This document shows positions 1-64,000 of a stretch of 64,000 nucleotides of DNA, piece by piece. Origin of the DNA: Niameybacter massiliensis (GTDB lineage: Bacteria > Bacillota > Clostridia > Lachnospirales > Cellulosilyticaceae); the NCBI RefSeq assembly GCF_001282685.1, contig NZ_LN875035.1:2280001-2344000 (forward strand), given 5' to 3'. The notes under the pieces were generated by a model. It saw only the letters and a program-made list of their open reading frames with translations, had not been told where the DNA came from and did no database searches. The first letter of the stretch is position 1. Every line of letters begins with the position of its first letter. A program made the translations under genes and the position numbers.

Positions 1-792
1 TATGACCTTAGTAATCATGGAAAAATGAGCACTTATAAAATTCCACAAACCACTACGTGCTTCTTCATTGACAAAAATCATATCTTTAATATGAAAAACT
101 TCATCTCTAATCCAGTATAAGACATAACCATCTGGCTCATTGTGCTCATTATAGTAAACAGCAGCCATTAAATCATCTGAATCCCAAAGTAAATATTCAT
201 TCCATGCTAAATTATCTCGTAGCAATGCACCATGAGTTTGAATTGCGAATCGATTGTAAGCTTCTCTTACTTCATCACTTTCCACATCGACTCTCTCAAC
301 CTCTCCTGCAACTTGCTTTCTCTTTGGCAACTGATAATCATTAATTTCATAGGTAATCTTATCCGATATAATCTCCCAGCCTTTTCTACGATAATAAGGA
401 ATAGAATAAGGATATAAATAAGAAATTGTCTGATTTTTTTCTTTCATATTCTTCAAGGCTTGGTCTAGCAACTTATGCATTAGCCCTTGATTTGCATATT
501 CTGGATAAGTCCCAACACCAGTTAGTCCTCCCATATCATAGGTTCTATTAAAGATACGTACCTTCATTGGGTATACAGCTACTTGAGAAACTAGCTTATC
601 TCCATCGAACCAGCCCCATACATCTGCTTGTTGTAATGTAGGCGTCTTTGCCCTAATCATTTCTTTTTCTTCCCAACCAATTTGTTGCAATTCTTGATCG
701 GTTACTTGAAAAACATATCTTAAAAGTTGATTATATTGCTCAAGATGCTCTACACCAACTCTTTTCATTTTCAATTGTTTTCTTCGTGCCAT
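1..792 (-). CDS. GNAT/Eis-like N-acetyltransferase, C-terminus beyond window edge
   Basis: The reading frame is open from an ATG at 792 down to base 1, giving about 264 residues; the protein continues past the window edge. The ATG follows a GAAAGGA ribosome binding site. The N-terminal part reads like an Eis-type GNAT domain: a basic start (MARRKQLKMKRVG), a stretch around GGLTGVGTYPEYANQGL that resembles the acetyl-CoA binding loop, then YLYPYSIPYYRRKGWE, which matches the conserved Y-x-x-x-FYrr-GWE segment. Eis-like proteins are about 400 residues with a C-terminal SCP2-like domain, so roughly a third is missing here. They transfer acetyl groups to amines; the substrate cannot be read from the sequence. 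Confidence 0.75.
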   Translation of the reverse strand, partial: MARRKQLKMKRVGVEHLEQYNQLLRYVFQVTDQELQQIGWEEKEMIRAKTPTLQQADVWGWFDGDKLVSQVAVYPMKVRIFNRTYDMGGLTGVGTYPEYANQGLMHKLLDQALKNMKEKNQTISYLYPYSIPYYRRKGWEIISDKITYEINDYQLPKRKQVAGEVERVDVESDEVREAYNRFAIQTHGALLRDNLAWNEYLLWDSDDLMAAVYYNEHNEPDGYVLYWIRDEVFHIKDMIFVNEEARSGLWNFISAHFSMITKVI

Positions 793-935
793 ATCAATTC
801 ACTTTTATCCTTTCAAACTTACCATTATTACAATCTATCTTAATATTTAGTATAAGCATTATATATGTAGAAAGATTGTATTTTATTCTGTTTATAGGAT
901 TTGATTGAGTTTTTCTTTATCTTCTACCAAAATAC

Positions 936-1433
936 TTATTCTATCTGAGATAATTCCAAAAGTTTATTTACACTATCTTCAGCTTGTTCTACAGAAATAT
1001 TCTCTATAATTGATAACTCATCAAATAAAAGTTTTTTCGCTTGCCCTAGCATTGTTTTTTCCATACTATTAAGAGGTTTAATATTGTCTATACACATTAA
1101 CTCTCTAACCACTTCACTACATCCTATAAAAGAACCTAAAGAAAGCTTTTCTTGATTTTCTTTACTCCTCTTCTTAATATCTGTAGAATAATTAAGTTCT
1201 ATATCTTTTGTAGATAAAATAGCCTCTACTTTATCTACTTCTTTCCTATCACTTATTTTTCTAAAACGTGAGTTTTCAATTCTGTCAGTAGGAATCATCA
1301 TAACCATGCTTGGATCTTTCATCTGTATGACTACATGTTCTTTTGATTCATTGAGTATAGTTTTTACTTCTATTGCTTCAATAACTCCACTACCTCTTAA
1401 AGGATAAAAAACAACTTCACCAATTTCAAACAC
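936..1433 (-). CDS. CarD family transcriptional regulator
   Basis: CarD/TRCF-RID family protein of about 165 residues, expected to bind the RNA polymerase beta subunit near promoters and modulate initiation. The N-terminus (FEIGEVVFYPLRGSGVIEAI) is the characteristic Tudor-like RNAP-interaction fold, followed by a helical C-terminal half with Lys-rich stretches and a final helix. I place the start at GTG 1433: family members begin M-F-x-I-G, and this GTG lies seven bases after GAGG, whereas ATGs at 1436 and 1451 are too close to or upstream of that site. It follows the cold-shock gene by about 70 bases, with a terminator hairpin between, so expression may depend on readthrough. The family assignment is strong; the target genes are unknown. 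Confidence 0.85.
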   Translation of the reverse strand: MFEIGEVVFYPLRGSGVIEAIEVKTILNESKEHVVIQMKDPSMVMMIPTDRIENSRFRKISDRKEVDKVEAILSTKDIELNYSTDIKKRSKENQEKLSLGSFIGCSEVVRELMCIDNIKPLNSMEKTMLGQAKKLLFDELSIIENISVEQAEDSVNKLLELSQIE

Positions 1434-1463
1434 CATTTCACCTCTATCCATTTGTCTTTATTA

Positions 1464-1498
1464 TAAAAAAACAGATAGAACTAGCGTCCTATCTGTTT
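1464..1498 (-). terminator. Rho-independent terminator after csp
   Basis: On the minus strand a 9-bp stem (AACAGATAG with CTATCTGTT) is followed by a run of U residues. It lies directly after the cold-shock gene and before the carD start. Confidence 0.85.
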
Positions 1499-1505
1499 TA
1501 CTAAC

Positions 1506-1703
1506 TTATGCTCTTGTTACGTTTTCAGCTTGCTCTCCACGAGCACCTTTTACTACATCAAAGTTTACTTTTTGACCTTCTTCAAGAGTTTTGAATCCAT
1601 CACCTTGAATTGCTGAGAAATGTACGAATACGTCATTTCCGTTTTCTGTTTGAATAAATCCGAAACCTTTTTCTGCGTTAAACCATTTAACTGTACCTGT
1701 CAT
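1506..1703 (-). CDS. Cold-shock protein, CspA/CspB family
   Basis: A 65-residue single cold-shock domain, full length for the family. It carries both nucleic-acid binding motifs: RNP1 as KGFGFI (residues 12-17) and RNP2 as VFVHF (25-29), on the usual [13 protein letters not shown] start. Such proteins bind single-stranded RNA and DNA and act as RNA chaperones in the cytoplasm. The gene is monocistronic by appearance: a good promoter lies at 1842-1870, a long leader of about 130 nt with a hairpin precedes the ATG, and a terminator follows. A long leader is typical of cold-inducible csp genes, so cold regulation is inferred. The start has an AGGAGGT site just upstream. Confidence 0.97.
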
Positions 1704-1758
1704 TGTGGTACCTCCTATTATTTATGAATTTTTTGTATATGCATTAAACTAAAAAATC

Positions 1759-1809
1759 CACATGTAATTACAAATTATATAATTTCTATATAATCTCTAA
1801 TTACATGTG
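1759..1809 (-). promoter_or_regulatory. Stem-loop in the csp 5' leader
   Basis: A perfect 12-bp inverted repeat (1759-1770 with 1798-1809) encloses a second one, ATTATATA with TATATAAT. On the minus strand it falls within the predicted csp 5' leader and is followed by GGATTTTTTAG, so it could act as a temperature-responsive or attenuator structure. Function is inferred. Confidence 0.6.
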
Positions 1810-1841
1810 AAATCTATAAATGTTTACTGTATATATTTATT

Positions 1842-1870
1842 ATTATACATGATGTTTCTCTTATTTGCAA
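1842..1870 (-). promoter_or_regulatory. sigma-A-type promoter of csp
   Basis: TTGCAA (1870-1865), a 17-bp spacer, then a perfect TATAAT (1847-1842), reading toward csp. Confidence 0.75.
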
Positions 1871-1921
1871 GAGGTATTTTAATTTTTTTACTTTTTAAAA
1901 GATATCTGGATAACTGGATAT

Positions 1922-1950
1922 AAAAAAGAGGCTGTCTTAAACAGCCTCCC
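1922..1950 (-). terminator. Terminator of the DEAD-box helicase gene
   Basis: GAGGCTGT pairs with ACAGCCTC across a 5-nt loop, followed by six U residues on the minus strand, nine bases after the helicase stop codon. Confidence 0.92.
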
Positions 1951-1958
1951 CTATATAC

Positions 1959-3584
1959 TTATCTACCTTTTCTTGAAGAGCCACCTTTTCTTTGTGCCAC
2001 TTCTACATTGATCTTACGACCTTTGTATTTTTGTTTTGTAAGTACACCAAGGATTTCATCTTCACAACCATTTGGTACTTCGAAGAATGAGAATTTCTCC
2101 ATAATGTCTACTCTTCTTACACCATTACGTGGTGTTGAAGTTTCTCTTGTAATCATTTTGATAAGGTCGATATCTTTTAATTTATCTTTTTTACCTAAGT
2201 TGATAAATAATCTCACATGATCACCAACTTGACCGGTATTACGGCTAGGTTGCATATCTTCTAATTTAATACGATCATCTGCACTCATTGTTTGGTTTTT
2301 CATAACCATTTTGAAAAGTGCTTCAATCATTTGCTCTTGCTCATATCCTTCTTCTACTAAACGATCTAAGCATTCTTTGTAGCGACGTGGCATTTTTGTA
2401 CCCATCTCATCTTTGATTTGATCAATAAGTTTAGTAGCTTGTTGATCTTTAATTGCTTCGATTGTTGGAATCTCAGCTTGCTCGATCTTTGATTTTGTAT
2501 AGTTTTGGATAAAACGTAATTTTGAGCGATCTTTTGGTGTACAAAGTGTGTATGAAAGACCTTGTCTCATCGCACGCCCTGTACGACCGATACGGTGTAC
2601 GTAGTATTCCTCATCTGTTGGAATATCATAGTTGAATACAACATCAATATCATCTACGTCAATCCCTCTAGCCGCTACGTCTGTTGCAACAAGGATGTTT
2701 ACTAAACCTTTTCTAAATTTAGCCATAACGCTATCTCTTTGAAGTTGTTTCATATCTCCATGAAGTGCTTCTGCTGAGAATCCTCTATGTTGAAGTGCTT
2801 CACATACTTCATCTACGCCACGTTTTGTGTTACAGAATACCACACCAAGTTTGAATGCAGTAACTTCCATCATACGGCTAAGAATTTCAATTTTATAACG
2901 TTCATTTACATCGATATAATATTGCTTAATGGTGTCTACTGTTACTGTTTTCTTAACAACGCTAATGCGTTCTACGTCTTTTTGGTACTCAGCTGCAATC
3001 TCTTGAATTGCTTTTGGTAAAGTTGCTGAGAAAAGGATGAATTGCTTTTCTTCTGGTGCGCTTTGAAGAATTGTATCAATATCTTCTCTAAAGCCCATGT
3101 TAAGCATTTCGTCTGCTTCATCTAGTGCAAGCATACGTAAGTCATCTAATTTAAGTGTACGTCTTCTTAAGTGGTCCATCACACGACCTGGTGTACCGAT
3201 GATGATTTGTGGTTTTTTCTTAAGTGCCATAATTTGTCTGTCCATTGGTTGTCCACCATAAACAGCAAGTGTACGTACATTTTGTTTGTATTTACAAAGT
3301 AAACGGAACTCATTTGCAATTTGGTTTGCAAGCTCTCTTGTTGGACATAAGATTAAAGCTTGTACTTTATCACAATTTGCATCAATATTTTCAATGACTG
3401 GAATCCCAAAAGCACATGTTTTTCCCGTTCCTGTAGGTGCTTGAGCGATAACGTCTTTACCTGCCATAATTGGATCGATAGATTTCGCCTGAATAGGTGT
3501 CATCTCTTCAAATTTCATATCGCTAATTGCACTTTTAATCTCGTCTGATATATCTAGGTCTCTAAAATATTTTGTTTCTATAAT
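1959..3584 (-). CDS. DEAD-box ATP-dependent RNA helicase (CshA/DeaD-like), likely AUU start
   Basis: RNA-unwinding ATPase. Numbered from the internal ATG at 3518, it has the Q motif FEEMTPIQ (3-10), motif I APTGTGKT (27-34), DEAD (133-136), SAT (164-166) and HRIGRTGR (308-315). A C-terminal DbpA-type RNA-binding domain (about 430-510) and a basic tail follow. The ATG at 3518 sits inside the Q-motif region and would remove the conserved upstream aromatic residue. Codons upstream encode KYFRDLDISDEIKSAISD, exactly the expected N-terminal extension, and run back to a TAG at 3587-3585 without any ATG, GTG or TTG. The first codon after that stop is ATT (3584), five bases after an AGAGG site. I therefore place the start at AUU. 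It is likely cold-related, judging by its csp neighbour. Confidence 0.9.
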   Translation of the reverse strand: MIETKYFRDLDISDEIKSAISDMKFEEMTPIQAKSIDPIMAGKDVIAQAPTGTGKTCAFGIPVIENIDANCDKVQALILCPTRELANQIANEFRLLCKYKQNVRTLAVYGGQPMDRQIMALKKKPQIIIGTPGRVMDHLRRRTLKLDDLRMLALDEADEMLNMGFREDIDTILQSAPEEKQFILFSATLPKAIQEIAAEYQKDVERISVVKKTVTVDTIKQYYIDVNERYKIEILSRMMEVTAFKLGVVFCNTKRGVDEVCEALQHRGFSAEALHGDMKQLQRDSVMAKFRKGLVNILVATDVAARGIDVDDIDVVFNYDIPTDEEYYVHRIGRTGRAMRQGLSYTLCTPKDRSKLRFIQNYTKSKIEQAEIPTIEAIKDQQATKLIDQIKDEMGTKMPRRYKECLDRLVEEGYEQEQMIEALFKMVMKNQTMSADDRIKLEDMQPSRNTGQVGDHVRLFINLGKKDKLKDIDLIKMITRETSTPRNGVRRVDIMEKFSFFEVPNGCEDEILGVLTKQKYKGRKINVEVAQRKGGSSRKGR

Positions 3585-3594
3585 CTATACCTCT
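3582..3594 (-). promoter_or_regulatory. RBS and proposed AUU start of the helicase
   Basis: AGAGGT (3594-3589) lies five bases before ATT (3584-3582) and eight before ATA (3581-3579). No canonical start codon exists in frame between the stop at 3585 and the ATG at 3518, which has no ribosome binding site at the proper distance. Confidence 0.65.
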
Positions 3595-3690
3595 ACAATC
3601 TATTAATTTTGTTTTCATATTCGTTGTCTTTTTCTTAGCAAACTTCATGTTATCACAATTCATTTTAAATAACAAGTGTGAACCCAATTA

Positions 3691-3719
3691 AAAAAGTAGC
3701 TTAAAAATACGCTACTTTT
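3691..3719 (-). other. Terminator-like hairpin in the region upstream of the helicase gene
   Basis: AAAAGTAGC pairs with GCTACTTTT around a 10-nt loop and is followed by U residues on the minus strand. No protein gene lies between it and the terminator at 3913-3947, so it is either an attenuator within a long helicase leader or the end of a short RNA. The whole interval 3595-3912 holds no ORF and is AT-rich; TATACT-like boxes at 3859-3864 and 3894-3899 lack good -35 partners. Confidence 0.55.
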
Positions 3720-3912
3720 CACACTATTTCATAGAGAACGTTTTTCTACCTACTTTTATATGGATTTAGACTCTATTAAAAACCATGTTTTTACCAATAT
3801 TTTACACGTTATTGAAGTATAATTTTTAAGCTTTTAGGTTCAATTCACTCTTCAATTTAGTATAACATAAAGCACAAACATATTTTTATATGTAGTATAC
3901 CAATGCATTTTT

Positions 3913-3947
3913 ATAAAAAAAGACATCTACTTTTAAGTAAATGTCTT
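3913..3947 (-). terminator. Terminator of the 73-aa protein gene
   Basis: AAGACAT with ATGTCTT and an inner TACTT/AAGTA stem, followed by seven U residues on the minus strand, about 20 bases after the gene's stop codon. Confidence 0.9.
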
Positions 3948-3967
3948 CCCCCTATGTATACTTGATT

Positions 3968-4189
3968 TTATACTAAAGAAATATCTTTTCCATCAGCAAA
4001 TTGTCTTAATGTATCAGTAACAAAATGACTAAACTCACCTTGCATTCTATTTGCTTCTTTAAAATCCTTAATATTAATTGTATTCATCACAACTCCATAA
4101 CTATAGAAAACCAGTCTTACATCGTTTTCACATATAATACCTGTACAATCATATGCTCCTTTTGCATTGTGCACTTTGACCACTCTCAT
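3968..4189 (-). CDS. Small conserved-looking protein of unknown function, 73 aa
   Basis: I do not recognise this family. The protein begins MRVVKVHNAKGAYDCTG and looks soluble, with beta-strand-like hydrophobic stretches (RLVFYSYGVVM) and a charged helical second half. There is no signal peptide or membrane segment. It has a strong ribosome binding site (GGGAGGTGA). The ATG follows it by only three bases, and a GTG two codons later would be better spaced, so the start could be at 4183. It has its own terminator. A 7-bp palindrome (4215-4221 with 4223-4229) lies just upstream and could be an operator. It is the closest gene to the large structured element at 4286-5245 and diverges from it. A real gene is likely given the RBS and terminator. 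Confidence 0.65.
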   Translation of the reverse strand: MRVVKVHNAKGAYDCTGIICENDVRLVFYSYGVVMNTINIKDFKEANRMQGEFSHFVTDTLRQFADGKDISLV

Positions 4190-4285
4190 TCACCTCCCAC
4201 TTACATAACCGTATCATATTTCAAATATGAAATAAACTATACAGCTATATATTTGGAAGTTACTTACAGATACTCACGAATTAGT

Positions 4286-5245
4286 AAAATAAATATTTGT
4301 TTAAGTGAGGGGGTGCTTATATTTAGTCTACTTACGTGAGTTGGCTAGGTGGATTCTCCTCCACCTGCTACACTCCGCTTTCAGAGAAATGTAACTCATT
4401 CAAAAATAATAACGGTGTGAACTCGCTACGCTCAAACAGCACACCTAAAATCATTATTTTTTTATTTCGAACATTTCTTATCTGAAAGCTACGTAGGCAG
4501 ATTCCGGAGAACGCACCTAGCCAGCTCACTGAATCAAGTTTACGAATATGCCTCCCTCACTTTGTGGACTGCGCCGGCGGAGAGATTACTAAACTGCATG
4601 TAGCTTATATTCTAAGTCCATCCTCGAAAAAAGCTCCATGGAGGTCACCCACGCATCACCGCCCTCTTCTACTCAGTTAGGTAAGTTTTCACTTCTAGTG
4701 ACACGCCCTGGAGAGGAAAGAAGAGAAAACATCTCTTCTTTGGAAAGAAAACTTCCAAGTATTTGATAAGGTTTCTTTCTAGTTTGTTCCTGAGCTCAAC
4801 CTATCCTAAAAGGTGAGCGTTAGCAAAGCTACTGTGAAGCCTTGCATGTCTCAATATCTTTTGTTACTGAGTTAAGTAAGATACACTTTGTAGAATTAAT
4901 AGTACTTTTGATCTAAACTCGGAAATGATTAGGCACTTTCACATGAAGGATGTTTAGAAAATGGATTATGTAGTTTAGCTGTCTCTCTACCGGAAGGGTC
5001 TATAATGTGATGGGCTGTAAGGTGAGTTATTGTATGGAAACTTTCTCCGCAGACTTTTTAGAGAGGCTTAGAGAATGGAATCAAACTGGTTTTAGGGAAA
5101 TGTCTGAAGAAAAGTGCACTTCTTTTCTGAGTTTTGACCGTTAGTTTAATGGAATGAACTTAGCCTCTCTTAAAAGGCGAGGACTAGAAGTTGGAATACA
5201 ATAAGCTTGCTTACATGCCCTCACACTTAACCAAATATTTATTTT
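4286..5245 (+). ncRNA. Candidate large structured noncoding RNA or palindrome-bounded element
   Basis: About 960 bases with no plausible ORF and locally about 50% G+C, against AT-rich flanks. The ends are perfect 14-bp inverted repeats (4286-4299 with 5232-5245), extended by TTAAGTG with CACTTAA (4301-4307 with 5224-5230). The left quarter folds as a long imperfect hairpin. GTGAGGG (4305-4311) pairs with 4554-4560, a 16-bp helix joins 4336-4351 with 4514-4529, and a 9-bp helix joins 4377-4385 with 4481-4489. GGTGTG/CACACC lies at the apex. Two mismatches in these helices become G-U wobbles only if the plus strand is the RNA, which weakly favours that strand. Further hairpins occur at 4727-4751 and 4793-4818. 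No terminator U-run is visible at either end. A degenerate mobile element is the main alternative. Confidence 0.5.
4305..4560 (+). repeat. Long imperfect inverted repeat (about 90-nt arms)
   Basis: The arms 4305-4391 and 4472-4560 are complementary over most of their length, with internal loops and bulges; the apex 4402-4461 continues with AAAAATAAT/ATTATTTTT and GGTGTG/CACACC. It is a sub-domain of the element at 4286-5245. Confidence 0.75.
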
Positions 5246-5284
5246 AGTTGCTGTTTCTTCCTTACTATAGTATTTCTATAGAAC

Positions 5285-5327
5285 AAAAAAAGACTTTTAT
5301 AAAAGCTTAGCTTCTATAAAAGTCTTT
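5285..5327 (-). terminator. Terminator of pyrE
   Basis: A 17-bp stem (5291-5307 with 5309-5325, one mismatch) and a run of seven U residues on the minus strand, directly after the pyrE stop. Confidence 0.93.
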
Positions 5328-5338
5328 CAAATCATTAA

Positions 5339-6010
5339 TTATTTTACGCAGTATTCAGCAAGGTATGCTTCCATACGTGCACGCATCTCATCATCAATTA
5401 CAACTTTTCCATCAATTTCTACGTTGTGAAGTGTTTCAATGATTTCTCTTACTGTTACAATTGGGTATGTTTTAATACCAAATTCTTCTTCAATCTCTTG
5501 AATTGCTGTACGATTAGATTGTCCTCTTTCCATACGGTCAACAGAGATGATTAATCCTGCAAGTTCTACATTTGCCGCTGCTTTTAAGATTGGGAAACAT
5601 TCACGAATAGCTGTCCCTGCTGTAATAACATCTTCAATAATAAGTACTTTGTCACCATCTTGAAGTTTGTACCCTACCATTGTACCACCTTCACCATGGT
5701 CTTTTGCTTCTTTACGGTTGAAGCAGTAGTTTACGTCTTTATTATGTTCGTTATTAAGGGCAATTGCTGTTGCTACAGATAATGGAATACCTTTATAAGC
5801 TGGTCCAAAAAGTGCATTCACATCTTCTTTAATATTTTCTTGGATACATTTTGCATAAAACTCACCAAGTTTTGCAGCTTGGTAACCTGTTTTATAGTTT
5901 CCTGTGTTTACAAAGTAAGGTGTTTTACGTCCACTTTTTGTTGTAAAATCTCCAAAAGTAAGTACTCCAGAACGTACCATAAATTCAATAAATTCTTTTT
6001 TGTAACTCAT
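5339..6010 (-). CDS. pyrE: Orotate phosphoribosyltransferase
   Basis: Converts orotate and PRPP to orotidine 5'-phosphate in pyrimidine synthesis, in the cytoplasm. The 223-residue protein has the type I phosphoribosyltransferase PRPP loop VLIIEDVITAGTA at 122-134. It also has the early FGDFTTKSGRKTPYF segment (20-33) and the flexible catalytic loop RKEAKDHGEGG (99-109), whose lysine and histidine contact pyrophosphate. The length fits the longer PyrE subfamily common in Clostridia. The start is supported by GGAGG seven to eight bases before the ATG. It stands alone here, with its own terminator and no other pyr gene nearby; no PyrR-type attenuator was seen in the 78-base upstream gap. Confidence 0.96.
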   Translation of the reverse strand: MSYKKEFIEFMVRSGVLTFGDFTTKSGRKTPYFVNTGNYKTGYQAAKLGEFYAKCIQENIKEDVNALFGPAYKGIPLSVATAIALNNEHNKDVNYCFNRKEAKDHGEGGTMVGYKLQDGDKVLIIEDVITAGTAIRECFPILKAAANVELAGLIISVDRMERGQSNRTAIQEIEEEFGIKTYPIVTVREIIETLHNVEIDGKVVIDDEMRARMEAYLAEYCVK

Positions 6011-6088
6011 CTATGTTGCCTCCGCTCTTAAATAGGTTTGTCCTACTTATCATAGCATGAAATATTAGCTTTTACTACAAAAAATTCC

Positions 6089-6631
6089 TTAGCCCATATG
6101 ATACTGCCATATTTTTTTACAACTATAGGCAGCATAAAGTTCTTGTAAATCTGATATAAAAATTTCTTGTCCTGCTTGCAACAATGTTCCTAACTTTTCA
6201 AAAACAATATACATATTCCATTCGGTATAAGGAATTGTATTAAACAGGGTGTGGTATAAAATAGAATGCATAATTGCTTCTTCTACATCATTATAAAAAA
6301 TATAAGTCAAATAGGCTACTTCATATTCATCTAAAGTCATCTCTAGGTGGGTTTCTATAAAATGAAGTAACGCTTTTAAATGAATGACTTTTTCTTCATC
6401 TTCACGCTTAAATGGCATTTTACTATTATTAGTAAAAATCAATGCCTGTCTTTCATATAAGACTTTATCTATCTCCTCTTCCATGTAACTCATTAAATAG
6501 CTACTTGCAACCTGTAAAACTTCTTCGTGTTCAAATGCAAAAGGATTATTTTGCGGTGTTGGCTCACTAAAAAATTCTGTCTTCCATTCAATAAACTGCT
6601 TTTGCCAAAATCCAAGTACTTCTTTAAGCAT
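6089..6631 (-). CDS. Protein of unknown function, 180 aa
   Basis: I do not recognise this family. The protein is soluble-looking and acidic, with a high content of aromatic residues and predicted helices (MLKEVLGFWQKQFIEWKTEFF at its start, then several amphipathic helices). No signal peptide, zinc motif or nucleotide-binding motif is visible. The start at ATG 6631 is chosen because GGGGGG precedes it by nine bases; an ATG at 6664 has no such site. A sigma-A-like promoter lies at 6672-6700. It is downstream of the amidohydrolase but has its own promoter, so the functional link is uncertain. Confidence 0.7.
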   Translation of the reverse strand: MLKEVLGFWQKQFIEWKTEFFSEPTPQNNPFAFEHEEVLQVASSYLMSYMEEEIDKVLYERQALIFTNNSKMPFKREDEEKVIHLKALLHFIETHLEMTLDEYEVAYLTYIFYNDVEEAIMHSILYHTLFNTIPYTEWNMYIVFEKLGTLLQAGQEIFISDLQELYAAYSCKKIWQYHMG

Positions 6632-6671
6632 ATTTGGACGCCCCCCTAAAAAAATATTACACATATATTAC

Positions 6672-6700
6672 ATATTAAACGCATGTATAATATTCCACAA
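6672..6700 (-). promoter_or_regulatory. Promoter of the 180-aa protein gene
   Basis: TTGTGG (6700-6695), 17-bp spacer, TAATAT (6677-6672), oriented toward the gene at 6631. Confidence 0.5.
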
Positions 6701-6709
6701 GAACTTTTC

Positions 6710-7561
6710 CTATTTTTTCCATTTTAATATGCCACATTTTTCAAATAATTTTTGTGCATTTTGTCCCATCACCTGTTCTTTCTCTTCTTTTGTCAAATCA
6801 GCAAGACTAGGCTCATACCGTGAGATTGGCAAAAGTGGATAATCTGTTCCAAAAAAGACTTTTTCTAATATTCCTATTTCTCTTATGACTTTATAGATAG
6901 CTCTGTCATATAAAAATACACCTGCTGCTGTATCATAATACACATTTTTAAAGGCTTCTTTAAGTTCTTTCATGAGTTCATAAAAGATTAAACCACCTCC
7001 AAAATGCGCAAGAATAATAGGAATTTCTTGATGATGTCTAATAAAGTTCTCAATACTCTTAAGTGCTATACTTGTTTTGCCTGCATAATCATGTCCTACA
7101 AGTTCATTAGCATGTAACAAAATAGGGAGCTGATACGCTATAGCAGCTTCCTTAAGCTCTGTCTTATGGAGATTTTCAAGATCCATATGTTGGCCTTCTG
7201 GAAATAGTTCACCAATTCCTCTAAGACCACCTTTGTAACAACGCTCAATTTCCTGAATCATATCCTTATGCCCTGCTCTAAACGTCATAAACCCTATTAA
7301 TTCTTCTGGATACTTTTTGACCATTTCCATTGTATAATCATTCACATACCTGCAAAGGCCCATATCTTGAAATGAGAACCCAAACACTACTCCTTTATCA
7401 AACTGATGACTTTGCAAATGTTCAACTACTTGTTCTGCTGTTGCAAACTTATTATGTGGTGTTTCTGAAAGTAATTTGAAGTAGGGTTCTTTTTCAGCTA
7501 TTTTTTTCCAATCACGAATAAGTTCAGGCGGAGTAATATGAATATGGGTATCTATTTTCAT
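6710..7561 (-). CDS. Amidohydrolase family metal-dependent hydrolase (Amidohydro_2)
   Basis: A 283-residue TIM-barrel hydrolase of the amidohydrolase superfamily. Metal-site residues are visible in order: DTHIHI with H6 and H8 on strand 1, H150 in ILLHAN, H186 in ILAHFGGG, and D240 in FFGTDYPLL. This pattern fits the Amidohydro_2 (ACMSD/isoorotate-decarboxylase-like) group, which acts on C-N, C-C or ester bonds; the substrate cannot be told from sequence. There is no signal peptide, so it acts in the cytoplasm. It lies 12 bases after the lipoprotein-like gene at 7573-8751, suggesting co-transcription with the ABC exporter operon upstream. The start is supported by AAGGAGAAAATTA before the ATG. 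Confidence 0.88.
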   Translation of the reverse strand: MKIDTHIHITPPELIRDWKKIAEKEPYFKLLSETPHNKFATAEQVVEHLQSHQFDKGVVFGFSFQDMGLCRYVNDYTMEMVKKYPEELIGFMTFRAGHKDMIQEIERCYKGGLRGIGELFPEGQHMDLENLHKTELKEAAIAYQLPILLHANELVGHDYAGKTSIALKSIENFIRHHQEIPIILAHFGGGLIFYELMKELKEAFKNVYYDTAAGVFLYDRAIYKVIREIGILEKVFFGTDYPLLPISRYEPSLADLTKEEKEQVMGQNAQKLFEKCGILKWKK

Positions 7562-7572
7562 TAATTTTCTCC

Positions 7573-8751
7573 TTAATTTTGTGGTACTACTATTTCACTT
7601 GATGTTGGACCACTTGTCTCAGATGTACTTGTACTAGGCGTACTTATTTCAGGAATTGGAACTTGTTCTGTCGTTCCATTACCTGCTCCTTCTTGTCCAG
7701 TGCCTTCATCCTTTGTTGGTGGTGTATCTGGTATAATAGTCCCACTATTTTGTTCTAATTCTGGCTTTGGAGGTAAGATGCTATAGGGATTCTCTATCAC
7801 CTTCATAACTTCTTCTGGTGTAATAAGGAAACTTGCATCAATACCTTCAATATAGATTTTATTCGTCTTTTCTTTTAAGGTAAAGCCTTGATTTAAAACT
7901 TCTTTAAAACCAGGTAACAGGCTTTCATTCATTTGCTTTAACAAAATAGGCAGTATAAGCGCTTTATTTGTAGTTTCTTCAACCATAGCATATGTATCTT
8001 GACCTTTTTGTAAGGTATCAATATAGGTAGTGAAGAAGGCATTCCCGCTTTCATAAATTGCCGTAAATTCTTCTCCCTTTTCGCCTACATTTTTAAAGTT
8101 TTCACTAAAGTTTTTAGCCAGTTCTGTTGCCTTTTCACGCATGGTAACAAAGGTCTGTCTATTAAGGCTTTTCAAATCTTTGAGCAACCCAAAACCATCT
8201 TGTATACTTGCAATAATTTGATCTTCCATATCACTTGCTAACTTTTTGCGTTCATAACGCGTAGGATCTGTTTCATTTTGGTAATACTCATACCCAAAAA
8301 GGAAATAATGCTCCACTAAGTACTCACCAATTATGTTCATATCTTCTACTGTTAGCGTCGCTAATGTAGCCATATCAACTTGACTATTGGTTGCAGCATC
8401 TTCTACCTCTTCTTCAGCTACTATCGGCTCTTCTGTTTCAGCTTTAACCTCTTCTTGTACTACTTCTTTTACAGGTTCCTTTTTTTTAGGTTTTTCTTCT
8501 TTAGGTGGAAGAGGTGGTTTAATCTTCACTTCCTCTACTTTAATCTCTACTTGAGCTTCTTCTTGTGCTTTGGCAATTTCTTTTTCTGCTTCTTTAAACA
8601 TTTCTTTGACTTGTTGTGCAATCAATGCATCTGCAATCGTCTTTTCTCTCTTATTGACTTCAATAACCATATCATTAATGATTTCACTTGCAGTATTTAA
8701 GGAGCAGGTTGCAACGATACACATAACAATTAATTTAATTAAATTTCTCAT
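7573..8751 (-). CDS. Exported, lipoprotein-like protein with Glu/Pro/Lys-rich linker
   Basis: No known family is recognised. Residues 1-22 form a signal peptide (MRNLIKLIVMCIVATCSLN); the VATC tetrapeptide resembles a lipobox with an unusual Thr at -1, so lipid anchoring is possible rather than certain. Next comes a charged coiled-coil-like helix (about 25-70), a low-complexity Pro/Glu/Lys linker (about 70-130), a mainly helical domain (about 130-320), and a Thr/Ser/Pro/Gly-rich tail that ends IVVPQN. The composition suggests a protein spanning or sitting in the cell wall. It follows two ABC-2 permeases by 13 bases, so it probably belongs to that exporter operon. A strong GGAGGA site precedes the ATG. 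Confidence 0.75.
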   Translation of the reverse strand: MRNLIKLIVMCIVATCSLNTASEIINDMVIEVNKREKTIADALIAQQVKEMFKEAEKEIAKAQEEAQVEIKVEEVKIKPPLPPKEEKPKKKEPVKEVVQEEVKAETEEPIVAEEEVEDAATNSQVDMATLATLTVEDMNIIGEYLVEHYFLFGYEYYQNETDPTRYERKKLASDMEDQIIASIQDGFGLLKDLKSLNRQTFVTMREKATELAKNFSENFKNVGEKGEEFTAIYESGNAFFTTYIDTLQKGQDTYAMVEETTNKALILPILLKQMNESLLPGFKEVLNQGFTLKEKTNKIYIEGIDASFLITPEEVMKVIENPYSILPPKPELEQNSGTIIPDTPPTKDEGTGQEGAGNGTTEQVPIPEISTPSTSTSETSGPTSSEIVVPQN

Positions 8752-8764
8752 TTTGTCCTCCTCC

Positions 8765-9538
8765 TTAAATTTTACTCTCTAATTTAAAGTCTTTTTGATA
8801 AGTATGCCATAGGCCAAGTACACCAATAAATAATGCGCCTACAAACAGCATACCATTACGCCACATAAAAGCTTCAAAGCTTAACTGACTTGTAAGTTTC
8901 ATACCATATACAAAGGCTACACTAATTAAAATGCCTAAAACAAGAGAAATAAAGAATGCATACGCTTCCTTATTGGTAATCATGGAGAAGAACATACTCA
9001 TCATTCCTGCAACTACATATAAAAAGAATACTGATATCAATGACATCCCTATTGTTTCAATAGGCCCATAGAAAAAGTTCTTTGCACTTTGTCCAAGCAT
9101 TACTTGAACATGTAGGAAATCTGAACTCCAGCTTGTACTATATGGGAATACTTGATTACATATTAAAAAGTTCATTCCAAATAAACAGATGAAAAAGACA
9201 ATCGTATAGAAGAGCAAGGTTAACCATTTACACAAATACCATTTTCCACGACTTTTACACTTAATCACTTCTAACGCCCCAAAGTTATCGTCAAACATCA
9301 AGCCACACATTAAAAACAAATACAAAGGTAAGTAGATATACACCACACTCATCGTATCATTAAGAATAAGATAAGTTGTCTCTAATGATGAAAAAGTAAT
9401 GGCCGTCATATCAGATAACTGAATATACTTTGCCACGCTGACAACAGCTACAAAGCTAAAAGCCACTAAAGTGAGGCACCATCTGACTACATTGAAACTT
9501 TCTGAGATATTATAGCGCAACATTTTCACTGTAACCAT
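8765..9538 (-). CDS. ABC-2 type exporter permease, second subunit
   Basis: A 257-residue integral membrane protein with six likely transmembrane helices, for example at about 18-36, 67-86, 108-126, 160-184, 193-215 and 225-245. It has no ATPase motif. It overlaps the end of the preceding permease gene by 13 bases, and the ATPase gene lies before that, so the three form one transporter. Permeases of this layout are found in bacitracin, lantibiotic-immunity and similar export systems, but substrate assignment from sequence is not possible. A lipoprotein-like protein follows in the same operon. Confidence 0.8.
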   Translation of the reverse strand: MVTVKMLRYNISESFNVVRWCLTLVAFSFVAVVSVAKYIQLSDMTAITFSSLETTYLILNDTMSVVYIYLPLYLFLMCGLMFDDNFGALEVIKCKSRGKWYLCKWLTLLFYTIVFFICLFGMNFLICNQVFPYSTSWSSDFLHVQVMLGQSAKNFFYGPIETIGMSLISVFFLYVVAGMMSMFFSMITNKEAYAFFISLVLGILISVAFVYGMKLTSQLSFEAFMWRNGMLFVGALFIGVLGLWHTYQKDFKLESKI

Positions 9539-10236
9539 TTTGCCACACCCTTTCTATATAAGCTTCCAGCTAAAATCACCATACATGATACTGCAAAAGT
9601 AATCCCTAATTGCATCATAAGTAACTGTCCCTCTACAACACTTGGCATAATCCATGGAGAGAAAGCAAGTGGTGGGAAATACTTTTCTAAATTTAAATAA
9701 GGGAACGCATAAATAAAGAGTAAATATAATACTTGAGGTGTAATCAGTGGAATATAACGTTTTTGATTCACAAAAGTTAAGCTATAAGCAAGTGATCCAT
9801 AAACTACCCCAAAAACAAAGTTTAATACTACAACCTCGCCAATCATTTTATATGAGTCATAACTTGAAAAACTTCTACACGCTAGCATTAGCAATAAACT
9901 TGGAATAAGTAAAGTAATCCCTGATATTAGATTGTTTACCCACCATCTTTTCAAGGTATAATCTCTTCCCTGATTACGTAGCATAAGAAGTTTCTTGTAA
10001 CCACAATCCTCTTCTAACATGGTCATATTAGAATAGGGTAATGCTGCTAAAAGTGGTGCAATAAAAGGTACGATTAGTGAATGACTTGCTTTAAATGCTT
10101 CTGTAGCTGTGTAGGTCTCATTTTGTAAAATATATACCACTAAGCTTCCTAACATTCCTAAACAGCCTAATACTAGTGCAAACAAAAAACTCCGCTCAGC
10201 TAATCCTCTCTTAAAATCTGTTAGCATCCATCTCAT
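9526..10236 (-). CDS. ABC-2 type exporter permease, first subunit
   Basis: A 236-residue membrane protein with about six hydrophobic helices, beginning MRWMLTDFKRGLAERSFLF and continuing with LFALVLGCLGMLGSLVVYIL (18-37). It overlaps the ATPase gene by four bases (ATGA-type coupling) and the following permease by 13 bases, so translation is probably coupled. Together with the neighbouring subunits it forms an ABC-2 export system in the cytoplasmic membrane. No sequence feature identifies the cargo. Confidence 0.82.
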   Translation of the reverse strand: MRWMLTDFKRGLAERSFLFALVLGCLGMLGSLVVYILQNETYTATEAFKASHSLIVPFIAPLLAALPYSNMTMLEEDCGYKKLLMLRNQGRDYTLKRWWVNNLISGITLLIPSLLLMLACRSFSSYDSYKMIGEVVVLNFVFGVVYGSLAYSLTFVNQKRYIPLITPQVLYLLFIYAFPYLNLEKYFPPLAFSPWIMPSVVEGQLLMMQLGITFAVSCMVILAGSLYRKGVAKWLQ

Positions 10237-10904
10237 ACAACCACCTCTTCTTGAGATTGTTTGCTACGTTTAACAGTTCCTTTAGAGATTTCAAATAAAT
10301 CATCACATAGAACTTGAATATCTTCTTTATTGTGGCTTGCTAAAAGAATTGTTACATTCTTTTCTTTCTTCAAATTAGTAAAAAATACTCGCATTTTCTT
10401 TACACTCTCTTCATCTAAGCCATTCATAGGCTCGTCCAATATAAGGAGCTCTGGACTATTCATAATGGCTTGAGCTATCCCTAGCTTTTGTCGCATTCCT
10501 AAAGAATAAGTGCGTACTGGCTTTTTGTTTTTTGGATCAAGCCCTACAAGTTCCATGCTTTTTTCTAAAGTTTCGATAGATGCCGGTGAGCTAGAAAGTC
10601 CATTTAAAATCTTTAAATTTTTCATACCTGAATAATGAGGAATAAAACCTGGTGTTTCAATCAGTACACCAATTGACTTTGGAAATTGCTTCGCATGTGT
10701 CATGTTTTGATTTTCTAAGAAGATTTCACCTGATGTAGGACGCATAAGTCCTGATATAAGTTTAAATATAACTGTCTTTCCAGAACCATTACGTCCCACA
10801 AATCCATAGATTTTTCCTTTTTCTAGTTCAAAACTTACGTCATTTAAAACTTGTTCTGATTTGAAAGATTTATTTACTTGGTTAAATTTAATATAGTGCG
10901 CCAT
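10233..10904 (-). CDS. ABC transporter ATP-binding protein
   Basis: A 223-residue nucleotide-binding subunit with Walker A GRNGSGKT (37-44), signature YSLGMRQ (133-139), Walker B LLILDEP (153-159) and a switch histidine in ASHNKED. The sequence is closest in style to drug- or bacteriocin-export ATPases (BcrA/CcmA-like). It powers the two downstream permeases. The start is well supported: AAAGGAGG precedes the ATG by seven bases. A second AAGGAGG lies about 20 bases further upstream with no start codon after it, an unexplained duplication. Confidence 0.9.
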   Translation of the reverse strand: MAHYIKFNQVNKSFKSEQVLNDVSFELEKGKIYGFVGRNGSGKTVIFKLISGLMRPTSGEIFLENQNMTHAKQFPKSIGVLIETPGFIPHYSGMKNLKILNGLSSSPASIETLEKSMELVGLDPKNKKPVRTYSLGMRQKLGIAQAIMNSPELLILDEPMNGLDEESVKKMRVFFTNLKKEKNVTILLASHNKEDIQVLCDDLFEISKGTVKRSKQSQEEVVV

Positions 10905-11085
10905 AAATTGCCTCCTTTGGTATACTATGTGCCTCCTTAATTTTACTCTTTACATATGAATATATAATAGAGATTGTATTAATATTTTATAATAGTTTTA
11001 ATATCATATTTCACAATATTTTTATATTTTTCTTGTTTAATTTATTGCTATTTTTTTAATTAAATCATAATTTCAAACTTCATTA

Positions 11086-11114
11086 TTGAATTATTCTGCC
11101 AAATATGTTAATAT
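11086..11114 (+). promoter_or_regulatory. Promoter of tRNA-Pro
   Basis: TTGAAT (11086-11091), 17-bp spacer, TAATAT (11109-11114), about 70 bases before the tRNA on the same strand. Confidence 0.6.
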
Positions 11115-11186
11115 ACATTTCAAAGGGAAAGATGCCTACCCAGTATCTACTCTCATATAAAAATGCCAACCCCCGCACCACTATTC

Positions 11187-11259
11187 CGGAATGTGGCCCA
11201 GGTGGTAGGGCGCCCGTCTGGGGGGCGGGAGGTCGCCAGTTCAAGTCTGGTCATTCCGA
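11187..11259 (+). tRNA. tRNA-Pro, anticodon GGG
   Basis: A 73-nt cloverleaf: acceptor stem CGGAATG/CATTCCG, D stem GCCC/GGGC, anticodon stem CCCGT/GCGGG with loop CTGGGGG and anticodon GGG at 34-36, and T arm GCCAG-TTCAAGT-CTGGT. The discriminator base is A. The C1-G72 pair is typical of bacterial proline tRNAs. CCA is not encoded. It has its own promoter and terminator and lies between two minus-strand operons. Confidence 0.95.
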
Positions 11260-11267
11260 TTCAAAAA

Positions 11268-11301
11268 AAGGAAACCGTATCAATAACGGTTTCCTTTTTT
11301 A
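11268..11301 (+). terminator. Terminator of tRNA-Pro
   Basis: GGAAACCGT pairs with ACGGTTTCC around a 7-nt loop, followed by seven T residues on the plus strand, starting nine bases after the tRNA. Confidence 0.93.
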
Positions 11302-11316
11302 TTTACACTCTTATAC

Positions 11317-11348
11317 AAAAAAGGCATTGCTTCTTAAGCAATGCCTTT
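11317..11348 (-). terminator. Terminator of the Gld-type ABC operon
   Basis: GGCATTGCTT with AAGCAATGCC (11323-11332 and 11336-11345) and a U-run on the minus strand, just after the stop of the DUF4340-like gene. Confidence 0.92.
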
Positions 11349-11361
11349 CATCTTTCTACTT

Positions 11362-12696
11362 TTAAGACTCTCCACTTTCATTAAGTGCACGACAAGAACT
11401 TATAAGCCCAGTCAGACTCCATTCACTGGTTGTATAACTACATTTCCCATCTAATACCATATAAAGTTCACCATCTCCTGTTGGAATAAGTTCTAATTGG
11501 CTTTGTGTTCCATCTATATAATCTATTGTGATTGTAGCAACTTTTTGGAATGCAAATGTCTCTACCACTCCAACGGATGTGGGGCTCATTCCTAATACGC
11601 TTCCTACAATGCGATCAAAGTTTTCTTGATCTAACTGTTCACCAAGTTCAATCACAAATTTTTCATCTTCTGCTTCTATTTGAAGCTTTTTAACATCTTC
11701 TACTTTTGTATCCAAAAATACACTTTGCATTAATGTCTCTGGAGTAATCTCTAACCAATTTAAAGAAGTCTGCATCACTTTATAAATAATATTCGTCTGA
11801 CCATTCATCATATAGAAATCATCACCTTGTCTTGCTACTGTAAGGGTATCTGACTTTCCTTGTGTTGTTGTGTAAGAGAGCGTAGAAACCGGTCTTTCAA
11901 ATCCATAACCGGCTTGTTCCTCCTCTGTGGCATCTACAACAGCAATCTCACTTGCTGTAAGCCCCCACAAGCTATCTGCCCAGCTTGTCACATTATATGT
12001 GTCTAAGCTTGCTTTAAGAGGTGTTTGCATATCATAAGCCGCTAAAACCGTGATTTCTTCATCTTTTTTTTCTTCTGGTCTATATAAAAGTTCTATCTGC
12101 TCCTGCTCTTCATTTTGTAATGTAAGTGTTTCAAACTGCTCACCTGAATCCTGCCCGGGTACAATTTGTTTATCTACAAAATCATAGCGTGTATGTTCTA
12201 GATTGTTAGCTACTGCCCTTTCCACAATATAAACCTGATTATTAAAAAGTGCGTAGTATCCTATACTAGAAGGCGCTTCATTACCAATCTTTATCTCATA
12301 GATTGTATCATCATTTGTAATCATTTGAAGTTGTAACCATGGATTAGATAATCCATATTGTTCAAGTCCTGCTCCTTCATCTAATTCTAACTTTTGCTTC
12401 GCATCTATGTTCATACACTGACTTGTAAATTGACTATATATACTTTCAAGTCGTGGTGCATCTTCTAGTCCTTTTACTTGAAGTACTTCACCACTACGTA
12501 AGAATTCAATCTCCTCACCTAAACTTGTTAACTTTATACTTTTTATCTCTTCTTCTGCTACTTCCCACACACTCTCACTTGTTGTTTCAGCTGCTACTTG
12601 TTCAGTAGGCTCTATATTCCATACCACAACGCCACCTATAACTAATGCCATAAGTGCTACAAGTGCAATCACTAAACCTTTTATTTGCTTACTCAT
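11362..12696 (-). CDS. DUF4340-like membrane-anchored protein of the Gld-type ABC system
   Basis: A 444-residue protein with one N-terminal anchor (about 6-27, GLVIALVALMALVIGGVVVW) and a long extracytoplasmic part. It resembles DUF4340 proteins: repeated beta-rich modules with segments such as LEQYGLSNPWLQLQM and IYEIKIGNEAPSSIGYYA, which match the G-L-x-x-P...IGN.....YY pattern of that family, and VDKQIVPG after it. It is the last gene of a four-gene unit and starts two bases after the GldG-like gene, so co-translation is likely. DUF4340 proteins routinely accompany GldA/F/G-type ABC exporters; their molecular role is not established. Confidence 0.82.
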   Translation of the reverse strand: MSKQIKGLVIALVALMALVIGGVVVWNIEPTEQVAAETTSESVWEVAEEEIKSIKLTSLGEEIEFLRSGEVLQVKGLEDAPRLESIYSQFTSQCMNIDAKQKLELDEGAGLEQYGLSNPWLQLQMITNDDTIYEIKIGNEAPSSIGYYALFNNQVYIVERAVANNLEHTRYDFVDKQIVPGQDSGEQFETLTLQNEEQEQIELLYRPEEKKDEEITVLAAYDMQTPLKASLDTYNVTSWADSLWGLTASEIAVVDATEEEQAGYGFERPVSTLSYTTTQGKSDTLTVARQGDDFYMMNGQTNIIYKVMQTSLNWLEITPETLMQSVFLDTKVEDVKKLQIEAEDEKFVIELGEQLDQENFDRIVGSVLGMSPTSVGVVETFAFQKVATITIDYIDGTQSQLELIPTGDGELYMVLDGKCSYTTSEWSLTGLISSCRALNESGES

Positions 12697-12697
12697 C

Positions 12698-14125
12698 TTA
12701 CTGCCTCCTTTTTCTTCTCACCCATACAGTAAGCCCTACAGCAAGTACTACAACTGGTATAACAATAACAAGTAATACGGTATACATTAATAGACTTCCT
12801 TGATTCAATGTAAATGACCCACCACCTAATACTTTTGGTGCAATATTAAAGACATTCTCTCTCTGTGCTAAGGTGTTAAAGCAAGAAAGCATGTATTCCA
12901 TATTCATTAGTGAACTACTATTTAAGAAATCAGCATAAGTCAACATATCTGACCCAAAAACAATTAATTTAGCCTGGATATCATCTTTAGTATAAACAGA
13001 CTGTGCTGCTACTGTAATAGGCCCACTTAATACGATGTCTTCTATTTTTTGTACCTTTTCATCTACCAACCCTGATGTCTCAGAATAGCTAAGTACTTCA
13101 CTTGTTGTATAGCCCATATTTGTACTAAAAAGTAACTCAACCGGACGTGAGAATGGGAAAGCAATTGGTAAATCTGTACGTGCCATATGCTCGGTGTAAC
13201 TTAAATCTTTAATATCTGCTACGCCATAGAATGCATTATTACTGATGAGTTTATTTGAATTTGTTTCTGCAACTAATCCATTTCCAACACCAATTCCCCA
13301 TGTGGCAAGCCATTCTTCAAGAACCGGTAAATCTGATTGTTCTGAAGATGCAAAATACATGATAACAGGTGTAGATTCTGTATCTTGTCTCATGAATTGA
13401 TTTAGTTTAACTATATCTTCTTCCGTATAATCCCTTAACGGTGCTACAGATACAATTATATCTGTATCTTCTGGTACATCTTCTGTTTGTAGCATGATTT
13501 GTTTCACTTCAAAGCCGTTCTTTTCAAGAATACTTTCAAAGTTACTATCTTCACTTTCTTCATGCCCTGTTAAGAAAGTAACCACTGGCTTATCCTCTGT
13601 TACTACATTCATAATAGCTCCAGTCATAGCATTTTCTGCATTAGAAGAGGTAATACTTGCACCATACCAAGATTGCTGAACGTTAAATATATCATAAACT
13701 GTAAGCTTTTCTGTATTTTCTCCACTTGAGACAACAATATCATTTACATCTACATCCAGGTTTCCATATTGAGAAGCCCATGTAGGATTTGTTACTAAGT
13801 CTACAAATTTCAAGGTAATGTTACTATTATACTTTTCGTACTGCTCAATAACCGACATTGCTTGTTCAAAATACTCTCCACCACTAGCAAAGCTATTTCG
13901 GCTATTCATCACTGTAATTTCTATTTCATTTTCTAATTTAGAGATATAATCAATAGATTCTTGACTAAGTTTAAAGGCTTTATTCGAAGTCAGATCAATT
14001 GTTATTGGATATTTTTCTGTTAATACATAGGCAACGATATTCGTTACAACTAAACATAGGATTACAACTATAGTAATCGCTGTACTTACAAGACCTGTCT
14101 TTTTTTGTGCTGTTAATTTCATCAT
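12698..14125 (-). CDS. GldG-like ABC system auxiliary protein
   Basis: About 475 residues: an N-terminal transmembrane helix (about 12-35), a large extracytoplasmic domain of the ABC_transp_aux/GldG type, and a C-terminal helix (VLLVIVIPVVVLAVGLTVWV) followed by a basic tail RRKRRQ. Typical GldG features are the early LTSNKAFKLSQESIDYI and the segment VVTFLTGHEE. The ATG at 14125 (or the next codon, 14122) is preferred because AGGGGG lies four or seven bases upstream; an ATG at 14143 lies upstream of that site. It overlaps no longer than needed with the permease gene and is part of its operon. The cargo of the system is unknown. Confidence 0.82.
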   Translation of the reverse strand: MMKLTAQKKTGLVSTAITIVVILCLVVTNIVAYVLTEKYPITIDLTSNKAFKLSQESIDYISKLENEIEITVMNSRNSFASGGEYFEQAMSVIEQYEKYNSNITLKFVDLVTNPTWASQYGNLDVDVNDIVVSSGENTEKLTVYDIFNVQQSWYGASITSSNAENAMTGAIMNVVTEDKPVVTFLTGHEESEDSNFESILEKNGFEVKQIMLQTEDVPEDTDIIVSVAPLRDYTEEDIVKLNQFMRQDTESTPVIMYFASSEQSDLPVLEEWLATWGIGVGNGLVAETNSNKLISNNAFYGVADIKDLSYTEHMARTDLPIAFPFSRPVELLFSTNMGYTTSEVLSYSETSGLVDEKVQKIEDIVLSGPITVAAQSVYTKDDIQAKLIVFGSDMLTYADFLNSSSLMNMEYMLSCFNTLAQRENVFNIAPKVLGGGSFTLNQGSLLMYTVLLVIVIPVVVLAVGLTVWVRRKRRQ

Positions 14126-14133
14126 CTTTCCCC

Positions 14134-14844
14134 CTAGCTCCAACGTCTTTTTTCTAATACTCTAATGGTTAAAAAGTTAAAGAAGATTATAATAGATAAG
14201 AAGAAAATAACATCTGCAATATTTAACAGACCTGTTGCAAAATCTTGATAGTGCATATAAAAAGATAAATAGTTACAAATTTCTGTAAGTAGGTTTCCAC
14301 CTAACATATTTCCAACTGAATCAATCAGTAAGAAAAATATCCCAACACCAATGGTCCCAATTGCTGCAATAACTTGACTTTCTGTTAAAACAGACACAAA
14401 CATGCCAGCTGCGCATAAGCTCGCACCTACTAGAAAGAGTCCAAGGCAGTGTCCTAAAAACACTCCTAGCTCTACTGCACCATTCATCATAACAATTCCT
14501 AAATAAACAAAGTTAATGGTTAATGCAAGTATAAAGACTGTTAAAGTCGCAAAATACTTTCCAAGTACTATACCTATTAAACTTACAGGTGCTGTAATTA
14601 AAGCCTGGTCTGTCCTATGCCTTTTCTCCTCACTAAACATTTTCATCGTAAGAAGTGGAGATATAAAAATAACAATTGAAAAAAGTACATTAAACAAATA
14701 ACTAAAATCTGCACTTCCACTATATAATTGATAACCAAAGAAGTAATAACTTGCAATGGCATAAAATATGGCTAAGAAAACATACCCTATCGGTGTGACA
14801 AAATATGAACGTATATCCCTCTTATAAATTGCTAGCATCTTCAC
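14134..14844 (-). CDS. ABC-2 type permease, GldF-like
   Basis: A 236-residue membrane protein with six hydrophobic segments. The start (MKMLAIYKRDIRSYFVTPIGYVF in the protein, residues 1-23) and the short cytoplasmic loop MKMFSEEKRHRTDQALITAP (67-86) match the GldF/NosY-type permease pattern in which E-E-K-x-x-x-T-x-x is conserved. It overlaps the ATPase gene by 23 bases and is followed by the GldG-like and DUF4340-like genes. This is the usual order for such exporters, which are common in Clostridia although named from gliding Bacteroidetes. Confidence 0.88.
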   Translation of the reverse strand: MKMLAIYKRDIRSYFVTPIGYVFLAIFYAIASYYFFGYQLYSGSADFSYLFNVLFSIVIFISPLLTMKMFSEEKRHRTDQALITAPVSLIGIVLGKYFATLTVFILALTINFVYLGIVMMNGAVELGVFLGHCLGLFLVGASLCAAGMFVSVLTESQVIAAIGTIGVGIFFLLIDSVGNMLGGNLLTEICNYLSFYMHYQDFATGLLNIADVIFFLSIIIFFNFLTIRVLEKRRWS

Positions 14845-15835
14845 GACCTCCTACATATTCTTCATCATCTTCTATTATTTCAAAGTCTATTTCCTCCAGC
14901 TTTTCGTAGGTTGGTGTTGTATAATACATAAAGACATCTTCTAATGTAGGTTTATTGTGATGAAGTTCTAAAAGTGGAATATGTGCTTCTGCTAAAATGC
15001 CACTTACCTTCCTCCTTACCGCATCCTCTTCAGTTTGTATATAGTATTCATAAATATCTTCATCCTCAGTCTTTGCATAGCTTACGTGATCTACACCTTC
15101 CATAGAAGCAAGTACATCTTTTATTTTTTCTGCCTCTCCTAAAGCCTGTAGCGTTAAGCGTCTTTCATTTTGTCTCATTTGTACCAGATGACCTGGTGTA
15201 TCATCTGCCACAATTTTACCTTGATTGATAATGATAATCCGATCACATACTGCTTCAATTTCTTGCAAAATATGTGAAGATAGAATAACCGTTCTTGTCT
15301 TAGCTAAATCACTAATTAGCTTTCTAATCTCTATAATTTGTTTAGGGTCCAGTCCTACTGTAGGCTCATCCAAAATAAGAATCGGTGGATTACCTATTAA
15401 AGCATTTGCTAGCCCTACACGTTGCTTATAGCCTTTAGATAAATTTTGGATTAATTTATTCTTTACTTCTTTGATTTGCACAAGTTCACAAATCTCTTCT
15501 AAATGGGCTTTTTTATTCACTTTAACTTTTTTTAAGTCATATGTAAAATTAAGACTTTCCCATACCGTTAAATCCTGATAAAGGGGTGGAATTTCTGGCA
15601 AATAGCCTATTTGCTTTTTTACTTTTTCTGGTTCATGCAGTATATCATGTCCATTAACAGTAATCTTTCCTTCTGTACAAGATAAATAACCCGTAATCAT
15701 ATTCATTGTTGTTGACTTTCCTGCACCATTAGTTCCTAAGAAACCTACAACCTCTCCTTGATTCACAGTAAAACTAATATGATCAACTGCAACTTTTCTT
15801 CCATACTGCTTCGTTACCTCTAACACCTCTAGCAT
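14822..15835 (-). CDS. ABC transporter ATPase, GldA-like
   Basis: A 337-residue nucleotide-binding subunit: Walker A GTNGAGKS (34-41), signature NLSKGYKQRV (131-140), Walker B ILILDEP (152-158) and switch histidine in SSHILQE. A C-terminal extension of about 110 residues, including a DUF4162-like fold and the acidic tail FEIIEDDEEYVGGRED, follows the ATPase core. It begins the four-gene Gld-type operon. AAGGAGG lies nine bases before the ATG. Upstream are three 11-bp-spaced TTGCCAC repeats (15911-15939), likely a binding site for the neighbouring OmpR-type response regulator. Confidence 0.92.
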   Translation of the reverse strand: MLEVLEVTKQYGRKVAVDHISFTVNQGEVVGFLGTNGAGKSTTMNMITGYLSCTEGKITVNGHDILHEPEKVKKQIGYLPEIPPLYQDLTVWESLNFTYDLKKVKVNKKAHLEEICELVQIKEVKNKLIQNLSKGYKQRVGLANALIGNPPILILDEPTVGLDPKQIIEIRKLISDLAKTRTVILSSHILQEIEAVCDRIIIINQGKIVADDTPGHLVQMRQNERRLTLQALGEAEKIKDVLASMEGVDHVSYAKTEDEDIYEYYIQTEEDAVRRKVSGILAEAHIPLLELHHNKPTLEDVFMYYTTPTYEKLEEIDFEIIEDDEEYVGGREDASNL

Positions 15836-15910
15836 TGTGCAAAACCTCCTTCAAATACTTGTGCTTACTCTAGGATAGCTTGTTTATCTCTTTCTTCCTA
15901 GCCAATTTAG

Positions 15911-15939
15911 GTGGCAACTTTGTGGCAATACTGTGGCAA
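15911..15939 (-). promoter_or_regulatory. Three TTGCCAC direct repeats with 11-bp period
   Basis: On the minus strand TTGCCA(C) occurs at 15939-15933, 15928-15922 and 15917-15911, exactly one helical turn apart, about 75-100 bases upstream of the ABC ATPase start. Tandem half-sites at 10-11 bp are how OmpR/PhoB-type regulators bind, and such a regulator is encoded next door. No good -35/-10 pair accompanies it, which fits an activated promoter. The link is inferred. Confidence 0.6.
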
Positions 15940-15946
15940 ATCATAC

Positions 15947-16003
15947 ATAAAAAAGGTGCCTTTACCGTGGTTCTATAGTCTAGAACTTGGCAAAAGCACC
16001 TTA
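15947..16003 (-). terminator. Terminator of the response regulator gene
   Basis: A long hairpin: AAGGTGC with GCACCTT, TTTTGCC with GGTAAAG including wobbles, and GTTCTA with TAGAAC, then UUUUUU on the minus strand. Confidence 0.85.
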
Positions 16004-16015
16004 TCTTTCATTCAT

Positions 16016-16708
16016 TTAATCATTCCATCCAATACGGTATCCAAACCCCCATACCGTTTCAATAGATATTTTCCCTACCTCTTTTAACTTTTTGCGTAAT
16101 CGCTTTACTAAGTCATCTGCTGCCCTAGTATCTGTATCAAAATCAACTTTCCAAAGTTCTTTGAGCAGCTCTGCCTTACTTACAGCCTGATCTTGTTTAC
16201 GTACAAGAAAAGCAAGGAAATCAAATTCTGTAGGTGTCAACAAAATAGGTGTATCACCTATTGTAGCTGTACGAAGCTTAGTATTTAGAACAAGTGAACG
16301 ATAATATAGTGCTTCACTCTTTTGATGTCCTTGTTCAAGAATAAGCTCGTTTCTTCGAAATAATGCTTTAACACGCGCTACCAACTCAAGCGGTGAAAAG
16401 GGTTTGACAATATAGTCATCACTTCCTATTGTAATCCCTGTTACACGGTCTAATTCACTTGCCCTAGCTGAAACCATAATAATAGGTACACTACTCGTTT
16501 GACGCAAAAGTGCACAAAGACTTAATCCATCTATTCCCGGTAACATAATGTCTAAGATGATTAGGTCACATGGATTAGTCTGAAAGACTTCTAGCAAGCT
16601 TTCCCCACTTTCAAAGCATTCTACCACAAAACCTTCCTTTTCAAGGAAGCAACACATAAGCTCTGCGATATTTGGTTCATCATCTGCAATATAAATTTTC
16701 TTCTGCAT
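16016..16708 (-). CDS. OmpR/PhoB-family response regulator, no adjacent kinase
   Basis: A 230-residue two-domain regulator. The receiver has the acidic pair D9-D10, phosphoacceptor D53 in LIILDIMLPG and K102 in DDYIVKPFSP. The C-terminal winged helix-turn-helix (about 132-229) contains LTPTEFDFLAFLVR and ends with VWGFGYRIG, both hallmark OmpR-family strings. No histidine kinase gene follows or precedes it; the neighbours are the H-cluster protein and the Gld-type ABC operon. The 11-bp-spaced repeats between it and the ABC operon suggest that operon as a target, perhaps under a distant kinase. Confidence 0.93.
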   Translation of the reverse strand: MQKKIYIADDEPNIAELMCCFLEKEGFVVECFESGESLLEVFQTNPCDLIILDIMLPGIDGLSLCALLRQTSSVPIIMVSARASELDRVTGITIGSDDYIVKPFSPLELVARVKALFRRNELILEQGHQKSEALYYRSLVLNTKLRTATIGDTPILLTPTEFDFLAFLVRKQDQAVSKAELLKELWKVDFDTDTRAADDLVKRLRKKLKEVGKISIETVWGFGYRIGWND

Positions 16709-16800
16709 ACGCCACCCTCACTTACCGAAAAACTGTTAAGGATAGTGTAGCAATAATTTATTATTAAACTGTTATCAATTTTTAACAAAATTTAACTTTA

Positions 16801-18150
16801 TCATTCAAAACTACGTTCAAATAAGCTAGATTTAGCTTTTAAATCCTCCACACTATGAATGTCTAATTGTTCAAAAAGCCTTACTAATACTTCACTATGA
16901 ACAGGTATTTTTATAGCTGATTCATAAGCCACTTTATCTACAGCCTCTTTACCTATTTCTTTATTTACAATAGCTTTAGGCCCACCTACACAGCCACCAA
17001 TACATCCCATACCTTCTACAAAAGTAATATCGTTATTACTTTGTTCAAATTTATTTAAAAACTGTTTACAATTAGCAGCACCATCTATTTGAATCGCTTT
17101 AAAAAGTTCTTTCTTTTTAGGGAAAATTTCTTCTACGATTTCATATACAGCTTGTGAAACACCACCTGTATGTGCATAAAGTCTCCCACCTCTTGATGCA
17201 TAGTCAATGGTTGGTACACCTTCTAAAGTATGAACATCTATTTTAAAGGCGTCAAAGATTACCTCAACTTCTTGGAAAGTTAATACATAATCTACTGCAT
17301 CTGCTATATCTGGTTCCTTAGCCTCTGATTTCTTTGCAATACAAGGGCCTATAAAGACAACCTTTGCATCTGGATTAAGTTTTTTAATAATTCTTCCCAT
17401 CGCAACCATTGGAGAAACTGAAGGGCTTACATACTTCACTAAATCTTGATAAACCTTTCTAAGCATTGCTACCCATATTGGACAGCAACAAGAAGTAATC
17501 AGTAAATCATCTTTTGTCTTAACATGTTCACTAAATTCTAATGCTTCTTTCAAACTTAGTACATCAGCAGCTACTGCAACCTCCATCATATCCGTAAAAC
17601 CTATTTTAATAAACGCCTCTCTGAGCTGATCGAGAGACACTTGTTCTCCAAACTGCCCTGCAATGGCTGGTGCTACTATTGCAATCACTTTTTCACCTGT
17701 TTTTAATAATTCATAAAGTGGCAAGAATTGTTTCAAATCCATGTAATTACCTTTGTCACAGACGGTTACACAACGTCCACAATTCATACAAAGCTCAGGA
17801 TCAATCCATTTATCACCACTATCAGGATCTTTCATAATAGCGGAAAAAGGACATACACTTTGGCATTTAGATTGGCCTTCTATACATTCACAATCTTCAC
17901 CACAATGATGTACCTTTTGAACAATTTTTGTATAAACTTGATTTTTAGTAATAGCATCTGCTATTTCATAAGTAAATGCATCGGGATTTAGCGTATTAAT
18001 ATCTATACCACACAATGCAGCCAAAACTTCTCTTCCTTGTTGATCATCTTCAAACTCTTCTTTAAGCATTTGATCAACTGTTTCCTTAAAATCACCTTCT
18101 GCGTAAGCTTCAATTAATCGTTTAAAAAGTGGATAATAATTTTCTTTCAT
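16801..18150 (-). CDS. Ferredoxin/[FeFe]-hydrogenase-like H-cluster protein
   Basis: A 449-residue iron-sulfur protein. Residues 83-131 hold two cysteine clusters (C83, C87, C89, C96, C100; then C121, C124, C127, C131) suited to two 4Fe-4S centres. The C-terminal domain shows the three H-cluster signatures: TSCCCPIW (219-226), GPCIAKKSE (268-276) and EGMGCIGGCVGGP (379-391). It lacks the long N-terminal domains of classical HydA1. The L1 motif has three consecutive cysteines instead of TSCCP, and L2 has IGPC in place of MPC, so it belongs to a divergent group (B- or sensory-type). Hydrogen turnover or redox sensing are both possible. No maturase gene is nearby. A HydA fold is certain; activity is not. 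Confidence 0.85.
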   Translation of the reverse strand: MKENYYPLFKRLIEAYAEGDFKETVDQMLKEEFEDDQQGREVLAALCGIDINTLNPDAFTYEIADAITKNQVYTKIVQKVHHCGEDCECIEGQSKCQSVCPFSAIMKDPDSGDKWIDPELCMNCGRCVTVCDKGNYMDLKQFLPLYELLKTGEKVIAIVAPAIAGQFGEQVSLDQLREAFIKIGFTDMMEVAVAADVLSLKEALEFSEHVKTKDDLLITSCCCPIWVAMLRKVYQDLVKYVSPSVSPMVAMGRIIKKLNPDAKVVFIGPCIAKKSEAKEPDIADAVDYVLTFQEVEVIFDAFKIDVHTLEGVPTIDYASRGGRLYAHTGGVSQAVYEIVEEIFPKKKELFKAIQIDGAANCKQFLNKFEQSNNDITFVEGMGCIGGCVGGPKAIVNKEIGKEAVDKVAYESAIKIPVHSEVLVRLFEQLDIHSVEDLKAKSSLFERSFE

Positions 18151-18239
18151 CAGAATAACTCCCTTCCATTATGCATCTATAGCTTACTGGCATTTTGAGT
18201 TATTTATAACCTATTTATCACACTTCTATTCATTTCTAA

Positions 18240-18941
18240 CTAAATTTTAACAGGTACAGGCTGACCGAGCACTAAGGTATCTGGCGTTACTTGACAATCG
18301 TAAGCCAAAATCTGTACTCCCTTTCTACTTACTTCGGCTACAGCATCTGCAAAAGCCGCATGAGTTATGCGATTAGGTGTAAAGTAAAGTACGCCTTCCA
18401 TTTGGATCACAAAGACTACATAAGCCTTATAACCTTTTTCGGATGCATCCATCAGCTCATATAAATGCTTTTTCCCACGTTCTGTAGGTGCATCTGGAAA
18501 ACGCACAATACCATCTTCTTCAAGGGTTACCCCTTTAACTTCTACAAAAGCACGCTCTACCTCCGTTTCAAGGTATACATCAAATCTAGATTCTTTATAT
18601 GTCTTTTCTGGTCGTATTAAAGTGATTGTTCCCTCAAGACCCGGGAGACATAGTGAACCATTTTGTAATGCTTCATAGACTACTTTATTGGGTGCTTGTG
18701 AATCCATATTGATTAAGCGTTCTCCTTTTTGAACTGCGATAAGAGAATAAGCTGTCTTACGATTTGGATTATCACTATGCTCTAGATAAACTGTAACCCC
18801 TGGAATAAGTAATTCTTTACAACGTCCTGTATTTTTAACATGGACCTTTACTTCTTGCCCCTCTATTTCACAATAGGCAATAAAACGGTTGGGACGACTT
18901 ATAAAAGTTGCCTTCATACAATTTAAATATTTCATTTTCAT
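18240..18941 (-). CDS. sfsA: SfsA family DNA/RNA nuclease-like protein
   Basis: A 233-residue SfsA family protein. Diagnostic strings are FISRPNRFIAYCEIEG (N-terminal OB-like part), HVKNTGRCKELLIPG (35-49), ESRFDVYLE, AFVEVKGVTLE and PDAPTERGKKHL. The E-V-K and the preceding D form a PD-(D/E)XK nuclease-like site. E. coli SfsA was first named as a sugar fermentation stimulation protein and binds DNA. The ribosome binding site is weak (TTAGAG); an ATG two codons downstream is an alternative start. It appears to be a single-gene unit. Confidence 0.93.
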   Translation of the reverse strand: MKMKYLNCMKATFISRPNRFIAYCEIEGQEVKVHVKNTGRCKELLIPGVTVYLEHSDNPNRKTAYSLIAVQKGERLINMDSQAPNKVVYEALQNGSLCLPGLEGTITLIRPEKTYKESRFDVYLETEVERAFVEVKGVTLEEDGIVRFPDAPTERGKKHLYELMDASEKGYKAYVVFVIQMEGVLYFTPNRITHAAFADAVAEVSRKGVQILAYDCQVTPDTLVLGQPVPVKI

Positions 18942-19090
18942 TCTCTAACTTTCTATTTATATTTTACTGATTTTATTTGTTCTTTGTTTGTCTATTAGGC
19001 TATTATTTCCTATTAATCTACTTTATTGCCAAAATAGTTCCTATCAACTTTTATCCTCTCTAAAAAGTTGACTTGCCTTGAATATAGCAA

Positions 19091-19119
19091 AAAGGGGATG
19101 TTTTTTCAACATCCCCCTT
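19091..19119 (-). terminator. Terminator of the MATE gene
   Basis: GGGGATGTT pairs with AACATCCCC around a 5-nt loop, then five U residues on the minus strand, immediately after the stop codon. Confidence 0.93.
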
Positions 19120-20484
19120 TTATTTAATTTTTTCTCTATAAAGTTTGTTACGTTTTACTAAATAAATTAAAATCCCTACGATCACAATACCTTTTAGAAT
19201 ACTACTAATCGTAATGCTCCACCATACCCCATCTATTCCTAAAACATCCGGTCTTGATAAAATATAAGCCATAGGAATACGTGCACCCGTTAGTATAATA
19301 CCCATAATTGATGGAATATACGTTCTACCAAGTCCATTAAATAAACCTGTTGTTGTAATTTCAATGCACATAAACAACTGTGAGTAACCTAATATACGCA
19401 AGTATACTTCTCCTCCAGCAATAGCATCAGCTTCTGGAATAAAGATTTTAAATAAGCTTCCTCCAAAGCCTACAAGTAAAATCGTTGCAAAAATACCAAG
19501 CACAATAGATAAACCTATTGTAATGCGGTATCCTTTTTCAATTCGATCATACTTATCTGCACCATAATTTTGTCCCGTGAAGGTACCAAGAGCAGTAGAT
19601 AGCCCACCTGCCGTCATCCAAGAGATGGCTTCAATCTGAGAACCCACTTTTTGAACTGCAATCGGCACAGGTCCAAATACTGCAACAATACGTCCAATAA
19701 CCATCGCAAATACAGTAAAGAGTCCACTTTGCATTGCTGCTGGGAATCCGATTACACATAATGTTTTAATTGCTTGCCAATCAACTTTTGCAAAAAGATT
19801 AATATGTAAGTAACTTTCTTTCCTTCTTGCCAGTACAATGATAAAACCTACTGTTACCACAATTTGTGCAGCAACTGTAGCAAGTGCAGCACCTAATACA
19901 CCCATTGCTGGAATAGGACCAAATCCTAAAATTAAAAGGGGGTCAAAAATCATATTAAAAACAAGCCCAATCGTATTTAAGATAAATGGTGTCTTACTAT
20001 CTCCAAGTCCATTAAAAATAGATGTAAAGACTGGATTCATAAAGTAAAATACCATCCCTAATGCCATAACAATTAAATAGGTTTTAGACATTTCAATAAT
20101 ATGTGCATCACCTAAATTAAAGAAACTAATAAGAGGGTCCACCAATATTAATAAAGCAATACCATATAATATAGCAAGTACACAGTTGAGTTGTGTTGCA
20201 CTTGTAATAAAGGATTTTGTTCCTTCTATATCTTTTTCCCCTATACTTTGAGCAACTTTAATCTCTGCTCCTACTTTTGAAATCATAATAAATGCCATTG
20301 CAAGCCAAGTAAAGAAACCTGCTGTTCCTACTGCTGCTACTGCACTACTTCCCACACGACCGATCCAAATCATATCCGTCATGTTATAAGCCATTTGAAT
20401 AAATGATGTCCCCATAATAGGAAGGGCTAGCTTAATAAGCTTACCAACCATATGGCCTTCGGTTAAGTCAATTCTTCTCTCCAT
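19120..20484 (-). CDS. MATE family multidrug/Na+ antiporter
   Basis: About 454 residues with the twelve hydrophobic segments of the MATE fold, arranged as two six-helix halves, each beginning with a similar stretch (LIKLALPIMGTSFIQMAYN in the first half, LCVIGFPAAMQSGLF in the second). Such proteins exchange Na+ or H+ for cationic drugs or metabolites in the cytoplasmic membrane. The ATG at 20484 (MERRIDLTEGHM) follows AGAGGAAG at proper spacing; the upstream ATG at 20520 lies in a hairpin and lacks a site. It diverges from cfa across about 215 bases. Confidence 0.93.
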   Translation of the reverse strand: MERRIDLTEGHMVGKLIKLALPIMGTSFIQMAYNMTDMIWIGRVGSSAVAAVGTAGFFTWLAMAFIMISKVGAEIKVAQSIGEKDIEGTKSFITSATQLNCVLAILYGIALLILVDPLISFFNLGDAHIIEMSKTYLIVMALGMVFYFMNPVFTSIFNGLGDSKTPFILNTIGLVFNMIFDPLLILGFGPIPAMGVLGAALATVAAQIVVTVGFIIVLARRKESYLHINLFAKVDWQAIKTLCVIGFPAAMQSGLFTVFAMVIGRIVAVFGPVPIAVQKVGSQIEAISWMTAGGLSTALGTFTGQNYGADKYDRIEKGYRITIGLSIVLGIFATILLVGFGGSLFKIFIPEADAIAGGEVYLRILGYSQLFMCIEITTTGLFNGLGRTYIPSIMGIILTGARIPMAYILSRPDVLGIDGVWWSITISSILKGIVIVGILIYLVKRNKLYREKIK

Positions 20485-20507
20485 AATCTTCCTCTTTCTC
20501 ATACTAA

Positions 20508-20544
20508 GAGGCTGTCGCACATTGATCCTAAATGCGGCAGCCTC
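20508..20544 (+). terminator. Terminator-like hairpin between the MATE gene and cfa
   Basis: GAGGCTGTCGCA (20508-20519) pairs with TGCGGCAGCCTC (20533-20544), with one G-U pair on the plus strand (an A-C mismatch on the minus), followed by TCTCTTTT. In plus orientation it looks like a terminator although no plus-strand gene lies upstream; in minus orientation it would be the MATE leader. Confidence 0.5.
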
Positions 20545-20700
20545 TCTCTTTTATTTCATTATATATAAATATACTTCATTAGTAAACTTTTTTATTTTAT
20601 TACTGCATAACATTATATCTATCTTCAATAACAAGTCTATCTATGTAAGCATGAAATCTCCTATTCTCGGTCATACTTTCTAGATGAAGGAGGAATCAAC

Positions 20701-21876
20701 ATGCAAAAAGCACCGATTAAAGAACTTATTTCTAACTTTAAAGGTATTAACTTTACACTACAATTTTGGGATGGTGAATGTGTACAAGTAGGGAATACCC
20801 CTTCAGACTTTAAAGTCATTTTAAAAGAACCTATCCATACATTAGACTTTATACGTAGTTATACATTAGCTTTTGGTGAAGCCTATATGAATGGTAACTT
20901 AGAAATAGAAGGTAACTTGTATGAGGCTTTAGATGCTATTCTAAAATTCAAAAACCATTTCCATACTCATTTTCATCTTCTACCTGAACTTTTTCATACC
21001 TCTACTTCTGCTTCCCATCAAAAGAAACAAGTAAGTAGCCACTATGATTTAGGAAATGACTTTTATAAACTTTGGCTAGATGAGACTATGAGCTATTCTT
21101 GTGCCTATTTTAAATCATCAACGGATACACTCTATGAGGCTCAAATGAATAAAATCCATCACATTCTTTCTAAATTGAATCTTCAAAAAGGGCAATCTCT
21201 TTTGGATATTGGATGTGGCTGGGGACATTTACTTATTGAAGCAGCCAAACTTTATAAAGTCCATGGTGTAGGTATTACACTCAGTCAAGAGCAATATGAT
21301 GGTTTCAATGCACGTATTCAAGCAGAGAACTTACAAGATTATCTTGAAGTTAAACTTATGGACTATAGAGAACTTGCAAATTCAGATTTACGCTTTGATC
21401 GTATTGTAAGCGTAGGTATGCTAGAACATGTAGGCCGCAATCACTATAAACTTTTCCTGAGTTGTATTGATCATGTATTAAAAGATGGTGGACTTGTGTT
21501 ACTCCACTACATCAGTAGCCAAATTGAATCCCCTGGTGATGCCTGGATTAAAAAATATATTTTTCCTGGTGGGGTCATTCCTAGCTTACGTGAAATTGTT
21601 AGTCTACTCCCTAATTATCACGACTATATCATTGATATAGAAAGTCTACGTCGTCACTATACACAAACGCTCCTTATGTGGGCAGATAACTTTGAAAATG
21701 CCCTCCCACAAGTGCATAAAATGTTTGGCGAAAAATTTATTCGCATGTGGCGTATGTATCTTGCCTCATGTGCAGCATGCTTCAATAACGGTGTTGTAGA
21801 TTTACATCAAATTCTCTTTACTAAAGGTGTCAACAATGAACTTCCAATGACTCGTGACTATCTGTATACTAAGTAA
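20701..21876 (+). CDS. cfa: Cyclopropane-fatty-acyl-phospholipid synthase
   Basis: A 391-residue S-adenosylmethionine-dependent enzyme that adds a methylene bridge to unsaturated acyl chains of membrane phospholipids. The SAM site is LLDIGCGWG (167-175); the preceding VSSHYDLGNDFY (111-122) and SYSCAYF (131-137) are family signatures, as are VGMLEHVGRNHY and WIKKYIFPGG. The length matches E. coli Cfa. The ATG follows AGGAGG by seven bases. It is the only protein gene on the plus strand and is transcribed alone, ending in a strong terminator. Membrane adaptation to stress is the usual role. Confidence 0.96.
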   Translation: MQKAPIKELISNFKGINFTLQFWDGECVQVGNTPSDFKVILKEPIHTLDFIRSYTLAFGEAYMNGNLEIEGNLYEALDAILKFKNHFHTHFHLLPELFHTSTSASHQKKQVSSHYDLGNDFYKLWLDETMSYSCAYFKSSTDTLYEAQMNKIHHILSKLNLQKGQSLLDIGCGWGHLLIEAAKLYKVHGVGITLSQEQYDGFNARIQAENLQDYLEVKLMDYRELANSDLRFDRIVSVGMLEHVGRNHYKLFLSCIDHVLKDGGLVLLHYISSQIESPGDAWIKKYIFPGGVIPSLREIVSLLPNYHDYIIDIESLRRHYTQTLLMWADNFENALPQVHKMFGEKFIRMWRMYLASCAACFNNGVVDLHQILFTKGVNNELPMTRDYLYTK

Positions 21877-21890
21877 ATACGTAACAAAGT

Positions 21891-21921
21891 AAAAAGCTAA
21901 CACACTGGGTGTTAGCTTTTT
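21891..21921. terminator. Bidirectional terminator between cfa and the lipoprotein gene
   Basis: A perfect 13-bp stem, AAAAAGCTAACAC with GTGTTAGCTTTTT, loop of five. It gives a U-run on either strand and serves both convergent genes. Confidence 0.92.
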
Positions 21922-21969
21922 ACTTTATATAATTTAAAGATTGTTTCTCCAGTCTATACTATATACGTC

Positions 21970-22530
21970 CTAGTTATTAACCTTAGCTTGTCCAGCAGAA
22001 ATCTTAGTTACTTCTGTTACATTTAGAACTGGGAAGGCTTCTTCCTCATCTTCAGTTGGTTCTCCAACGCCAATGGTACCTACAACCCTTACCCACGTAT
22101 CATCTACTGGCCATTCACCATCATAAGTGGTATCTAATCCTACATAAATTTCATGTGCATGGTCATCGTGTCCCATATCATAGAGACGAATGACCGTATA
22201 ACGTCCTGGATCCATTTCTTTTACCATGCCTTCATACTGCAATGTAGTACCAACATATTGATCGAGATCCATATAAATTTTATCCATATCATTTACAAAG
22301 TTCTCATCACCTATCACATAATCTACACCTTCTGGTGCTTGATTATCATTAAGATATGGTTTTTCACTTGATGTATTTGAAGTGTCTTCATCAGTTGTGC
22401 TTTCTACTGTATCTGAAACTTGTCCTTGTTGCTGTATAGGTTTAAGATCTGCTTGATTGTTGCCACACCCTACGAAGAAAACACAGGCAGCTAATCCTAT
22501 GCCCTTTAACATATGGCTCATTTTAAGCAT
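21970..22530 (-). CDS. Lipoprotein of unknown function, OB-like fold possible
   Basis: About 186 residues from ATG 22530 (MLKMSHMLKGIGLAACVFFVGCGNN). The signal peptide ends in the lipobox FVGC, so the mature protein is lipid-anchored with a Gln/Thr/Asp/Ser-rich linker. The C-terminal half (VGTTLQYEGMVKEMD, then TVIRLYDM, then DTWVRVVGTIGVG and FPVLNVTEVTKI) resembles lipoproteins with small beta-barrel domains; the assignment is loose. The start is chosen because GAGG precedes it by six bases; frame-compatible ATGs upstream overlap a small gene. It overlaps that 50-aa gene by eight bases. Confidence 0.75.
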   Translation of the reverse strand: MLKMSHMLKGIGLAACVFFVGCGNNQADLKPIQQQGQVSDTVESTTDEDTSNTSSEKPYLNDNQAPEGVDYVIGDENFVNDMDKIYMDLDQYVGTTLQYEGMVKEMDPGRYTVIRLYDMGHDDHAHEIYVGLDTTYDGEWPVDDTWVRVVGTIGVGEPTEDEEEAFPVLNVTEVTKISAGQAKVNN

Positions 22531-22675
22531 GATCGTCCTCACTTTTGACTGCTTCTTGTTCACGCTCTTCTTTTCTAGTCTTTTGAATAAAAGCACCTAA
22601 TTTTTTAAACGCCTCATCGTATGTAATCGGTTCTACTGTCTCCGGTTGAACTGTTTTTTCATTTTCTTGATTCAT
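22523..22675 (-). CDS. Small acidic protein, 50 aa, unknown function
   Basis: A 50-codon ORF starting MNQENEKTVQPETVEPITYD and ending KSEDDHA. AAGGAG lies eight bases before the ATG, and the stop overlaps the lipoprotein start by eight bases, which suggests translational coupling. The protein is highly charged and soluble, with a central helix (YDEAFKKLGAFIQKTRKEER) and no signal or membrane segment. I do not recognise a family. The RBS and overlap make it a probable real gene, though short. Confidence 0.6.
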   Translation of the reverse strand: MNQENEKTVQPETVEPITYDEAFKKLGAFIQKTRKEEREQEAVKSEDDHA

Positions 22676-22707
22676 TTTAATAACTCCTTTCAAAAAGCTT
22701 CTCTTAT

Positions 22708-22736
22708 ACTATACCTTGTCTCATTCTTTTTGTATA
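22708..22736 (-). promoter_or_regulatory. Possible promoter of the small protein/lipoprotein pair
   Basis: TATACA (22736-22731), 17 bp, TATAGT (22713-22708). The boxes lie in an inverted repeat (ATACTATAC at 22707-22715, GTATAGTA at 22732-22739), which could also be an operator. Confidence 0.4.
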
Positions 22737-22767
22737 GTAGAACCTCAATATGTCTTCTATTTAATAA

Positions 22768-22866
22768 GTGGAGAGCTACATAAGAATACTCTCAAAACTT
22801 GTTTTAGAAGGTGCGCATGAATATTCTAAAACACTGTCTAGAGAGTAGCCCCACATAGCCCTCCAC
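22768..22866 (-). other. Three-tier palindromic stem-loop between two minus-strand units
   Basis: Nested helices: GTGGAGAGCTA with TAGCCCTCCAC (22768-22778, 22856-22866), TACTCTC with GAGAGTA (22787-22793, 22841-22847) and TGTTTTAGAA with TTCTAAAACA (22800-22809, 22824-22833). The single outer mismatch becomes a G-U pair on the minus strand. No U-run follows. It could be a 3' UTR structure of the radical SAM gene, a small RNA or a MITE-like element. Confidence 0.55.
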
Positions 22867-22877
22867 ATTATTCCCAT

Positions 22878-24260
22878 CTATTTTACTTTTTGTTTTGCAG
22901 CTTCTCTCGCCGCCTTTTGTTGTATATTTTCCGCCCATAATGGCTCTGCTCGTTGTGCCCATATCTCACCATACTCTTTTGTCTTTGCTGCCAGCTCCTC
23001 TACATCTTCTGGCTGAATATACTCTGTGGATTTGGCACCAGCATTTTTAACCATTTCTGCAATTTTTGGTGAGTTATCTAATATAGGACATGGTCTAAAT
23101 TGGTTACAATTAAACGGTTGATTTTTTTGATATTCCATAAAAAGTGGCTGACCTAAAGCTTCAATAAGTGATACCTCTTTAATATTTGCATTGGAATAAT
23201 GACAAAATACACATGGTTCTACATCCCCATTAGCATTAATATGACAGTATCTTCTTCCACCCGCTACACAGCCTCCAACATATTCTGCATCATGCCAGAA
23301 ATCCATATTGAAGATGGCTTTTTCCCCTCTCCACTCACGAATGGTACGATAAAGCTGTTCCCTTTGATCCGGTGTTGCCATTAATGATGTATCTGTACCA
23401 CATCCAATAGGCATAAAAGTAAAATACCAAGAGAAATAAGCCCCTTTATCAATCATAAGGTCAATAAATGCATCTGATAGTACACTTTCGCTATTCTGAT
23501 TGGTAAAGCATGTTGAGAATCCAAAAGGTACACGATGCCTCTTCATCACATCCATTGCACGCATAATGTCTTTCCAAGACCCTTCGCCACGTCTACCATC
23601 TGTGGCGTCATCAAAACCTTCTACGCTAATCGTTGGCACAATATTCCCAAGCCTACAAAAATCTTCACAAAGTGCATCATCAATTAAAGTTCCATTCGTA
23701 AACATCATAAAGACACAGTCATTATGTTTTTCAGCTAAACGTAGTATATCTTTTTTACGTACAAGAGGTTCTCCTCCTGTCATAATATAGAAATAAATAC
23801 CTAAGTCTTTACCTTGTGTAAATAAATCATCTAATTCATCGTAACTTAAATTCAATGCTTTATTATAATCAGCTGCCCAACATCCAATACACTTCTTATT
23901 GCATGCTGTTGTGGGGTCAATAAGTATTGTAAATGGAATATCATGACCATATTTCTTACGATTTTTTTCTAGCTCTTCCCATCCTTTGATTGAACTATTT
24001 AATAAAAAATTAGTGAATACAGTTTCTAATATATGTGGATTCACTTCTGTTGCTAGCCTAGACATAAGCTGTATCCAATTATTATCTTCTTCACTAAGGA
24101 GTTCCTCTAGTACATCATAGATTTCTGTGTAGTAGGACTTTGTATCCACTTTACGTACAAGCTTTAAAATATTTGACAAGTTTTCTTCTGGATTCTTTCT
24201 TAAATAATGAATCATTTGCTTTAAAATTGTCTTTTCTACTTGATATTTTACATTGAGCAT
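22878..24260 (-). CDS. Radical SAM protein with SPASM-like C-terminal cysteines
   Basis: A 460-residue radical S-adenosylmethionine enzyme. The SAM cluster motif is C120-NKK-C124-IG-C127, in a context DPTTACNKKCIGCWAADYNK, followed by the GGEPLV motif (about 162-167). A second cysteine set toward the C-terminus (C-VAGGRRY-C, then NGDVEPCVFC, then FRPC) is SPASM/twitch-like and would hold an auxiliary 4Fe-4S cluster. The N-terminal 110 residues form a helical extension. Enzymes of this layout often modify peptides or lipids; no precursor peptide gene is adjacent, so the substrate is unknown. An MntP-like membrane protein gene lies 24 bases upstream and is probably co-transcribed. Confidence 0.88.
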   Translation of the reverse strand: MLNVKYQVEKTILKQMIHYLRKNPEENLSNILKLVRKVDTKSYYTEIYDVLEELLSEEDNNWIQLMSRLATEVNPHILETVFTNFLLNSSIKGWEELEKNRKKYGHDIPFTILIDPTTACNKKCIGCWAADYNKALNLSYDELDDLFTQGKDLGIYFYIMTGGEPLVRKKDILRLAEKHNDCVFMMFTNGTLIDDALCEDFCRLGNIVPTISVEGFDDATDGRRGEGSWKDIMRAMDVMKRHRVPFGFSTCFTNQNSESVLSDAFIDLMIDKGAYFSWYFTFMPIGCGTDTSLMATPDQREQLYRTIREWRGEKAIFNMDFWHDAEYVGGCVAGGRRYCHINANGDVEPCVFCHYSNANIKEVSLIEALGQPLFMEYQKNQPFNCNQFRPCPILDNSPKIAEMVKNAGAKSTEYIQPEDVEELAAKTKEYGEIWAQRAEPLWAENIQQKAAREAAKQKVK

Positions 24261-24284
24261 AAAATACGCCTCCCAAAAATAGTT

Positions 24285-24857
24285 TTAAAAACAATTCATC
24301 ACTAATCTAAATGCAATAATTAATAAGATACATCCACTGCATCCATTCACTACAACATGATATTTCATGCCTAACCTATAGCCCATCCAAAGGCCAAGTG
24401 CCACGGATATACTTGTAATACAAAAAGTAAGTACAAGATTTTTAATAATAGCAAGCTGTAATAATGCTAGTAAAATGCCTAGTATTAATGCGTCTACTCC
24501 CAGTATGCATGCTGACTTCACTAAAGCCTTATAATTCATCGTTTCTTCTCTTTTTTCCACAAAGGAATGTTCTCTAAAGGTACGTCGAAACATCTTCATG
24601 CTTAAAAAAATTAAGATAAGTGCTGCTAAAAAAGGAATAAAAGTGAGTCCGCCTTCTATATGTAGATTTTCCATCGGTAAACTTATTGTAATCATCCCTA
24701 TGCCTAGCATAATGGTTTGGATTATGGCAAACAAAAGGCTTACTAAGCACAGTGTTACCTTGTTTAAATGCCATTGATTAGCTCCCTTTTTTAAAGCTTC
24801 ATTGAAAGGTTCTAATGCCAATCCAATAATTACTACAATGACTTCCCATAGTTTCAA
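24285..24857 (-). CDS. MntP/YtaF-like polytopic membrane protein
   Basis: A 190-residue protein with six hydrophobic helices in two halves of three, as in the MntP manganese exporter family. Helix 1 (VIVVIIGLALEPFNEALKKGAN) and helix 4 (KSACILGVDALILGILLALL) align with the MntP pattern L-x-x-D-A-F-x-x-x-x-x-x-G and the second D-A-L. In helix 1 the usual aspartate is replaced by Glu-Pro, so metal transport is uncertain. It may supply or handle metal for the downstream radical SAM protein, but that is speculation. GGAAGTG precedes the ATG. Confidence 0.7.
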   Translation of the reverse strand: MKLWEVIVVIIGLALEPFNEALKKGANQWHLNKVTLCLVSLLFAIIQTIMLGIGMITISLPMENLHIEGGLTFIPFLAALILIFLSMKMFRRTFREHSFVEKREETMNYKALVKSACILGVDALILGILLALLQLAIIKNLVLTFCITSISVALGLWMGYRLGMKYHVVVNGCSGCILLIIAFRLVMNCF

Positions 24858-24951
24858 CGTCTCACTTCCTTTCTCTTGAATTAGTTTAATTATATGCCAC
24901 CTTTATTACTTCTTAACATATACACTCCACCCTTATTGTCTTCTTGAAAAT

Positions 24952-24980
24952 ACAAAAAGCCACTAATGTCGTGGCTTTTA
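24952..24980 (-). terminator. Terminator of the TetR gene
   Basis: AAAAGCCAC with GTGGCTTTT around a 6-nt loop and a U-run on the minus strand. Confidence 0.85.
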
Positions 24981-25041
24981 AAATATATCTTATCTATGTT
25001 CTATTTTAAGGATAAATAAACTTCTTTGTGACTCATATGTA

Positions 25042-25605
25042 TTACATAATTTGTTCTACAATATCTACTAAGGAATGTGAAATGAGAATTCTATAGTTTT
25101 TTGCCATCTCTTCCCCACTTAAGGTTAGACCTTTATGAAACCATTCTTTAATGATAAATGTCAAACCTTGTGCATAGTATTGCGCAATCCCTGCAGCTGT
25201 AAAAATACCTGCACCACTTTTACCTTCTCCTGCATAGAGTTCAAAAGCTTCTTGCAACACTCTCTGTGTATTTTCACAGAAAATCTGTTCAAAACCATTC
25301 TGACCTTCTGTCTTAATAGCTCTTAAATAAAATTCCCTTTCTTTCTCTAGCTTTGTAAATAAAAATTGCATGGCTGCATCTGGCATTTTATTTTTAAGCA
25401 ATAAATCTGCTCCATTAAAAAGTTCCTCTCTACATATCCATTCTAGTACTTCATACTTATCTGCAAAGTGATTATAGAATGTCGGACGCATAAGCCCAGC
25501 CTTATCTGTAATCATTTTAATTGTAATTTTTTCAAGTGGATACTCTAGCATCAGTGTTCTAAAACCTTCTGCTAGCTGCTCTTTTACTTGTTTTTTTTCA
25601 CCCAT
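25042..25605 (-). CDS. TetR/AcrR family transcriptional regulator
   Basis: A 187-residue repressor-type protein. The helix-turn-helix lies at about 24-46 (ITIKMITDKAGLMRPTFYNH followed by FADKYEVLEWI), typical of TetR members. The C-terminal ligand domain (about 60-187) is helical and resembles the DhaS/TetR_C_7 type. The regulated gene and ligand are unknown; it has its own terminator, so the target may be distant. The radical SAM/MntP-like pair lies on one side and the sensor kinase on the other. Confidence 0.88.
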   Translation of the reverse strand: MGEKKQVKEQLAEGFRTLMLEYPLEKITIKMITDKAGLMRPTFYNHFADKYEVLEWICREELFNGADLLLKNKMPDAAMQFLFTKLEKEREFYLRAIKTEGQNGFEQIFCENTQRVLQEAFELYAGEGKSGAGIFTAAGIAQYYAQGLTFIIKEWFHKGLTLSGEEMAKNYRILISHSLVDIVEQIM

Positions 25606-25657
25606 CGGCTAGCCTCCATTCTTTATAAGGGTTCTATTTTAATGTTTTACTTAAACA

Positions 25658-26569
25658 CTATAGATCAGATAGTTCTACCTCTAACAATTGACCTGATGTA
25701 TGCTTTATTTCACATTCTTTTGTTCCCTCTAACGCCAATGGCTTAATCGGTAATCTGATTGTAAAACTTGTTCCTATCCCTTCTCTACTCTCAACAGTAA
25801 TCTTACCTTCATGTAATTCAATTAACTTTTTGACAATATAAAGCCCTATTCCTGTACCCTCACCTGGCTTAGTCAATGTGTTATCTATCTGATAAAACTT
25901 TAAGAAGATAGCTTCTAGCTTGTCACTTGCAATTCCTAGACCTGAGTCTTTTATTACAATCTTTATATCACCATCTTTTATTGCCATATTAACAGTAATC
26001 AGTCCTAATGGAGGTGTAAATTTAATAGCATTCGATAATAAGTTAAGTATCACTCTTTCTATCTTCTCTCTATCAATTGCAGTGATAATCTCTTCTTCTT
26101 CTGTATCAAATATAAATTCTAATTCTCTCTGCTTCATATAATCTACTGAACCTAAGCAAATTTCTTCAACAACCTCTACCAAATTAACATTTTCTAATTT
26201 CATTTTGTTAAAGTTGTTTTCTTCTAATTTCATCATATCTATTAAATTATTAACTAACCTTAATAAACGATTGGCATTCTGCGTAATTACCGTTAACCTC
26301 TGTGAAAGATATTCAGGCTCTACATTATCCTCTAAAGAATGAATCAACTGTACGCTACTTCTAATAATATTAATAGGTGCTTTAAGATCATGACTCATAC
26401 TTGTAATAAAATCTCCTCGTATTTGTGCATGAAGCTTGGCTTCATCATAAAGCCTCTTATTCTTTTTAGCCGTTTGCTTTTGTCTATAAATATAAAAAAT
26501 CATGTAACATCCTATAAGTTCTAAACTTATAATGCCTATTTGTACTATAAGTTTTATGCCCTTAGGCAA
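25658..26569 (-). CDS. Sensor histidine kinase, C-terminal half of a frameshifted gene
   Basis: The TTG at 26569 gives 303 residues: a transmembrane helix (about 6-27), a HisKA domain with the phosphoacceptor in MSHDLKAPINIIR (about 58-70), and a HATPase_c domain with the N box (LLSNAIKFTP), the G1 box DSGLGI and the G2 box GEGTGIGLYIVKKL. The frame is open much further upstream, to about 26734, without a good start codon. The residues there (AELVNKVLLDEES) are the expected continuation of the periplasmic-binding-type sensor domain encoded by the preceding ORF. I read the two ORFs as one kinase of about 650 residues interrupted by a frameshift. No partner regulator is adjacent. Confidence 0.75.
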   Translation of the reverse strand: MPKGIKLIVQIGIISLELIGCYMIFYIYRQKQTAKKNKRLYDEAKLHAQIRGDFITSMSHDLKAPINIIRSSVQLIHSLEDNVEPEYLSQRLTVITQNANRLLRLVNNLIDMMKLEENNFNKMKLENVNLVEVVEEICLGSVDYMKQRELEFIFDTEEEEIITAIDREKIERVILNLLSNAIKFTPPLGLITVNMAIKDGDIKIVIKDSGLGIASDKLEAIFLKFYQIDNTLTKPGEGTGIGLYIVKKLIELHEGKITVESREGIGTSFTIRLPIKPLALEGTKECEIKHTSGQLLEVELSDL

Positions 26570-26717
26570 TAATAATTGAAATCTAGATTTATTAGTTATA
26601 ATACTTTGTCTAGGAATTTTACTAATATTAATATCATTTTTATAAATTTCTTTATAATCAAATTCATACTCACTTGGTATAACCTGTATAGCAGGCGATT
26701 CCTCATCTAATAAAACC

Positions 26718-27623
26718 TTATTTACCAGTTCTGCTTACTATTCCATTTTTCCTTGAGTTACTTATAATACCTCCAATAGCACCTACATTTATATAAGCTT
26801 CATCGTATGTATAAATTGCAGCATCTGTGATTTGTCTAATCTGCTGTATTACCTTTTCAGCTGATACCAATCTTTTTGTATGATTACTAAAATACATATT
26901 ACCTATTATTATTGCATAATTAGAATCTGTTTCTCTTGTAAGATTCTCTAAGATATCTTCTATATAATTTGTATTTATAAATTCAACGTCTGCTTGTTCT
27001 AAAAATAACTTTTCTATAAGTTCTTGACGTCCTTTACTTTTAGGTACCTTCTCTAAGTCTGTATTCAGAGATATCACTTTAATTTTATCTATTTCTGTAT
27101 GAAGTTCTAGAACCAAATGTATCATTTTGGACCAGTATAAATCCTGTAAACTGCCAAAGATGTATTTCATTTCTTCTTCATCTAGCTCTATATATCTTGA
27201 ATTCCCTGAAAATACTATGGGCACATGATAAAATAAACTTTGTGGATTTAATACCTCTTGCCTTATACTTTCTAATGCATTAGATCCAATTGTTAGTATT
27301 AAATCTGTATTAAAATTTTTGTATTTGCTATTTAGCATGTGTACAAAACTTAAATGATACTCTGCGGTGTTATGGTCTATGCTATTTAAATACTCTATTC
27401 TTACATTGATTGTAGTACCGCTAATTGCTTCAAGATGTTCAACAAATGCTTGAACTAAATTTTTAGACCATGGATTTGCACTTGAATAAGAATCTAGTAT
27501 GACTATATTTTTTACGTTTGCTTCTTTTTCATCTATTCCATAGATCTGATTTGGTAATAAGAATATGGCTAATAACAAACATACTATTATACCTTTATAG
27601 ATAACTATTTTCTTTAAACTCAT
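26718..27623 (-). CDS. Sensor domain (ABC_sub_bind-like), N-terminal half of the frameshifted kinase
   Basis: A 301-residue ORF with a signal/anchor helix (about 7-28) and an extracytoplasmic domain of the ABC substrate-binding type (IVILDSYSSANPWSKNLVQ, then DLILTIGSNALESIR and VPIVFSGNSRYIEL). It ends abruptly, NGIVSRTGK-stop, just where such domains normally continue into G-x-x-A-A-E-L-x-x-K-I-L. That continuation is present one frame over, at 26734. A single-base insertion or two-base deletion near 26735 accounts for the break. It probably sensed an extracellular ligand for the downstream kinase domain. A promoter with a 17-bp spacer lies upstream. Confidence 0.75.
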   Translation of the reverse strand: MSLKKIVIYKGIIVCLLLAIFLLPNQIYGIDEKEANVKNIVILDSYSSANPWSKNLVQAFVEHLEAISGTTINVRIEYLNSIDHNTAEYHLSFVHMLNSKYKNFNTDLILTIGSNALESIRQEVLNPQSLFYHVPIVFSGNSRYIELDEEEMKYIFGSLQDLYWSKMIHLVLELHTEIDKIKVISLNTDLEKVPKSKGRQELIEKLFLEQADVEFINTNYIEDILENLTRETDSNYAIIIGNMYFSNHTKRLVSAEKVIQQIRQITDAAIYTYDEAYINVGAIGGIISNSRKNGIVSRTGK

Positions 27624-27652
27624 TGAATCTCCTTAGTACACTTTTTACTCAT

Positions 27653-27681
27653 ATTTTACACTATTGTATAACTAAATCCAA
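27653..27681 (-). promoter_or_regulatory. Promoter of the sensor kinase
   Basis: TTGGAT (27681-27676), 17-bp spacer, TAAAAT (27658-27653), about 30 bases before the ATG, which is preceded by AAGGAG. Confidence 0.65.
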
Positions 27682-27741
27682 GAAATCTTGCTAAAAATAT
27701 CATTAATTATAGAATTATGTATTTTCCTTTATCCACTTTGT

Positions 27742-27788
27742 TTAAAATAAAAATAGACATGGCTTCTCACCATATCCATTTTTATTTT
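27742..27788 (-). terminator. Terminator of the Amidohydro_3 gene
   Basis: A long AT-rich stem (AAAATAAAAAT with ATTTTTATTTT, inner ATGG/CCAT) overlapping the stop codon, with a U-rich 3' arm on the minus strand. Confidence 0.85.
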
Positions 27789-29385
27789 AAGCTTTCTTGT
27801 ATATTGTTTTTCCCTCTTTTATGGTTTCAAGAACTTGTACATCCTTAATCTCCATAGGATCTATTTTTAATATATTTTTGTCTAGAATAACTAAGTCTGC
27901 TAGCTTGCCTTCTTTTAATGTACCTTTTATATCTTCTTCAAAATATTGATAAGCTACATTCTTTGTAACTGCCTTTAATGCATCAAGTGGACTTACTTTT
28001 TCATCTTCACCTAATAATACTCCTGTTTTAGTTTGCCTATTAACAGCACACCAAATAGTCTCTAACATATTTGGATCTATAACAGGAGAATCTTGATGAA
28101 ATGTATAAATAATACCTTTTTCTTGTGCAGAATGAGCTATGCTTATTCTACTTGCTCTTTCTATACCATAATTTTTAATATGAATATCCCCCCAATGGTA
28201 TACATGTGCCACAAAGAAAGATGGAATCATATGGAGTGCTTTTACTTTATCTAATTGGTCACGATCTAATAATTGTGCATGAATAATAACTGGTCTTATA
28301 TCATTGGTTGCATTTGTTTTTTTTCTTGCTATGCCATATTGAGTTATATATTGTTCACATGCTGCATCACCATTACAGTGTACAATAATTTGCATATTAT
28401 CTTTTATGGCACGTTCTAACTTTTCTTCTACTTCTTCATCTTTTTGTGTACCATAAGCATAATAATTTTTTGTCTCACCTTCATACGGTGTACGCATCCA
28501 TGCCGTACGCCCTTGTGGAGAACCATCTAAAAAGGTTTTATATCCACCCATTTTCACATGATTATCGTATTTTTGTAAACAGTTAGCAAACCTTTCTCTT
28601 AGTTCATCTGCTTTTGCAATGTTCAAGAAACCTATTAAATCAATTTTAAGCATTTTTGACTGAATAAGGTATTGAAAAATAGGTACTAATTGCTCTACAA
28701 CAAAACCTTCTTGTACCGTCGTAATGCCATAACTTGCATAAGTATTTTGTGCTTTCATTAAGCTATCCATAAACGCTTCATTAGATACCATAGGCAAACG
28801 TTGAATATAATACATATAAGCTGCTTCTTCAATGTACCCTGTAAGCACACCATCTTTCTTTTCAATAACGCCACCATCGGGATTGGGTGTATCTGCTGTT
28901 ATGCCAAGCTCTTTTAAAGCCATTGTATTGAATACCCCCATATGCCCTGACTTATGTTTTACAACCAGTGGGTTGTTAGGCGCTACTTGGTCTAAAAGTT
29001 CAAGTGTAGGATGTACCTTTTCTTCTAAAAAGTTTTGATCATATCCATCTCCTTGTATCCATTTCCCTACAGGAACCTTATTTTTTTCAATAAATTTTTT
29101 GATAGCTTCAGCTATTTCTTTAAAATTAACCGTTTCAGCAAGGTCTACTTGGGTAAAAGAACTTGCATATCCAGAAAAATGACTATGGGCATCCATAAAA
29201 GAGGGCATTAAAGTCTTGCCTTGTAAATCTATTTGTTCTACATTATTACTTGTTTCTTTAATCAAATCTTCTTTTTTACCTAGTTTATAGATTTTACCAT
29301 TTTTAATAAGTAAAGCTTCCACATACATCTCTTCTTCTAATGTTAAAATATCACCATTATAATATAGCTTCTCTTTCATATTCAT
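27787..29385 (-). CDS. YtcJ-like amidohydrolase (Amidohydro_3)
   Basis: A 532-residue metal-dependent hydrolase. The N-terminal beta-sandwich (ILTLEEEMYVEALLIKNGKI) is followed by the barrel motif MDAHSHFSG (about 63-71), then QGDGYDQN, KHKSGHMGV (lysine typical of YtcJ/NfdA enzymes), HCNGDAAC, HAQLLDRDQL and HQDSPVIDP. This family hydrolyses N-formyl, N-acyl or amide bonds; the natural substrate is unknown. There is no signal peptide. AGGAG lies seven bases before the ATG. It appears monocistronic. Confidence 0.92.
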   Translation of the reverse strand: MNMKEKLYYNGDILTLEEEMYVEALLIKNGKIYKLGKKEDLIKETSNNVEQIDLQGKTLMPSFMDAHSHFSGYASSFTQVDLAETVNFKEIAEAIKKFIEKNKVPVGKWIQGDGYDQNFLEEKVHPTLELLDQVAPNNPLVVKHKSGHMGVFNTMALKELGITADTPNPDGGVIEKKDGVLTGYIEEAAYMYYIQRLPMVSNEAFMDSLMKAQNTYASYGITTVQEGFVVEQLVPIFQYLIQSKMLKIDLIGFLNIAKADELRERFANCLQKYDNHVKMGGYKTFLDGSPQGRTAWMRTPYEGETKNYYAYGTQKDEEVEEKLERAIKDNMQIIVHCNGDAACEQYITQYGIARKKTNATNDIRPVIIHAQLLDRDQLDKVKALHMIPSFFVAHVYHWGDIHIKNYGIERASRISIAHSAQEKGIIYTFHQDSPVIDPNMLETIWCAVNRQTKTGVLLGEDEKVSPLDALKAVTKNVAYQYFEEDIKGTLKEGKLADLVILDKNILKIDPMEIKDVQVLETIKEGKTIYKKA

Positions 29386-29504
29386 TTTATTACTCCTACT
29401 CTAATTATCTGATATACTGCTTAAATATGATTTTTATTAATAATCTTCTAATTTATTAGTAGTTTTATATATTTTAACTTTTTATATGTCTAATATTATA
29501 TAAA

Positions 29505-29560
29505 ATAAAAATCCTTCTAATTATTGGAATATATTTTCCAACAAATTAGAGGGATTTTTA
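29505..29560 (-). terminator. Terminator of spo0A
   Basis: A long stem combining AAAATCC with GGATTTT, TCTAATT with AATTAGA and TTGGAA with TTCCAA, then U residues on the minus strand. Confidence 0.9.
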
Positions 29561-29589
29561 ACGTTTTCAGTCATTATCAATTTAATTAT

Positions 29590-30456
29590 TTAACCTACTT
29601 GAAGTTCAAGGCGAAGTCTATCAGCAATTAATGCGATAAATTCACTATTTGTAGGTTTGCCTTTCCCATTGTTTACTGTATAACCAAAGAGTTGATCAAT
29701 AGTATCCATTTTTCCTCTACTCCATGCTACTTCAATGGCATGACGAATTGCACGTTCTACACGGCTTGGTGTTGTATTATAGTTCTTAGCGATATTTGGA
29801 TAAAGTTGTTTTGTAATAGAGTTAAGAATATCCATATCGTTAATCGCCATAATAATTGCATCACGTAAGTATTGATACCCTTTGATATGGGCTGGAATTC
29901 CAATCTCGTGAATAACATTTGTTACTTCAGTTTCTAAGCTATGTGCAGTCACTACTGGACGTGATTGTTGGGCTTGAGCCTTCACATTAATTCCTGCATT
30001 TTGGAAAATAGATGAAGAATGTGCTGAAGTAGCTGTTACTGGTGTAGGTTCACTTGATTGTCTGATGCTACTTGTCATATTTTTAAGTTGTCTAATACGT
30101 GTTGTCAATGTATCCATATCAAATGGTTTTACAATATAGTAAGCAGCACCTAATGCCAAGGCACGTTCTGTAATTTTATCTTGCCCTACAGCTGAAAGCA
30201 TTACTACTAAAGGCTTTTGATCTGGATCCATACTTTGAAGGTTTTCTAATACACCAATACCATCTAAATATGGCATAATTACATCTAGAATTAGTACATC
30301 TGGTGCTAAAGCCTTAATTTGTTCACATGCTTCTATTCCATTTGCTGCTACCCCAACAACTTCCATATCTTCTTGTTTGTTTAAAAATTCTTTTAAAATT
30401 TGACTAAAGTCTTTATTATCATCAGCTAAGACGATTCTTATTTTTTTCTCTTGCAA
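29590..30456 (-). CDS. spo0A: Sporulation master regulator Spo0A
   Basis: Response regulator that commits cells to sporulation. From TTG 30456 the protein is about 288 residues: a receiver domain with D12-D13 and phosphoacceptor D58 in [12 protein letters not shown], a linker, then the Spo0A-specific DNA-binding domain (about 180-288). That domain includes [28 protein letters not shown] and [10 protein letters not shown]. The TTG is preferred: GGGGGA precedes it by seven bases, and it yields the usual short N-terminus [13 protein letters not shown]. It follows spoIVB, the conserved order in Clostridia and Bacilli, but has its own sigma-A promoter at 30509-30537. No clear 0A box was found by eye. 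Confidence 0.97.
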
Positions 30457-30508
30457 AATGACTCCCCCTACTTCGTATAAATACAATATTTTACCAAAAT
30501 CTAATAAT

Positions 30509-30537
30509 ATTATATCTAATTATAAAAATTAAATCAA
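30509..30537 (-). promoter_or_regulatory. sigma-A promoter of spo0A
   Basis: TTGATT (30537-30532), 17-bp spacer, TATAAT (30514-30509). Confidence 0.75.
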
Positions 30538-30577
30538 TACCATATTCTTACATACTTGATTTTTTTTACACTAATAT

Positions 30578-31774
30578 CTATTTTACTTCATTATTAATCA
30601 TATTTTCAATGAAAATTCCATATCCTTTTGTGGGATCTTGAATAAATACATGGGTTACAGCCCCTACAAGTTTGCCATTTTGTATAATTGGGCTTCCACT
30701 CATACCTTGTATAATCCCATTAGTCATTTCGAGTAATGCAGGATCTGTAATTTGAATTACCATTCCTTTAGCTGGTTCTGATGTATATCTAGATACCTTT
30801 TTGATCATTACTTGATAGCTTCTTACTTCATTACCTAAAATATTACTTAAGATATAGGCTTCACCTTCCACAATTTCATTTTGATAAGCAATAGGAATTG
30901 ATGCATTTTTAAAGACATCTTCTCCTCTTTTATTAAGGCTTCCAAATATACCAAGAGGTGTGTTATTATCAATATTCCCTAAAATATTTTTAGGTGTATA
31001 TTCTATAATTCCTTTTAATTCTCCTGGTTCACCTTTTTCACCTTTATGAATTGCTGTAATGGCTGTTCTTGTAACCTCTCCTGACTTAATAGGTAATAAC
31101 TTTTTAATATCAGAATCATTAATACCATGTCCTAATGCACCAAATACATTTGTCTCTGGGTCATAGTAAGTTAATGTACCAATTCCTTGAGCACTATCTT
31201 TAACCCAAATACCAAGTTTGTACACTTCTTCACTACCACAATACTCCGGAATGATGCTTACGTCAACTATTTCTTCTTTTCTGTTTACTTTCATTTGCAT
31301 TTCTTTACCTTTAGATGTCTCAACCAGTTCTTTTAAATGCTCTTTAGATTCTAGCTCTATCCCATCTACCTCAAGAATCATATCTCCCTTCATAAGCTTA
31401 TTCTTACAAGGAGATACTTCTATCTCTTTCCCTGTAAATGGACTTGTTCCAAGCACACAAATGCCCTTGGCATCAACTTTAACACCTATAAGTTGGCCAC
31501 AGGGCACTACTGTTTTTGCTTTAACTACATTCACATTCACAGTCTTAAGTGGTATATAACCTAATAGAGAAATTTCAAGATTATCATTTGTAGCTTGCTT
31601 TGCACAAAACGGCCACTCTACTATTTTTTCATAGGAAGAACCTTGCGCAAGTTGAATATGGTTAGGTAATACATGAGAAAGCAAAAACGGGCTACTTAGC
31701 ACAATACATAAGATTAGTAGTGTAAAACTTACCCATTTTTTATTTTGTCTGTCCATTTTCATTCTATGCCACAT
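30578..31774 (-). CDS. spoIVB: SpoIVB signalling serine peptidase
   Basis: Forespore-expressed serine peptidase that, in the family, cleaves SpoIVFA to trigger pro-sigma-K processing. The 398-residue protein has an N-terminal membrane anchor (about 15-33), a PDZ domain (about 115-165, with MKGDMILEVDGIELESKEHL), and the SpoIVB peptidase domain. The catalytic histidine is in ALGHGIND (about 212) and the serine in GMSGSPIIQNGKLVGAVTHV (about 357). The start is uncertain: ATGs at residues 5 and 7 are alternatives and no strong ribosome binding site is seen. It lies between recN and spo0A, as in most spore formers. Confidence 0.95.
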   Translation of the reverse strand: MWHRMKMDRQNKKWVSFTLLILCIVLSSPFLLSHVLPNHIQLAQGSSYEKIVEWPFCAKQATNDNLEISLLGYIPLKTVNVNVVKAKTVVPCGQLIGVKVDAKGICVLGTSPFTGKEIEVSPCKNKLMKGDMILEVDGIELESKEHLKELVETSKGKEMQMKVNRKEEIVDVSIIPEYCGSEEVYKLGIWVKDSAQGIGTLTYYDPETNVFGALGHGINDSDIKKLLPIKSGEVTRTAITAIHKGEKGEPGELKGIIEYTPKNILGNIDNNTPLGIFGSLNKRGEDVFKNASIPIAYQNEIVEGEAYILSNILGNEVRSYQVMIKKVSRYTSEPAKGMVIQITDPALLEMTNGIIQGMSGSPIIQNGKLVGAVTHVFIQDPTKGYGIFIENMINNEVK

Positions 31775-31857
31775 CCTGTCTTTGCAATTAAGCTGTCATA
31801 TCTTTAAATTCTCCCTTTCCAAATACATTTATTCAGTTATTATAAGGTAAGATTTGC

Positions 31858-31885
31858 ATAAAAAAAGCATCGCTTATACGATGCC
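31858..31885 (-). terminator. Terminator of the recN unit
   Basis: GCATCG with CGATGC (31867-31872, 31879-31884) and seven U residues on the minus strand; it overlaps the recN stop codon. Confidence 0.85.
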
Positions 31886-33568
31886 TTGTTTATAAGTATT
31901 TGCAGTCTCTTTTAATTCTTTTGCACTATTTAAGGTACTTTCTGTTATTAATCCACCCATCAATCTACAAAGCTCTTTTTGAAGTACTTCCTGATCAATA
32001 GTTGTTAAATGTGTTTTAGTATAATTATCTACTACCGTTTTTTCAATAAGATAATTTTGATCACCCATAGCTGCAATTTGAGGTAAATGGGTAATACAAA
32101 TAACTTGACGCATTCTTGAAATCACAGCAAGTTTCTCACCTACTTTTTGTGCTGCAAGTCCACTAATACCTGTATCAATTTCATCAAAGATTACTGTCTC
32201 AATAGTATCTCCTAACACAAGAACTGTTTTAATTGCAAGCATTACACGAGAGATTTCTCCACCTGATGCAATTTTAGCAAGCCCGTGCATATCTTCTCCT
32301 AAATTTGTACGAATCAAGAATTCCACACTATCTTGTCCATTGCGATTAAAGCTAGAAATAGGTTCTATTGCTACCTTAAATTCAGCATGAGGCATTTGAA
32401 GATCATGAAGATGCTCATTAATTTGAACTTCTATCGTTCTAGCAATATCATTTCGCTTAGTGGTGAGCTTGCTAGATAATTGGCCTAAGGCTTGCTCTAA
32501 TCTATCCACTTCCTTTTCAAGTTTTTCCTTATTCTCTGTACTGCCAAGTAGTTCTTCTAACTCTTTCTGACAGCTAGCTTGATAGGATAAAATCTCAGCA
32601 ATAGAACTTCCATATTTTTGCTTTAAGCGATAAATGGTATCTAATCTTGTTTGTATTTCTTGTAAAAGTTCTGGTGAGTATTCAATTTGGTCTACAAATC
32701 GTCTCATTTGATAAGTAATATCTTGCACCTCAGCTTCTGCTGCTAGAAGCCTTGTATGCAAACTGCTCAGTTCTTCATTGATGTTACTTACATCTTGAAT
32801 ATGTTGTGTAGCACGGCCAACAAGTTCTAATGCACCTACTTGATGCCCTTCTGAAGCTTCAAGTGCATCATAAGCTTTTTGACATTGCATTAAAATCTTT
32901 TCTGCATGAGACAAAATATCATATTGACTTTTTAAGTTTTCTTCTTCATCCACTTTTAAGTTACATGCTGCAATTTCATTAATTTGAAATTCTAACATAT
33001 CTTGAAGTTGTAGTTTTTTTCTATCATCTGTGCTAATACGTTCTAACTCTGCTTTAACCTCTACAAGACGCATATATTGGATTTTATATTCTTCCTTTAA
33101 TGTATGGAAGGATTCATCTCCAAAGCTATCTAACATTTCTATATGTGTAGATACATCTAACAAAGATTGTGGCTCATGCTGTCCATGTACATCAATAAGA
33201 AGTGCTGCTAGTTCTTTAACAGCTTGTCTTGTACAGGTTACACCATTAATTTTATATACTGTACGTCCTGAAATATATAGAATACGTTCTAGTTCTATTG
33301 TAGTCCCTGTATAAGGATACCCTTCACCTTCTAAATAACTTATTCCAAACCCCTTTTCATCTTCAAAAGTAAGCCTTACATAAGCGCATTGCTCACCTTT
33401 ACGAATGATTTGTTTAGAGGTTCTATTTCCTATTGCAAATTGAATAGAGTCAATCAACATAGACTTTCCAGCTCCTGTCTCACCTGTAAAAATATTAAGG
33501 TGAGGATGAAACTCTAGTGTAATCTCTTCAATAAGTGCAATATTTCTTACGTGTAAACAAGTAAGCAT
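31874..33568 (-). CDS. recN: DNA repair protein RecN
   Basis: A 564-residue SMC-like ATPase that acts early in double-strand break repair. Walker A is GETGAGKS (30-37); the middle holds long coiled coils (about 155-365) around a short hinge; the C-terminal half carries the signature LAKIASGGEISRVMLAIK and the Walker B VIFDEIDTGISG. The length is standard. It begins 14 bases after argR, and argR and recN form the usual pair. The terminator overlapping its stop separates it from spoIVB. Confidence 0.97.
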   Translation of the reverse strand: MLTCLHVRNIALIEEITLEFHPHLNIFTGETGAGKSMLIDSIQFAIGNRTSKQIIRKGEQCAYVRLTFEDEKGFGISYLEGEGYPYTGTTIELERILYISGRTVYKINGVTCTRQAVKELAALLIDVHGQHEPQSLLDVSTHIEMLDSFGDESFHTLKEEYKIQYMRLVEVKAELERISTDDRKKLQLQDMLEFQINEIAACNLKVDEEENLKSQYDILSHAEKILMQCQKAYDALEASEGHQVGALELVGRATQHIQDVSNINEELSSLHTRLLAAEAEVQDITYQMRRFVDQIEYSPELLQEIQTRLDTIYRLKQKYGSSIAEILSYQASCQKELEELLGSTENKEKLEKEVDRLEQALGQLSSKLTTKRNDIARTIEVQINEHLHDLQMPHAEFKVAIEPISSFNRNGQDSVEFLIRTNLGEDMHGLAKIASGGEISRVMLAIKTVLVLGDTIETVIFDEIDTGISGLAAQKVGEKLAVISRMRQVICITHLPQIAAMGDQNYLIEKTVVDNYTKTHLTTIDQEVLQKELCRLMGGLITESTLNSAKELKETANTYKQGIV

Positions 33569-33582
33569 CTTATCTCTCCTTA

Positions 33583-34041
33583 TTAAGAGTTTAAAACTTC
33601 CTGGAATTTGTTAATCACGCTTTCCATCTCTTCAATATCACGAATTGCACAAAAGATTGTATCATCACCAGCTAATGTTCCTACAATCTCTTCATGCTTA
33701 AAGGCATCAATAGCTGCTGCTACTGCATTGCCCATTCCTGTTAAAGTTCTTATAACTAAAATGTTTTGTGCAATATCCATAGATACAAAACCTGCCTTGA
33801 AAACGCGAATCACTTTTTCAGAAATCTGGTTTTCATAGTTTGCAAGTGCTACATATTTTTGTGCATTATTCTTGCCAGCTACTTTTGTTAATCTAAGCTC
33901 TCGAATATCACGTGATACAGTCGCTTGAGTAACTTTAAAACCAGCTTTTTCTAGGTTTTCTGCTAATTCTTCTTGTGTTTCTATTTCTTGTTTTTGAATA
34001 AGACTTAAAATCTTAGATTGTCTTTGTTCTTTCATTCCCAT
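33583..34041 (-). CDS. argR: Arginine repressor ArgR/AhrC
   Basis: A 152-residue arginine-dependent regulator that binds ARG boxes as a hexamer. The N-terminal winged helix (about 1-75) contains KILSLIQKQEIETQEEL and FKVTQATVSRDIRELRLTK. The C-terminal oligomerisation and arginine-binding domain includes NILVIRTLTGMGNAVAAAID and GTLAGDDTIFCAIRD, the GDDT motif that contacts arginine. It begins three bases after nadK ends and is followed closely by recN. An ATG two codons later is an alternative start. Confidence 0.97.
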   Translation of the reverse strand: MGMKEQRQSKILSLIQKQEIETQEELAENLEKAGFKVTQATVSRDIRELRLTKVAGKNNAQKYVALANYENQISEKVIRVFKAGFVSMDIAQNILVIRTLTGMGNAVAAAIDAFKHEEIVGTLAGDDTIFCAIRDIEEMESVINKFQEVLNS

Positions 34042-34044
34042 AGA

Positions 34045-34905
34045 TTATTTACGCCTCTCAACTATTTTTTTTCTTAATATCTCAAAAAAATGCAATTCAG
34101 AAAGTTTAATCAACTTTGTTGTGTAAGGTGCCTTTTGTATTTCTATACAATGCATAGGGGTAATGTTCATTTTCATTTGTCCATCTACTACCAGTTCTAA
34201 AGTGGTACCATCGTAATTATTCGTTTTAATTTGGATGCGATCTGTATCTGATACAATAACAGCACGTGAATAAATAGAGTGTGGACATATTGGTGTAATC
34301 ATAATTTGACGTGCATTTGGTGCCACAATAGGCCCTCCTGCTGAAAGATTATAGGCTGTAGAACCTGTTGGTGTTGCAAAAATAATACCATCCGCAGGAT
34401 AGATATCTAAAAATTGTTCATTCACTTGAATTTCAAATTCCGATATTCTAGAAGAGCTTCCTCGAGCCACATAAATATCATTTAAAGCCTGAAACTTATG
34501 AGTTTCTCCTGAGGGGAGTGTCACTTTTACTGTCAGCATCATACGTTCATCAATAGAGTAAGTATCTTGTATTAATTTAGGTAATAACTCTTGTACTTCT
34601 GAGATTTCTACATCTGCTAAAAAGCCTAAACGCCCTAAATTGATTCCCATTATGGGTAAATCATATAAGCACGCTTTTTGTGTTACACTTAAAATGGTAC
34701 CATCACCACCTATTGCAATGATGGCTTCACTTTTTTCATAAATTTGCTCATCTTCTACAAGGTGTACACCTTTACCTAACAAACACCCAATATGATGTGC
34801 AATATAAACTTCTGCTTCATGTTCAAGCAGCCATTCTATTACACACTTAGTTGTTTCTAGATCTTTATCTTTTAGGAGATTTGGAACAATCCCTATACGT
34901 TTCAT
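34045..34905 (-). CDS. nadK: NAD kinase
   Basis: Phosphorylates NAD to NADP. The 286-residue protein has the GGDGTIL motif (67-73), the NLGRLGFLADV segment (89-99), and the TPTGSTAYNLSAGGPIV motif (about 181-197) that binds NAD. A PICPHSIYSR string follows. The ATG lies at the end of the tlyA-recN operon block and is preceded by AGGTGAG. In Clostridia nadK sits between tlyA and argR, as seen here. Confidence 0.97.
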   Translation of the reverse strand: MKRIGIVPNLLKDKDLETTKCVIEWLLEHEAEVYIAHHIGCLLGKGVHLVEDEQIYEKSEAIIAIGGDGTILSVTQKACLYDLPIMGINLGRLGFLADVEISEVQELLPKLIQDTYSIDERMMLTVKVTLPSGETHKFQALNDIYVARGSSSRISEFEIQVNEQFLDIYPADGIIFATPTGSTAYNLSAGGPIVAPNARQIMITPICPHSIYSRAVIVSDTDRIQIKTNNYDGTTLELVVDGQMKMNITPMHCIEIQKAPYTTKLIKLSELHFFEILRKKIVERRK

Positions 34906-34918
34906 TCACCTCACCTAC

Positions 34919-35725
34919 CTATAATGAATCATGTGATGCTTTTACAACCTGTTCTGCTAATCCTTCCATATCTAAGCTACTTTCTGCTTGTGCATCTTTT
35001 CTCAAGTAAATTAAATATTCAATATTTCCTTCAGGCCCTTTAATTGGTGAGAAATCAAGACCATGTACACTAAATCCAATACTTAAAGCATATTCCCATA
35101 CTTTTATAATAACTTGCTTGTGTACTTTTGGATCTTTGACTACGCCATGCTTTTCAACTTGCTCACGACCAGCTTCAAATTGAGGCTTAATAAGTGCCCC
35201 TACTTCTCCACCGTCTTTAAGTAAATTATATACAGGAAGTAATATTTTTGTCAAAGAAATAAAAGAAACGTCGATTGAACTAAAATCAATCTCATCTGGT
35301 ACTTCTTCATGTGTTACATAACGCATATTCGTTTTTTCCATACACACAACACGTGGATCTTCACGAAGCTTCCATGCAAGTTGCCCATATCCTACGTCAA
35401 TAGAATATACTTTTTGGGCGCCATTTTGAAGCATACAGTCTGTAAATCCACCTGTTGATGCTCCAACGTCCATACAGATTTTATCAGTCAGTGTAATAGG
35501 AAACTGAGCCATAGCTTTTTCAAGTTTAAAGCCACCACGGCTTACGTAACGCATTTTTTCACGTACTTCTATTTGCGCAGTCACATCTACTTTTAATCCT
35601 GCTTTATCTTCTTTTTGTCCATTAACGTATACAACGCCTGCCATAATATAAGCTTTTGCACGTTCTCTTGATTCCGCAAGTCCACGGTTTGCAATAAGCA
35701 CATCTAGTCTTTCTTTATCTGCCAT
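34919..35725 (-). CDS. tlyA: TlyA family S4-domain rRNA methyltransferase
   Basis: A 268-residue protein. The N-terminal S4 RNA-binding domain (about 5-65, with RLDVLIANRGLAESRERAK) is followed by an FtsJ-like SAM-dependent methyltransferase domain containing VSRGGFKLEKAM and CMDVGASTGGFTDCML (about 84-99). The Mycobacterium homologue methylates 16S and 23S rRNA 2'-hydroxyls; Bacillus YqxC is the equivalent. Its start overlaps the dxs stop by one base (TAATG), implying coupled translation. Confidence 0.95.
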   Translation of the reverse strand: MADKERLDVLIANRGLAESRERAKAYIMAGVVYVNGQKEDKAGLKVDVTAQIEVREKMRYVSRGGFKLEKAMAQFPITLTDKICMDVGASTGGFTDCMLQNGAQKVYSIDVGYGQLAWKLREDPRVVCMEKTNMRYVTHEEVPDEIDFSSIDVSFISLTKILLPVYNLLKDGGEVGALIKPQFEAGREQVEKHGVVKDPKVHKQVIIKVWEYALSIGFSVHGLDFSPIKGPEGNIEYLIYLRKDAQAESSLDMEGLAEQVVKASHDSL

Positions 35726-37599
35726 TATGCTCTCTCTTTCTTTGTCATTTCTTTAATTTTTGTAATCATATGATGATTTGATAGTTTTTCTTTCTCAAGA
35801 AGTGAAGGAATATCACCATGTTCTACAATACCTGTCTCATACGCAAAACTATAGAATACATTATTTTTACCATGTAACATCATCCACTGTGCAATTTGTG
35901 CACCAAAGCCATCTTTAAGTACATGGTCTTCCATTGTAAAGATCGTTGGATACTGACTTGTAATACTTTCAAGTCCTTGTTCATCTACTGGAACAATACA
36001 AGGTGCTTCTATAACAGCTACATTTATGTCTTCTTCTTCTAATAACTTTTTCATTTCTAAAGCTTGTGCTACCATTTTCCCTGTAGCAAGAAGAGCGATC
36101 TTCTCTCCTTCTTCTAAGGTTACCATTTTACCATCTGTATAAGGTAATTGATATTTTTTATCAAGGGTTACTGTACCACGTGGGTAACGAATCGCTACCG
36201 GCGAGTTTAAACTAAAAGCATACTTAAGTGCTGATTCCATTTCTTCTGGCATTTTAACCGATAAAATAGTCATATTAGGAATATTACTTAAAAAAGCAAT
36301 ATCAAAAATTCCTTGGTGTGTGGCACCATCTTCTCCAACTAAGCCTGCACGGTCAATTCCAAAAACAACGGGTAAGTTTTGAAGGGCTACATCATGTAAC
36401 ACTTGGTCATAGGCACGTTGTAAAAATGAAGAATACACTGCAAATACTGGTTTATAACCACTTGATGCAAGACCTGCAGCAAACGTTACTGCATGTTGTT
36501 CCGCAATCCCTACGTCAAAGAAACGTCTTGGAAATTGTCTTTCAAAGTGACTCAACCCTGTCCCATCTGACATGGCTGCTGTAATTCCTAATATATGGTC
36601 ATCCTTTTCTCCTAAGCTTACCATGGCATAGCCAAAAGCATCTGAGAAAGTATATGCATTAGATTTTTTAGGTAATTCACCTGATTTAAAGTCAAAAGGC
36701 CCTACTCCATGATAAGCACTTGGATTTTCTACTGCTGGTCTATAACCCTTTCCCTTAAGTGTTTTTACATGAATGAGTACTGGTCCTTCCATAGCTTTTG
36801 CATTATTAAGAATTTCTATAAGGTCATTCATATTATGTCCATCAATCGGTCCAAGATAAGTGAAGCCCATTTCTTCAAATAAAGTATTCTCAACAAGAAC
36901 TGTTTTAACACCTTCTTTAGTTTTACGAACTACATCTACAAGTTGGCTACCTACCACTGGCACTTTATTCAGTAGACCTTCAATATCTTCTTTTGCACGC
37001 AAATAGTCTTTATTTGAACGGAGGTGATTAAGATGTCTACTCATTCCACCTACATTTTCTGAAATACTCATTTCATTATCATTAAGAATAACAATTAAGT
37101 TTGTATGCCCACGCCCTGCATTATTCATTGCTTCATAAGCCATGCCTCCTGTTAAGGCACCATCTCCAATAATAGCAATGACATGACTATCTTCCCCTTT
37201 TAAATCCCTTGCAACAGCCATCCCTAGAGCTGCTGAAATAGAAGTTGAGCTATGACCTGTTTCAAAGGCATCGTGCTCACTTTCTTTACGTTTTGGGAAT
37301 CCACTCATCCCATCTATCTTTCGTAATGTTTTAAACCCTTTTCTTCTACCAGTTAAGATCTTGTGTACATAAGCCTGGTGGCCTACATCCCACACCATCT
37401 TATCTTTTGGTGAATCAAAGATGTAATGGAGCGCTAAAGTGAGTTCTACAACACCTAAATTAGAAGCTAAATGTCCTCCTGTACGAGCTAATGATTGAAC
37501 AAGAAACTGTCTAATCTCTTTTGCTAAGACTTGAAGTTCATCTAGATCTAGCGCTTTCAAATCTTCTACACTTTTAATTTTATCTAATGTTTTCAACAT
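35725..37599 (-). CDS. dxs: 1-deoxy-D-xylulose-5-phosphate synthase
   Basis: Thiamine diphosphate-dependent enzyme that condenses pyruvate and glyceraldehyde 3-phosphate in the first step of the MEP isoprenoid pathway. Motifs are VWDVGHQAYVHKILTGR, the GDGALTGGMAYEAMNN diphosphate-binding motif, DNEMSISENVGG, and the C-terminal transketolase part with GIAEQHAVTFAAGLA, DRAGLVGEDGATHQG and IRYPRG. I choose ATG 37599 (MLKTLDKIKSVEDLKALD), giving about 624 residues, normal for Dxs. An ATG at 37611 is an alternative. The longer frame from 37680 starts inside a terminator hairpin and is not credible. The gene precedes tlyA. Confidence 0.97.
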   Translation of the reverse strand: MLKTLDKIKSVEDLKALDLDELQVLAKEIRQFLVQSLARTGGHLASNLGVVELTLALHYIFDSPKDKMVWDVGHQAYVHKILTGRRKGFKTLRKIDGMSGFPKRKESEHDAFETGHSSTSISAALGMAVARDLKGEDSHVIAIIGDGALTGGMAYEAMNNAGRGHTNLIVILNDNEMSISENVGGMSRHLNHLRSNKDYLRAKEDIEGLLNKVPVVGSQLVDVVRKTKEGVKTVLVENTLFEEMGFTYLGPIDGHNMNDLIEILNNAKAMEGPVLIHVKTLKGKGYRPAVENPSAYHGVGPFDFKSGELPKKSNAYTFSDAFGYAMVSLGEKDDHILGITAAMSDGTGLSHFERQFPRRFFDVGIAEQHAVTFAAGLASSGYKPVFAVYSSFLQRAYDQVLHDVALQNLPVVFGIDRAGLVGEDGATHQGIFDIAFLSNIPNMTILSVKMPEEMESALKYAFSLNSPVAIRYPRGTVTLDKKYQLPYTDGKMVTLEEGEKIALLATGKMVAQALEMKKLLEEEDINVAVIEAPCIVPVDEQGLESITSQYPTIFTMEDHVLKDGFGAQIAQWMMLHGKNNVFYSFAYETGIVEHGDIPSLLEKEKLSNHHMITKIKEMTKKERA

Positions 37600-37648
37600 T
37601 TTTCCATCCATCCGTTTTTCTAAATTTAATTTTAAATTTAATTTAATA

Positions 37649-37680
37649 GTGTAAAAGAGTGGCATACGCCACTCTTTCAT
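37649..37680 (-). terminator. Terminator-like hairpin between the YuiD-like gene and dxs
   Basis: AAAGAGTGGC pairs with GCCACTCTTT around GTAT, followed by UUUUAC on the minus strand, immediately after the upstream stop codon. It either ends the nusB-ispA operon or attenuates dxs. Confidence 0.7.
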
Positions 37681-38127
37681 TTAAGGAATCAAAATTAAGG
37701 CCACTACTATTCCCAACACTGCACCAGCTGCCACTTGAAGCGGTGTATGTCCAAGAAGTTCTTTAAGACGTACTTCCATTGTAACATTTGGGTCTTGCAT
37801 GACATCAATAATACGATTTAAGAGTGCTGCTTGTTTACCTGCTTCAAGGCGTACATTGGCTGCATCATACATTACAATAAAACTGAGTACAGCAGCTATT
37901 GCAAACAAAGCACTATCATAACCATAAAGCTGACCTACTCCAATTGCCAAAGAAGTAGATATTGCACTATGTGAACTTGGCATTCCGCCTGAAGAAATCA
38001 GCTTATGAAAATCTAAGCGATGCTCATTAACTAGTGTTAAAACAACTTTTAGTACCTGTGCCACAAGCCAACTCAGGAGTGCTGCAAATAAAATTCTGTT
38101 GTCCATTATTTCAGTAAATTGTCTCAT
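37681..38127 (-). CDS. Divergent PAP2 family membrane protein (YuiD-like)
   Basis: A 148-residue protein of the DUF212/YuiD type, a divergent relative of PAP2 phosphatases and vanadium haloperoxidases. The string SSGGMPSSHSAISTSLAIGV (45-64) carries the phosphatase-type Pro-Ser-Ser-His signature; an R-x-x-A-G-K-Q (RLEAGKQ) lies at about 93-99, and LGHTPLQVAAGAVLGI provides the second histidine. About four transmembrane helices are visible. Its position next to ispA and dxs suggests a role with isoprenyl phosphates, which is inference. Confidence 0.9.
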   Translation of the reverse strand: MRQFTEIMDNRILFAALLSWLVAQVLKVVLTLVNEHRLDFHKLISSGGMPSSHSAISTSLAIGVGQLYGYDSALFAIAAVLSFIVMYDAANVRLEAGKQAALLNRIIDVMQDPNVTMEVRLKELLGHTPLQVAAGAVLGIVVALILIP

Positions 38128-38138
38128 TTATACCCCCC

Positions 38139-39014
38139 TTAATTTTTCCTGTGCACTAAACTTGTTGCTAATTCTTCTAGCAACTGTGTATCTCCCTGTA
38201 CACGTTCAAGACATTTAATTGCTTTAGCTGTTAGTTCTTCAGCAATTTTATAACAAGTCTCTACATCATAAAAAGAAAGATACGTATTTTTGTTGTTTTT
38301 CACATCACTTTTAACTGGTTTCCCAAGTTCTTCATCAGTTGATGTTTTGTCTAAAACATCATCTACTATTTGGAATACTTGACCTAGATATTTCCCATAA
38401 AACGTAAGTGCCATCACTTCCTCTGGGCTTCCACCTCCAAGGATTGCTCCCATTTTCACAGCTGCTGCAATTAATGCACCTGTCTTATGTATATGGATAT
38501 TTTGAAGTTCTTCTAAAGTGATTACTTCGTTCTCACTTTGCATATCTAAAATTTGTCCGCCAATCATACCTTCGCTACCGCTTGCCTCTGCTAGTACATG
38601 AGCAGCCTGTACTCTACGCATATCATCATGTTCTAGAGCATCTTGTAGCATCCAAGTGAAGGCTTCATTAAGAAGAGCATCACCTGCTAAGATAGCTGTA
38701 GCTTCCCCAAATACTTTATGATTAGTTGGTTTGCCACGTCTTAAGTCATCATCATCCATAGCTGGTAAATCATCATGTATTAAAGAATAAGTATGGATCA
38801 TCTCAATTGCACATAAGTACGGTACAATCTCTCCTTCTCCACCTACAGCTTCAAAGCTCAGTTGCATAAGAGTAGGTCTTATACGCTTTCCCCCAGCGTA
38901 TAGACTATAACGCATCGCATCATAAAGCACTTGAAAGTTTGCACTTTTTTCTGGAAGTGCTGTTTTCAAATGCTTTTCGATTTGCTCTCTATAAACTTCA
39001 AAATTATTTTTCAT
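38139..39014 (-). CDS. ispA: Polyprenyl (farnesyl) diphosphate synthase
   Basis: Elongates dimethylallyl diphosphate with isopentenyl diphosphate to farnesyl/geranyl diphosphate. The first aspartate-rich motif is DDLPAMDDDDLRRG (about 79-92) with the typical insertion of short-chain bacterial FPP synthases, and the second is FQIVDDVLD (about 211-219). GGKRIRP and LIHTYSLIHDD flank the active site. The ATG at 39014 follows GGGGA at good spacing; the upstream ATG at 39029 is less likely. The start overlaps the end of xseB, and the order xseA-xseB-ispA is conserved widely. Confidence 0.96.
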   Translation of the reverse strand: MKNNFEVYREQIEKHLKTALPEKSANFQVLYDAMRYSLYAGGKRIRPTLMQLSFEAVGGEGEIVPYLCAIEMIHTYSLIHDDLPAMDDDDLRRGKPTNHKVFGEATAILAGDALLNEAFTWMLQDALEHDDMRRVQAAHVLAEASGSEGMIGGQILDMQSENEVITLEELQNIHIHKTGALIAAAVKMGAILGGGSPEEVMALTFYGKYLGQVFQIVDDVLDKTSTDEELGKPVKSDVKNNKNTYLSFYDVETCYKIAEELTAKAIKCLERVQGDTQLLEELATSLVHRKN

Positions 39015-39237
39015 CTTTTTCTTCCCCATTCATCTTATTCCATTTATTCTGGTCTAAAATATAAACTTCTTGTTCAGCTTGTTGTAACATTTCAGTACAA
39101 AAAGCTGCTAAATCTATCCCTTTTTTATAGCTCTTTATACTCTCATCTAATGAAAGCTTCCCTTCTTCCAACGCATAAATGAGCTGTTCAAGTTCTTCCA
39201 TTGCACTTTCAAAATGCTTGGTTGTTTTTTTAGCCAT
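39004..39237 (-). CDS. xseB: Exodeoxyribonuclease VII small subunit
   Basis: A 77-residue helical protein, the small subunit of exonuclease VII that degrades single-stranded DNA with XseA. The family pattern FESAMEELEQLIYALEEGKLSLDESIKSYKKG is clear (residues 9-40), in shorter form F-E-x-A-x-x-x-L-E-x-I-V-x-x-L-E-x-G. The tail is charged. It lies between xseA (four-base gap) and ispA (overlap). Confidence 0.95.
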   Translation of the reverse strand: MAKKTTKHFESAMEELEQLIYALEEGKLSLDESIKSYKKGIDLAAFCTEMLQQAEQEVYILDQNKWNKMNGEEKDEK

Positions 39238-39241
39238 GCTC

Positions 39242-40441
39242 TTATCCTTTCTTTTCTACCTTTGCATAAAGTACGCCATCGGTTACCTCAACATGAATAG
39301 CATTTCCTATTTCTACTTGTTCAATAGAAGTAAGAACTTTGCCATTTTCAGTTGTTGTAAAACTATAGCCTCTTTTTAAAGTTAAAAGGGGTGAAAGCTT
39401 CTCTAATTGTCCAATACGTGTATTTAATGTGGTATTGTATGTTGCTAATTTCTTTTCAAATCCTTTTGTTAATGCTTCTACCTTATAATCTAATGTAATC
39501 CTAAGGTCTGCAAAATATTTCTCTTTATTTTTATACACAGGACGAGAAAGTAAGCGTTCAAGCCTTATTTTCTCATCTTGTAAATGTTTTTCAACATGAT
39601 GTTTAAGCAGCGAACGACTTCTTTCTAACTTCATCAGATAGGCTTCTTTATCTGGGATAACCAACTCTGCTGCTGCAGAGGGCGTTGGTGCCCTTAAGTC
39701 ACTTACAAAGTCTGATATTGTAAAGTCAATTTCATGTCCAACAGCTGAAACAATAGGAATTTCAGAAGCAAAGATACAGCGTGCTAAACGTTCATCGTTA
39801 AAACACCACAAATCTTCTATAGAACCTCCTCCACGCCCTACTATAAGCACATCTACTAGTTTTTCCTTATTGGCTCTTTCAATGGCTGCAATAAGTTCTA
39901 AAGTTGCATACTCTCCTTGTACATGTGCTGGATAAATATAAAGTGGAATGGCATTATTTCTTCTTTTGGCAACATTTAAGATATCTTGAATAGCCGCACC
40001 TGTTGCTGATGTAATAATACCTACTTTGCTAGGATAAGTTGGAATAGCTTTTTTATAATGTGGGTCGAAAAGTCCTTCATCACTAAGTTTACCTTTGAGT
40101 CTTTCAAACTGCTCGTATAGTGTGCCTTGACCTTGCTTTTCAATTTCCCATACATAGCACTGAAACTGTCCTGTCTTCTCGTAGAGCGCAATGCGCCCTC
40201 TTACATACACTTTCAAGCCTTCTTTAAGTATAAAATCTAATGTAGCTGCATCCTTAGCGAACATGACCGCATTTAAACTTCCAAATGGATCTTTAATCGT
40301 AAAATAAATATGACCTGATTGATGATATTTGCAGTTAGAAACTTCTCCTGAAAGCCATACATCAGATAATAGATAATCTTCTTCTAATAAACGACTTACA
40401 TAACGGTTAATCTCTGAAACAGCTACAATTTTTCTTTTCAT
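39242..40441 (-). CDS. xseA: Exodeoxyribonuclease VII large subunit
   Basis: A 399-residue catalytic subunit. An N-terminal OB fold (about 5-100, with VWLSGEVSNCKYHQSGHIYF) is followed by the catalytic domain containing VGIITSATGAAIQDIL, DVLIVGRGGGSIEDLWCFND (about 183-202) and VGHEIDFTISDFVSDLRAPTPSAAAE, all split from the family signature, then a long coiled-coil arm and a C-terminal RGYSFTT segment. It degrades single-stranded DNA in both directions. It starts two bases after nusB. Confidence 0.97.
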   Translation of the reverse strand: MKRKIVAVSEINRYVSRLLEEDYLLSDVWLSGEVSNCKYHQSGHIYFTIKDPFGSLNAVMFAKDAATLDFILKEGLKVYVRGRIALYEKTGQFQCYVWEIEKQGQGTLYEQFERLKGKLSDEGLFDPHYKKAIPTYPSKVGIITSATGAAIQDILNVAKRRNNAIPLYIYPAHVQGEYATLELIAAIERANKEKLVDVLIVGRGGGSIEDLWCFNDERLARCIFASEIPIVSAVGHEIDFTISDFVSDLRAPTPSAAAELVIPDKEAYLMKLERSRSLLKHHVEKHLQDEKIRLERLLSRPVYKNKEKYFADLRITLDYKVEALTKGFEKKLATYNTTLNTRIGQLEKLSPLLTLKRGYSFTTTENGKVLTSIEQVEIGNAIHVEVTDGVLYAKVEKKG

Positions 40442-40443
40442 AT

Positions 40444-40845
40444 CTATGCCTCAATTTTTTTTACGATATTACCTAAGATACCATTAATAAATTGTGGTGA
40501 TTTATCTGTACTATATACTTTTGCAATTTCAATTGCTTCATTGATTGCAACTTTTTCAGGGATATCTTCACCCCATTTAAGTTCATAAGTTGCCATACGA
40601 AGAAGCATATGATCTACTTTAGCCATACGATCGATTGACCAGTTTTCAAGACTATTTGTAATCATTTCGTCTAACTCTGTTTGATGTTCTAAAATGCCCT
40701 TAAATTCGTCTATGATAAAAGTTTTTATTTTGCCTTTTACATCATTTAAATAATTGTTAAGGATTGTGTCTGTATCCTTTTCTGGTTGAAAGCTCACTTC
40801 ATAGAGCATTTTCATAATTAGTTCTCTAGCTTCACGTCTTGTCAT
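40444..40845 (-). CDS. nusB: Transcription antitermination factor NusB
   Basis: A 133-residue all-helical protein that binds boxA RNA with NusE/S10 in rRNA antitermination. It begins [20 protein letters not shown] and has the late signature [20 protein letters not shown] followed by FINGILGNI. The length is typical. It lies between the Asp23 gene (51-base gap with a small hairpin) and xseA. Confidence 0.96.
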
Positions 40846-40865
40846 TATTTATCTCCTTATTAACG

Positions 40866-40890
40866 AAAGCTAACCTCTTAAGGTTAGCTC
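40866..40890 (-). terminator. Weak terminator or processing hairpin before nusB
   Basis: AGCTAACCT with AGGTTAGCT, followed by UUCGUUAAU rather than a clean U-run. It may reduce expression of the downstream genes relative to asp23. Confidence 0.5.
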
Positions 40891-40896
40891 ACCAAA

Positions 40897-41307
40897 TTAG
40901 TGTTCTTCTTGAGGTTTTGTTTGTGAAAAGTCTACCCCAACAACATGCACATCTACTGATTGTACGTTAAGTCCTGTCATTGTTTCAATAGAATTTTTAA
41001 CTTTTTCTTGTACTTTTAAACAAGTATCTTGAATTTTAATACCATATTTTACAATAATAGCAAGGGCTGCGTGCACTTCATCAGCATTTACTTCAATTTT
41101 AATACCTTTAGATGCTTTTTTACCACGAATAGTTTGAACGATATCATTTTTTGCACCTGCAATAGCACATACGCCATCTACTTCTAATGTAGCGATTTCT
41201 GTAATAACTGCAATAACATCATCAGCGATTTGTACTTCGCCTGCCTCTTTATATTCTGTATCTCCATCTACATTAATGTCTAAATCAATCACTTTATTTT
41301 CTTCCAC
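40897..41307 (-). CDS. Asp23/Gls24 family protein (YqhY-like)
   Basis: A 136-residue Asp23-domain protein (VQIADDVIAVITEIATLEVD, then GVCAIAG and VKYGIKIQDTCLKVQEKVKN) with an acidic start and end. In Firmicutes YqhY lies upstream of nusB and is linked with lipid metabolism and envelope homeostasis, but its biochemical role is not settled. It is the first gene of the nusB-xseA-xseB-ispA operon and has a sigma-A promoter at 41402-41429. GGGAGG precedes the ATG. Confidence 0.93.
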   Translation of the reverse strand: MEENKVIDLDINVDGDTEYKEAGEVQIADDVIAVITEIATLEVDGVCAIAGAKNDIVQTIRGKKASKGIKIEVNADEVHAALAIIVKYGIKIQDTCLKVQEKVKNSIETMTGLNVQSVDVHVVGVDFSQTKPQEEH

Positions 41308-41401
41308 AGTAATTGCCTCCCATTTTTCTTTATTATAGAAATACCCAACTTACAATCATTTATACATGTTGGCTTTCTAAAAGATACTTACTTTTATCCT
41401 T

Positions 41402-41429
41402 ATTATATCAAAATATACCAAAGTTGCAA
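41402..41429 (-). promoter_or_regulatory. Promoter of the asp23-nusB-xseAB-ispA operon
   Basis: TTGCAA (41429-41424), 16-bp spacer, TATAAT (41407-41402), about 95 bases before the Asp23 start. Confidence 0.7.
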
Positions 41430-41441
41430 ATTAGATTCTTT

Positions 41442-41478
41442 AAAAAAAGAAAAACCGGTACACCATTAGTGTACCGGC
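41442..41478 (-). terminator. Terminator of the spoIIIA operon
   Basis: CCGGTACAC with GTGTACCGG (41455-41463, 41469-41477) and a long U-rich tail on the minus strand, just after spoIIIAH. Confidence 0.93.
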
Positions 41479-41490
41479 TCTTTATAACTT

Positions 41491-42201
41491 TTATTTATTG
41501 GCTGTTTGGTTATTTACTTTAAGACAAGAAATTTTGATTTGTCCTACTGTGTAACCCGTTTTTCTTTGAACGATTTCTTCGATTTGAGCAATTTCTGCAT
41601 CTGTTAAAGCTTCTTCTTTATTTACGACTACATCTACTGTATCTTCATCCATTCTTACAAATACATCTTTGAAGCCTTTTGCACGAAGAAGAGATTCAGC
41701 ACCTGTTTCTTTTTCAATACGTTCTTGAATTGTTAAAAGATCATTAGCAGCTTTTGATTTTGCATCTTTGTCTAAGTTTGGATCTGCTACGTATTCATTT
41801 AAAGCTTCAATTTGTTTTGCTCTTGCTTGTTCTCTAAGCATTTTTTCTTCTGCAAAATAACTTACATCTACATTTTTGCTATCTACTGTTGTTACGTTTT
41901 GTTGTTCTGAATCTTTTTTAGCAATTACAACTTCTTTTTGACCTACTGTTGCATCTGGATTAGATACTTCAACAGCAATTAAACCATCTTCTGAATCTGG
42001 AGGTAATGTTTCCATTACACCAAATTCATCAAAGAAATCACGGTCAAATTCTGCATCTGCAATATCGATTGTTGCTTCATTTTCAGCTACTTCTGGTACG
42101 GTTAAACTGCTTGGTGCTTCTGTCAAACTTAAGTAAGCCGCAATGGCTATCATGAATACTAGAACTGTTACAATAACTTGATTTCTCTTAAACTGGAACA
42201 T
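41491..42201 (-). CDS. spoIIIAH: Stage III sporulation protein AH
   Basis: A 236-residue mother-cell membrane protein that in Bacillus binds forespore SpoIIQ to form the feeding channel. It has one N-terminal transmembrane helix (about 9-25, VIVTVLVFMIAIAAYLSL), an acidic linker, and a C-terminal YscJ/FliF-like ring-building domain (about 110-230, with EEKMLREQARAKQIEALNEY, the segment LLTIQERIEKETGAESLLRAKG and VFVRMDEDTVDVVV). It is the last gene of the eight-gene operon. No spoIIQ gene is in the window. Confidence 0.95.
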   Translation of the reverse strand: MFQFKRNQVIVTVLVFMIAIAAYLSLTEAPSSLTVPEVAENEATIDIADAEFDRDFFDEFGVMETLPPDSEDGLIAVEVSNPDATVGQKEVVIAKKDSEQQNVTTVDSKNVDVSYFAEEKMLREQARAKQIEALNEYVADPNLDKDAKSKAANDLLTIQERIEKETGAESLLRAKGFKDVFVRMDEDTVDVVVNKEEALTDAEIAQIEEIVQRKTGYTVGQIKISCLKVNNQTANK

Positions 42202-42217
42202 ACAATTGACCCCCTAA

Positions 42218-42931
42218 TTAGTTATTAACCATTTTATAAACTGCAATTTTATGTACTGGGACATCTAGAAGTGATGATACAGATTGTATAATAGCATTTT
42301 TAATATTCACATCATCAGCTCCTTCTGCTAATACTAAAACCCCTTCAACTTGTGGTTTATTTTCTTTGATGACGAAAGGTGTGTCCCCTTTTTCTTTTAC
42401 GATTTTCCTTTCAACATCTTGTTTTTCACTTGTTTTTTTATTGCCTGATTGGGTAAGTTCATCTATATCTAGGCTATTTTGTGTAATTTCTTCAGCCAGT
42501 ACTTTTTCTGTGGAACTAGAAGTTGTAACCATTACTTTTGTTACACCTGCTCCATCAAGACTTGTCAGGATTGTCTCCATTCTCATCTCAAGGAGCTCTT
42601 CATAAGTCATCGTACTCGTTGTATTTGCTGTTCGAGTACTTGCTTCTACCACTTCATTCCCTTCACTCATAACAGGCTGTGCATTTGGCTTTTGGGGCAA
42701 ATAAGTGAGTAGAATGCCACCTACAATAAGTGCAAAAAGTATAGCGGCTACGGGAACCTTAACCTTCTTTCCCACTTGTCCTAGCAGATCCCCCAGTTTC
42801 GGATCACTTTTAGGTTCCTGCTTCTTAACTGTTTCTTTTTCTTCAAGCTTATCTCTGATTGTACCTTCGGGTCTGGTTACGTTGTTCACATTGATGGTAA
42901 ATTGTCTTTTTTCATCTTCATTACCTGACAC
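42218..42931 (-). CDS. spoIIIAG: Stage III sporulation protein AG
   Basis: A 237-residue single-pass protein. A charged cytoplasmic segment (about 1-55) precedes a transmembrane helix (VPVAAILFALIVGGILLTYL, about 57-76). The extracytoplasmic ring-building domain has LDGAGVTKVMVTTSSSTEKV near 130-150, a spacer, and the conserved C-terminal VLVLAEGADDVNIKNAIIQS and LLDVPVHKIAVYKM. In the family it forms a large ring that is part of the SpoIIIA channel. It is located 16 bases upstream of spoIIIAH. Confidence 0.95.
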   Translation of the reverse strand: MSGNEDEKRQFTINVNNVTRPEGTIRDKLEEKETVKKQEPKSDPKLGDLLGQVGKKVKVPVAAILFALIVGGILLTYLPQKPNAQPVMSEGNEVVEASTRTANTTSTMTYEELLEMRMETILTSLDGAGVTKVMVTTSSSTEKVLAEEITQNSLDIDELTQSGNKKTSEKQDVERKIVKEKGDTPFVIKENKPQVEGVLVLAEGADDVNIKNAIIQSVSSLLDVPVHKIAVYKMVNN

Positions 42932-42949
42932 TGCACTTTCCTCCCAACA

Positions 42950-43522
42950 TTAACTATCTTGTACTATAATATATATATTAGCGTTGTCCACATTATAGAA
43001 GTCTTTTATGCATTTTTTTATTTCATTTTCTAAATACTCTTGGTTAAGTACCACACTTTCATTCTTATTTCCAATCGTAATAAAGGATTCTGATGTGTAT
43101 GGTATGACTTCTATTTTCACTTCTTGTATGCTCATATGGCTGCCTTTTAGTGTCACTTCACTACTTAGAGACTCTACTGATACAGGTAGTTGTGCTTCTA
43201 ATAATGCTGTGAGTTGTTTTTCTATTTGTTCTTGATAAACTTGCTTTACAGATTCTTCTTGTTTCTTTTTCTCTTCTTGATAAGGAATATACTCTCCATC
43301 TTCAAATTGCTTTTGGTAAAAGGTAATATACTCGCTAGGAGGTGTTCCTTGAATCCACTCTTGACTAGATATCAACGTAATCAAAGGACTCGCTATCACC
43401 ACAAGCACAATAAACCCTAATACCAGTTTCAAATACTTTTTAAGCTCTGATACTGGAAAGATCATCTCAACAATGACAACAAAAAGCATTGTCCAAATAA
43501 TCGTTAGCAAATAATTTCTCAT
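42950..43522 (-). CDS. spoIIIAF: Stage III sporulation protein AF
   Basis: About 190 residues with two N-terminal membrane helices (LTIIWTMLFVVIVEMIFP and YLKLVLGFIVLVVIASPLI), then an extracytoplasmic ring-building-like domain with ESVKQVYQEQIEKQLTALLE and VNEAN-like terminal strands. The ATG at 43522 is chosen because AAGGAGGAGG lies immediately upstream; the frame-compatible start at 43564 would overlap spoIIIAE by 30 bases. It is the sixth gene in the operon. Confidence 0.92.
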   Translation of the reverse strand: MRNYLLTIIWTMLFVVIVEMIFPVSELKKYLKLVLGFIVLVVIASPLITLISSQEWIQGTPPSEYITFYQKQFEDGEYIPYQEEKKKQEESVKQVYQEQIEKQLTALLEAQLPVSVESLSSEVTLKGSHMSIQEVKIEVIPYTSESFITIGNKNESVVLNQEYLENEIKKCIKDFYNVDNANIYIIVQDS

Positions 43523-43533
43523 GGCCTCCTCCT

Positions 43534-44850
43534 TTAAGTCATACTCATTCCAATACTTGCACAAATAATCATAGACGCAATGGTTAACACCACAACTACG
43601 CCTACTGCACTTAGAATAAATTCACACCCTTTAGCAAGCACCCCTGCTATTTCTGTCATCTTCTTATCTCCTAATGGCTGTATTAAAGCCCCTACAACAT
43701 TATACATAATGACATGTATAAATATTTTCATAAGTGGAATCGCTGCTATTAAAACGACCCAAATAATAACCCCTATAGCAAACGCATTCTTAATTAATGC
43801 ACTACAAGATAAAATAAACTCTATAGCCCCTTTACTTGCATCACCAATAATGGGCAAAAAGGCTGTAGATACATTAATGGCCCCCTTCTTAAGTGCTACA
43901 TCTATATAAGGCAAGGTCATTTTGTAAATACCCATAATAGCTACACTGATTACGATAATGCCTCTTAATCCCCATCTAATTCCTTTATAGAATAGATCTA
44001 TAAACTTATCGACCTTAATCTCTTCACTCATTGTGCTGACTACATGTAAGACAATTACTGCTACAAGCATTGGCAAAACAAGTTTTTGAATAATAAAAGT
44101 CATAATGTTAAAGGTTCCTATAATAACAGGTGCAAGGGCACTTGAGGATGTAATATACCCTGATACAGCCATAAAGGCGAGTAAAGTTGGTAATGTGACC
44201 TGCATAATCTCATACAGCTGAGTAATGGTCTTCTGAGCCACTTGTACAAGCATCATTAAAGACTGAGATAATGTAAAAATAACTAAAATATAGCATACTA
44301 GGTAGGCTGCCTTTGCAGTATTTTGTGACTGAAAAGACTTACTTAAAATTTGTAGAATACTACATAATATAACAATTAAAATAAACCTTATAATGATTTT
44401 AAAGTATGTATTAAATTCATTGACGAAAAGTTGTCCTATTTGTGCCAGCACCTCTTGGATTGAAAAACGCTCTTCTCCAGAAATCAGCTTGAGTACTTGG
44501 CTACTCAAATCAAAATCCTCTAAATAAGGAACAGATTGTTTTAATTCTTCTTCTAGGCTCTCGATTTCTCCCCAATTTAAAATGTCAAATTGTTGCTTCA
44601 GCACACTTTGAATCTGCTCTTCACTAAAAGTTTCTACACTCTCCACGCTACCTTGTGCTGCTTTTTCTTGTCCTTTTTCTTCAACCGCCTCTACTTCCTC
44701 TTGTGTAAAAGGATCTTCTATCTTAAATGCTTCCTCTTGCTGACTGATCCAACTCTCTTCATCTACCTCATCTGAGAAAGCTTGTATCGGCATTGTGAAG
44801 CAAAAGAACAAGAGAAGTACCAATACCGGTATTCTTATTTTCTTTAGCAT
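43534..44850 (-). CDS. spoIIIAE: Stage III sporulation protein AE
   Basis: A 438-residue polytopic membrane protein. A cleavable signal peptide (about 1-26, IRIPVLVLLLFFCFTMPIQAFS) and an acidic extracytoplasmic region (27-145) precede eight or so transmembrane helices from about 150 on. These helices include VSGYITSSSALAPVIIGTFN, the string ALKKGAINVSTAFLPIIGDA and the closing QPLGDKKMTEIAGVLAKGCE. It is thought to be the inner-membrane transport component of the SpoIIIA-SpoIIQ apparatus. Gene order and length match the family. Confidence 0.95.
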   Translation of the reverse strand: MLKKIRIPVLVLLLFFCFTMPIQAFSDEVDEESWISQQEEAFKIEDPFTQEEVEAVEEKGQEKAAQGSVESVETFSEEQIQSVLKQQFDILNWGEIESLEEELKQSVPYLEDFDLSSQVLKLISGEERFSIQEVLAQIGQLFVNEFNTYFKIIIRFILIVILCSILQILSKSFQSQNTAKAAYLVCYILVIFTLSQSLMMLVQVAQKTITQLYEIMQVTLPTLLAFMAVSGYITSSSALAPVIIGTFNIMTFIIQKLVLPMLVAVIVLHVVSTMSEEIKVDKFIDLFYKGIRWGLRGIIVISVAIMGIYKMTLPYIDVALKKGAINVSTAFLPIIGDASKGAIEFILSCSALIKNAFAIGVIIWVVLIAAIPLMKIFIHVIMYNVVGALIQPLGDKKMTEIAGVLAKGCEFILSAVGVVVVLTIASMIICASIGMSMT

Positions 44851-44865
44851 CTTTTACCCCACCTT

Positions 44866-45249
44866 TTAAATTAATTGTGTAATCAGTTCAATGAGTGCCA
44901 AAATAATAGGAGATGCAAGAACAAGTATTAATACTTTCCCAGCAAGTTGAACTTTACTTGCAATGGCTGACTCCCCTGCATCTTTACAAAGTTGATAACC
45001 AAATTCTGCAATATAGGCAATCCCTACAATTTTAAAAATAATCTTAAGATAAGTATCTTCTAAACTCATCTTAGTTGATAAATCAGTAATAATTGAAAAG
45101 ATTACACTTAGCTGGGGCAATATTAAAATCAAGAGTAACGTACAAGCAAAAATACGAATCAGATTACCTGCTGTCTTATGGTTCTCCCCTACAAAAAGTG
45201 CCAGGATCACTGCCGCTAAGGCAAATCCTGTTAATTTGATAATATCCAT
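44866..45249 (-). CDS. spoIIIAD: Stage III sporulation protein AD
   Basis: A 127-residue membrane protein with about four helices (KLTGFALAAVILALFVG, LIRIFACTLLLILILPQL, IVGIAYIAEFGYQLCKDAGE and VLILVLASPIILALIELITQ). SpoIIIAC and SpoIIIAD are related, and this gene follows spoIIIAC by nine bases. The family is required for engulfed forespore gene expression; its role in the membrane platform is inferred from the operon. Confidence 0.95.
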   Translation of the reverse strand: MDIIKLTGFALAAVILALFVGENHKTAGNLIRIFACTLLLILILPQLSVIFSIITDLSTKMSLEDTYLKIIFKIVGIAYIAEFGYQLCKDAGESAIASKVQLAGKVLILVLASPIILALIELITQLI

Positions 45250-45258
45250 AGCCGCCTC

Positions 45259-45456
45259 CTAAAACATAAACATAGTTTCTACAACTTCAAAGAGTTGTAA
45301 GATATAGGATGCTATAATCAAGAGAATAAGCGTAATCCCACCTATAGACACCATGTTCGCATAACTATCCTTACCTGCCTGCTTTAAAATAATGCTCATG
45401 AACATTACTGCCATAGAAAGTCCACCTATTTTTAAAAGCTCCATCATTTGATCCAT
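45259..45456 (-). CDS. spoIIIAC: Stage III sporulation protein AC
   Basis: A 65-residue membrane protein with two hydrophobic helices (LLKIGGLSMAVMFMSIILKQ and GGITLILLIIASYILQLFEV), joined by AGKDSYANMVSI, where K-Q-A-G-K/R and Y are typical. The length is exactly that of the family. It precedes spoIIIAD. Confidence 0.95.
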   Translation of the reverse strand: MDQMMELLKIGGLSMAVMFMSIILKQAGKDSYANMVSIGGITLILLIIASYILQLFEVVETMFMF

Positions 45457-45469
45457 TTCTTATCTCCCC

Positions 45470-45988
45470 CTAAATAATGAGTATACTGATACACGCACCA
45501 ATTAAGATGCCCATACCTGTTCTAAGTTTTCCTGATTTCTCTTGCTCTTTTTGTGCCATATTCAATGTCATCTTCAGCTTCTCTTGCATCATTTCAATGT
45601 TCCCTTGTTGCATCTGTTTATCTACATGACCAAGACCTCTTCCAAACTCATAAATGAGTTCATAGTCTTCATCATTTAAATGATAACGATGTTTTTCATT
45701 TTCTAAAGCTTGTCTCCAAAGTGCACCACCATCTTCTGCATTTCTCGCTTGAAGTAACGTAGAAAAAGTAATAAAAATTTGACCAATTTCGTGTCTACAA
45801 TCCTTTCCTACTCTAAAACATGCTTCATGAAGTGGTGTTAATCTATAGTTAATTTCCCCCTTCAGATACTCAAAGGCATAAATCAAATACTCCAATTCCT
45901 TAATACGTTTACGATATCTCATATCAATGCATATTCCAGTCAAACTACATCCTGTAAAAATCATTAAAATCCCCATTATTTTCAGCAT
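45470..45988 (-). CDS. spoIIIAB: Stage III sporulation protein AB
   Basis: A 172-residue protein with membrane helices at both ends (about 1-20 and 154-172) and a helical domain between. MRYRKRIKELEYLIYAFEYL and KGEINYRLTPLHEA are family hallmarks, as are GLGHVDKQMQQGNIEMMQEK and the end KLRTGMGILIGACISILII. The helical domain resembles type II secretion GspF. It overlaps the spoIIIAA end by seven bases. Confidence 0.95.
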   Translation of the reverse strand: MLKIMGILMIFTGCSLTGICIDMRYRKRIKELEYLIYAFEYLKGEINYRLTPLHEACFRVGKDCRHEIGQIFITFSTLLQARNAEDGGALWRQALENEKHRYHLNDEDYELIYEFGRGLGHVDKQMQQGNIEMMQEKLKMTLNMAQKEQEKSGKLRTGMGILIGACISILII

Positions 45989-46926
45989 ACCTTCACCTGA
46001 TTTCTTCTTAAGTCTTGTATGGTTTCAATAGTGCAAGGCCCATTACGGTTAGATAAAATAACCATCTTTTCAAACCATCCATTTTCAATCATTGTCTTAA
46101 GCTGAGGTTTCTTCATACAATCTTCTAAGTCTTTTCCGTGGGTTGTACAAAGAATACTTACTCCTGCGCCTAATACTTCTTCGATAGCTTCTAGGTCTTC
46201 CTTACTTCCAATCTCATCTACTGCAATAATATCTGGTGCCATAGAACGTAATAACATACGCATACCCTCTACTTTTGGGCAACCATCTAATACATCTGTT
46301 CGCATGCCCACATCATTTTGTGGAATTCCCATATAGCATCCTGCAATTTCAGATCTTTCATCTACTACACCTACAGTATAGGGCCCATATCCACTGTATC
46401 CATTGCTTAAATTTCTAATCAAATCTCTTAGCAAAGTTGTCTTACCACATTTAGGTGGTGATACAATAAGGGTATGATATACTTTGTCCCTAGAAAGCAT
46501 ATAGGGTAATACCTTACTCCCACATCCTAATACTTCATGTGAAAGTCTTATATTAAATCCACTAATATATTTAAGTGTTTTAACCTTCTTGTCTTCTACA
46601 ACAGCTTTCCCTACAATTCCTATACGATGCCCACCTTCAACCGTCACATAGCCTTGCCTAATCTCATCTTCTAAAGCATAAAGCGAATAGCCACTTAAAA
46701 ATTGCAAGATAGCTTGTACCTCTTCATAGGTAACGATATGACTTTTAGCAATCTCTTCAAGTCCTCTGTCTGTGAGTCCATACTCCTCGTTATTCATAAC
46801 AATGATTAAAGGTTTAAATGTCCTTATTCTAATTTCTTGCACAATACCAGCATTAAGTGTAGTTAACCTTGCAAGTGATTCTTTGATGCCTCTTGGCATA
46901 ATATCAAGAATACTTTTTGGAATCAT
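45982..46926 (-). CDS. spoIIIAA: Stage III sporulation protein AA (secretion-type ATPase)
   Basis: A 314-residue cytoplasmic ATPase related to type II/IV secretion ATPases, first gene of the operon. Walker A is SPPKCGKTTLLRD (about 160-172); VGVVDERSEIAG and PDIIAVDEIGS (Walker B) follow, and TTHGKDLEDC is present later. The N-terminal half carries QEIRIRTFKPLIIV and GYVTVEGGHRIGIVG. It probably energises assembly of the mother cell-forespore channel. AAAGGAGG precedes the ATG. The promoter should be sigma-E dependent; GCATATAGTT at about 46965 resembles a -10 element, but I could not confirm the -35. Confidence 0.96.
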   Translation of the reverse strand: MIPKSILDIMPRGIKESLARLTTLNAGIVQEIRIRTFKPLIIVMNNEEYGLTDRGLEEIAKSHIVTYEEVQAILQFLSGYSLYALEDEIRQGYVTVEGGHRIGIVGKAVVEDKKVKTLKYISGFNIRLSHEVLGCGSKVLPYMLSRDKVYHTLIVSPPKCGKTTLLRDLIRNLSNGYSGYGPYTVGVVDERSEIAGCYMGIPQNDVGMRTDVLDGCPKVEGMRMLLRSMAPDIIAVDEIGSKEDLEAIEEVLGAGVSILCTTHGKDLEDCMKKPQLKTMIENGWFEKMVILSNRNGPCTIETIQDLRRNQVKVC

Positions 46927-46998
46927 CGTTTTCCTCCTTTGTACAGTTTGATTACTTAACTATATGCAAGTACTTGTCCCCCTAGAACTTTTTTAGGC

Positions 46999-47037
46999 AT
47001 AAAAAAAAGACGTATAAGATTTTCATCTTATACGTCC
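46999..47037 (-). terminator. Terminator of efp
   Basis: GACGTATAAGAT with ATCTTATACGTC (47009-47020, 47025-47036) and eight U residues on the minus strand. Confidence 0.95.
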
Positions 47038-47059
47038 TAAGTTCACGCTCGAATGAGGA

Positions 47060-47620
47060 TTAGTTTGCACGACCCATGTATTCGCCAGTACGTGTATCAA
47101 TACGAATAATTTCGCCTTGTTCGATGAATAAAGGTACCATAACTCTTGCACCTGTTTCAACGATAGCTGGTTTTGTAGCACCTTGTGCTGTATCGCCTTT
47201 AAGACCTGGTTCTGTTTCAGTAATTTCAAGGTCAACGTTGATTGGTGGTTCTACACCAAATACGTTACCTTCATGAGAAATAACTTTAACCATTTCGTTT
47301 TCTTTAACGAATTTTAAAGAATCTCCTACTGAAGATGCATTTACAGCAATTTGATCGTAAGTATCTAAATCCATGAAGTGGAATAACTCACCATCTGCAT
47401 ATAAATATTGCATATCTCTACGGTCGATATGAGCTTTTGGTACTTTTTCAGATGGACGGAATGTTCTTTCAACTACACCACCTGTTTTTATGTTTTTAAT
47501 TTTACAACGTACAAACGCCGCACCTTTACCTGGTTTTACGTGTTGGAATTCAATAATTTGATATAAGTTACCTTCAAATTCAATGGTAACACCATTTCTA
47601 AAATCGCCTGCTTGAATCAT
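47060..47620 (-). CDS. efp: Elongation factor P
   Basis: A 186-residue translation factor that relieves ribosome stalling at polyproline. Three beta-barrel domains are predicted: the first has [18 protein letters not shown] with K32 at the loop tip that is modified in many bacteria, the second starts near residue 68, and the C-terminal OB domain ends with [14 protein letters not shown]. The gene has its own promoter (47653-47681), a strong AGGAGG site and a terminator. No EF-P modification gene (epmA/epmB, ymfI) is recognised in the window. Confidence 0.98.
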
Positions 47621-47652
47621 GGGTTTTCCTCCTAATATGTTTTTCCTAATAT

Positions 47653-47681
47653 AGTGTAAACTAGATTATTAGTTTTTTCAA
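47653..47681 (-). promoter_or_regulatory. Promoter of efp
   Basis: TTGAAA (47681-47676), 17-bp spacer, TACACT (47658-47653), about 30 bases before the ATG. Confidence 0.65.
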
Positions 47682-47693
47682 CGATTTTTTACA

Positions 47694-48776
47694 TCATTCT
47701 ATAACAATAAGTTCTTTTGGTGAGTGGGTTAAGTTCTTAATTCCTGTCTTAGTTACAACAACCATATCCTCAATACGCACGCCACCAAATCCTGGTACAT
47801 AAATACCTGGTTCTACTGTAAGCACCATTCCTGGCTCAATAACTTTCTCTTCAGCACTTGAAAAACGTGGATTCTCATGGATATCAAGGCCTACGCTGTG
47901 TCCAAGTCCATGTCCAAAGTATTCGCCATAACCTGCATCTTTTATAATATTACGTGCGATTGCATCTACTTCTTTTCCTTTTAATCCTGGTTTAATCGCA
48001 TCAAGTGCTGCTAGTTGAGCTTTTAGTACAGTTTGATAAATTTCTTGATGTTTTTCGTTTGGTTTGCCAATCACAATGGTTCTTGTCATATCTGAGCAAT
48101 AGCCTTCATAGCGACATCCAAAGTCCATAACAACAAAATCACCTACATTTAATGTCTCACGACCTGGTACTGCATGGCAAAGAGAAGACTTGGCACCGGC
48201 AGCTACAATGGAGCTAAAAGAAGTCCCACTTGCGCCATTCATACGCATGATGCGTTCAAGTTCTAATGCAATATCAGTCTCTGTTAAACCGTTTTTGTAC
48301 TCCATTGTAATGAGTGAAATAATCTTTGAAAAGGCTAGATCACCAATACGTTCTGCTTCTTCAAGCTTTTTAATTTCTTCTGCATCTTTAATTTGTCTTA
48401 AGTTTTCAACAACGTCTTTTGTGGGTACAAATGTGAAATGATTATATTTTTCATACTCTACATACGTACTATAGTTAGTATAATCACTTTCAAAACCAAT
48501 ATTCTTGATTCCGTCATGTTCAACAATTTCCATTGCCTTTCCAAGTGTACCTTTTTGTTCTTGGTTGACAATCTCAAAGTTTGGGCATTGTCCTGTCGCT
48601 TGTTCAATATATCTAAAATCAGTGATTAAATATTGTTTTTCGGTTGTTACAAGTAAAAGTGCATTTGACCCTGCAAATCCACTTATATAGCGGATGTTAG
48701 TCAAATTGGCTACCATCATACTTTCTAATTTTAACGCTGCCATTTGTGCACGTAACTTTTGTAAACGTTGATCCAT
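47694..48776 (-). CDS. Xaa-Pro aminopeptidase, M24 family
   Basis: A 360-residue metallopeptidase that removes an N-terminal residue preceding proline. The N-terminal creatinase-like domain (about 1-130) is followed by the pita-bread fold with the metal ligands in MDFGCRYEGYCSDMTRT (two aspartates), GHGLGHSVGLDIHE (histidine), LTVEPGIYV (glutamate) and GVRIEDMVVV (glutamate). It lies upstream of efp, a common arrangement in Firmicutes (YqhT next to efp). It is cytoplasmic. Confidence 0.94.
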   Translation of the reverse strand: MDQRLQKLRAQMAALKLESMMVANLTNIRYISGFAGSNALLLVTTEKQYLITDFRYIEQATGQCPNFEIVNQEQKGTLGKAMEIVEHDGIKNIGFESDYTNYSTYVEYEKYNHFTFVPTKDVVENLRQIKDAEEIKKLEEAERIGDLAFSKIISLITMEYKNGLTETDIALELERIMRMNGASGTSFSSIVAAGAKSSLCHAVPGRETLNVGDFVVMDFGCRYEGYCSDMTRTIVIGKPNEKHQEIYQTVLKAQLAALDAIKPGLKGKEVDAIARNIIKDAGYGEYFGHGLGHSVGLDIHENPRFSSAEEKVIEPGMVLTVEPGIYVPGFGGVRIEDMVVVTKTGIKNLTHSPKELIVIE

Positions 48777-48862
48777 GTTCTAGCCTCTCTCTCCGTATTA
48801 AGTAATCCTTTAATTATGCCGCCTTATAAAAATTCATAATAGCTTTTATTGACTATTTATAA

Positions 48863-49303
48863 TTATTGCCCAATATGGTTGATTAAACCATCAAGTCCCA
48901 TCTCATATCCCTTAAAACCAAATCCACCAATAATCCCAATACAGCTTGCAGCTGTTACTGAGTGACTTCTAAAACTTTCTCTTGCATGAATATTAGAGAT
49001 ATGTACTTCTACAACAGGTAATGAAATACTTTTGATTGCATCTGCAAGTGCATAACTATAATGCGTATAGGCACCTGGATTAAATACAATACCTGCTACT
49101 TGTTCATGATAACATTTTTGCATAAAGTCTATAAGTTCACCTTCTCCATTTGACTGAAAGAAAATAAGCTCTATATCCTTATATTTTTTTGCCACTTCTG
49201 TTAATGAAGTTTCTAAATCTTTTAAAGTGCCACTTCCGTAAATACCTGGTTCACGTATGCCTAAAAAATTTAAATTGGGCCCGTTCATTATTGCAATCTT
49301 CAT
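48863..49303 (-). CDS. aroQ: 3-dehydroquinate dehydratase, type II
   Basis: A 146-residue shikimate-pathway enzyme converting 3-dehydroquinate to 3-dehydroshikimate. The start MKIAIMNGPNLNFLGIREPG, then IYG with catalytic Tyr22, is diagnostic, as are FFQSNGEGELIDFMQKC, GIVFNPGAYTHYSYAL, VEVHISNIHARE (catalytic histidine) and FRSHSVTA. It lies 27 bases after aroK; both belong to a shikimate/pilus gene block. Confidence 0.97.
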   Translation of the reverse strand: MKIAIMNGPNLNFLGIREPGIYGSGTLKDLETSLTEVAKKYKDIELIFFQSNGEGELIDFMQKCYHEQVAGIVFNPGAYTHYSYALADAIKSISLPVVEVHISNIHARESFRSHSVTAASCIGIIGGFGFKGYEMGLDGLINHIGQ

Positions 49304-49330
49304 CTTTCGTCCCTCCCTACGCTCTAATCT

Positions 49331-49828
49331 TTATTTAAGTTTAAGTACATCCACTAAATAATTCGTAAGACTATAAGGTGTATGTCCTTCACATTTTACT
49401 TGAAGCGTACAACTTGCTTCATAAAGTGGTCTACGAGCCTCATAAAGTGCCTTAAGCTGTTCATAACTCTTTACAAGAGGTCTAGAAGTGTCTCCATCAA
49501 TTCTTCTATAGAGTTCTTCAAAAGGCCAATCTAAATAAATACATGTTTCTTGGTTAAGACATGTTCTATTGATTTCCTTTCCTATGATGCCTCCACCTGT
49601 CGAAACAACTTTACCCGAAAGTGTAAGTGTTTCTTGAAGTAACCGACTTTCTAACGCTCTAAAATAGACTTCACCTTTTTGTTCGAAAATATGAGGAATA
49701 GGCATTTTTTCTTCTCTTACAATCCACTCATCTAAGTCAATCCATTCTCTTTGAATACTTCTTGCTAAAGTGCTTGCAACGGTTGTCTTGCCACATCCCA
49801 TAAACCCTATAAAATAAATATTTTTCAT
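49331..49828 (-). CDS. aroK: Shikimate kinase
   Basis: A 165-residue P-loop kinase that phosphorylates shikimate. Walker A is GFMGCGKTTV (8-17), the shikimate-binding DLDEWI is at about 32-37, GGGIIG at about 77-82 and the lid RRIDGDTSRPLV at about 112-123. The N-terminal residues MKNIYFI follow the prepilin gene, whose stop overlaps the aroK ATG by four bases. It is transcribed with aroQ and aroE and intervening pilus genes. Confidence 0.96.
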   Translation of the reverse strand: MKNIYFIGFMGCGKTTVASTLARSIQREWIDLDEWIVREEKMPIPHIFEQKGEVYFRALESRLLQETLTLSGKVVSTGGGIIGKEINRTCLNQETCIYLDWPFEELYRRIDGDTSRPLVKSYEQLKALYEARRPLYEASCTLQVKCEGHTPYSLTNYLVDVLKLK

Positions 49829-50307
49829 CTTATTCCCCCTTCATCCTTTTCAAAAGGATAAATTGTCACAAGCCCTGTTACTGGGCGTACTGTCATTTTT
49901 AATTTATAAGGAAAAGTTTGATGCCTAATGGTAATTGTACCAGAATTTGAAGGGGACAAATCTTGATTAAAACTTATGACCTTTCCTGATGCAAAAGGAT
50001 TGCTCTCTGTACCAATATACAGTTTAATGGGACTGGGAATAACATATTCTTTTTCTATTCTGCCCTCTGCTTCTACTAGTAATACATCTTGCGACGCTCG
50101 TGCCGTTTTCATAAGTCTACATTGAATGTTACGAAGTGCTGCCTCTTGTTGCATGACCTCCACAATAAGTTGAACTTCTTTCGCTACATCCTCCATTTGC
50201 CTCTTATATAAAATCTGGCTACCACTTACAACACCTATACTCATTATCCCAATGATTGCTATCACCACAACCATTTCCATGAGTGTAAAACCTTTTCCTA
50301 CTTTCAC
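49825..50307 (-). CDS. Prepilin-type protein (GspH-like pseudopilin)
   Basis: A 160-residue minor pilin or pseudopilin. The leader MKVGKG is cleaved before the hydrophobic helix FTLMEMVVVIAIIGIMSIGV, with Glu at +5, the standard class III signal cleaved by PilD. The remainder is a beta-rich globular domain (QLIVEVMQQEAALRNIQCRL onward). It is sandwiched between aroE and aroK, overlapping aroK by four bases. A role in the pilus made from the downstream-encoded locus is likely. Confidence 0.85.
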   Translation of the reverse strand: MKVGKGFTLMEMVVVIAIIGIMSIGVVSGSQILYKRQMEDVAKEVQLIVEVMQQEAALRNIQCRLMKTARASQDVLLVEAEGRIEKEYVIPSPIKLYIGTESNPFASGKVISFNQDLSPSNSGTITIRHQTFPYKLKMTVRPVTGLVTIYPFEKDEGGIR

Positions 50308-50313
50308 CTATAA

Positions 50314-51177
50314 TCATCCTATCTCTTTCATCAATTCCATGTAAATGGCTTGAATGCTACTTTCATCTATAGTAACATGATGCATCAGTTCATAGGCAAT
50401 AATCGCTTGATAAAATAACATATCAAATCCATTCATTCTTTTCAAGTCTCTATGCCTAGCTTCTTTTAAAAATACGGTTTCACTAGGATTATAGATCAGA
50501 TCTACAGCAGCATTTGCCTGTTCTAAAAGTTCACTTGCCCCTTTTGGCATTTGCCCTTTTAAGTTTCCCATACCAACACCTGTTGTTTGAATGACTACAT
50601 CTATGTTTACTTTTGGCTTTTCTTCCATTTCATAAATTATAATTGGAACTGGGCATGTCTCTTTAAAATGTGCTTGAAGCACTCTCGCATTTTCTTTAGT
50701 ACGATTAAAAATATGAATACTTCTTGCCTCTTCCATTACACTTACGACCGTGGCATAACTTGCACCACCACTTCCTATGATCGCAACATTTTGCCCCTCA
50801 AATGATATCCCCTGATGCTTGAGTGCTCTTCTTAACCCCATTGCATCCGTATTATAACCTTTGTAGCCTTCTGGTGTCCAAACAAGCGTATTCACTGCAT
50901 CCACTTGCTGAGCTAGTGAATCAATTTCTACACAACAAGGCATAACTGCTTTTTTATGTGGCATCGTCACATTGAGCCCCTTTATCCCTAATGCATGAGC
51001 ACCTTTTAGAGCATCTTCTACTCTATTTTCTTCAACTAGAAAAGGTACATAAGCTAAATTTTCATGCGTGAATGCTGCAATGGTATGATGAATAAGAGGA
51101 GAAAGGGTGTGATCTATAGGTTTCCCTATCACACCACATACTTTCGTTTTACCTGTTATGCTTTTCATAATGTGCAA
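50314..51177 (-). CDS. aroE: Shikimate dehydrogenase
   Basis: A 287-residue NADP-dependent enzyme reducing 3-dehydroshikimate to shikimate. VCGVIGKPIDHTLSPLIHH, then LNVTMPHKKAVMP with the catalytic lysine, NTDAMGLRRAL, the dinucleotide motif IIGSGGASYA and DLIYNPSETVFL are all present. The start is ambiguous: TTG 51177 has the better-spaced AGGA site, while ATG 51168 lacks one at the usual distance. Either overlaps the upstream phosphatase gene. It belongs to the aro/pilus block. Confidence 0.95.
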   Translation of the reverse strand: MHIMKSITGKTKVCGVIGKPIDHTLSPLIHHTIAAFTHENLAYVPFLVEENRVEDALKGAHALGIKGLNVTMPHKKAVMPCCVEIDSLAQQVDAVNTLVWTPEGYKGYNTDAMGLRRALKHQGISFEGQNVAIIGSGGASYATVVSVMEEARSIHIFNRTKENARVLQAHFKETCPVPIIIYEMEEKPKVNIDVVIQTTGVGMGNLKGQMPKGASELLEQANAAVDLIYNPSETVFLKEARHRDLKRMNGFDMLFYQAIIAYELMHHVTIDESSIQAIYMELMKEIG

Positions 51178-51649
51178 TCACTTTCCTTTCAATCCCTCTT
51201 TTCACTTTTGTAATCCATTCATCTTTTTCACTTACTGGCTTTACCAAAATGGTCTTAAGGTTAGCACGATTCCCTCCAAACACATCTGTAAAGATTTGAT
51301 CCCCTACAATAACTGCTTGATTAGAGGTTAAATGCATCAGTTCTAAAGCGCGTTTGAAGCTTTTTGTACTTGGCTTACCTGATTTATGAATAGCAAATAC
51401 TTTTAGACCTTTGTTGAAACGTACAACACGATCTTCTGTATTATTAGACGCAAGACAAATTTGAAATCCTTCACTTTTAAGGCGTTCAAAGAAACTTATA
51501 ATTTCATCTGTTGGATCTAATACATCATAAGGAACAAGTGTATTGTCTATATCAAAAATAATGCCTTTTATGCCTTCTTGTTTTAAGGCTACTGTATCAA
51601 TCTCATTGATTGAATTTAAATAGAGATTTGGATAAAGTCGTTTTATCAT
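51149..51649 (-). CDS. YqeG family HAD-type phosphatase
   Basis: A 166-residue HAD hydrolase. The nucleophile motif is FDIDNTLVPYD (about 33-43), LASNNTEDRV is motif II, KPSTKSFKRAL holds the motif III lysine, and VGDQIFTDVFGGNRA the motif IV aspartates. YqeG proteins are related to mitochondrial PGP phosphatase, so a phospholipid phosphatase role is possible. In Firmicutes yqeG often lies near aroE (yqeH-aroE region), which matches. It overlaps aroE by about 29 bases. Confidence 0.92.
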   Translation of the reverse strand: MIKRLYPNLYLNSINEIDTVALKQEGIKGIIFDIDNTLVPYDVLDPTDEIISFFERLKSEGFQICLASNNTEDRVVRFNKGLKVFAIHKSGKPSTKSFKRALELMHLTSNQAVIVGDQIFTDVFGGNRANLKTILVKPVSEKDEWITKVKRGIERKVIAHYEKHNR

Positions 51650-51754
51650 TTGTTTCTTCCTTTCTAGTTCCTAAAATAGTCTTACGTATAGTATACCCCA
51701 TTCTTCTTTCGACGCAACACTTCTTGCCACTCTTATTTTGAATTTCAAAATTCT

Positions 51755-52552
51755 TTAATTTACAACAGACATCATTTGATAATCCTCTAATTGCAATGCA
51801 TACGCCAGCTCATCTTGTGAATTCTCCTGTTCTAAATGATTTTCTACTAACTTTAATCTTACATAAACTTGTTGTTTACTTAGGACTCCCTTGGCTTCAT
51901 GCACTAATTGCGTTGTTACACCTATTTCATAAAGTGGTCGGCTTATCATTTCTGTTTTTAATGCGTCTATCTTTGTTGCTTGTACTTGAATAGAATCACC
52001 CTTTTGTAGTGTTTCTTCTATCTTTGCAATATGTTTTTTCACCTCGTCATAACGTACTAACTGATCTTTTGAAGGATTAGTGGCAAAGTGTACATTACCT
52101 GTATATTTTTTACACTTAACCTTCATAAGTGCCTCTGTTTGCATATAAGGCATATGCACTTCCAGACTTTCTTCTACCAAATGAGTACTATATAAATAAC
52201 CATCACCTGAGTCTTTGTGAAAGAAGGTTTGTGTTGTTAAAAGATAAGCTTGTGCAGCACTTAATATCTTAAAAGCTTCCTTATTAACAGCTACATCTTC
52301 AGAATATAAATTGTGATATTGATTATACAATGCCCCTTGTAGTTGCTCGAACATGCGACTGACCTCCATTTGTTCTTGCATGGCCTTATTTTCTGTCATC
52401 AGCTTAACAGATGAAGTTTCTTTCCAAATAGCATGATACGCGGAGGTAAAGGTTTGACATTTAAGTAAGCCTGCAATAATCAAGAGACTTAGAGACATCA
52501 TAAGTAATGTGATACTTAATACATAGCCCTTTTCTGATTTATTGGTAGGCAA
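51755..52552 (-). CDS. PilX-like pilus assembly protein
   Basis: About 265 residues from TTG 52552 (MPTNKSEKGYVLSITLLMMS); AGGAG lies seven to eight bases before that TTG. ATGs upstream (52567, 52585, 52627) overlap the preceding gene more and have poorer sites. The hydrophobic N-terminal helix resembles PilX/prepilin-like proteins, with KG before a tyrosine rather than phenylalanine and no E5. The body is helical, with coiled-coil-like stretches. It ends the second PilM-N-O-pilin-X module, in the same position as the 390-residue PilX-like protein in the first module. Its function is inferred from position. Confidence 0.7.
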   Translation of the reverse strand: MPTNKSEKGYVLSITLLMMSLSLLIIAGLLKCQTFTSAYHAIWKETSSVKLMTENKAMQEQMEVSRMFEQLQGALYNQYHNLYSEDVAVNKEAFKILSAAQAYLLTTQTFFHKDSGDGYLYSTHLVEESLEVHMPYMQTEALMKVKCKKYTGNVHFATNPSKDQLVRYDEVKKHIAKIEETLQKGDSIQVQATKIDALKTEMISRPLYEIGVTTQLVHEAKGVLSKQQVYVRLKLVENHLEQENSQDELAYALQLEDYQMMSVVN

Positions 52553-53099
52553 TGAAATACTCCTCATGTGCTTTATCCCTTTCATTATTTTTATAAGATA
52601 CAATACCAACAAGCCAATGTGCTTCATCTATATAGGTTACCCCCAGTTCACTTCCCACATTTAACCCTGACTTTTGCTTAGGTGTTTTTAATACAATACT
52701 CCCATTATCTATTGCCTCACTTACTCCCCTCCAGTCAAACCGTTCCTCTGTTGAACACTTGATAGCACCTTCTAGCTCAATTTCTTCTACTGTATGTTCA
52801 CTTTGTGTAAATGGAATCCATACAAAACTATAGGTGTAGTCATTCATTGCCTGTGTCCTTTGACTTAAGTATGCTGTCAATGTTGCTTGTGTAATCTCTT
52901 TCCTTTTATTTCTCTCATTCCATACATACTGTATCATCTCTTGCCCATATTTAATGGCTTCTTGTTGCCTTGTTTCACGTATTTGTATCTTTTTTGTACA
53001 TATGAAAGTCCCCATTAAGATTTCTATCACAATCATCCCTATCATAAAACTGACAAGTACTTCTACAAAACTAAAGCCCTCGTTCCCCTTTTTCTTCAA
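52539..53099 (-). CDS. Minor prepilin (type IV pilin-like)
   Basis: A 186-residue minor pilin. The leader MKKKGNEG precedes FSFVEVLVSFMIGMIVIEIL, with Glu at +5, the class III signal for PilD. The C-terminal region is globular (IPFTQSEHTVEEIELEG and EAHWLVGIVSYK). It starts three bases after the PilO-like gene and overlaps the PilX-like gene, within the second module. Confidence 0.88.
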   Translation of the reverse strand: MKKKGNEGFSFVEVLVSFMIGMIVIEILMGTFICTKKIQIRETRQQEAIKYGQEMIQYVWNERNKRKEITQATLTAYLSQRTQAMNDYTYSFVWIPFTQSEHTVEEIELEGAIKCSTEERFDWRGVSEAIDNGSIVLKTPKQKSGLNVGSELGVTYIDEAHWLVGIVSYKNNERDKAHEEYFIAYQ

Positions 53100-53102
53100 T
53101 TG

Positions 53103-53675
53103 CTATACTTCCTCCTTACACCTTGTTACCACTTCTAGCATCATCTGTATGTCCACTTGACCATTTTCTCCTGTACGCCATTCAAGTTTAGAAATCCTTG
53201 TACCTCCCCAAGACCTTATCACATCATAGATCATTTGTTTTGCTGTTGCACTACTGGTTGTATAGGTAAGATTATAGGTTGAATAATAAAAAGGTATCAT
53301 TTGATCTGTTTTATTAAAGCTGACTTGCAAATTAGAAATAGGGTACGGTTCTATCTTATTTTTCAACTGCTCTAACCCAACATAATCACCTTCATAATAA
53401 GGAAAGAGTTGTTCAAATCCCTTTATTCGCTCTTCAAGATTATCTTTCTGTTCCTGCCACTGGCCTTGATCTGCTTGATAGGCTTCTAAGTCTTGCTTTT
53501 CCATCAGTAATTGACCTTTTATATCAGTAAGTTGTTTTCTTTCTCTTAAATAACTAGGAAATGTAAAACTTCCATAGATACTCATCATACCTACTAATAA
53601 AATGAGTAATACTTGTAAAGTAGATAGTCTTCTCATTTCATCTTTTATTCCTTTAAATAGCTGAATCATCTTCAT
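53103..53675 (-). CDS. PilO-like pilus alignment protein
   Basis: A 190-residue protein with an N-terminal cytoplasmic stretch, one transmembrane helix (about 20-38, LQVLLILLVGMMSIYGSF), a coiled coil (about 40-80) and a C-terminal ferredoxin-like domain. This layout matches PilO of the type IV pilus inner-membrane alignment complex. It overlaps the PilN-like gene by 23 bases. Sequence similarity with the other PilO (62181) is not obvious by eye, so the two copies look divergent. Confidence 0.72.
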   Translation of the reverse strand: MKMIQLFKGIKDEMRRLSTLQVLLILLVGMMSIYGSFTFPSYLRERKQLTDIKGQLLMEKQDLEAYQADQGQWQEQKDNLEERIKGFEQLFPYYEGDYVGLEQLKNKIEPYPISNLQVSFNKTDQMIPFYYSTYNLTYTTSSATAKQMIYDVIRSWGGTRISKLEWRTGENGQVDIQMMLEVVTRCKEEV

Positions 53676-54201
53676 TTTCTCCCTCTAATGATAATCTTAA
53701 TGAGAAACACCATATTTTATCTTTAGGCTCAATTTGTAATACAATTTGATTTTCTCCATACTTTTGCTTGAGTAGCTTTTCATATTCAATAAGTACTTTA
53801 AGCTCTGAATGGTTACCTATCACATGCCAAACCTTGGTTTCACTCTCAAATGCGATTTCCACTATATTTGAAAAACTAAGTGGAGGCATTAATAAATCAC
53901 CTAGAATACCTTTAAATATTTCTTTCTCACGTTGCATGTAACTATACTGTTCATCTAATACGTTGGCTTCTTTTTCTATTTGTTCCGTTTCAAATTGCAA
54001 CTTGTCTCTTTCTTCCATCAATCTAAAAACTTCTGCTTTTTGAATACGCTCAATATCTTGTTCTAAAGCTAGAATTTCAAGAGGCATTAAACATGTTGCA
54101 CTAATGCCTATAAATCCCATTAAAGTACAACATGCCAGACTATATCCTAGCCATTGCTTATACCTTTGATTCTTTTGATATACTGGAGGAATTAGATTCA
54201 T
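53653..54201 (-). CDS. PilN-like pilus assembly protein
   Basis: A 182-residue protein. The start MNLIPPVYQKNQRYKQWL resembles the PilN N-terminal N-L-L-P motif that binds PilM. A transmembrane helix follows (about 19-38), then a coiled coil and a small alpha/beta domain. It overlaps the PilM-like gene by four bases and the PilO-like gene by 23, so the three are translationally coupled. Confidence 0.75.
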   Translation of the reverse strand: MNLIPPVYQKNQRYKQWLGYSLACCTLMGFIGISATCLMPLEILALEQDIERIQKAEVFRLMEERDKLQFETEQIEKEANVLDEQYSYMQREKEIFKGILGDLLMPPLSFSNIVEIAFESETKVWHVIGNHSELKVLIEYEKLLKQKYGENQIVLQIEPKDKIWCFSLRLSLEGENEDDSAI

Positions 54202-55106
54202 CTATTACGCCTCCTCATTTGATGCATATACTGAAACAAACTGATTATACCGCTATAATTTGTTTCATTACTTGGATCCATTTCAAGACTTACAATCTCT
54301 ATTTCTAGATATTCTTTTAACTCTTGTTCCAATGCTTCATTTGTCCCTACTAGCCCCAATAAATAAAGTTGTTCTACCTGTAATTGGTTATGATTCACGC
54401 CATAGAAACTCACTAACTTATTGAGTTCAAAGCCTAACTCTTGGTCAGGATGTTTAGGTATAACTTGTACAAATGTACAGACATTGTCTTGATAAAAACC
54501 TACATACCAACTCAGCTTCTTTTCTAAAACAATCATATAATGGTTAGGATGTCCTTTTAATAGTGTATAGGTTGGTAAAGTATCCATAATTGTTGTGACA
54601 CATTGAGGTGTACAATGTAAATGCTCTAGTAACTGATAAGGCGCCAATACCTTCTCCTTTTTACATGCCATAATACAATATGGTACACTTTCTTTTGGTT
54701 CTAATCTTTTATCTTTCTTCTTATTTCTTATTAATTGAATTCCGGTAAAAGTATAAGTACTCCTGTCTTCGTGTGCCCATCCTTCTACTTGTGTTGGTAA
54801 ATACGTTTCCATATGTTTTTCCATAAAAATAGGCATTTGTATTTCTCTCCTCCATACTTCTCTAGGATGAATACATATGCCTGTCTCATTAGGTCTCGCT
54901 TTTGTCTGTTTCATAAATGCTCTTAGCTTGCTCTCTAAGAATGTTCCGTCATCATTCTGTCTCTCTTCTTCAGTATCTAGTAAGTGTATGCATGTACTCG
55001 CAAGAATCTTAATGTGCTTCTTGTGCCACTTGGCATATAGAATGAGAATTTGATCCTCCTCAATTTCTAGTCCTAAATACTTAAACACTTTATTCTCCCT
55101 TCTCAT
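54198..55106 (-). CDS. PilM-like protein, divergent
   Basis: A 302-residue soluble protein in the place expected for PilM, the actin-like cytoplasmic ATPase that binds PilN. The start FKYLGLEIEEDQILILYAKW resembles the opening strands of PilM (G-x-E-I/D), and VVTTIMDTLPTYTLL and YMIVLEKKLSWYVGFY could be the later strands. The phosphate-binding loops are not clear, so nucleotide binding is uncertain. The assignment rests largely on synteny with PilN- and PilO-like genes. Confidence 0.6.
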   Translation of the reverse strand: MRRENKVFKYLGLEIEEDQILILYAKWHKKHIKILASTCIHLLDTEEERQNDDGTFLESKLRAFMKQTKARPNETGICIHPREVWRREIQMPIFMEKHMETYLPTQVEGWAHEDRSTYTFTGIQLIRNKKKDKRLEPKESVPYCIMACKKEKVLAPYQLLEHLHCTPQCVTTIMDTLPTYTLLKGHPNHYMIVLEKKLSWYVGFYQDNVCTFVQVIPKHPDQELGFELNKLVSFYGVNHNQLQVEQLYLLGLVGTNEALEQELKEYLEIEIVSLEMDPSNETNYSGIISLFQYMHQMRRRNR

Positions 55107-55189
55107 ACGTTCTTATTCAATGTTCTCTTTTATATCCTTCTTCAACGCTCTAATTATTCCTTACACTTTCACTTGATTATTAAGTATAC

Positions 55190-55738
55190 TTACTTATAAA
55201 CCAAACTAAGAAGTATTTCCTCCGTCAAAGAAGTCCCTATCTTTCCAACTAAAGTACAGGTTATAAAAAGCCATTGTTCCCTCTGTACAATAGCTATATT
55301 CTGAATATTCTCCATTAGAGTTTGCCCACCATACGTCATTTTAAACAGCTGTTTATTATTTTTTTGATATTTTAGCCATTTTATTTCGTGTCTCTCTAAT
55401 TTTTCCTCAAAAATCATAGACTTTAAGACTTTCTCTTCATCAATTATATCGTCTCTTTCTGTAGAAAAAATTATCCTATCCTCTTGATCGTATACTGTCA
55501 ACTTCTTAGCTTGGTCAAACTGCTCTTCTACAAAAAGTCTAATACGATTCATCTCACGTCTTAAGTTATTTTCCTCTTGAATCTTCTGATTCATCATTAT
55601 GCCTCTACCCGTTAAATCTAAAATACAACAAAAAAAGAGGCTACTGACTGCAAGTGCCAGTATAACCTCTATTAATGTCATTCCCTTGTTGCCTCGTATT
55701 CCTTGGCTCTTCTTTACATCCATAATTCTAAATACCAT
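55190..55738 (-). CDS. Minor prepilin
   Basis: A 182-residue pilin-like protein. A leader ending RGNKG precedes MTLIEVILALAVSSLFFCCI with Glu at +5. The globular part includes FVEEQFDQAKKLTVYDQEDR. The start may be the ATG at 55723 (MDVKKSQGIRGNKG) instead of 55738; neither has a strong ribosome binding site. It overlaps the end of the prepilin peptidase gene and heads the second PilM-N-O module. Confidence 0.85.
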   Translation of the reverse strand: MVFRIMDVKKSQGIRGNKGMTLIEVILALAVSSLFFCCILDLTGRGIMMNQKIQEENNLRREMNRIRLFVEEQFDQAKKLTVYDQEDRIIFSTERDDIIDEEKVLKSMIFEEKLERHEIKWLKYQKNNKQLFKMTYGGQTLMENIQNIAIVQREQWLFITCTLVGKIGTSLTEEILLSLVYK

Positions 55739-56484
55739 CCGATCAACTGCTCTCCATAAAATAAACTAATCAGTGCACCAATACTTAAAAAAGGACCAAA
55801 GGGAAATTCTAGACTTTCCTTATGCTTCATATAAAGTACTAACCCATAAATAGATCCTACTATAGAACCAATCAGTAAGGTTAAAAAGACTAAGGAAGGC
55901 GATGTGAATAGACCGATCATTCCTAGATACCTTACATCCCCATAACCCATCCCTTCCTTCTTCATAGCCCATATAGCTATGTAGAAAACTAGAGCAACAA
56001 TACCATATCCCAATGCGCCACCTGCCAAACTCTTAATAAGAATAGAGACATCATGATGCAAGAAGCTTAATGCACTTTTCCCAAGTATTGCCACAATACT
56101 TCCAAAAATAATCACTCCCGTTGGCAAAATCATATAACGCCAGTCAATTAAGGTAAGAACGATGACCACAGATATAAAAATACAAGCTAATACGGCTTCA
56201 ATGGTAAAGCCAAAATGATAAAAACTATAAACCCAACCTAATCCATTGAGCAATTCAATACAAGCATATTGAGGACTAATCTTCTCTCCACAATAACGGC
56301 ACTTACCTCTAAGGCATATGTAACTTAATACTGGTATCAAATCTAACGCACCTAGTCGATGCTTGCAATGTTGACAATGGGATGGTGGGTAATTAATGCT
56401 TTCGCCTAATGGGATACGGTAGATGCAGACATTTAGGAAACTGCCAATGATAAGGCCTATCACAAAAATTAACATTAAATACAT
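55714..56484 (-). CDS. pilD: Prepilin peptidase/N-methyltransferase
   Basis: A 256-residue polytopic aspartic protease that cleaves class III leaders and N-methylates the new N-terminus. GSFLNVCIYRIP near the start and the zinc-type cysteine pairs CQHC...CRYCGEK (about 37-66) define the methyltransferase domain. The catalytic aspartates are in TLIDWRYMILP (about 121-131) and KKEGMGYGDVRYL (about 171-183). About eight membrane helices are visible. It serves all prepilins encoded in this locus. Confidence 0.95.
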   Translation of the reverse strand: MYLMLIFVIGLIIGSFLNVCIYRIPLGESINYPPSHCQHCKHRLGALDLIPVLSYICLRGKCRYCGEKISPQYACIELLNGLGWVYSFYHFGFTIEAVLACIFISVVIVLTLIDWRYMILPTGVIIFGSIVAILGKSALSFLHHDVSILIKSLAGGALGYGIVALVFYIAIWAMKKEGMGYGDVRYLGMIGLFTSPSLVFLTLLIGSIVGSIYGLVLYMKHKESLEFPFGPFLSIGALISLFYGEQLIGWYLELWM

Positions 56485-56564
56485 TTAAGTTTACCTCCTA
56501 CTTTATTATACTTTAAAAAAACTTTCTCCCCTTCCACACTATATTTCTTATATGAGCTCTTTCA

Positions 56565-56609
56565 TATAAAAAAGCTTCAAAACATATCTCCCATACGCCT
56601 TGAAGCTCT
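56565..56609 (-). terminator. Terminator downstream of the major pilin gene
   Basis: AGCTTCAA pairs with TTGAAGCT across a 19-nt loop, followed by a U-run on the minus strand, about 100 bases after the pilin stop. Confidence 0.75.
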
Positions 56610-56705
56610 TTCATTAATTTTATTCTAACTTTCTATACAAAATAAATTATAAATAAATGATGATATTTATAAATATTTTTTTAAACATAATATCTTAAAT
56701 ATTAC

Positions 56706-57179
56706 TTATTTATTTGGATATATACCTATATCCTTGTTTGATGTACTTGCACTGGTAACAGTAGTGCCTGTCTTTGCATATGTCACTCTACTTAATTTAG
56801 GTGTAGTGTCAGGAGTGGTAATCTCTACCTTTATTGTTGCACTTTTTTCATATCCTTCTTTTCCCAACATTTTAATAACTTCTTTTGAAAATGCTGTATC
56901 TGGCGTTGCTGTTGTTGGTACTGCCCCTGTATCGGTCATTGTAATTTTAATTTCCTTATCCTCAGATGTTAATTTTGAAAACTTGGGATCTAATAGCAGT
57001 GCCTCGACGCCTCTACCGGCACCTGCTGCTGCTGCATTCATATTTGATTCATGTGCTCTGTCCACAAATCCTAATAAAGCCGGTACCATCATTGCAGCAA
57101 GTACACCAATGATTGCTATAACAACAATCATTTCAACTAATGTAAAACCCTTTTTGTTCTTCTTCAAACTTTTCTTCAT
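56706..57179 (-). CDS. pilA: Major type IV pilin (PilA-like)
   Basis: About 157 residues from ATG 57179; GGGGGAG lies upstream, while ATG 57215 has no site. The leader MKKSLKKNKKG is cleaved before FTLVEMIVVIAIIGVLAAMM with Glu at +5. The globular domain is Ala/Thr-rich with a Thr-rich C-terminal part (GAVPTTATPDTAFSKEV and TYAKTGTTVTSASTSNK) and no cysteines. A strong promoter at 57234-57262 and a downstream terminator make it a separately transcribed, probably highly expressed unit, as expected for the main subunit. Confidence 0.92.
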   Translation of the reverse strand: MKKSLKKNKKGFTLVEMIVVIAIIGVLAAMMVPALLGFVDRAHESNMNAAAAGAGRGVEALLLDPKFSKLTSEDKEIKITMTDTGAVPTTATPDTAFSKEVIKMLGKEGYEKSATIKVEITTPDTTPKLSRVTYAKTGTTVTSASTSNKDIGIYPNK

Positions 57180-57233
57180 TCGAATCTCCCCCTTTGATTT
57201 GATGTTATAAAACAATATGTTTTATTTATACTT

Positions 57234-57262
57234 ATCATACAACTTTTAACGGAATATTTCAA
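57234..57262 (-). promoter_or_regulatory. Promoter of the major pilin gene
   Basis: TTGAAA (57262-57257), 17-bp spacer, TATGAT (57239-57234), giving a leader of about 50 bases. Confidence 0.7.
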
Positions 57263-57282
57263 CTATTTTTTTAATTTTGTTT

Positions 57283-58344
57283 TTACAAATATCTTTTTAA
57301 ATCTTCAAGATTAATACAGCTATTCACAGCTTCTTGTAAGACAATGACGCCTTGCTTAACCAATGAGGCTAAATGTGCATCTAGTGTTTGCATTCCTAGC
57401 TTAGCATTAGTCTGAATGGCCGAATTAATCTGGTGCACTTTCTCATCTCGAATCATGTTACGTATGGCATCATTGACGACCATAATTTCCATTGCTAAAG
57501 CACGCCCTTTGGCATCTGCACGCAATACTAAGTTCTGTGTAATAACACCTTCTAGTACATTGGATAACTGAATACGTATTTGGCGTTGTTGCTCTGGTGG
57601 AAACACATCAATCATACGATCTACTGTGCTGGCTGCCCCTTTCGTATGAAGGGTAGAAAAAACTAAATGACCTGTCTCTGCTGCTGTAATAGCCGCTTGA
57701 ATGGTTTCAAGATCACGCATCTCTCCTACTAAAATAACATCTGGATCCTCACGCATAGCAGAACGAAGTGCTCTTGAGAAACTACTTGTATCATCTCCCA
57801 CTTCTCTTTGATTAATAATACAATTCCCATGTTTATAAAGATACTCAATAGGGTCTTCTATTGTAATCACATGGGCATGTCTTGTTTTATTAACAAAGTC
57901 AATCATGGAGGCAAGTGTTGTAGATTTACCACTTCCTGTTGGCCCCGTTACCAAAATAAGCCCTCTTGGTTTAGCTGCTAATTCCTTTAGAACAAGTGGC
58001 AAGCCTAGTTCATCCATAGTAGGTATACGATTAACAAGTAACCTTATAGCTAAGCAATAACTATTCCTTTGTTTAAAAGCATTTACACGAAATCTTCCGA
58101 TTCCTTCTAAGATAAAAGAAAAGTCTACATCCCCTTCCTTTTCTAAAGTTTTTGCCCTCTCCTCATTTACAATAGAATACACCAAACTTTTTGCTACTTC
58201 CTGGCTCACTCTAGGATAATCTCCTAAGGTTAATACACTGCCATTTACACGTATCATAGGCGGTATCCCTACGGTCAAATGTAAGTCTGAAGCACCTTTC
58301 ATGGCAGCCTCTCTCAATATATCTTCAACTGTATAACTTAGCAT
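57283..58344 (-). CDS. pilT: Type IV pilus retraction ATPase PilT
   Basis: A hexameric ATPase that powers pilus retraction and twitching. From ATG 58344 (GGGGGAAG at good spacing) it has about 353 residues. GASDLHLTVGIPPMIRVNG, then ILVTGPTGSGKSTTLASMID (Walker A), the Asp box ITIEDPIEYLY, the Walker B DPDVILVGEMRD, the His box TGHLVFSTLHT, and the PilT-specific AIRNMIRDEKVHQI are present. PilT confers retraction; many Clostridia carry it together with PilB. Confidence 0.96.
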   Translation of the reverse strand: MLSYTVEDILREAAMKGASDLHLTVGIPPMIRVNGSVLTLGDYPRVSQEVAKSLVYSIVNEERAKTLEKEGDVDFSFILEGIGRFRVNAFKQRNSYCLAIRLLVNRIPTMDELGLPLVLKELAAKPRGLILVTGPTGSGKSTTLASMIDFVNKTRHAHVITIEDPIEYLYKHGNCIINQREVGDDTSSFSRALRSAMREDPDVILVGEMRDLETIQAAITAAETGHLVFSTLHTKGAASTVDRMIDVFPPEQQRQIRIQLSNVLEGVITQNLVLRADAKGRALAMEIMVVNDAIRNMIRDEKVHQINSAIQTNAKLGMQTLDAHLASLVKQGVIVLQEAVNSCINLEDLKRYL

Positions 58345-58354
58345 TGTCTTCCCC

Positions 58355-60046
58355 CTAATCAATACTATATGTAATCTTCACATACTCTTCTGGTGTCGTA
58401 ATTCCTTCTAAAACCAACTGTCTCATATTATCTTGAAGAAGCATTGTATCATGTGCTTGTGCATATTCACGTATCTCTTCTGCTTTAGCCCCTCTATTAA
58501 TCATGTGTTTAATCTCTGAGTTTACAACAATAATCTCATGCACTGCTGTTCTGCCTTTATAACCAGTAAAGTTACAATACTGGCATCCCTCACCCCGATA
58601 AAAAGTAACGGATTCTCCTAGCTTTAGAAGTTTCATTTCCTCCTGCGTACTTTCATGTGGCTTCTTGCAATATGGGCATACTTTTCTCGCTAGACGCTGT
58701 GCAATAACCCCTACTAATGCTGAGGATACCATATAAGGTTCAATTCCCATATCTACGAGACGTACAATAGTACTTGCAGCATCATTGGTATGCAGTGTAC
58801 TAAACACTAAATGCCCTGTAATTGCCGCACGAATCGCAATGGATGCTGTTTCAGCATCACGTATTTCTCCTAGCATAATCACATCTGGGTCTTGGCGCAA
58901 AATGGATCTTAATCCACTTGCAAAGGTTAAACCTGCTTTGTTATTAATCTGTACTTGATTAATTCCTTCAAGCTTCTTTTCCACTGGATCTTCAAGGGTA
59001 ATAATATTATCTGTAGGTTTATTACGCTCACTTAATACGGCATATAAAGTTGTAGACTTACCACTTCCCGTTGGCCCTGTTACCAGAATAATTCCATTAG
59101 GACTTTTAACAATTTTATCAAACAAACTTTTATTATATGCTGTAAGACCAAGTTCTCTAACTGTTGCAACTGCGTTATCTTGAGTATTTAAAATTCTTAT
59201 AACTACCTTCTCACCATATGTTGTCGGCAATACTGAAACACGCACATCTATTTGATAGCCATTATGTATTAATTCAAAACGACCATCTTGTGGAGCCCTT
59301 TTCTCAGCAATGTTCATATTGGACATAATTTTAAGCCTTGTGACAATCGCATCATGAGCTGCACGATTGATTTTCATCTGTTCTTGCAATTCCCCATCTA
59401 TACGCATACGTACTCTAGTCATTTCACTCCCTGCTTCTATATGTATATCACTTGCCCCTAGCTTAACCCCTTGCTCGACAATAGAATTAACCATTTTAAC
59501 AACTGGCGCATTTTCAATAACTCCATTACTATCTACAGCAGCACCTACATTAATAATTTCTCTCGTATTAAACTCCTGTTGCAACTGCTTAGCTGCTACA
59601 AAGGCTTGTCTCCCACTATAGCAACGTTCTATAACATTATTAATGTCTTCCTTTGTACAAATAACCGCATTGATTTCTAATCGTGTCGCTAAACGTATTT
59701 CTTCTATGGCATAGAGATTGAGAGGGTCATTCATACCTATTGTTAATATACTTCCATTTTTTCCAATAGGTATAGCAAGATATTTTCTTGCTATTTTCTC
59801 ATCCAGTATATTCACGACCTCATTTTGAATGGGATAACTCTTTAAACTAATGAAAGGTACTCTTAGACGCTTAGAAAGAGATTGTGTTAATTGTTCTTCT
59901 GTAATATAGTTAAGATTTACTAAAAGGTCACCTATACGCTTATCTGGATAAGTCGTCTTCTGTATACGCAAGACATTTTGCAACTGTTCTTCTGTAATCA
60001 AACCTTCTTCTACAAGAATATCTCCTATTTTTAAGTTTTTTCTCAT
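58355..60046 (-). CDS. pilB: Type IV pilus extension ATPase PilB
   Basis: A 563-residue GspE/PilB-type ATPase for pilus assembly. N-terminal MshEN domains (about 1-150, with KIGDILVEEGLITEEQLQNV and RIGDLLVNLNYITEEQLTQS) resemble c-di-GMP binding N-terminal domains. The ATPase domain has VTGPTGSGKSTTLYAVLSE (Walker A), DPDVIMLGEIRD (Walker B), TGHLVFSTLHTND (His box), and a zinc motif CPYC...CQYCNF. AAGGAG precedes the ATG. c-di-GMP control is plausible from the duplicated MshEN repeats, but the key residues were not checked. Confidence 0.96.
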   Translation of the reverse strand: MRKNLKIGDILVEEGLITEEQLQNVLRIQKTTYPDKRIGDLLVNLNYITEEQLTQSLSKRLRVPFISLKSYPIQNEVVNILDEKIARKYLAIPIGKNGSILTIGMNDPLNLYAIEEIRLATRLEINAVICTKEDINNVIERCYSGRQAFVAAKQLQQEFNTREIINVGAAVDSNGVIENAPVVKMVNSIVEQGVKLGASDIHIEAGSEMTRVRMRIDGELQEQMKINRAAHDAIVTRLKIMSNMNIAEKRAPQDGRFELIHNGYQIDVRVSVLPTTYGEKVVIRILNTQDNAVATVRELGLTAYNKSLFDKIVKSPNGIILVTGPTGSGKSTTLYAVLSERNKPTDNIITLEDPVEKKLEGINQVQINNKAGLTFASGLRSILRQDPDVIMLGEIRDAETASIAIRAAITGHLVFSTLHTNDAASTIVRLVDMGIEPYMVSSALVGVIAQRLARKVCPYCKKPHESTQEEMKLLKLGESVTFYRGEGCQYCNFTGYKGRTAVHEIIVVNSEIKHMINRGAKAEEIREYAQAHDTMLLQDNMRQLVLEGITTPEEYVKITYSID

Positions 60047-60066
60047 TTTTTCTCCTTATACTTACC

Positions 60067-60627
60067 CTATGGCATAATATAATTAATTATATTTCCTTCT
60101 GTTCCATCAATTCTATCCCCTGTTCTAATTGCAGTATTAATATTTTCAAGCTTAATTTTATTAGGTCCAAGGACATGTATTTTTTCGCCCTCTTTTTTTA
60201 TTACTACTTCTACGCTTATCGTATTCACATCTACTTTTCTGTATTTTGTTTCGAGGGTCATTCTTTCCATATACTTCTTGTTAAAAATGACTTCTGCACT
60301 TCCTACTGCAGACTGATAATACTTAAGTTCCTCCCCTTCTACTATTAAAGTTAGTGCATCTTTATTTGTCGTCGCATCTCCTAATGTTGATTCTAACTTA
60401 GGAATCCGTATATCATCTATCAAGATTACATTCGCATACTTGACCTTATTCTCTATGTATTGAAATATATTGTTTGCAATCATTTTAGCATTTGCAGATT
60501 GCTCTGTTTTCGCTAGTATTTGGCTACTACTGTGGATTGTTCCAAAAACAGGCCCTATTATAATCCCTATAATCACTATCACAATAAGTACTTCTATTAA
60601 TGTCATGCCTTTTCTATTTATTATCAT
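60067..60627 (-). CDS. Minor prepilin (PulG/PilW-like)
   Basis: A 186-residue pilin-like protein. A very short leader MIINRKG precedes MTLIEVLIVIVIIGIIIGPV with Glu at +5. The body includes SSSQILAKTEQSANAKMIAN and beta-rich strands. GGAGGGAG lies just before the ATG. It sits between pilB and the 390-residue PilX-like gene and likely forms part of the pilus tip complex. Confidence 0.88.
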   Translation of the reverse strand: MIINRKGMTLIEVLIVIVIIGIIIGPVFGTIHSSSQILAKTEQSANAKMIANNIFQYIENKVKYANVILIDDIRIPKLESTLGDATTNKDALTLIVEGEELKYYQSAVGSAEVIFNKKYMERMTLETKYRKVDVNTISVEVVIKKEGEKIHVLGPNKIKLENINTAIRTGDRIDGTEGNIINYIMP

Positions 60628-60645
60628 TCTCTCCCTCCAGACTAT

Positions 60646-61818
60646 TTAGTCCATATATTGCAAAACTTCAAATTTCTTAAATTCTCCATTTACCACATTC
60701 TCACTCGGTTCACAATCAAATATAAGCTTATGATTATTCTTAAGATGAATTTTATTAGCCGTAATGCCCCCCTTGAAAATAGTCTGATTCGGATTACCAT
60801 TCCACTGCAGTATCACATTTCCTTTAGGATTATAAATCTCTAAATTTTTGGTTACACCCGAAATATTTTGTATAGTTATTGTAATATTGTCTTGATCTGT
60901 AAAAATTTTATTTGGCAAGCTACTACTGCTATCATAAATTGTGTCTGTAGTTACTTTTACTATTTCAGCTGTATCACCCCCATACGTTGTTACCCATGAA
61001 GGTGCTTCTATTCCATCAACCTGATCTATCGCTTCCGTTACCCAACCTGGCATATTCTGTTGCTTTTCAATAGTATTAGGATCACTCATTCCACTGCTTC
61101 CTACTACTTTATAGTCATAATCATCTAATGAAAACTTAATCGTTTTTATTTGACTATATCCTTGCATATGACAGTTATCAATTGTTATATCACCTTCAGA
61201 ATAAACCTCTTCTACATTAAACTTACATCTAATTCCCTCAACTAAAATACCTCCTAATGAAGCTATTTTATCCATATCAATATCTTGACCCGTTGCAGTA
61301 TCTTTAATTATAAGCTTATCTTTTGCAAAGATATTACCTTTGGTAAAGCCTGTAAAACTACCAACCGTTTCCACATAATTCCCACTAATCCCACTCACAT
61401 TACCAGATCGAACCCCTTGAATAATTACCGATTGACTGTCTTCTATTATTTTATTTGAATCATCCAGTTTGACATATGCCGTTATCTTAAATTGATCATT
61501 CCCTATTCCTTGGAGCGTTAACTGATTTTCCCATTTCCTATCGCTATTATCCTTTAGTTGAAATTTATCGCTTGTTATAAGTGTAAATGTATCATTAGGT
61601 AATAATTCTCTTGCCTGTTTCGGCTGATTTTTAAAATAATGCAAGAGTATCTCTAGCGCCGATTTAGCCATATTACTTGCTTGTTTCTTATCTACATACC
61701 TTATAGCATCTCTATGTGTAGCTGTTGTAATCGTCAATAATCCTGTTCCTAATAAAAGGACTACTGCAAATACAGTAATTACAACAAATAAGATATTTCC
61801 TTGTTGACTCCTTTTCAA
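60646..61818 (-). CDS. PilX-like/DUF-type pilus assembly protein
   Basis: A 390-residue protein with an N-terminal hydrophobic helix (about 9-31, ILFVVITVFAVVLLLGTGLL) after MKRSQQG. The segment ASNMAKSALEILLHYF resembles PilX N-terminal regions. The C-terminal part is beta-rich (KGNIFAKDKLIIKDTATGQD then GNVILQWNGNPN) and resembles the repetitive strands of bactofilin- or polymer-type beta structures. It is probably a large minor pilin-like tip component; the family is not certain. Confidence 0.7.
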   Translation of the reverse strand: MKRSQQGNILFVVITVFAVVLLLGTGLLTITTATHRDAIRYVDKKQASNMAKSALEILLHYFKNQPKQARELLPNDTFTLITSDKFQLKDNSDRKWENQLTLQGIGNDQFKITAYVKLDDSNKIIEDSQSVIIQGVRSGNVSGISGNYVETVGSFTGFTKGNIFAKDKLIIKDTATGQDIDMDKIASLGGILVEGIRCKFNVEEVYSEGDITIDNCHMQGYSQIKTIKFSLDDYDYKVVGSSGMSDPNTIEKQQNMPGWVTEAIDQVDGIEAPSWVTTYGGDTAEIVKVTTDTIYDSSSSLPNKIFTDQDNITITIQNISGVTKNLEIYNPKGNVILQWNGNPNQTIFKGGITANKIHLKNNHKLIFDCEPSENVVNGEFKKFEVLQYMD

Positions 61819-61832
61819 ACTATCCCCTCTTT

Positions 61833-62165
61833 CTATGGTCTAGGCTCTACTTTAGTTGTTTTAAAGTTTTGATATAAATCCGGTACCGTATCTGTCTCTA
61901 CATTAATTTTTTCATTATAACCTTCAACACTTATTACCTTACCATTGCTAAAAGCAATCAAAAAAGAGGGCACTGATGACGTTGCTGTGTTTCCTTCTAA
62001 TAAGTCATTTGATATGTTAGTACTATTTTGTACAATATCTAAACTTCTACGGTTCATTAACAAATTAATTTGTAATAAACTTCCAAAAGCTATCAGTACC
62101 AACATAAATATCCCCATACTCACTAAAACTTCTACTAATGTGAAGCCTTTTTGGTCTTTATCCAT
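61833..62165 (-). CDS. Minor prepilin (PilV-like)
   Basis: About 110 residues from ATG 62165; the frame-compatible GTG at 62174 lies inside the AGGTGA ribosome binding site. Leader MDKDQKG, then FTLVEVLVSMGIFMLVLIAF with Glu at +5. The rest is a short globular region ending FKTTKVEPRP. It lies between the PilO-like and PilX-like genes, equivalent to the pilin in the second module. Confidence 0.85.
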   Translation of the reverse strand: MDKDQKGFTLVEVLVSMGIFMLVLIAFGSLLQINLLMNRRSLDIVQNSTNISNDLLEGNTATSSVPSFLIAFSNGKVISVEGYNEKINVETDTVPDLYQNFKTTKVEPRP

Positions 62166-62180
62166 TATTTTCACCTAACT

Positions 62181-62879
62181 TTAAAATTGATAATTTAACA
62201 CCCCATCATCTTCTTTATGAATACCATACAATACCATACTCAAGGTCACATCTCGTTCTTCATCTTTGTCAAAATTCTGCAAATCTAATCCTTGTAATAC
62301 TACATGTTTATCCATACTAGCCATATTGGTAGCAAACTGAATCAACTGACTTTTTGTCCCTTTAACATTAAGTTGAATAGGCATTTGTACTACTGCATCT
62401 TTTCCGTCTCCATTCATCCCTTGAACCTGTTCTATACTTGGGTCTTCTGTAGTTGTTGAGTTTACCATGTTGTGATAAAAATCACCTATAGGATAAGACT
62501 GATTATTATTTTCTATACTATACGGGCTAACAGCACTGATGTTTTTTCCTCCTATCGCCAGAGATTGTACTTGCAAATTGGCTTGTTGAGCAACTTTTAC
62601 CGCCCATTTATGCAGATACTCTGTCTCTACAACTGTAAAAAATGGCTCCGTTGCAATCATTGTCTCTTCAAGTACCTTTTCTACTTCTTCATCAATGGTA
62701 TTAAGCTTACTTAGACGCATTTGTACCTCATGCTGATTTTGTTCTGCTTGTTCTAACTGAACTTTCAAATCACTATTTTTTTCAAGTATCGGAAGTAGAA
62801 CAAATCTTAAGCAAACAACACATACAGTCACCAATGCTAATACAAACAAAAGATTCTTCTCTTTATTGGATAGCTGCAT
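62181..62879 (-). CDS. PilO-like pilus alignment protein
   Basis: About 232 residues from ATG 62879 (AGGAGG eight bases upstream; the GTG at 62888 lies inside that site). One transmembrane helix (about 11-29, LLFVLALVTVCVVCLRFVLL), a coiled coil (about 30-75) and a ferredoxin-like C-terminal domain, the PilO architecture. It overlaps the PilN-like gene by 17 bases. It corresponds to the second copy at 53103-53675 by position. Confidence 0.8.
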   Translation of the reverse strand: MQLSNKEKNLLFVLALVTVCVVCLRFVLLPILEKNSDLKVQLEQAEQNQHEVQMRLSKLNTIDEEVEKVLEETMIATEPFFTVVETEYLHKWAVKVAQQANLQVQSLAIGGKNISAVSPYSIENNNQSYPIGDFYHNMVNSTTTEDPSIEQVQGMNGDGKDAVVQMPIQLNVKGTKSQLIQFATNMASMDKHVVLQGLDLQNFDKDEERDVTLSMVLYGIHKEDDGVLNYQF

Positions 62880-63447
62880 CTTGCTCACCTCCTGGATTTA
62901 AAACGATTTGGATAGAGGTTGTATACTTACTTTCATTTTTTTGATAACCGCTATAATTGACACTAAAAACAGATTTCAAACTTCTCAGGTTATGTACATA
63001 CGTTGCTAACGTACTTTCTTGATCACTTGTACATTGTAATAGAATGTTCCCCCCACTTATTGAAAAACTGATAATACTTGTCCCATTCGGTAATAGAGAT
63101 GTCAGATTTGTAATTATCTCTCGATCTGGTTTGATAATTGTTGCAAGTTTTTGATTCGCAGTTTCTATTGCATTAAAGTATTCAACTGCATTATTCAAAA
63201 TGGCTTCCTTAGCAGCTATCTCTGCACTTTGTCTTGCTACATCTTCCGAAGTAATATAGGTATTAATATGATCTATATTGCTTTGTAAGTCTCCATTTAC
63301 TACTTGCATAATAGATGCAGTAACAATTGTCCCAATTACAATACTGGACACCGTTAAAATTTGCCCTATAGCCTTTTTTGAAATATTTTTAGCTCTTTTC
63401 TTTTCTTCCATATATCGTTCAAAAAAGTTAATATCTTTAATCAGCAT
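62863..63447 (-). CDS. PilN-like pilus assembly protein
   Basis: A 194-residue protein. MLIKDINFFERYMEEKKRAK resembles the PilM-binding N-terminus (D-I-N-F/L-x) of PilN. A transmembrane helix lies at about 30-50 (IGQILTVSSIVIGTIVTASI). A coiled coil and a fimbrial assembly (PilN) domain with SIISFSISGGNILLQCTSDQ follow. AAGGGGG precedes the ATG. The PilM gene ends 11 bases upstream. Confidence 0.85.
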   Translation of the reverse strand: MLIKDINFFERYMEEKKRAKNISKKAIGQILTVSSIVIGTIVTASIMQVVNGDLQSNIDHINTYITSEDVARQSAEIAAKEAILNNAVEYFNAIETANQKLATIIKPDREIITNLTSLLPNGTSIISFSISGGNILLQCTSDQESTLATYVHNLRSLKSVFSVNYSGYQKNESKYTTSIQIVLNPGGEQDAAIQ

Positions 63448-63458
63448 GCTTTTTCCCC

Positions 63459-64000
63459 CTAATCCAGTCTTATTAATGCTCCAACTGCATTGAGATACTG
63501 TGGTAATCTATCCATCTTACAAACTCGTGGATCCGCAATATCATCAATTTTTTCTACCGGTATATCCATATAAGACTGAATATATTCTGTAATACCTTTC
63601 ATATTTGCCATGGCCCCACTTAAATAAATATTACTTACTTGACTTACTTGCCCTTTAGTCCCCATACTCATATGAAACTGCATAACTCTTTGAAGCTGGT
63701 CTACAATGTTGGATAAATATAAAGTAATTGTATTCTCTAATACTGGATCTTCACTTAATGTCTTTGGTGATAAATCCAGTAATGAAAAATCGTGATTGAG
63801 CGCCCTTAATTTTCCTAATGATACAAGTGTCCGTTCATATTGTTCTGTATTAATCAACATACGCCTTGCAAAAACTCTTGTACGATCTCTGAACAAATAG
63901 GTATTCATATAACTATTACCTATGTCTGCAACAATAATATTTTTATAATCAATTTCATTACATGTTAAAACAAATTTATAGACTGCATTCTGATGAATAT
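63459..64000 (-). CDS. pilM: PilM-like pilus assembly ATPase, N-terminus beyond window
   Basis: The frame is open from the right edge of the window to a stop at 63459, about 180 residues, so the N-terminal part is missing here. IIVADIGNSYMNTYLF is the phosphate-binding type motif of actin-like PilM, and VSNIYLSGAMANMKGITEYI is the second ATPase motif. An ATG at 63908 exists internally but would skip the phosphate motif, so it is not the start. It heads the first PilM-N-O module. Confidence 0.85.
   Translation of the reverse strand, partial: IHQNAVYKFVLTCNEIDYKNIIVADIGNSYMNTYLFRDRTRVFARRMLINTEQYERTLVSLGKLRALNHDFSLLDLSPKTLSEDPVLENTITLYLSNIVDQLQRVMQFHMSMGTKGQVSQVSNIYLSGAMANMKGITEYIQSYMDIPVEKIDDIADPRVCKMDRLPQYLNAVGALIRLD

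Follow-up and report, generated by a model that had tools for sequence, protein, structure and literature searches.

A gene-less repeat element at the locus

The window (the whole 64,000-nucleotide stretch of Niameybacter massiliensis DNA that was analysed) contains a repeat element whose left neighbour is a 73-aa minus-strand frame (3968–4189) with its start facing the element, and whose right neighbour is a minus-strand frame (5339–6010) with its stop facing the element. The right-hand frame, which presumably resembles orotate phosphoribosyltransferase, has a terminator-like hairpin at 5289–5327. The parts of the element are as follows.

4285–5246, no strand assigned: whole repeat element, left end type A; span shared exactly with other copies in the genome
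4285–4313, plus strand: left arm of the terminal inverted repeat, 29 nt, 90% complementary to 5218–5246
4305–4560, minus strand: left-end long imperfect hairpin (minimum free energy folding, alignment A2)
4420–4438, minus strand: left apical module TGTTTGA-GCGTAGC-GAGTT, an internal loop TGTYTGA/GAGTT under a mini-hairpin cap
4563–5005, no strand assigned: middle domain, shortened or partly deleted in other copies
5006–5225, plus strand: right-end long hairpin (minimum free energy folding, alignment A1)
5101–5133, plus strand: right apical module TGTCTGA-AGAAAAGTGCACTTCTTTTCT-GAGTT, the same internal loop with a longer cap
5218–5246, minus strand: right arm of the terminal inverted repeat, paired with 4285–4313

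An earlier, sequence-only reading of this DNA had described about 960 bases without plausible open reading frames, closed by perfect 14-bp inverted repeats that extend into TTAAGTG/CACTTAA and holding an imperfect hairpin of roughly 250 nt at 4305–4560. These descriptions hold. At a 50-aa cut the only frame inside the element is one of 53 aa on the minus strand (4368–4529), to which the end of a 104-aa frame (4025–4339) overlapping the left end must be added, and the terminal inverted repeats are present without a transposase gene in the element. An inverted-repeat search of the window placed the perfect 14-bp core and its extension within the 29-nt arms, and the long hairpin is built from the arms 4336–4368/4497–4529, 4377–4388/4478–4489 and others. 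Two finer points needed correction: of the two local hairpins that had been described, one is present at about 4793–4818, while the other exists but lies at 4717–4741 and not at 4727–4751; and the G+C content, given as locally about 50%, is indeed raised above the 0.344 of the window (0.394 over 4287–5246, 0.425 over 4320–4799) but reaches at most 0.446 in 240-nt windows.

Folded as RNA, the element is very stable on either strand (z = -11.1 on each, with 0 of 20 dinucleotide shuffles as low on either). The minimum free energy of the whole element is slightly better on the plus strand (-323.0 versus -314.5 on the minus strand), and for the middle domain the two strands are about equal (-133.2 versus -131.4).

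A modular repeat family in the source genome

The search for further copies that the sequence-only reading had proposed was positive. BLAST of the element against its own genome (4.57 Mb in 11 contigs) returned 50 matches, from which 29 further places with full or partial copies were fetched for comparison; a second copy type used as query added at least one weak place, giving about 30 copies, many of them partial. One copy (C11:1180984–1181941) matches window positions 4287–5244 (query 8–965) with 98% identity over 958 bp, and its 1-kb flanks have no similarity to those of the window copy. Both BLAST and the flank comparison thus place many copies at unrelated sites.

The copies are modular, with two interchangeable left ends, a deletable middle and a single right end. 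The right-end sequence (at least 75% of 5000–5230) is found again in 22 of the further copies. Left end A (at least 70% of 4305–4560) recurs in nine, and at least eight other copies carry a left end of type B, about 185 nt long, attached to the same middle and right end. Several copies match query positions 1–473 and 695–965 with about 20–30 bp between them, so that most of the middle is missing. Four copies (L046, L047, L032 and L039, the first two of 61 and 46 bp) have an intact right end and no left end, possibly through one-sided truncation during insertion.

A 23-base core of the right end was absent from 84,980 genomes of other species, so the recent spread of this family is seen in one genome only. 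Among 40 relatives, the match was limited to 38–45 bp around the apical module, in two genomes. Neither the 72,556 plasmid records nor the 50,697 phage records searched contain a match to the window element, and a carriage search gave no match in E. coli genomes.

Copies lie beside gene 3' ends

By simple ORF calling, the gaps that hold the 29 further copies are convergent in 12 cases, co-directional in 17 and divergent in none, and 41 of the 58 flanking genes have their 3' end towards the element. Several copies touch the stop codon of a neighbour. This placement suits insertion that avoids promoters.

The sequence-only reading had named near-identical copies at many sites with target duplications as the mark of a mobile element. 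The copies are there, but no target duplication could be demonstrated outside the common ends in 17 copies; AAATATTT stands at both ends, where direct repeats could be hidden. A search for empty sites across species of one genus (g115) yielded none, synteny being broken at about 80% identity. Among the places fetched from the genome by BLAST with type A and type B copies there was no parent transposon with the same ends, nor any autonomous copy of the element. Altogether, the many copies at unrelated sites, the sharp shared ends and the lack of copies in divergent gaps (0 of 29) support the second suggestion of that reading, a non-autonomous mobile element.

Two opposed hairpins share an apical module

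Each end of the element forms a long hairpin that is better formed on one strand, and the two do so in opposite orientations. The left hairpin (4300–4562) has a minimum free energy of -106.1 on the minus strand versus -99.6 on the plus strand, and the right hairpin one of -78.2 on the plus strand versus -62.7 on the minus strand. The structured strand therefore has its 3' end outward at both ends, and no single transcript carries both structured strands. The first suggestion of the sequence-only reading, one large structured RNA on the plus strand, is not supported in that form, since the left end is better structured on the minus strand and the right end on the plus strand. It had leaned on G-U pairs that form in the long left helices only on the plus strand; this argument fails for the hairpin on which it rested, the left hairpin of the window copy having one G·T and three A·C mispairs when read on the plus strand. 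A plus-strand RNA was rejected for the left hairpin, for which the minus strand is better both by minimum free energy and by wobble counts.

The apices of the two hairpins are alike. The left apex is AACTCGCTACGCTCAAACA, and its minus strand reads TGTTTGA-GC-GTA-GC-GAGTT, a mini-hairpin with a G-N-A loop that stands on tandem G·A mismatches. On the plus strand, the top of the right hairpin reads TGTCTGA, a 21-nt hairpin and GAGTT. Both modules are present in 14 of the 29 further copies, always on the minus strand at the left and on the plus strand at the right, and 11 more copies have one of them. The caps show paired changes: GC-GTA-GC becomes AC-GAA-GT in other copies, a compensated pair, in the left cap, and the right cap changes from A-T to G-C and from AG..CT to GA..TC (copies L042 and L043). 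In the stems below, alignment A2 (left end, 10 copies) has 90 predicted pairs, three of them changed on both sides, and alignment A1 (right end, 23 copies) has 74, nine of them changed on both sides.

Mispairs point to the same strands. Read on the minus strand, A2 has 78 G·T versus 3 A·C cells, and read on the plus strand, A1 has 122 versus 12, although folding itself favours G·T in both counts. We also counted isolated mispairs in an arm-to-arm alignment, which treats both strands alike. With this neutral alignment the bias at the right end was weaker (16 G·T versus 7 A·C over 22 related copies), and the right hairpin of the window copy itself had 0 G·T versus 1 A·C. By stability, the plus strand was favoured in all 22 right-end hairpins of this genome.

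The module recurs across bacteria

The module could be followed well outside this genome. The pattern AACTCGCT-N1-2-CGCTCARACA was found in 12 of 116 relatives and in 16 of 398 genomes of the phylum, with no match for the control in either set, and a version with a free loop was found in 46 of 391 genomes of the class (two matches for the control overall). Among named genome records, at least 118 stretches from several phyla contain the fixed pattern, against a chance expectation, for uniform bases, of about 15 in the whole named-genome collection. Among the matches listed, the bearers include Marinobacter, Haemophilus, Variovorax, Stenotrophomonas, Flavobacterium, Parabacteroides, Fusobacterium, Nitrospirales, Patescibacteria, Desulfobacula, Selenomonas and Lachnospiraceae. 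Viral contigs gave 87 stretches with the module, a count that pools phage and host flank. The Variovorax twin element matches two plasmid records and the Haemophilus one three, in part only.

In most of these places the module sits within an inverted repeat. This holds for 106 of 114 distinct named instances among the matches listed, versus 17 with shuffled arms, and for 47 of 53 in other Bacillota_A, versus 5 when shuffled. In both Parabacteroides records the module lies outside inverted repeats. Of 36 distinct instances in viral contigs, 18 lie in inverted repeats (shuffled, 1) and the other half in no clear inverted repeat. Where modules of other genomes neighbour each other within 700 bp, 17 pairs have the minus-plus arrangement of the window, one is plus-minus and two are plus-plus.

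Near-duplicate hairpins (about 85–87% identical beside the loop) were removed before hairpins, strands and stabilities were counted, as were hairpins with too short flanks or with arm-alignment scores below 25 (the 69-hairpin set) or below 14 (the named-genome, other Bacillota_A and viral-contig sets); of the 118 named loci, seven lay too close to the end of a contig for scoring and eight gave no arm alignment of at least 14. When the best of four offsets is taken, at least six of eight pairs beside the loop are kept in 150 of 195 distinct hairpins; re-dealing the partners 200 times gave 34.6 on average and never more than 47. All four Watson-Crick pairs occur at each position beside the loop, and the 1200 cells there include 42 G·T and 13 A·C. 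Of the homologues with covarying helices that the earlier reading had asked for, the module hairpins are found, and covary, across bacteria; the right end of the family was found in no other species.

The strand asymmetry also recurs. On the TGTYTGA strand, 69 distinct hairpins from diverse contexts have 53 G·T versus 10 A·C isolated mispairs (p = 3e-8). Two sets that overlap partly with these 69 gave 47 versus 19 (named genomes, p = 8e-4) and 22 versus 4 (other Bacillota_A). The TGTYTGA strand is the more stable one in 88 of 95 hairpins (82 of 95 after replacement of the loop); in named genomes, stability favours it by 70 to 36. Judged from these alignments, the stem is free to vary in sequence, and its structure and strand asymmetry are conserved. 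The loops are constrained as well. In a tally of 150 places among the matches listed in the free-loop class search, with at most 10 per genome, R-N-A accounts for 114 of 118 triloops and R-NN-A for 29 of 32 tetraloops; among the same matches, 22 tetraloops are GNYA versus 6 GNRA. We recognised no description of the apical module in the literature searched, but sequence strings rarely appear in the text of papers and the negative carries little weight.

Several places deserve separate mention. Compact twin-hairpin elements with minus-plus modules about 200 nt apart lie in named Pseudomonadota (L275 6450–6900, L296 1600–2100, L318 7290–7740), and further compact minus-plus twins were seen there at L343 7030–7500 and L350 1820–2320 and 6050–6500. 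Several such Pseudomonadota twins are flanked by pyrimidine-purine hairpins, e.g. ACTTTCTTTTGG/CCAAAAGAAAGT, that look like potential intrastrand triplex (PIT) motifs. By eye, several Bacillota genomes have a second internal loop below the apical module, CTAAA opposite TTAACG (on the AACTCGCT strand), in either orientation (L093, L104, L112, L138, L139, L155–L160). In one genome (G320; L140, L153, L168–L174), ten places are listed, of which all but one or two are no more than about 80 bases away from the end of a contig; their inner hairpins are nearly identical, from either recent spread or assembly breaking at the hairpin. In two genomes of one genus (L138, L139), a similar module hairpin directly follows seemingly the same gene, which we take to be CTP synthase; this shared place looks like an old, retained site.

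No match to known RNA families

With Rfam 15, nothing in the window reached gathering thresholds except one tRNA, and permissive filters added five chance-level matches below gathering, of eukaryote type or to sRNAs. Up to E = 1, nothing in the element rose above gathering at 15 loci of this genome. The covariance models that the sequence-only reading had proposed to run (OLE, ROOL, GOLLD, HEARO, raiA and group I/II introns, all from Rfam 15) gave no match, and we rejected a large known RNA on this ground.

A proposed mobile element read as a folded single strand

We consider it an even call that the element is a genome-specific non-autonomous mobile repeat, moved in trans, whose end hairpins act as single strands, probably of DNA. 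The apical module would be the recognition site for a putative protein that acts on a folded single strand, most likely of DNA laid bare by replication. Excision or copying of the element as a single strand would fall to an enzyme acting in trans, and re-insertion would leave no lasting target duplication and would fall in A+T-rich gaps beside gene 3' ends. Opposite structured strands with 3' ends outward match the transferred strands of transposons better than they match one transcript. The loops speak for DNA too: d(GCGNAGC) and d(cGNNAg) form exceptionally stable DNA hairpins and RNA tetraloops prefer GNRA, so R-N-A and R-NN-A loops fit stable DNA mini-hairpins better than RNA GNRA loops. 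Neither line amounts to proof. Single-strand transposition by HUH enzymes leaves no target duplication, with which the 17 copies would agree. On the other side, RNA accommodates G·T wobble no less readily than DNA, the strand bias of the right end is weaker, the middle domain is neutral and the whole element folds slightly better on the plus strand; neither an empty site nor an autonomous copy was found, the recent spread of the family is seen in a single genome, and half of the distinct viral-contig instances lie outside clear inverted repeats. A search for an enzyme for the element found none; the one Y1-type (HUH) gene found in the genome has other ends and no module alongside.

The module, its strand preference and its inverted pairing recur across phyla. 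Something conserved must read the module, and its recurrence in many bacterial groups hints at a widespread machine that recognises it. Our wider proposal, which we put forward tentatively and at a little under even, is that TGTYTGA-[cap]-GAGTT on a free stem is an undescribed, bacteria-wide recognition module of folded single-stranded DNA (or RNA), which a class of non-autonomous elements would carry at either end, facing outward, and which a widely distributed enzyme would serve.

Alternatively, each end could give rise to an RNA or 3'-UTR element of its own, specific to one strand and with a conserved module for protein or RNA binding at its apex; the copies would have spread by some form of transposition and be kept for RNA function. 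Strong folding on both strands, compensatory changes in the hairpins, a strand bias tolerant of wobble and copies near gene 3' ends would all follow, and outside this genome the module lies within 120 nt of the left gene's stop 18 times and of the right gene's once (in the AACTCGCT orientation). Additional element sequence on the far side of the module may, however, be all that lies behind this asymmetry; the structured strand would also run antisense to the nearby gene, and in this genome the orientation is near even (21 left versus 20 right stop-facing genes). Wobble pairs fill just 42 of the 1200 cells beside the loop, and wobble at 3.5% of cells is low for RNA helices; the tetraloops are not GNRA, and no Rfam family matches. 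On balance we think a function as RNA unlikely, though it deserves serious weight.

Two other kinds of mobile element come into question as well. One is an ordinary MITE mobilised by a DDE transposase, for which nothing but the terminal inverted repeat would matter and the hairpins would be incidental or ballast. The 29-nt terminal repeat, the many copies in intergenic sites and an 8-bp A+T duplication that AAATATTT may conceal at the two ends suit such an element, but no duplication appears outside the common ends and diverged copies that lack AAATATTT still keep the apical modules. Moreover, the module and strand bias recur in bacteria whose elements have other ends, which incidental palindromes would not explain, and we regard this origin as improbable. 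More doubtful still, in our view, is a REPIN-like origin, with the only Y1 (RAYT-like) transposase of the genome as the mover. The genome does have a Y1_Tnp gene of 302 aa, and REPINs likewise have twin hairpins in inverted orientation and structure specific to one strand, lie by preference on the 3' sides of genes and leave no duplication; none was detected here. Another genome (G141) even has a 168-aa Y1 frame between two modules (L408 900–2700). That frame, however, is surrounded by GTAG-type palindromes (GTAGGGGCGAC), which are its likelier partners, and the modules lie outside them. The Y1 gene of the source genome is flanked by different repeats, with neither the module nor the element ends nearby; tblastn with eight Y1 proteins matched one of 217 loci around the module or its neighbours, and two genomes (G061, G383) carry modules with no intact Y1 match.

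Comparison with known systems

With the large ornate RNAs (OLE, ROOL and GOLLD) the element shares its size and an elaborate predicted fold; it differs in having no Rfam match, a multi-copy mobile distribution and opposite structured strands at its two ends. The bcr-type repeats of Bacillus cereus are non-autonomous, with a terminal inverted repeat, RNA-like folding and many copies. The element resembles these and MITEs in all four respects and differs from them in its modular ends, its strand-specific end hairpins and the lack of a visible duplication.

REP, BIME and REPIN sequences are short, non-coding intergenic repeats with strand-specific imperfections and hairpins of 20–40 nt. Like this group, with its RAYT (TnpA-REP) proteins, the element is non-coding and intergenic, with paired inverted hairpins and strand-specific imperfections, and no target duplication was seen outside its ends in 17 copies. 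Its hairpins, however, are far longer (about 200–260 nt), what is conserved in them is an internal loop at the apex, tests for a GTAG/CGTC tag were negative, and linkage to a Y1 gene was not seen: where a RAYT gene would be flanked by the same repeats, the flanks of the genome's own Y1 gene hold neither module nor element ends.

The PIT and TM-ECO motifs are described as conserved, intergenic and sometimes paired in inverted configuration (PMC4666352), as the module hairpins are; the parts of that paper available to us do not mention the apical module. In several named Pseudomonadota and Bacteroidota, a pyrimidine-purine hairpin of PIT look follows the module hairpins (3' of 51 of 115 modules and 5' of 22); it was found near 0 of 11 modules of the source genome and 4 of 86 in other Bacillota_A. 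The E. coli TM pair at 164547 was considered as the same element and rejected, as it lacks a TGTYTGA hairpin.

To our knowledge, repeats without genes seldom reach beyond a single genus. In this case that is true of the stems, yet a dozen constant apical bases are common to Bacillota, Pseudomonadota, Bacteroidota, Desulfobacterota-type bacteria and others. The module serves as a 19-base probe, a direct handle for finding its partner. If it acts as RNA, it would be a new widespread RNA motif; should its reader prove to be a recombinase, or a replication protein, that acts on folded single strands, it would mark a new mobility or maintenance system with a breadth like that of REPINs or integron sites.
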